DNA of 16,959 bases from the NCBI GenBank assembly GCA_002695185.1, contig NZOF01000105.1:1-16959 (forward strand). The letters are read 5' to 3'. The translations under genes and the position numbers were made by a program. This document shows positions 1-16,959 of this stretch, one piece after another (within the stretch, counting starts at the first letter, position 1; each line of letters starts with the position of its first letter). This DNA is from Erythrobacter sp. Lineage in GTDB: Bacteria > Pseudomonadota > Alphaproteobacteria > Sphingomonadales > Sphingomonadaceae. The notes under the pieces were generated by a model. The model was not told the origin of the DNA and did no database searches. It worked only from the letters and a program-made list of their open reading frames with translations.

Positions 1-76
1 CCCACCTCTCGCAATGCGAGGGCCAGCTCATTCTGGCGCGGGTAAGAGGCGAGCTTGCGAAGAATCTGGCTGGGGG
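1..76 (-). pseudogene. tnpA: Tn3-family transposase fragment, cut by IS21 end
   Basis: Read on the minus strand, the frame from about position 77 down to 3 gives TPSQILRKLASYPRQNELAL and a few more residues. This resembles the C-terminal region of Tn3-family TnpA, which in this family leads into a GR-ERT-F-LDW type motif that here would lie beyond the window edge. The reading frame stops matching at the IS21 terminus at 77, so the upstream (N-terminal) part of this TnpA is missing here. Only about 25 codons are visible, so the family call rests on a short match. Any continuation lies to the left of base 1. Confidence 0.55.
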
Positions 77-80
77 TGTG

Positions 81-137
81 GATCGGCGTGCAAAAAGGAC
101 CCCGTTAGCGGGGTGATCGGCGTCTAAAAGGGACCCC
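81..137 (+). repeat. IS21 left-end tandem binding repeats (L1, L2)
   Basis: Two 23-bp direct repeats lie at 81-103 and 115-137. Both have the form GATCGGCGT, then four or five A-rich bases, then a GGACCCC block. They are spaced 11 bp apart and are matched in inverted orientation by the two repeats at the right end (3870-3891 and 3894-3915). Known IS21-family elements bind IstA at such repeats. Confidence 0.85.
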
Positions 138-188
138 TCATTTCGATGGTTTAAGCAGCCGGCTGGATTTTCAGGCGGCGAGATCGGG

Positions 189-788
189 ATGTTGATTTTG
201 GAGACAGTGGTTCGGATTCGGCGCGAGTATGCCGGCGGCAAGGCGATCAAGGCGATCGCGCGGGATTTGCATGTGTCGCGGAAGGTGATCCGCAAGGCGA
301 TCCGGGCGCCGGAAGGCGCATTCGACTATCAGCGCAAGGTTCAGCCACTGCCTAGGATCGGGCCGTTTCAGGATCGCCTGAACACACTGCTGGAAGAGAA
401 CGAGGTGCGCGGCAGGCGCGAGCGACTGCGGATGACGCGGATACATGATCTGCTGGAGCGCGAAGGTTTTGAGGGTTCCTACGATGCCGTTCGGCGCTAC
501 GCGGCGCGCTGGAAGGCCGACCGGCGCAAGGATGCCGGCGATGGTGTCACCGCCTTCATCCCGCTGATGTTCAAGCCGGGCGAGGCCTACCAGTTCGACT
601 GGAGCCATGAGGATGTGGAGATCGCCGGCAAGCCGATGCGCGTGAAGGTTGCGCATATGCGGCTGTGTGCATCGCGGGCGGTCTATGTCCGGGCCTATCC
701 GCGCGAGAGTCAGGAGATGCTGTTCGACGCGCATGCGCGCGGCTTTGCTTTCTTCGGCGGCGTGCCGGGCCGCGGCATCTACGATAAT
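189..788 (+). pseudogene. istA: IstA transposase, N-terminal part (split by IS1111-type insertion)
   Basis: These are the first 200 codons of an IS21-family IstA. A helix-turn-helix lies near residues 16-36 (KAIKAIARDLHVSRKVIRK). The DDE core begins with FDWSH (Asp137), and the second catalytic Asp199 is in the motif GIYDN at the very end. The ATG at 189 follows the left terminal repeats closely, as expected. At 788 the frame enters the IS1111-type element and reads 34 foreign codons to a stop at 891-893. Joining 788 to 2114 restores a continuous 504-residue IstA, a normal length. The separated product lacks the catalytic Glu and should be inactive. Confidence 0.93.
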
Positions 789-790
789 CT

Positions 791-804
791 ATGGACGCCT
801 CCCG
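791..804 (+). repeat. IS1111-type subterminal inverted repeat, recombinase-distal end
   Basis: ATGGACGCCTCCCG here is the exact reverse complement of 2092-2105. It starts two bases inside the left junction. Confidence 0.92.
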
Positions 805-842
805 CCGCAAGGCGTTTTCGGTCTGGTGCGCTCGGCATGGCT

Positions 843-1030
843 TGCGTGAATCTATCCGGCCTTCTGCTGGAGCAATTCCGCCCCTGGCCTTGATGGGAGT
901 CCGCTGCCTCTTGCCTCATAACATGATCGGCCTTGCTGGCCTTGTCGTAAATCAGGCTTTGAAGCGGCGGCCCTTGCCGTTGCACCATCACTATCCACCT
1001 CGCATTTATCGCCGTTTTGGCGGCGACCCC
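843..1030 (-). ncRNA. Predicted bridge RNA (seekRNA) of the IS1111-type element
   Basis: This non-coding end lies downstream of the recombinase and reads on the same (minus) strand. Three structures can be drawn by eye. A 5' hairpin has CGCCG/CGGCG arms (1010-1025). A target loop is closed by GCCU (957-954) with AGGC (916-913) and capped by GGCC-AGCAA-GGCC (941-929). A donor loop is capped by GGCC (889-886) with GGCC (861-858). In the target loop the 5' strand AUUUACGACAA (952-942) matches istA ATCTACGATAA (777-787) at 9 of 11 positions. The 3' strand UCAUGUUAU (926-918) pairs with all nine bases of ATAATATGA, using one G:U. In the donor loop UCCCAU (898-893) equals the right junction (2105-2110). 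AUAGAUU (855-849) is the complement of the left junction AATCTAT (786-792). RNA ends are uncertain. Confidence 0.72.
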
Positions 1031-1043
1031 TTAGCCTGCTTGA

Positions 1044-2048
1044 TCAGCCGGGCATGTAACATTCCTTCCGCGCGAGCAGCACCCAAGCGATGCGAGCCGT
1101 CTTGTTGGCGAGTGCAACAAGGGCTTTATTGAAGCCGGCGCGGGCGACGATCCCTTTTAGCCATGCTGAACGCCGATCGTCGCGTCCGGCCAAGCGGCTA
1201 ATGACTGCGCGGGCACCATGGATCAGTTGACGCCGCAGATAATGATTCGCACGTCGACCGATGCCACCAAGCCGAGGCTTGCCGCCGGTCGTGTATTGTC
1301 GCGGTACGAGACCGATCCATGCAGCCAGTTCGCGGCCTGAACGAAAGTGTCGACCATCATCAACTGCAGCGACAAGGGCAGTCGCAATGACTGGCCCAAC
1401 ACCCGGCAACGCAGCGAGTCGGCGACAGGCATCATGCTCTCGGCAGATTCTGACCAGTTCAGCATCGAGCTTGGCAAGCCGCGCTTCGACGTCTCGAAGT
1501 TGGTCCAGAAGCTCGGTGAACAGTTCTCGGGCAAGGTCGGAGAGGCCCGCCTCCTCGATTGCCTGCGGCGCCTGATCGCGGAAGCGCCATGGCCCTTTAG
1601 GAAGTACGACACCGTATTCGGCGAGCAATCCGCGTGCGTGATTGATGAGCGACGTGCGCTGGATTACCAGACGCTCTCGTACGCGATGCAGCGATTGCAA
1701 GTCCTGCTGCTCAGTGGTCTTCACTGGCACGAAGCGCATAGTTGGCCGTGATGCTGCGTCGTAGATCGCCTCCGCATCGACTGCATCGTTCTTCGAACCG
1801 CGCACAAACGCCTTCACGAACCGCGGATTGACAAGCCGTACTTCCCGGCCGGCCGCTCGGAACTGACGCCCCCAGTGGTGGGCGCTCGCGCACGCCTCCA
1901 TTGCAATGGTATCAGGTTCAAGTTCCGCCACAGCGCTCTCAAGCTTAGTGCGGCTCACCTTACGTGAGATCACAACGCCGTGAGCATCAATGCCGTGCAG
2001 GTGGAACGATTGCTTCCCGAGATCGATCGCCAGCATTTTCATGGTCAT
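1044..2048 (-). CDS. IS110-family (IS1111 group) RNA-guided DEDD recombinase
   Basis: The 334-residue protein has an N-terminal RuvC-like DEDD domain: MLAIDLG with Asp9, AMEAC with Glu51, and KNDAVDAEA with Asp88 and Asp91. A coiled-coil-prone middle (about 170-205) follows, then a C-terminal transposase_20 domain with LPGVGPVIATALVAAV (214-229) and the motif YTTGGKPRLGGIG (252-264). The start was set at 2048 because AAGGAGG lies just upstream; a longer frame to 2105 would run through the inverted repeat. Relatives recombine donor and target DNA guided by an RNA from the same element. Where many IS1111 relatives have Ser-Thr-Gly-Gly, this protein has Thr-Thr-Gly-Gly. The gene is otherwise full length and looks intact. 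Confidence 0.93.
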   Translation of the reverse strand: MTMKMLAIDLGKQSFHLHGIDAHGVVISRKVSRTKLESAVAELEPDTIAMEACASAHHWGRQFRAAGREVRLVNPRFVKAFVRGSKNDAVDAEAIYDAASRPTMRFVPVKTTEQQDLQSLHRVRERLVIQRTSLINHARGLLAEYGVVLPKGPWRFRDQAPQAIEEAGLSDLARELFTELLDQLRDVEARLAKLDAELVRICREHDACRRLAALPGVGPVIATALVAAVDDGRHFRSGRELAAWIGLVPRQYTTGGKPRLGGIGRRANHYLRRQLIHGARAVISRLAGRDDRRSAWLKGIVARAGFNKALVALANKTARIAWVLLARKECYMPG

Positions 2049-2091
2049 CGCCTTCCTCCTTGTTGGTTGAACACCCATGGTGCCTGGAAGA

Positions 2092-2105
2092 CGGGAGGCG
2101 TCCAT
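2092..2105 (-). repeat. IS1111-type subterminal inverted repeat, recombinase-proximal end
   Basis: CGGGAGGCGTCCAT is the exact reverse complement of 791-804. It is separated from the ATAAT junction pentamer by CCC. Confidence 0.92.
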
Positions 2106-2113
2106 CCCATAAT

Positions 2114-3028
2114 ATGAAGACGGCGGTGACGAGCGTGTTCACGGGGAAGGAGCGGGTCTTCAACCGGCGGTTCCTGATCATGACCGACCATTATATGGTC
2201 GAGCCCACCGCCTGCTCGCCGGCGGCGGGATGGGAGAAGGGCCAGGTCGAGAACCAGGTGCAGACGATCCGGGGCCGCTTCTTCCAACCCCGGTTGCGGT
2301 TCGCCAGCCTCGACGAGCTCAATGGCTGGCTGGAGGCCGAGTGCCAGCGCTGGGCGGAACGACAGGCACACCCGGAACAGGGCGAGCTGACCGTGGCGCA
2401 GGCGCTGGAGATCGAGCGATCGGCACTGCAGCCGATGCTGGGACCGTTCGACGGCTTTAACGAGAGCGAGCATGCGGTGACGGGCACCTGCCTGATCAGC
2501 TTCGATCGCAACCGCTACTCGGTTCTCTCGACGGTGGCGCGGCGGACGGTGCAGGTCCGGGCCTATGCCGACCGCATTGTCGTGCGCTGCGGCGAGGAGG
2601 TTGTCGCCGAGCATCCCCGCTACTTCGGGCGCAACCGCACGATCTATGACCCCTGGCATTATCTGCCGGTACTGGCCCGCAAGCCCGGAGCGCTGCGGAA
2701 CGGCGCGCCCTTCCAGGACTGGGATCTGCCGCCGGCGCTGGCGCGCCTGCGCCGCAAGCTTGGCAATGGCGACGATGCCGACCGCCGGTTCGTCCGTGTG
2801 CTGTCGGCCGTGCTGACCGATGGTCTGGAGCCGGTCGAAGCGGCCGTCCGCGAGGCATTGGCGACCGGCACGGCGAGCGACGACCTGATCCTCAACATCC
2901 TGGCGCGGCGCCGCGAACCGCCGCGACCGCTCACCATCATCACCTCCGAAGACAGCGCCTTGCGCCATCCGCCGATCGCCGACTGCGCCCGTTACGACCA
3001 GCTGAGGACCTTCGATGCAGCGGCATGA
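2114..3028 (+). pseudogene. istA: IstA transposase, C-terminal part (split by IS1111-type insertion)
   Basis: This is the remaining 304 codons of IstA, beginning MKTAV and continuing in frame from codon 200 before the insertion. It holds the third catalytic residue, Glu246, in GWEKGQVENQV (240-249), followed by the conserved C-terminal IS21 region. The open frame extends upstream into the IS1111-type element to 1964, but the residues before 2114 are foreign. It overlaps the start of istB by 14 bp. Without the N-terminal helix-turn-helix and the two Asp residues it cannot be a working transposase. It could still be transcribed from an outward promoter and so support istB translation. Confidence 0.93.
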
Positions 3029-3743
3029 CATGATCGAGGCGATGCGCGGGCTTGGGCTCAAGGGCATGGCGGGCGCGTTCGACGATGCGGTCACCACCGG
3101 CCTTCAGCGCCAGCGCACCACGATGGAGATACTGACCGACCTTCTGCGCGCGGAAGCAACACATCGCCATGCTGCCTCGATCCGATACCGGATGGCGGCC
3201 GCCCGGCTGCCGGTCGTGAAGGATATCGATGCGTTCCGGTTCGAGGGCACGCCGATCAACGAGGGGCTGGTGCGTTCGCTGCACAGTGGCGCGTTCCTGC
3301 CCGCTCGGCGCAACATCGTCCTGGTCGGCGGCACAGGCACCGGCAAAACCCACCTGGCCATCGCCATCGCCGCCAATGTCGTTCGCTCGGGTGCGCGAGG
3401 CCGCTACTTCAACACCGTCGATCTGGTGACCCGCCTCGAAGAGGAGGCCAGGATCGGCAAGAGCGGCGCTCTCGCCGCCCAGCTATCCCGCCTCGACCTG
3501 ATCGTGCTCGACGAACTGGGATATCTGCCGTTCGCCCGCTCGGGCGGCCAGTTGCTGTTCCACCTGATCAGCAAGCTCTACGAGCAGACCAGCGTCATCA
3601 TCACCACCAACCTCGCGTTCGGCGAATGGCCCACCGTGTTCGGCGATCCCAAGATGACCACCGCGCTCCTTGATCGCGTCACCCACCATTGCGACATCGT
3701 CGAGACCGGCAATGACAGCTGGCGCTTCAAAAACCGCAGCTGA
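3015..3743 (+). CDS. istB: IstB AAA+ ATPase, IS21 transposition helper
   Basis: The 242-residue protein matches IstB over its full length. Walker A is GGTGTGKT (105-112), Walker B is DLIVLDE (161-167), and sensor-type motif [13 protein letters not shown] lies near 195. The C-terminal [15 protein letters not shown] is typical of the family. IstB is a DnaA/DnaC-like ATPase that oligomerises on DNA and regulates IstA in target selection. Its ATG lies inside the 3' end of istA (stop at 3026-3028), so translation is probably coupled. The gene is intact, but its IstA partner in this element is split. Confidence 0.95.
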
Positions 3744-3773
3744 TCGCCCCCACCGACCTCCGATTAAAAGATG

Positions 3774-3834
3774 CTTTGCGCTGCGCGCGCCTCCGGTCGG
3801 GCTCCGCCCTCCCTACGCCGCGCGCAGCGCAAAG
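3774..3834. terminator. 16-bp perfect hairpin in the IS21 right end
   Basis: CTTTGCGCTGCGCGCG (3774-3789) and CGCGCGCAGCGCAAAG (3819-3834) form a perfect 16-bp stem around a 29-base C-rich loop. It lies 30 bases after the istB stop and before the terminal repeats. No T-run follows on either side, so it may be a block to read-through or an end structure rather than a classic intrinsic terminator. Confidence 0.5.
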
Positions 3835-3869
3835 GCGCGTGTCCGATCAACCTTGCGCCATCGTGAAAG

Positions 3870-3915
3870 GGGGTCCCTTTTGCGCGCCGATAGGGGGTCC
3901 CGTTTGCACGCCGAT
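3870..3915 (-). repeat. IS21 right-end tandem binding repeats (R2, R1)
   Basis: Two 22-bp repeats lie at 3870-3891 and 3894-3915. Both have the form GGGGTCCC, a T-rich stretch, then GCGCCGAT or CGCCGAT. They are the inverted counterparts of the left-end repeats at 81-137. The element ends at the CA of 3919-3920. Confidence 0.85.
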
Positions 3916-3920
3916 TGACA

Positions 3921-4236
3921 CGCTATGCTCCCAGGCGTCGCCAAAGTCGTAGAGATATCGGAAAGTCTTGCGCCTCGTATCCGCCAGGACCTGGGCGAGA
4001 GTGGCCTTACGGGCGTCGAGCGGCCCGTCGAAGCCATATTCAGGATCAGGGATGCCGAAGCCGGTCTGCCCGAAGCTCATTTCCCACAGATGAGAGTCCG
4101 TCCACGAGAAGGCGGTCTGGATGACGGTGTGCAGACGGTCGAGGCGGATATTGAGCGGCACCTCCAGCGTTCGGCTCACGGCCGGTGTCACATCGTCCAG
4201 CGTAATCTTCATCCGCACGATAGTGCTGTTGCTCAC
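3921..4236 (-). pseudogene. pRiA4b ORF-3-like protein, truncated by IS21
   Basis: From GTG at 4236 the protein VSNSTIVRMKITLDDVTPAV runs to YLYDFGDAWEHSV (about residues 92-105). This fits the plasmid pRiA4b ORF-3-like family (PF07929), which is named after an Agrobacterium Ri-plasmid gene and has no established biochemical function. The conserved YDFGD-WEH block is the last native sequence; the IS21 end follows immediately, and translation would run 24 foreign codons to a stop at 3847-3849. The start GTG overlaps the tnpC stop in the form GTGA, so the gene was a coupled distal member of the IS66 operon. The ATG at residue 9 is an alternative start. Confidence 0.8.
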
Positions 4237-5840
4237 GCAGCCTTCTCCAGATCGTTGGTCAGCTTTGATGCCTGCCATTTCCACGGCAGGAAGTCATCGA
4301 TCCGATTGATCGGGTGATTGCCGATGCGCTCAATGACGTCTGTGAACCACGCCTCGGGCTCGACGCCGTTGAGCCGGCATGTACCGGCCAGAGAGTAGAA
4401 GAGCGCGGCGGCCTCTCCACCCTTCATAGAGCCGACGAACATCCAGTTTCGGCGCCCGAGCGCGACACCGCGCAGGGCGTTTTCCACCAGATTGTTGCTG
4501 ATCTCGAGCTGACCATCATCGCAGTAGCGGATCATGGCCTGCCAGCGATTGAGCGGATAGCGACAAGCCCGCGCCAGATTGCTGTCGGAAGACAGGCCTC
4601 GGTTCTGGGTTTCGAGCCACACGCGCAATGCCTCCAGCTTGGGCACCGCCTTGCTCTGGCGGATGCGTCTTCGCTCATCGGGTGGCGCACCCTTGATATC
4701 GCGCTCGATGGCGAAGAGTTCGGCGATCCGCACGACCGCCTCCGCCGCGATCGGTGACGGGCTCTTTTCCAGTATGTCGGTAAATTTCCTGCGACTGTGA
4801 CTCCAGCATCCTACTTCGACGATGTCCCTGGGCGCCTTGGTTTTGGGATCGCGGTAAAGCGCATTATAGCCAGCAAAACCGTCCGCCTGGAGATACCCCT
4901 GATAGCCGGCGAGATGTTCTGCCGGATGCGCTCCGCCACGATCGGCGCTGAAGCGGAAGGCTACGGCAGGCGGGCTCATGTCACCGCTTGAACGATCATC
5001 GCGCAGATACACCCAGAAGTGCCCGGTCCGGCTGCCATCGCCATTGCCCAACAACGTGACCGGCGTGTCGTCCCCGTGGATCTTGGCGGCTTCCCGGATA
5101 TAGGCGAACAACCGCTCGCCCAGCGGCGCCAGCAGCCATGCCAGTTTTCGCGCCCAGCGGCTCATCACATCCCGATCAATGTGAAGCCCAACGCGGCGGA
5201 AGATTACCGACTGCCGATGCCAGGGCTGGTGATCGACAAAGCGATTGACGACGAGGTGGGCCAGCAAGGCGCTGCTCGCCATCACCTTGGGCAGCGGCAG
5301 ATCGACGGCGGGCGCCTGGCGGATCTGCTCGCAGGACCGGCACACCAGCCTGGGCCGGACATGGCGGATGACGCGGAAGCGCGCCGGGACATAATCGAGG
5401 ACCTCAGTGACGGCCTCGTCGATCTGGACTGACGGTCCGTTACAACCGCCACTGCATGGGCTGGGCTGATGATCGACGGTCTGACGCGGGAAGTGCGCCG
5501 GAAGCGGAACGCGGCTGCCAGGTTTGCGGGCCGATTTTGCTACCAGCGCCGCCGGCACCTCATCGTTGGCGGGTTCCGGCGCCTCGACCTCCTCGAACAT
5601 CAGCCGCAGCTGGGCGATATCCATTTTCTCGGAGCTGCGGCCGAACTGGACGCGCAGCAACCGCGCGACACGATGCTCGAGCTTTTCGATCCGCAAGGTC
5701 TGGGCTTTGACCGTAGCTTCCGCGGCCCTCAGTTCGGCCCGTTCCCGCTCCATGACATCGGCCATCTCCAGCAGCATTTTCTGCAGGAGAACCGGGTCTG
5801 TGGGGAGGCGATCAAGGGCGAACCGCATGGTCTCAACCAT
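4233..5840 (-). CDS. tnpC: IS66 transposase TnpC (DDE)
   Basis: The 535-residue protein has the complete IS66 layout. An N-terminal coiled coil spans about 30-65 (ERAELRAAEATVKAQTL). A zinc-finger pair is Cys129/Cys133 and Cys167/Cys170. The DDE catalytic domain has HGDDTP (Asp257), LQADGFAGY (Asp320) and NNLVENALR (Glu453), with the signature CWSHSRRKF at 345-353. The frame is open to a TTG at 5858, but ATG at 5840 (MVETMRF) is the first standard start; a second ATG lies four codons on. There is a 55-bp gap from tnpB. It is the catalytic subunit that works with TnpA and TnpB, and it appears undamaged. Confidence 0.93.
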   Translation of the reverse strand: MVETMRFALDRLPTDPVLLQKMLLEMADVMERERAELRAAEATVKAQTLRIEKLEHRVARLLRVQFGRSSEKMDIAQLRLMFEEVEAPEPANDEVPAALVAKSARKPGSRVPLPAHFPRQTVDHQPSPCSGGCNGPSVQIDEAVTEVLDYVPARFRVIRHVRPRLVCRSCEQIRQAPAVDLPLPKVMASSALLAHLVVNRFVDHQPWHRQSVIFRRVGLHIDRDVMSRWARKLAWLLAPLGERLFAYIREAAKIHGDDTPVTLLGNGDGSRTGHFWVYLRDDRSSGDMSPPAVAFRFSADRGGAHPAEHLAGYQGYLQADGFAGYNALYRDPKTKAPRDIVEVGCWSHSRRKFTDILEKSPSPIAAEAVVRIAELFAIERDIKGAPPDERRRIRQSKAVPKLEALRVWLETQNRGLSSDSNLARACRYPLNRWQAMIRYCDDGQLEISNNLVENALRGVALGRRNWMFVGSMKGGEAAALFYSLAGTCRLNGVEPEAWFTDVIERIGNHPINRIDDFLPWKWQASKLTNDLEKAA

Positions 5841-5895
5841 AGCCGAAGCCCACGGCAAAACCTACATAAAATGGCGGTTTTCCTGATCTTTTTGG

Positions 5896-6252
5896 CTATG
5901 CGAGCCTCGGCGTGATCACCTCGTCATGGACTATCGCCTGCTTCCAGTTCAGCCCTTCGATGAGCATAGCAAGCTGGGCCGCCGACAGGCGAAGCGCGCC
6001 CTCATGAGCACGGGGCCACACGAACTTTCCACGCTCGAGACGCTTTGCATACATGCATAGCCCTGAGCCGTCCCAGACCAGAGCCTTCAACCTGTCGCCC
6101 CGCTTGCCGCGGAACAGGAAGACCGCTCCCGAGAATGGATCGAGCTGAAGGATATTGCGCACTTGCGCCGACAGCCCGTCAAAACCCTTGCGCATGTCGC
6201 ACGGCGACAGCGACAGATAGATTTTCGTCGAAGGCGGGAACGCCAGGCTCAA
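5896..6252 (-). CDS. tnpB: IS66 accessory protein TnpB
   Basis: The 118-residue protein is typical of IS66 TnpB (PF05717, IS66 Orf2). It contains CDMRKGFDGL (18-27), VFLFRGKRGDRLKALVWDG (44-62) and the KRLERGKFVWP block (70-80). Its ATG overlaps the tnpA stop (ATGA at 6249-6252), so it is translationally coupled. It has no catalytic motif, and genetic work on this family shows it is needed for efficient transposition. This IS66 TnpB is unrelated to the RNA-guided IS200/IS605 TnpB. Confidence 0.95.
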   Translation of the reverse strand: MSLAFPPSTKIYLSLSPCDMRKGFDGLSAQVRNILQLDPFSGAVFLFRGKRGDRLKALVWDGSGLCMYAKRLERGKFVWPRAHEGALRLSAAQLAMLIEGLNWKQAIVHDEVITPRLA

Positions 6253-6641
6253 TGATCCAGCTCCCGCAGGACATCGAGCACCTGTTTCAGGACCGCCCGA
6301 TCAACTTCGCCATCCACCGACACCGTCAGGCCGCACCGCCCTCGAACCTCGATCCGCCCAGCTTCCCGAGCTTTGGCCGACGGCGACGACGATGCCAGTT
6401 CGACAGGCGCGAAGCCTGCCATGGCTCCGCGGAGCAGTTGCTTGCGCCAGGTATAAAGCTGGCCTGTTCCAACGCTGTGCCGCCGAGCCACGGCCGAGAC
6501 GATCGCCCCCGGCGCCGTCGTCTCCTTCAGGATCGCCAGCTTCTCCTCGTCGCTCCAGTTCCGACGCCGCTCCACCCGTACAAGCACTCCGCCATCACCG
6601 CGACCGCTCATACGAGGCTCGTTTGACTGCTCGATGTCCAT
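6249..6641 (-). CDS. tnpA: IS66 accessory protein TnpA (helix-turn-helix)
   Basis: This small basic protein has a transposase_8-type helix-turn-helix: RRNWSDEEKLAILKETTAPG followed by AVARRHSVGTGQLYTWRKQL. The family is involved in binding the IS66 ends. Two ATGs are close together at 6647 and 6641. I chose 6641 (MDIEQ) because the strong ribosome site AAGGAGG sits only one base from the first ATG but seven bases from the second. That makes 130 residues. The gene begins ~75 bp inside the IS66 terminus and its stop overlaps tnpB. Confidence 0.92.
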   Translation of the reverse strand: MDIEQSNEPRMSGRGDGGVLVRVERRRNWSDEEKLAILKETTAPGAIVSAVARRHSVGTGQLYTWRKQLLRGAMAGFAPVELASSSPSAKAREAGRIEVRGRCGLTVSVDGEVDRAVLKQVLDVLRELDH

Positions 6642-6693
6642 GCTCATGCCTCCTTAAAGGCCGCGAGCTTTCCTATTCCGGTGCCGGCAACAA

Positions 6694-6716
6694 GGTCACG
6701 TTCCGTCGGCGCTTAC
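6694..6716 (-). repeat. IS66 promoter-side terminal repeat
   Basis: Read on the minus strand from 6716, the end begins GTAAGCGCCGACGGAACG, matching the GTAAGCG-type termini of IS66-family elements. The partner repeat has been lost on the IS21 side. Confidence 0.75.
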
Positions 6717-6758
6717 CAAAGGTCGGCGTTGCAACGCGATGCAGAAGATGCGTGCGCG

Positions 6759-7193
6759 TCAGTCCGGGTCCGACCGCAGTAGTACCCGCGCTACGAGGTC
6801 GTAGCGCGTCGGGTGTATCCGATCCCGCGTCGGAAAGCGCAGCAGATCGATCGTCTCATCAGCATAGGTCGCAGCGACCGAGTTCACAATGTAGGCATGT
6901 TGACGACTGTAAGGAAGAAGCCAAATGACCCGATGGCAGATGGTCCGGATACGGATACTCGTCAGCCTGGCGGCGAGATCAGACCTTGCATCGTCGTTGG
7001 ATCCGACCGAAAAGACGCATGCGCCGTACTTCTTCGTTGGGAAACGCCATCCAAGTATCTGATGTGCATGCACACGCTCGGCCGCTAGCACATCGCACTG
7101 GGGGGCATATTTCGCGTTGATGGCGCGTGCGGTCCCCAGCCCGATGCTGTCGCCCAATATGAGGCACTCAAATACGGACCTGCTCCCCGGCAT
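6759..7193 (-). CDS. Small SGNH/GDSL-hydrolase-like protein
   Basis: This 144-residue protein carries the landmarks of the SGNH fold. Block I is LILGDSIGLG with the nucleophile Ser16, the block III-like motif is SVGSNDD (Asn66), and block V DRIHPT has Asp124 and His127. Families with this fold cleave esters, acyl or acetyl groups. At 144 residues it is shorter than most SGNH enzymes, and I see no signal peptide, so it may be a minimal or cytosolic member. Its ATG overlaps the end of the preceding gene by 26 bp, suggesting coupled expression. It lies 43 bp from the IS66 terminus. The substrate cannot be read from the sequence. Confidence 0.7.
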   Translation of the reverse strand: MPGSRSVFECLILGDSIGLGTARAINAKYAPQCDVLAAERVHAHQILGWRFPTKKYGACVFSVGSNDDARSDLAARLTSIRIRTICHRVIWLLPYSRQHAYIVNSVAATYADETIDLLRFPTRDRIHPTRYDLVARVLLRSDPD

Positions 7194-7464
7194 CGGGAAC
7201 GTTGCTGTCTTGGTCTTCGATTTGTTGCCGGATTTCCGATACGTCCACCTTGCCGATCAGGTAATCCCCCTCATCCTTGAAAAACGCCTCAATCCGCTTC
7301 GTTTCGTCCAGAGGTGGCAAAAGCGAACCGAAGCGGGCCTGCCATTGCTGCTCTACAAAACCCAGGAGTGCCTTCCAGGAAGCCGCCTCGCTTGCGTGGA
7401 CCTGGAGCATCTTATGACCCTCATGCAGGATGATAAGGACGGAGGCGTGCATGATGCTATCCAT
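7168..7464 (-). CDS. Hypothetical protein, partner of the SGNH-like gene
   Basis: I do not recognise the family. From ATG at 7464 the product is 98 residues: MDSIMHASVLIILHEGHKML at the start, a mixed helical middle with KALLGFVEQQW, and an acidic tail (GKVDVSEIRQQIEDQD). A GTG at 7533 in the same frame would add 23 residues; neither start has a convincing ribosome site. There is no signal peptide or membrane helix. Overlap with the SGNH-like frame, the shared strand and an upstream AT-rich promoter region suggest a two-gene unit. Base composition of the leader differs sharply from the flanking catabolic genes, which fits independent acquisition. Confidence 0.6.
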   Translation of the reverse strand: MDSIMHASVLIILHEGHKMLQVHASEAASWKALLGFVEQQWQARFGSLLPPLDETKRIEAFFKDEGDYLIGKVDVSEIRQQIEDQDSNVPDAGEQVRI

Positions 7465-7669
7465 CGTAAGCGGCAAATCAGTACGGGCAGGCACGACCTG
7501 CCTTTTCGTCGCAAAACATGCAATTCCGGCCACCCGAAATCAAAAATACATATCAACTATGTCTATGTACTGCCAAACTGATTCTAGAAAATACAAGAAA
7601 AACCTTCACATGTGTAAAGAGAAAGTTTCAGTTAATTTTGTATATACTCAGAAATTTATCAGAATTGTT

Positions 7670-7699
7670 ATTATAACAACAGTTCTATCAACTCACCAA
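7670..7699 (-). promoter_or_regulatory. Candidate promoter with overlapping palindrome for the SGNH cassette
   Basis: On the minus strand TTGGTG (7699-7694) is followed after 18 bp by a perfect TATAAT (7675-7670). The -10 is embedded in the palindrome TTGTTATTATAACAA (7665-7679), a plausible operator. The whole stretch 7540-7690 is strikingly AT-rich against its surroundings. The -35 falls inside the last codons of the ferredoxin reductase. Confidence 0.4.
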
Positions 7700-8920
7700 A
7701 AGTGACTTGATAGGAATCTCAGGGTTTGCAAGTACAGATTTATCAGGAGTGGCCTGCGTGATAACGAGTGCCTTACCCTGAACATAGTCCTTCACAGAGT
7801 TGACGCAGTCAAGGGCCAGCACCTTACCCTTGCTAAGATATACGAGCGTGAAGCTGCGCGCTGCGCTCTGGCCCCGCACGACGACTTCATCGTATCCCAA
7901 GCTAAGCCCGATAGTCTGGAGCTTGAGATCATATTGGTTCGACCAGAACCAGGGAACGGCGTGGTACGGCGCGGCGTCACCAGCAATATGCCTGGCGGCC
8001 GTTATGGCCTGGTCATTGGCGTTCTGAACTGACTCCAACCGGATCCGCTGACCGCCAGCAAAGGGGTTGGCATGGATCGCGCAATCGCCGATCGCGTAAA
8101 TGTTCGGCAACGAAGTCTGACAGAATTCATCGACTTCTACCCCGTTCCCGCTTGCCGCACCCGCCGCGATCAATGGCTCTACGGCCGGAACGATCCCGAT
8201 GCCGACGACAACCATGTCTGCGGGTAAGACCGAGCCGTCAGACATCCGGACACCCGTTACCCATCCATCATGTCCAATCAGGCAATCCATTTTGGCGTTC
8301 AAATGGATCTCAACGCCATGCGCCCGATGTTCAGCCTCATAAAAACGAGAAAGCGGTTCACCAGCGACCCTTGCCAGCACACGATCCATCGCTTCCAGCA
8401 CCGTCACTTGCTTGCCGAGCTTGGCGAGTACCGCAGCCGCCTCGAGGCCGATATACCCGCCACCGATCACCACGACATTCTGCACTTTCGGCGTCTCGGC
8501 CAGCATGCGGTCAGCGTCAGCACGAGTGCGGACGTTGTGGACACCCATGAGATCGCTTCCCGAACAGCTCAAGCGACGAGGCGCACCGCCAGTTGCCCAG
8601 ATCAGCTTGCCATAGCCAATGCGGCTTCCGTCGGAGAGCACAACATTTTGCTCCGCCGGATCGACGGCCACAACCCGTCGCAGGAGCTGCAACTCGATAT
8701 CGCGCTCGGCCCAGATTGCCTGAGGTCGAATGAGAATTCTTTCGAAGCTCTTTTCGCCTGAGAAATATTCCTTGGAGAGCGGCGGGCGTTCATATGGCGG
8801 ATCTGGCTCATCTCCCAGCAGTGCCACACTTCCCGCATATTTATGCTGGCGCAGCGCGAGCGCGGCTTGAGCTCCCCCATGCCCGGCCCCAACAATAAGA
8901 ACATCGTACCGCTCGCTCAT
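7688..8920 (-). CDS. FAD-dependent ferredoxin reductase (glutathione-reductase type)
   Basis: The 410-residue protein resembles the reductases of Rieske oxygenases and bacterial P450 systems (BphA4, putidaredoxin reductase type). The FAD motif is [11 protein letters not shown] (10-20), the NAD(H) motif is [14 protein letters not shown] (near 149-162), and the second FAD motif is YAIGDCA (near 281). It should take electrons from NADH and pass them to the [2Fe-2S] ferredoxin encoded just upstream. A good ribosome site (AAGGAAG) precedes ATG 8920, and 106 bp separate it from the ferredoxin gene. Classical phthalate 4,5-dioxygenases instead use a single FMN/[2Fe-2S] reductase, so this pairing is notable. 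Confidence 0.92.
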
Positions 8921-9026
8921 GGGATAGATAGCTTCCTTACAGGATTACATAAGCCGTGCTTTGCTTGTCACGCCGTCGGTTAACGGCAAGAGCCTGATTG
9001 AGCTCTCTTTGCGAACTCAAGTGCCC

Positions 9027-9341
9027 TCAATCTTCCGGCGCAATCGTGATGCAAAGTCCGTCCAGAGCATCAGAGATAGTCAACTGACAGGATAACCGAG
9101 ATCTTGAGCAACGGTGCTCGGACGAGTCCAGAAGATCGTCCTCATCCGTACTCATGGGTGGCAAGCGATCGAGAAACGCTTCATCGACCTGGATATGGCA
9201 GGTTGCGCAGGAGCAACACCCTCCGCACAATGCAAGCAACTCGTCGATGCCTGCGTCGCGGATCGCTTCCAGTAACGTGGTTGCGCCATTCGGTGTGACG
9301 GTCACGCGCTCGCCAGTGCGCGTTGTAACGGTAATCTCCAT
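9027..9341 (-). CDS. [2Fe-2S] ferredoxin, adrenodoxin/putidaredoxin type
   Basis: This 104-residue ferredoxin has cluster ligands Cys39, Cys45 and Cys48 in [10 protein letters not shown], spaced C-x5-C-x2-C as in adrenodoxin and putidaredoxin, with the fourth ligand Cys85 in LSCQL. Extra cysteines at 42, 43, 78 and 97 are unlikely to be ligands. The start at 9341 is supported by GAGGAC five bases upstream; the frame is open to 9425, but that part overlaps nadC and looks non-coding. It should carry electrons from the reductase (8920-7688) to the Rieske oxygenase (11619-10285). The gene follows nadC by 80 bp in the same direction. Confidence 0.93.
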
Positions 9342-9421
9342 TAGTCCTCTAATTTCCAAATATGCTTTTTGGCAGTCTGCTATCGACTGAAAAACCTCCA
9401 CGCCGCCTTGGCGCGCAAGGC

Positions 9422-10285
9422 TCATGGGGAAAGCGCGTAGTCCAATCCGATATCGGCCGCGGGAGCACTTTGGGTGATGCGCCCGACTGATACAAAATCG
9501 ACGCCAGTCGACGCGATTTCCCTAATCGTATCGAGCCGCACGCCGCCTGACGCTTCGATGGGGACGCGGCCGCCGACAAGGGCGACGGCCTCTTTGAGCT
9601 TGGCAGGAGACATGTTGTCGCAAAGCAGACGATCCGCCCCCGCCATCAGCGCAGGCTCGATTTGTTCGATCCCGTCAACCTCGACCTGGACTTCCAGCCC
9701 GGTATTGGCGGCTTTCGCAGCCTTGACCGCTTCGACAATGCTGCCAGCGGCGGCGATGTGGTTGTCCTTGATCAGGATACCGTCATCCAGACGCATGCGA
9801 TGATTCCGCGCCCCGCCCACCTTGGCGGCATATTTCTCGATCGCCCGAAGACCGGGAATTGTCTTGCGCGTATCGAGAAGGACGCAATCCGTACCGGCGA
9901 TCGCTTCGGCATAAGATCGCGTCACCGTCGCGATGCCGGTCAGGTGCTGGAGCGTATTGAGAGCGGACCTCTCGGCCGCGAGCATGAGCTGCGCGCTTCC
10001 CGCAATTCGCATGAGGGGCTGCCCAGCGGCAACATTGTCCCCATCCTGCACCAGGAATTCGATAGCGACCTCGGGGTCGAGCTTACCGAAAAACGCGGCT
10101 GCCAGCTGGAGCCCGGCAACCACTATCGGTTGCCGGGCAGCCAGAACGGCGGAAAAGCGCGCGCTGGCGGGGACTGACACACGGCTCGTGACGTCTCCGC
10201 TCCCCAGATCCTCACTCAGAACATAATCGACGAAGTTGTCGAGTTGTTGCTGATCCAGGCCCGCGATCAAATCCGACTCACGCAT
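9422..10285 (-). CDS. nadC: NadC-type quinolinate phosphoribosyltransferase
   Basis: The 287-residue protein is a full-length NadC: quinolinate + PRPP gives nicotinate mononucleotide, CO2 and PPi, the last step of de novo NAD ring synthesis. Residues that bind quinolinate in characterised enzymes are present: Arg106 (AAERSA), Arg140/Lys141 (DTRKT), His162/Arg163 (NHR), Lys173 and His176 (LIKDNH). Beside the NHR motif it reads [12 protein letters not shown], whereas GGG-NHR-GL is common, so the pocket rim may differ. ATG 10285 overlaps the oxygenase stop (TGATG), indicating coupled translation. A biosynthetic gene inside a catabolic operon is unusual. The molybdenum-linked homologue ModD is a less likely identity. 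Confidence 0.9.
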
Positions 10286-11619
10286 CAGGAAACCGCGTCC
10301 GCCAGATCTTCAACTTCTTCCTTGTCGGCGAAGACGCCGGTCAAGCGCCTCTCCTCCTCGGAGACGTTGATCAGCCGCCAGTCATCGCCCTTGGGGACCA
10401 TGCCCTCGAACGACATGAGCTTCGCCAGTGGCACGCGCGGTTCTACAGCACCCAGTGCCGGCTCGCCTTTCTGAACAGCCTGGGCGGCGCGATACATCTG
10501 GGTGCGGAAGGTGAAGATCGCCTTGTCGCTCGAGCCGAGCAGATCCTCGCTGCGGTCGGCGATCGGCCCCATCGATTCCCACATCGCCATGTCCTGACAG
10601 GGAATGCCGTAGATGCCGGTAAAGTCGCCGGCTTTCATCAGGGCCCGGTCCTGCAGATAGTTGTTTTCGGCGTTGCGCCGCTTTTTGAAGGTAACGGGCT
10701 CGACGTCCTTGCCAATCTCCGCCCCGCAGAACTTGCGCCAGGCATCCTGACTGATGCCCTTCGTCGGATGCCAGGCGATCCAATAGAACATGGTGTTCAC
10801 ATCGTCGATCGGAACCAGCATCTGTGACAGATGATATTGGTCGTTGGACGGGATGTGCACCGTGAACGGAGCCTGGAACAGAGTCATGCGTACATAGTCC
10901 TGCTTGTCCGCATCGATGATCGGCTTGCGGATAGCAGCATAACGAAAGCCGAACGGCGTTTTCTGCACTTCAATCTTGGGCGCCTTGTCGGCCGACGGGC
11001 GAAGCCACGCGGTGTCCGTAGCCGTCGAGCCGCTTACTTCGGTGGCCGTCGGCATGTTCGATGAATGCAGGCTCGAACTGTGCGCCGAATCGATCGACCC
11101 TTCGAGAACCTGCGCCCAGTTGCAGCCGCCATGCATTTTCACGATGCTGATCTTCTCAGCCGGCGCGGCCGACCAGTTCGGCGGGCTGAAAGGGATGACA
11201 TTTTCCGGGTCACCCATCCACACCCAGACGAAACCAGCAGATTCTACCACCGGATATGCCTTGGTCTTCATCGTGCCGCGTAGCTTTGCATCGACCGGCT
11301 CGGAAGACATGTCGACGGCATTGCCGTCCACATCGAATTTCCAGCCATGATAAAGGCAACGCAGGCCGCATTCCTCGTTGCGACCGAAGGCAAGGGAAGC
11401 GCGCCGGTGCGGGCACAGCTCGTCGAGCGCACCGATGCGCCCCTCCGTATTGCGGAACACGACCATGTTCTCACCCAGCAAGCGAACACGCAACGGCGTG
11501 CCGTCTGGCTCGGCGACGTCCTCGATCATGCAGGCGGGCAACCAGTGCTGCCGCATCAGCTTCCCCATTGGGGCCTCGCCCTCCACACGGCAAAGCAGAT
11601 CATTTTGTTCCGGAGTCAT
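10285..11619 (-). CDS. pht3: Rieske non-heme iron oxygenase, phthalate 4,5-dioxygenase class
   Basis: This 444-residue oxygenase alpha subunit has a Rieske centre with Cys69, His71, Cys88 and His91 (CPHR...CLYHGW). The mononuclear iron site has Asp177 as bridging residue and His180/His185 in EGSIDSAHSSSLH; Asp343 in CQDMAMWESMG is the likely third ligand. The C-terminal half, including MGPIADRSEDLLGSSD, follows the phthalate 4,5-dioxygenase pattern. It should add O2 to the ring to form a cis-dihydrodiol. Its start is fixed by GGAGG before ATG 11619. It heads the leftward operon with nadC, ferredoxin and reductase, and faces the pht4/pht5-like genes. The substrate could be phthalate or a close analogue. 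Confidence 0.88.
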   Translation of the reverse strand: MTPEQNDLLCRVEGEAPMGKLMRQHWLPACMIEDVAEPDGTPLRVRLLGENMVVFRNTEGRIGALDELCPHRRASLAFGRNEECGLRCLYHGWKFDVDGNAVDMSSEPVDAKLRGTMKTKAYPVVESAGFVWVWMGDPENVIPFSPPNWSAAPAEKISIVKMHGGCNWAQVLEGSIDSAHSSSLHSSNMPTATEVSGSTATDTAWLRPSADKAPKIEVQKTPFGFRYAAIRKPIIDADKQDYVRMTLFQAPFTVHIPSNDQYHLSQMLVPIDDVNTMFYWIAWHPTKGISQDAWRKFCGAEIGKDVEPVTFKKRRNAENNYLQDRALMKAGDFTGIYGIPCQDMAMWESMGPIADRSEDLLGSSDKAIFTFRTQMYRAAQAVQKGEPALGAVEPRVPLAKLMSFEGMVPKGDDWRLINVSEEERRLTGVFADKEEVEDLADAVS

Positions 11620-11675
11620 TAGCTACCCTCCTCATTTTGGCTTGGCACGAAGACGAATCACCCTCAGGATGCGCC

Positions 11676-11715
11676 CTTGAAATTACTTCTATATCGTAGT
11701 AATGGCTTTTTCAAG
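11676..11715. promoter_or_regulatory. Divergent promoter region with 22-bp imperfect palindrome
   Basis: Between the oxygenase and the pht4-like gene, ATTACT (11682-11687) and AGTAAT (11698-11703) bound a 22-bp element symmetrical at 18 of 22 positions, a size and form typical of MarR operators. It is flanked on both strands by TTGAAA (11677-11682 rightward, 11714-11709 leftward), with AT-rich -10-like hexamers inside the palindrome. The spacers are short (14-15 bp), so exact promoter positions are uncertain. A MarR gene lies ~2.4 kb away in the same island. Confidence 0.55.
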
Positions 11716-11751
11716 CCTGATTTTCGGGTTGAAGGGAGCGGCAGGCAAAGA

Positions 11752-12939
11752 ATGGCAAATGCGTTGCGACTAGGAATCATTGGGCTCGGCCGGGGTTTCA
11801 TGCTCACTCTGCCCGCGCTGAAGGCCGATTCTCGCGTAGCGCTTGCCGGGGCTTTCGACCTGCGCCGCGAAGCTCGGGAACGCTTCGCGGACGAATTCGG
11901 CGCGCCGGCGTTCGATACGCTCGACGCGCTCTTGTATTCGCCGGTTATCGATGCGGTTTATATAGCCACCCCGCATGAGTTGCATGCCGAGCAGGCCATC
12001 GCCGCTCTGCGGGCTGGAAAGCATGTGCTGGTCGAAAAGCCGATGGCGACAACGCTTGCAGATTGCGCGCGTATAGAGCGCGCCGCCGCCGATGCCGGCA
12101 AGGTGCTCGTGGTCGGACCCAGCCACGGCTTCGATGCACCCGTACAGGCTGCCGCGCAATTGGTTGCCTCAGGCAGGTTCGGTGCCGTGCGGATGGTCAC
12201 GGCGCTCAACTTCACCGATTTCATGTTCCGGCCCAGGCGTCCGGAAGAACTGGATAGCGCCCGTGGCGGCGGCGTCGTCTACAGCCAAGCGGCGCACCAG
12301 ATCGATGTCGTGCGCCGCCTTGTCGGGCAGCCCGTTTCATCTGTTCGCGCCGTCGCCGCCAACTGGGATAGCAGCCGCCCGAGCGAAGGCGCCTATACGG
12401 CGCTGGTGACATTTGAAGCCGGTGCTGCAGCGTCGCTGACCTATAGCGGATATGCGCATTATGACAGCGACGAACTGGTGGGGTGGATAGCGGAGCTTGG
12501 CTATGACAAGGACCCGGATCGCTACGGCGAGGCGCGTAAGAGGCTTGCGACGCTATCATCGCAGGATGAAATCGAAGCCAAACTGAAGCGCACATACGGC
12601 GTCCCGGCTGTCGCTGCCGACACGCCAGCGCCGCATCATGAGCATTTCGGTTTCATCATCGTCAGCTGCGACCGCGCGGACCTGAAACTGTCGCCCAAGG
12701 GGCTCTCAATTTATGGGGACACCGAACGCGATTTCCAGCCGATCGAGCCCCCTGCCCTGCCGCGCAAGGAAGTCATCGACGAGTTTGTCGGCGGTTGCCT
12801 AGGCATTCGCCGCCCGATCCATGACGGGCGCTGGGGACTTGATACCATGGCCTGTTGCGTCGCGCTCCTCGAATCGAGCCGACGCAATACGGACGTAGCG
12901 CCCAACCAACTTCTCGACACTCTATCGGAGAAACCGTGA
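11752..12939 (+). CDS. pht4: Phthalate cis-4,5-dihydrodiol dehydrogenase (Gfo/Idh/MocA family)
   Basis: The 395-residue protein has an N-terminal Rossmann domain with GIIGLGRG (8-15), the EKP motif with catalytic-type Lys96 (VEKPMA), and GGGVVYSQAAHQIDVVR with His182. The line GWIAELGYDKDP and the overall pattern resemble Pht4, which oxidises the 4,5-cis-dihydrodiol of phthalate to 4,5-dihydroxyphthalate with NAD(P)+. Start 11752 (MANALRLG) is preferred because the Rossmann fold begins there; the open frame back to 11677 runs through the operator. The pht5-like gene starts 2 bp after its stop. Other sugar-type oxidoreductases share the fold, but context favours the dihydrodiol role. Confidence 0.85.
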   Translation: MANALRLGIIGLGRGFMLTLPALKADSRVALAGAFDLRREARERFADEFGAPAFDTLDALLYSPVIDAVYIATPHELHAEQAIAALRAGKHVLVEKPMATTLADCARIERAAADAGKVLVVGPSHGFDAPVQAAAQLVASGRFGAVRMVTALNFTDFMFRPRRPEELDSARGGGVVYSQAAHQIDVVRRLVGQPVSSVRAVAANWDSSRPSEGAYTALVTFEAGAAASLTYSGYAHYDSDELVGWIAELGYDKDPDRYGEARKRLATLSSQDEIEAKLKRTYGVPAVAADTPAPHHEHFGFIIVSCDRADLKLSPKGLSIYGDTERDFQPIEPPALPRKEVIDEFVGGCLGIRRPIHDGRWGLDTMACCVALLESSRRNTDVAPNQLLDTLSEKP

Positions 12940-12941
12940 CA

Positions 12942-13934
12942 ATGACCAGACTGAGCCTTTCCCTCGCCTGTTGGGGCTATGACCGCACCGAAGCCCTCCA
13001 GACGGGCGCGGTCCGGCCCGACGGCATCGACCTCAACTTTCAGGTTCTGGATGTCGAGGAAACCTTCTTCCGCATGCTGCGCAATCGAGAATTCGATGTC
13101 GCTGAACTGTCGATGTCGTCCTATTGCGTGACCCTGGGCCGCGAGAATCCTGGCTTCATCGCCATTCCCGTCTTTCCTTCGCGCTTCTTCCGCCACTCCT
13201 GCATTTTCGTCTCCGCCAAAAGCGGCATCGAAAAGCCCGAGGATCTCGTCGGCAAGCGGATCGGCGTGCCTGAATATCAGATGACGGCTCCGGTCTGGAT
13301 CCGCGGCATCCTGCAGGACGAGTATGGCATTGATCCTGCGTCGGTCACCTACGTCACGGGTGGTGAAGAGGAGCCGGGGCGCGAGGAGAAGCTGAAGCTC
13401 AATCTACCCGACAAGTTCAAGGTCGAGCCGATCGGACCCACCCAGACCTTGAAGCGCATGCTGGCGGATGGAGAGATCGATGCGCTGCATACTGCGCGGG
13501 CGCCGTCGACCTTCTATTCGGAGCCGGGCAAGGTTCGGCGCCTCTTCCCCAATTTTGTGGACGTTGAAAAAGCCTATTTCGCGAAGACAGGAATCTTCCC
13601 GATCATGCATGTCGTGGCCATCCGGCGAGACGTGTATGAGAAGAATCGATGGATTGCTCAGGCGCTTTACAAGGCATTCGTAGAAGCCCAGCGGTTGAGC
13701 TATGAACAATTGTTGGTGTCGGCATCGCTGAAAACGATGTTGCCATGGCAGATCGCCGCAGTGGAGGACACTATTGCTACGATGGGCAGGGAATGGTGGC
13801 CCTATGGCATCGAAAAGAACCGCCACGTCATCGAGACATTCACGCGTTACCATCACGAGCAGGGCCTGTCGCCCCGCCAGCTCACCATAGAAGAGATGTT
13901 CGCGCCCGAGACTTTCGCCGAGTTCCGCATCTAA
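12942..13934 (+). CDS. pht5: 4,5-dihydroxyphthalate decarboxylase-like protein
   Basis: The 330-residue protein begins MTRLSLSLACWGYDRTEAL and contains VEETFFRMLRNREFDVAELS, both recognisable from Pht5 of phthalate pathways, which removes one carboxylate from 4,5-dihydroxyphthalate to yield protocatechuate. The fold is that of periplasmic substrate-binding proteins (NMT1/ThiY-like), but there is no signal peptide, consistent with a cytosolic enzyme. ATG 12942 follows GGAG at a usable distance and lies 2 bp after the pht4 stop; the longer frame from 12855 overlaps pht4. It should act after Pht4. If the true substrate is a pyridine analogue, the product would be a dihydroxypyridine carboxylate instead. 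Confidence 0.87.
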   Translation: MTRLSLSLACWGYDRTEALQTGAVRPDGIDLNFQVLDVEETFFRMLRNREFDVAELSMSSYCVTLGRENPGFIAIPVFPSRFFRHSCIFVSAKSGIEKPEDLVGKRIGVPEYQMTAPVWIRGILQDEYGIDPASVTYVTGGEEEPGREEKLKLNLPDKFKVEPIGPTQTLKRMLADGEIDALHTARAPSTFYSEPGKVRRLFPNFVDVEKAYFAKTGIFPIMHVVAIRRDVYEKNRWIAQALYKAFVEAQRLSYEQLLVSASLKTMLPWQIAAVEDTIATMGREWWPYGIEKNRHVIETFTRYHHEQGLSPRQLTIEEMFAPETFAEFRI

Positions 13935-13969
13935 GAAACCATCCTGCACGAGGCCAGTCTACTGCTCAC

Positions 13970-14012
13970 ATGATGGTCCTCGGGACACGTTTAATATCCC
14001 GAGGACCATCAT
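13970..14012. terminator. 16-bp perfect hairpin after the pht4-pht5 unit
   Basis: ATGATGGTCCTCGGGA (13970-13985) and TCCCGAGGACCATCAT (13997-14012) form a perfect 16-bp stem with an 11-base loop. It begins 35 bp after the decarboxylase stop and ends ~100 bp before marR. There is no T-run on either strand, so it may act as a Rho-linked or mRNA-stabilising 3' structure rather than a simple intrinsic terminator. Confidence 0.6.
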
Positions 14013-14109
14013 AGGAATATGGGTTTCGGGTGCCGGGTACGGTTTTGCGATGCGTTCGTGCGGCGTCTGTGCGAGTGGAGGATCGGTTGAACCCGTCAGG
14101 AGTGAACAG

Positions 14110-14592
14110 ATGTCGAAGCACGCCCCCAAACTCGATCCGGAACTGAGTTTGGGCTATCAGGTTCGGCGCTGCCACCGACGGTTCGATCGGCTCTTGAGTG
14201 CCTATTTGGCCAAGCACGAACTCAAAACCGGTTTCTGGTACTATCTTCGTGTCCTATGGCTCAGGGACGGGGTGACCCAAAAATATCTGAGCGACATGAC
14301 TAACGTCACCGAAAATACGACGGTCGCCATGATAAACGCCATGCTTCGGCAAGGGCTGGTGCAACGCGCCAAGGACAAGGATGATCGTCGAAAATTGCGG
14401 ATTACTCTTACAGATCATGGCCGTGCGCTCGAAAAGGAGCTGATGCAATACGCGATCGACATCAACAAGGTCGCTGTTGCTGGCATCGAGCCGCGCGAAG
14501 TTGAAATCTGTCGATCGGTCCTCGAGCGCATATCAGCCAATCTCGCTGCCGAATTTGATAGGCTGCCTGCGAAGCCTGCTGACGAAGGATGA
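14110..14592 (+). CDS. MarR-family transcriptional regulator
   Basis: The 160-residue protein has the MarR layout: N-terminal dimer helices, a winged helix-turn-helix about 55-101 (VTQKYLSDMTNVTENTTVAM, then a wing with KDKDDRRKLRITLTDHG), and a C-terminal helix. ATG 14110 follows AGGAG at good spacing; upstream in-frame codons to 14050 have no support. Relatives bind ~20-bp palindromes and are released by aromatic acids. Its position beside the phthalate-type genes makes it the likely controller of the divergent promoter at 11676-11715, with the pathway substrate or an intermediate as the probable ligand. That link is inferred from position, not shown. Confidence 0.88.
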   Translation: MSKHAPKLDPELSLGYQVRRCHRRFDRLLSAYLAKHELKTGFWYYLRVLWLRDGVTQKYLSDMTNVTENTTVAMINAMLRQGLVQRAKDKDDRRKLRITLTDHGRALEKELMQYAIDINKVAVAGIEPREVEICRSVLERISANLAAEFDRLPAKPADEG

Positions 14593-14654
14593 CTCCTCCA
14601 CATCATCCCTGGATCAGGGGCAACAGGCCATGAACAGGGAGGGACGTGTGCGCC

Positions 14655-15695
14655 ATGGCTGAACGGGAAGGCCTCACGGCCACTCCAACTCCCGATAGAG
14701 GGAAGCCTTGGCGCAGCCTGACCGACCGTTTCGGCCGAACGATCACTTATGTCCGCCTGTCCGTCACCGATCGGTGCGACCTGCGCTGCCGTTATTGCAT
14801 GGCCGAGCGCATGGAGTTCCTGCCGCGCCAGGACCTCCTCACCCTGGAGGAACTGGCGGAACTGGCCGATGCCCTGATCGCGCGAGGTGTGCGACGCATC
14901 CGCCTGACCGGTGGCGAGCCTCTGGTCCGTCGCGGCATCGTCGGGTTGGTGGAGGCGATCGGCCAACACATCGGCAACGGCCTTGATGAGCTGACGATGA
15001 CAACCAACGCTACCCAGCTCGCCACAGTCGCGCGCGACCTCCATCGATATGGCATTCGCAGACTCAACATCAGCCTCGACAGCCTCGACCACGAGCGCTT
15101 CCGGGCGATCACCCGGCGCGGCGACCTGGACCAGGTGTTGGCCGGGATCGCCGCCGCGCAAGACGCGGGCCTCGCCGTGAAGATCAACATGGTTGCGCTC
15201 AAGGCGCTCAACGAAGATGAAATCGGAACAATGGTTGGCTGGTGCGGCGAACGGGGATTCGATCTCTCGCTGATCGAGACGATGCCGTTGGGTGCGGTGG
15301 AAGAAGACCGGACCAATCATTATCTGCCCCTCGACCTCGTGAAACGTCGGCTGGCGCGCGAATATGTCCTGATTCCGTCGCTCCACCGAACCGGCGGACC
15401 GGCGCGCTATTATGACGTTGCCGAAACCAGTCGGCGGATAGGCTTCATTACGCCCCTCACCGACAATTTCTGCGCCGGCTGCAACCGCATCCGCATATCG
15501 GCTACTGGCACCATTTTTGGTTGTCTCGGCCGCGACCAGCGCATCGAACTGCGCGATGCGATGCGTGTTGGTGGCCGGGATGCGATCGACGCGGCGCTGG
15601 ATGCCGTAATGACCGCCAAGCCACTCCGCCACGAGTTCGACATTGCGCGATCACAGCCGGCTGTCGAACGCCATATGAACGTCACTGGCGGTTGA
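14655..15695 (+). CDS. moaA: GTP 3',8-cyclase MoaA (molybdenum cofactor synthesis)
   Basis: The 346-residue radical-SAM enzyme catalyses the first step of molybdopterin synthesis. The first cluster motif is CDLRCRYC (Cys41, Cys45, Cys48). The second, C-terminal cluster has C-x2-C-x13-C in FCAGCNRIRISATG followed by GCLG. The C-terminus ends MNVTGG with the Gly-Gly that is essential in MoaA. Other landmarks are LTGGEPL and NISLDSLD. A GTG at 14646 is an alternative start, but the GGGAGG there is too close to it and better spaced for ATG 14655. It follows marR by 62 bp. No other Mo-cofactor gene or Mo enzyme is visible, so its role here is unclear. Confidence 0.93.
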   Translation: MAEREGLTATPTPDRGKPWRSLTDRFGRTITYVRLSVTDRCDLRCRYCMAERMEFLPRQDLLTLEELAELADALIARGVRRIRLTGGEPLVRRGIVGLVEAIGQHIGNGLDELTMTTNATQLATVARDLHRYGIRRLNISLDSLDHERFRAITRRGDLDQVLAGIAAAQDAGLAVKINMVALKALNEDEIGTMVGWCGERGFDLSLIETMPLGAVEEDRTNHYLPLDLVKRRLAREYVLIPSLHRTGGPARYYDVAETSRRIGFITPLTDNFCAGCNRIRISATGTIFGCLGRDQRIELRDAMRVGGRDAIDAALDAVMTAKPLRHEFDIARSQPAVERHMNVTGG

Positions 15696-15769
15696 GCGCC
15701 TCCATGATCTTTTGTTCGCCGACGCAGTATGGCCGTTACTTTTTGCGCGGCTGGTCGATTGATTTTCAT

Positions 15770-15798
15770 AAAATTGGTCTGCCTTGAGAAAATTGGTC
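15770..15798 (+). repeat. Direct repeat AAAATTGGTC upstream of IS3 remnant
   Basis: The decamer AAAATTGGTC occurs at 15770-15779 and again at 15789-15798, just before the IS3-type orfA start. It may belong to the left end of that insertion sequence; no partner end is visible. Confidence 0.35.
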
Positions 15799-15843
15799 CA
15801 TTTCTGAAGAGAGCCCGAGCGGGCGAAAGGAATGGAGAAATAT

Positions 15844-15984
15844 ATGGGACGTCAGCGATTTACGCCGGAACAGATCATCGCGAAGCTGCGTGAGGTTGAT
15901 GTGATTGTCGGGCGAGGCGGGACCACCGACGAGGCCTGTCGTCAGATCGGGATTGCCGAACAGACGCTATATAGGTGGCGTAAG
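15844..15984 (+). pseudogene. IS3-family orfA remnant (helix-turn-helix only)
   Basis: MGRQRFTPEQIIAKLREVDV and the following AEQTLYRWRK are the N-terminal helix-turn-helix of an IS3-family OrfA (transposase_8). Homology stops after RWRK at 15984, where typical OrfA proteins continue with a leucine-zipper region; here about 31 unrelated codons lead to a stop. The start at 15844 is supported by GGAG six bases upstream, with ATG 15832 as alternative. No OrfB or right end follows, so the element was broken by a later rearrangement. Confidence 0.82.
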
Positions 15985-16034
15985 GCGACAGCCGCTGCTT
16001 CATATTCGTTGATAATGTCGGTCTTCTTCGCCAT
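15984..16034 (-). pseudogene. 5' scrap of an unidentified gene cut by the IS3 remnant
   Basis: On the minus strand ATG 16034 opens MAKKTDIINEYEAAAVA, a sensible protein start that runs straight into the IS3 remnant at 15984 and stops shortly after. I cannot assign a family from 17 residues, and no ribosome site stands out. It may be the beginning of a gene whose remainder was lost when the IS3 fragment arrived, or chance. Confidence 0.3.
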
Positions 16035-16036
16035 GA

Positions 16037-16079
16037 TAAGCTCGTACGCACTACGTTGTTCGACTGTCGCACGAGCTTA
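16037..16079. repeat. 9-bp inverted repeat around a 25-base spacer
   Basis: TAAGCTCGT (16037-16045) and ACGAGCTTA (16071-16079) are exact inverted copies. They lie immediately upstream of the short minus-strand frame at 16034. Function unknown. Confidence 0.35.
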
Positions 16080-16198
16080 ATCGCGCGGTCGATTCAGCTA
16101 CCGTAGTAACGGCCTGTCATCAACAGCCAGCGCGTTCGTTTTTTGCCGTTTCTCTTTGACAATCCAGTTCTAAAGAAACGCTTGGAATCGGATGCGTC

Positions 16199-16873
16199 CT
16201 AACCGATCTGATGACAGACGAATTTCAAATTGAGATACTCATCGATCCCATATCGTGATCCTTCCCGCCCGAGACCGGATTCCTTCACCCCACCGAAAGG
16301 CGCGACCTCCGTCGAAATCAGGCCGGTGTTGAGCCCAACCATCCCATATTCAAGAGCCTCACTCACCTTCCAACTGCGCTCAAGGGATTGCGTGTATACA
16401 TAAGCCGCCAAGCCGCTGTCCGTGGCATTCGCCAAATTGATCGCCTCATCCTCTGTCTGGAAACGGACGAGGCCGGCAAGGGGGCCAAAGGTTTCCTCCC
16501 GACATAGGAGAGCATCCGGCGAAACATCTACGAGAACGGTCGGCTCGAAGAAATGGCCTGCCCCGGGCACTCGTCGCCCTCCGGTCAATATCCTGGCACC
16601 ATGTTTGACGCCGTCTTCGATATGGCTTTCGACCTTTGCAACGGCACGTTCATCGATCAATGGCCCCTGATCCGCGCCGGTCGAAAGACCCGGCCCGACG
16701 GCAAGCGCGCGAACACGTGCCGCCAGCTGCCGGGAAAAGGCTTCATAAACGCCGGATTGGACCAGAATGCGATTTGTGCAGACGCAGGTCTGACCTGAAT
16801 TCCGGAACTTTGATGCTATTGCGCCTTCAACCGCATCGTCGAGTTTCGCATCATCAAAGATGAGAACGGCGGA
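16199..16873 (-). pseudogene. gabD: GabD-like aldehyde dehydrogenase, 3' half only
   Basis: From SAVLIFDDAKLDDAVEGAIA onward this is the C-terminal ~224 residues of an NAD(P)-dependent aldehyde dehydrogenase, closest in pattern to succinate-semialdehyde dehydrogenase. The catalytic cysteine is in FRNSGQTCVC, the EETFGPL motif is present, and the C-terminus GVKESGLGREGSRYGIDEYL is family-like. Homology ends abruptly at 16873: the expected ELGGNAP block with the general-base Glu, and the whole N-terminal cofactor domain, are absent. The frame stays open through unrelated sequence to the window edge, so a fusion cannot be formally excluded. As seen, it should be inactive. Confidence 0.8.
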
Positions 16874-16959
16874 GCAATATTCGACCACGGTAGCGGCGGG
16901 ATAGTCCTGCTGCGGGCGGCGTAAAAGTCGTCCACCTTGAAGCCTTTCTGCCGAGTCAG
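16874..16959. other. Unassigned sequence joined to the aldehyde dehydrogenase fragment
   Basis: These 86 bases replace the expected aldehyde dehydrogenase coding sequence. All I can say is that at least two minus-strand frames are open to the edge; one reads VDDFYAARSRTIPPLPW, which I do not recognise. It is probably the edge of another element or gene that recombined here. Confidence 0.4.

Follow-up and report, generated by a model that had tools for sequence, protein, structure and literature searches.

Guide-like segments in the non-coding end of an IS1111-type element match the istA site that it interrupts

The window, a 16,959-nt stretch of an Erythrobacter sp. contig (NZOF01000105.1), contains an IS21 element with istA at 189-3028 and istB at 3015-3743, and its istA is broken by a 1,325-bp IS1111-type element at 788-2112. 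This nested arrangement raises the question of what directed one insertion sequence into the transposase gene of another. The genes of the interrupted IS21 are:

189..787, plus strand: 5' half of istA, the target gene, ending in ..IYD and the AA of an Asn codon; NCBIfam transpos_IS21 positions 1-184 of 294, 174.4 bits (cut-off 160)
2113..3028, plus strand: 3' half of istA, starting with T, the third base of that Asn codon, then MKTAV..; transpos_IS21 positions 186-292, 100 bits as a fragment (cut-off 160)
3015..3743, plus strand: istB of the same IS21; IstB_IS21, 237.5 bits

The cut-off of 160 is set for the whole protein. As the halves match positions 1-184 and 186-292 of the transpos_IS21 model, the break falls at position 185, the Asn codon. 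The Asp preceding this Asn is, we assume, the second catalytic residue of the DDE triad. The 5' half also matches positions 3-67 of the 102 in the Pfam rve profile at 22.3 bits, under the cut-off of 32.6, and the 3' half yields a Mu-transpos_C_2 match of 74.6 bits; istA is split inside its rve domain, between 787 and 2113. Elsewhere in the window, a pRiA4b ORF-3-like gene (Pfam PRiA4_ORF3, 101 bits; 3850-4284, minus strand) overlaps the 3' end of an IS66 tnpC (4236-5858, minus strand), as if carried by the IS66 element, and a short open frame at 15832-16080 resembles, by eye, a truncated IS3-type orfA.

The interrupting element has the following parts:

788..2112, minus strand (transposase sense): IS1111-type element, 1,325 bp, its ends ambiguous by 5 bp and placed from the empty site and the 7-bp/3-bp rule
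1044..2042, minus strand: DEDD transposase gene, 332 aa; it scores 331.7 bits with NF033542 (IS110 family RNA-guided transposase; cut-off 140) and also matches DEDD_Tnp_IS110 and Transposase_20
791..804, plus strand: subterminal inverted repeat (sTIR) of the right (RNA) end, 14 bp, perfect complement of 2092-2105
2092..2105, plus strand: sTIR of the left end, 14 bp, from the sequence
788..790, minus strand: 3-bp terminal extension of the right end, AGA, from the sequence and the empty site
2106..2112, minus strand: 7-bp terminal extension of the left end, TTATGGG, from the sequence and the empty site

An uninterrupted istA with the corresponding empty site, CATCTACGATAA^TATGAAGACGGC, occurs in Sphingobium xenophagum pSH2 (L179), where 488/488 positions are identical to the window on each side (up to 787 and from 2113) and the two segments directly abut. 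The gap between flanks in this intact copy is 0 bp, so that, given the 5-bp end ambiguity, there is no target-site duplication. Because ATAAT is common to both junctions, the exact ends rest on the rule that the sTIRs of IS1111 elements, usually 11-13 bp, are extended by 7 bp on the left and by 3 bp on the right (Siddiquee et al. 2024, PMC11187229, cited here and below from excerpts). The initial annotation had spoken of a junction pentamer; such a pentamer exists as the ATAAT ambiguity, and the rule sets the element ends at 788 and 2112. The transposase start at 2042 was taken from the CDS annotation of an identical copy (L113), and the open frame extends to 2105. A non-coding region of 256 bp (788-1043) lies 3' of the transposase, compared with just 70 bp on the opposite side, from 2042 to the element end. 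The DEDD transposase, the sTIRs with 7-bp and 3-bp extensions and the long downstream non-coding region place the element in the IS1111 group, and a related element is annotated as ISAtu1 family (NC_002377).

Within this non-coding region, the following RNA features were assigned:

834..990, minus strand: seekRNA/bridge RNA core as modelled, 157 nt; consensus fold and covariance model R1, 171.6 bits, the 27 sequences of the model including the window itself
967..970, minus strand: 5' strand of the target-loop outer stem, CCGC; partner GCGG at 901-904, 100% of cells paired
954..957, minus strand: 5' strand of the target-loop closing stem, GCCU; partner AGGC at 913-916, pair column 63/108 being GC in 19, UA in 7 and CG in 2 of 28 sequences
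942..952, minus strand: target guide 1, AUUUACGACAA, the complement of the right half-site as read on its top strand (transposase sense)
918..926, minus strand: target guide 2, UCAUGUUAU, in the same sense as the left half-site plus TTAT
893..898, minus strand: donor guide 1, UCCCAU, which complements the left end TTATGGGATGG
849..855, minus strand: donor guide 2, AUAGAUU, in the same sense as the right end CCATAGA plus TT

The initial annotation had proposed a bridge-RNA-like structure at 843-1030 with four guide segments. A structure of this kind is present and all four segments lie on the minus strand where they had been placed, but the RNA core as modelled spans 834-990. Scored on L113, which is identical over the query, target guide 1 forms nine Watson-Crick pairs and one G:U pair over 11 positions, and target guide 2 forms six and one G:U pair over the seven positions scored. 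Guide 1 (952-942), the top-strand complement, precedes guide 2 (926-918) in the RNA, which is the IS1111 order. We compared these matches with those that arise when the 243-nt non-coding end is dinucleotide-shuffled (20,000 shuffles), using spacing limits set after the native case was known. A match of at least 10/11 to target guide 1 alone arose in 1,056 shuffles and a 9/9 match to target guide 2 (G:U allowed) in 11; the two target guides in order and with their spacing arose in none of the 20,000, and neither did the donor guide pair.

The single-sequence fold is mildly better than those of shuffled sequences (z = -2.09; 6 of 200 shuffles as low), a signal too weak to be relied on. Conservation of the fold was assessed in an alignment of 28 distinct sequences (the window and 27 relatives; 227 columns), from which L013, a copy that has lost its target loop, was excluded. 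RNAalifold, run on these sequences without prior knowledge of the loops, recovered the stems closing the target loop and the donor hairpin. In the consensus fold, 98.3% of 952 cells are paired, compared with 29-44% when the partners are slid, and 30 cells are changed on both sides, compared with 8.4 in shuffles; two of five fold measures lie within the shuffle range (97/500 and 213/500). The outer stem differs between drawings, RNAalifold placing it at columns 13-17/182-186 and the hand-drawn fold at columns 15-22/217-224 and 41-45/191-195, and as both count well it was left unassigned between them. The structure is thus conserved among homologous elements, with covariation.

A covariance model was built from 27 of the 28 sequences (L070 excluded). 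At E <= 0.01, with E-values that are rough, this close-family model detects the RNA at 65 of the 85 distant loci and has no match at the other 20. Where the RNA found by the model could be placed, it lies 53-139 nt past the extrapolated stop in 53 of 56 rows. A search of the window against Rfam gave no match at the gathering score.

If the RNA directs insertion, its target guides should follow the insertion site from copy to copy. The close set comprises 38 insertion records, 37 of them with both target guides. L013, without a target loop, and L001, whose right flank is too short, were left out, and 11 more rows dropped out because their left flank was missing or short or because they were duplicates (36 rows giving 25 unique pairs). 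In the permutation tests that follow, related copies are counted as independent and registers were fixed after the alignment had been viewed, so that the counts are not strict probabilities. We found that target guides match their own flanks at 16.32 of 18 positions, compared with 12.24 (sd 0.77) when guides and flanks are permuted (0 of 20,000 permutations as high). This contrast is mostly one between target types. Inside a single type the native advantage is small: 16.73 compared with 16.27 in the YDN set (15 pairs; 32 of 20,000 permutations as high) and 15.70 compared with 15.45 in the orfA set (10 pairs; 656 of 20,000). Weak fits also occur, L124 matching guide 1 at only 6/11 and L011 matching guide 2 at 5/7.

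Among distant IS1111 elements, which occupy varied sites, the native score is 14.11 and the permuted score 11.46 (sd 0.17; 37 unique pairs, 0 of 20,000). This set derives from 64 of 68 model hits, excluding the window, one of the two hits in each of L061 and L072, and the truncated L025; eight had no inverted repeat found and some others a wrong repeat, and boundary filters left 38 rows, 37 of them unique. The target loop thus changes along with the insertion site in close and distant relatives alike. The donor guides follow the element ends in the same manner. Donor guide 2 matches the right-end junction (five element and three flank letters) at 6 or more of 8 positions in 63 of 71 records, scores 6.70 natively and 4.31 when permuted in 54 distinct cases (0 of 20,000), and changes with the right end, whose forms include ATAGA, ATATA, ATACA, ACAGA and some rarer ones. 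At least five letters of donor guide 1 are matched in 50 of 59 records. Guides that fit their own flanks are found in many other IS1111 copies, and the window is not the rare self-documenting case that it had been taken for.

We then consider where members of the clade are inserted. Among the 38 close records, 32 lie in genes of other insertion sequences: 21 in istA, one in an IS3 transposase and 10 at IS3 orfA. In each of the 21, one or both flanks code for part of IstA, and the site consists of GI(Y/F)DN codons, which include the presumed second catalytic Asp. Right-flank IstA matches, whose identity to the reference ranges from 36% to 100%, end at reference residue 199, beside the junction, in 16 of 19 cases (exceptions L013, L070 and L119). 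In L122 the interrupted gene codes for an IS3-type transposase: past the junction it matches transpos_IS3 positions 315-369 at 35.6 bits (a fragment score, under the cut-off of 160), and ahead of the junction it reads, by eye, GDSYD. In the 10 orfA records, IS3 orfA lies at the junction or at most about 25 nt from it, and HTH_Tnp_1 scored above its cut-off in all four tested. Six records were not placed in an insertion sequence gene: L086 interrupts a gene without a Pfam or NCBIfam match, the flank search for L017 gave no match, and the left flank is absent from the records of L022, L090, L092 and L124. Beyond the close set, eight relatives were found in viral contigs, all at most 50% identical, and a 261-bp query run against 385 genomes from the class, with two candidates scored per genome in the rows listed, gave no match and says nothing either way.

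In a quick transposase tree of 40 rows (L157 dropped as short, L089 typed by eye), the istA, IS3-YDN (L122, L089) and orfA types each occupy one side of a branch (SH-aLRT 97, 99 and 99), so re-addressing appears to be rare on the scale of the tree. Elements of the istA and orfA types can share a genome: Sphingobium fluviale (G682) carries the istA-type L007 and the orfA-type L156, each at its own target. The record L086 is the same as L121 (Sphingobium sp. MI1205 pMI2), an orfA-type element at a site that fits its guides at 10/11 and 6/7; this insertion suggests that a sequence rather than a gene is what the guide addresses.

Three further copies are of individual interest. L013 (Aminobacter sp. 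AP02, about 1356-1560) is flanked by istA and keeps the donor loop of its RNA, and with its target loop lost it is possibly immobile. L142 and L138 (Rhizobium leguminosarum pRLgr12_2) are two copies of one element; their left flanks agree over the letters compared and their right flanks diverge after 11 nt, which suggests a rearrangement adjoining the insertion site. In L123 (A. tumefaciens pAtCFBP6626c), an annotated IS6 transposase gene adjoins the 3' end of the transposase and the usual RNA end is absent.

These distributions might have arisen in other ways. If the transposase protein alone, or homology of the flanks, picked the site, the RNA-like matches being remnants or coincidence, one related clade would also be expected to land repeatedly in istA. 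This explanation does not account for guide and site changing together between clades and in distant elements. It also sits poorly with a single RNA sequence shared by L003, L006, L007 and L009, whose IstA 5' halves are 85%, 42%, 85% and (over 85 codons) 92% identical to one reference, and with the identical orfA-type RNA of L086 and L156, which lie in the unmatched gene and in IS3 orfA, respectively, and have a short site in common. Siblings with identical loops thus occupy very different genes, yet the same short site. We consider a choice by protein alone very improbable. A single ancient insertion into IS21, inherited or moved along since, would make the shared site a matter of descent rather than of repeated targeting, and the common end point of 16 of the 19 right-flank IstA matches is what descent would produce. 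The same four identical RNAs in divergent IstA genes argue against it, however, as does the intact empty site in L179, and a split istA should not move by itself; descent of this kind is hardly credible.

The preference for istA could also be a sampling effect, istA being common, its loss tolerated and the guide having many other sites. The 16-mer compatible with the guides, ATYTACGAYAAYATGA, reaches 12 and 9 copies in two genomes, and one orfA-type copy interrupts a gene that matched no family, as this account would have it. On the other side, the 16-mer is nearly confined to istA: a search for exact matches in 199 genomes of the same family found it 39 times, in 15 genomes, and 29 of the 30 sites retrieved fall within IstA-coding matches, while the reversed 16-mer, as control, gave none among the matches listed. 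We regard a sampling effect as unlikely. Selection for harmless sites may have shaped the guide. Among 18 istA records, guide 1 is mismatched at flank position 3 (the Asp codon's third base) in nine, and at positions 6, 7, 10 and 11 in two each, with G:U pairs at positions 1 (four records), 6 (one) and 9 (six). These mismatch positions indicate that the imperfection of the guide is partly, but not wholly, synonymous variation.

As the guides fit, the fold is kept and the guides co-vary with the flanks, we identify the RNA as one of a known kind, the IS1111 seekRNA or bridge RNA. The minus-strand RNA of about 834-990 is very likely the seekRNA/bridge RNA that directed this IS1111-group element into istA, a reading already put forward in the initial annotation and now supported by the computational checks proposed with it: fold covariation, a target loop that tracks the site and the shared short site. 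To the anatomy of the locus, its empty site, the guide matches to target and donor, the conserved fold and the co-variation in relatives, published work on other IS1111 and IS110 elements adds, by analogy, how insertion may have proceeded. The RNA would be transcribed and processed and then bound by the DEDD transposase of the element; its donor loop would recognise the joined ends of a circular form, and its target loop would pair with both strands of the short istA site, that is, the Ile-Tyr/Phe-Asp-Asn codons followed by Met-Lys. Recombination catalysed there would place the element between 787 and 2113 and so split istA in its rve domain.

Much of this system has been described. The seekRNAs of IS1111 elements, their matching of two target strands and their natural and experimental re-addressing were published by Siddiquee et al. 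(PMC11187229), who report for other IS1111 elements that the seekRNA co-purifies with the transposase and is required for movement, and for ISEc11 RNA species of about 80 nt and 150 nt; bridge RNAs with donor and target loops, and covariation of loop and target, were published by Durrant et al. (2024, PMC11208160, likewise cited from excerpts). The window element resembles ISEc11, ISKpn4, ISPa11 and ISPst6 as described in PMC11187229 in its downstream non-coding region, sTIRs with 7-bp and 3-bp extensions and DEDD transposase, and in a top-strand complement that precedes a bottom-strand match, both target strands being matched. The targets given for those elements are a short linear site, attC or REP, whereas the window element lies in transposase coding sequence and is known from sequence alone. 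It shares with IS621 and other IS110 bridge RNAs loops that match the target and the element ends, and the co-variation of loop and target (PMC11208160), but in the IS110 group the RNA is mostly upstream of the gene and the order of the strand matches is reversed (PMC11187229). A parallel to the differing target loops and sites of the related elements studied here is the natural reprogramming of ISEc11/ISXne4, for which one pair is named (PMC11187229), compared with three clades and many copies in the present set.

The ISAtu1 family belongs to the same clade: five Agrobacterium copies (L070, L115, L117, L119 and L120), whose best segments are 73-77% identical to the window transposase, are flanked by istA halves at the same site as in the window, as judged from their sequences, and no paper naming ISAtu1 was found in the literature searched. 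Other transposons are also struck by the IS1111 elements IS4321/IS5075, which, reportedly according to Partridge and Hall in 2003, target the inverted repeats of the Tn21 family; these are terminal repeats rather than codons of a transposase catalytic site. In the literature searched, in which most papers were judged from listings, we found no description of this clade addressing other transposons, and the targeting of istA is likely, though not proven, to be previously unreported. The RNA system itself is known, and what is added is the target class, transposase active-site codons, and the addressing of insertion sequences across a clade.

On balance we favour the view that this IS1111 clade is specialised as a parasite of other insertion sequences, with a guide that encodes the presumed second catalytic Asp codons (IYDN) of rve-type transposases. 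Its 16-18-nt address would occur hardly anywhere but in IS21 istA, would be recognised in IstA genes whose proteins share about 40% identity and would partly tolerate synonymous third-position changes; each insertion should inactivate the IS21 copy concerned, and among related clades the targets would be this motif in an IS3 transposase and the beginning of IS3 orfA. One recombinase lineage re-addressed through its target loop, with a nearly constant donor loop, forms a natural and readily testable series. If this view is true, the clade is a case of RNA-guided parasitism of transposon on transposon and would supply bridge-RNA work with compact guides that tolerate mismatches. It suggests that the active site, being the least changeable part of a protein, can give RNA-guided elements a durable address in the DNA of another element.
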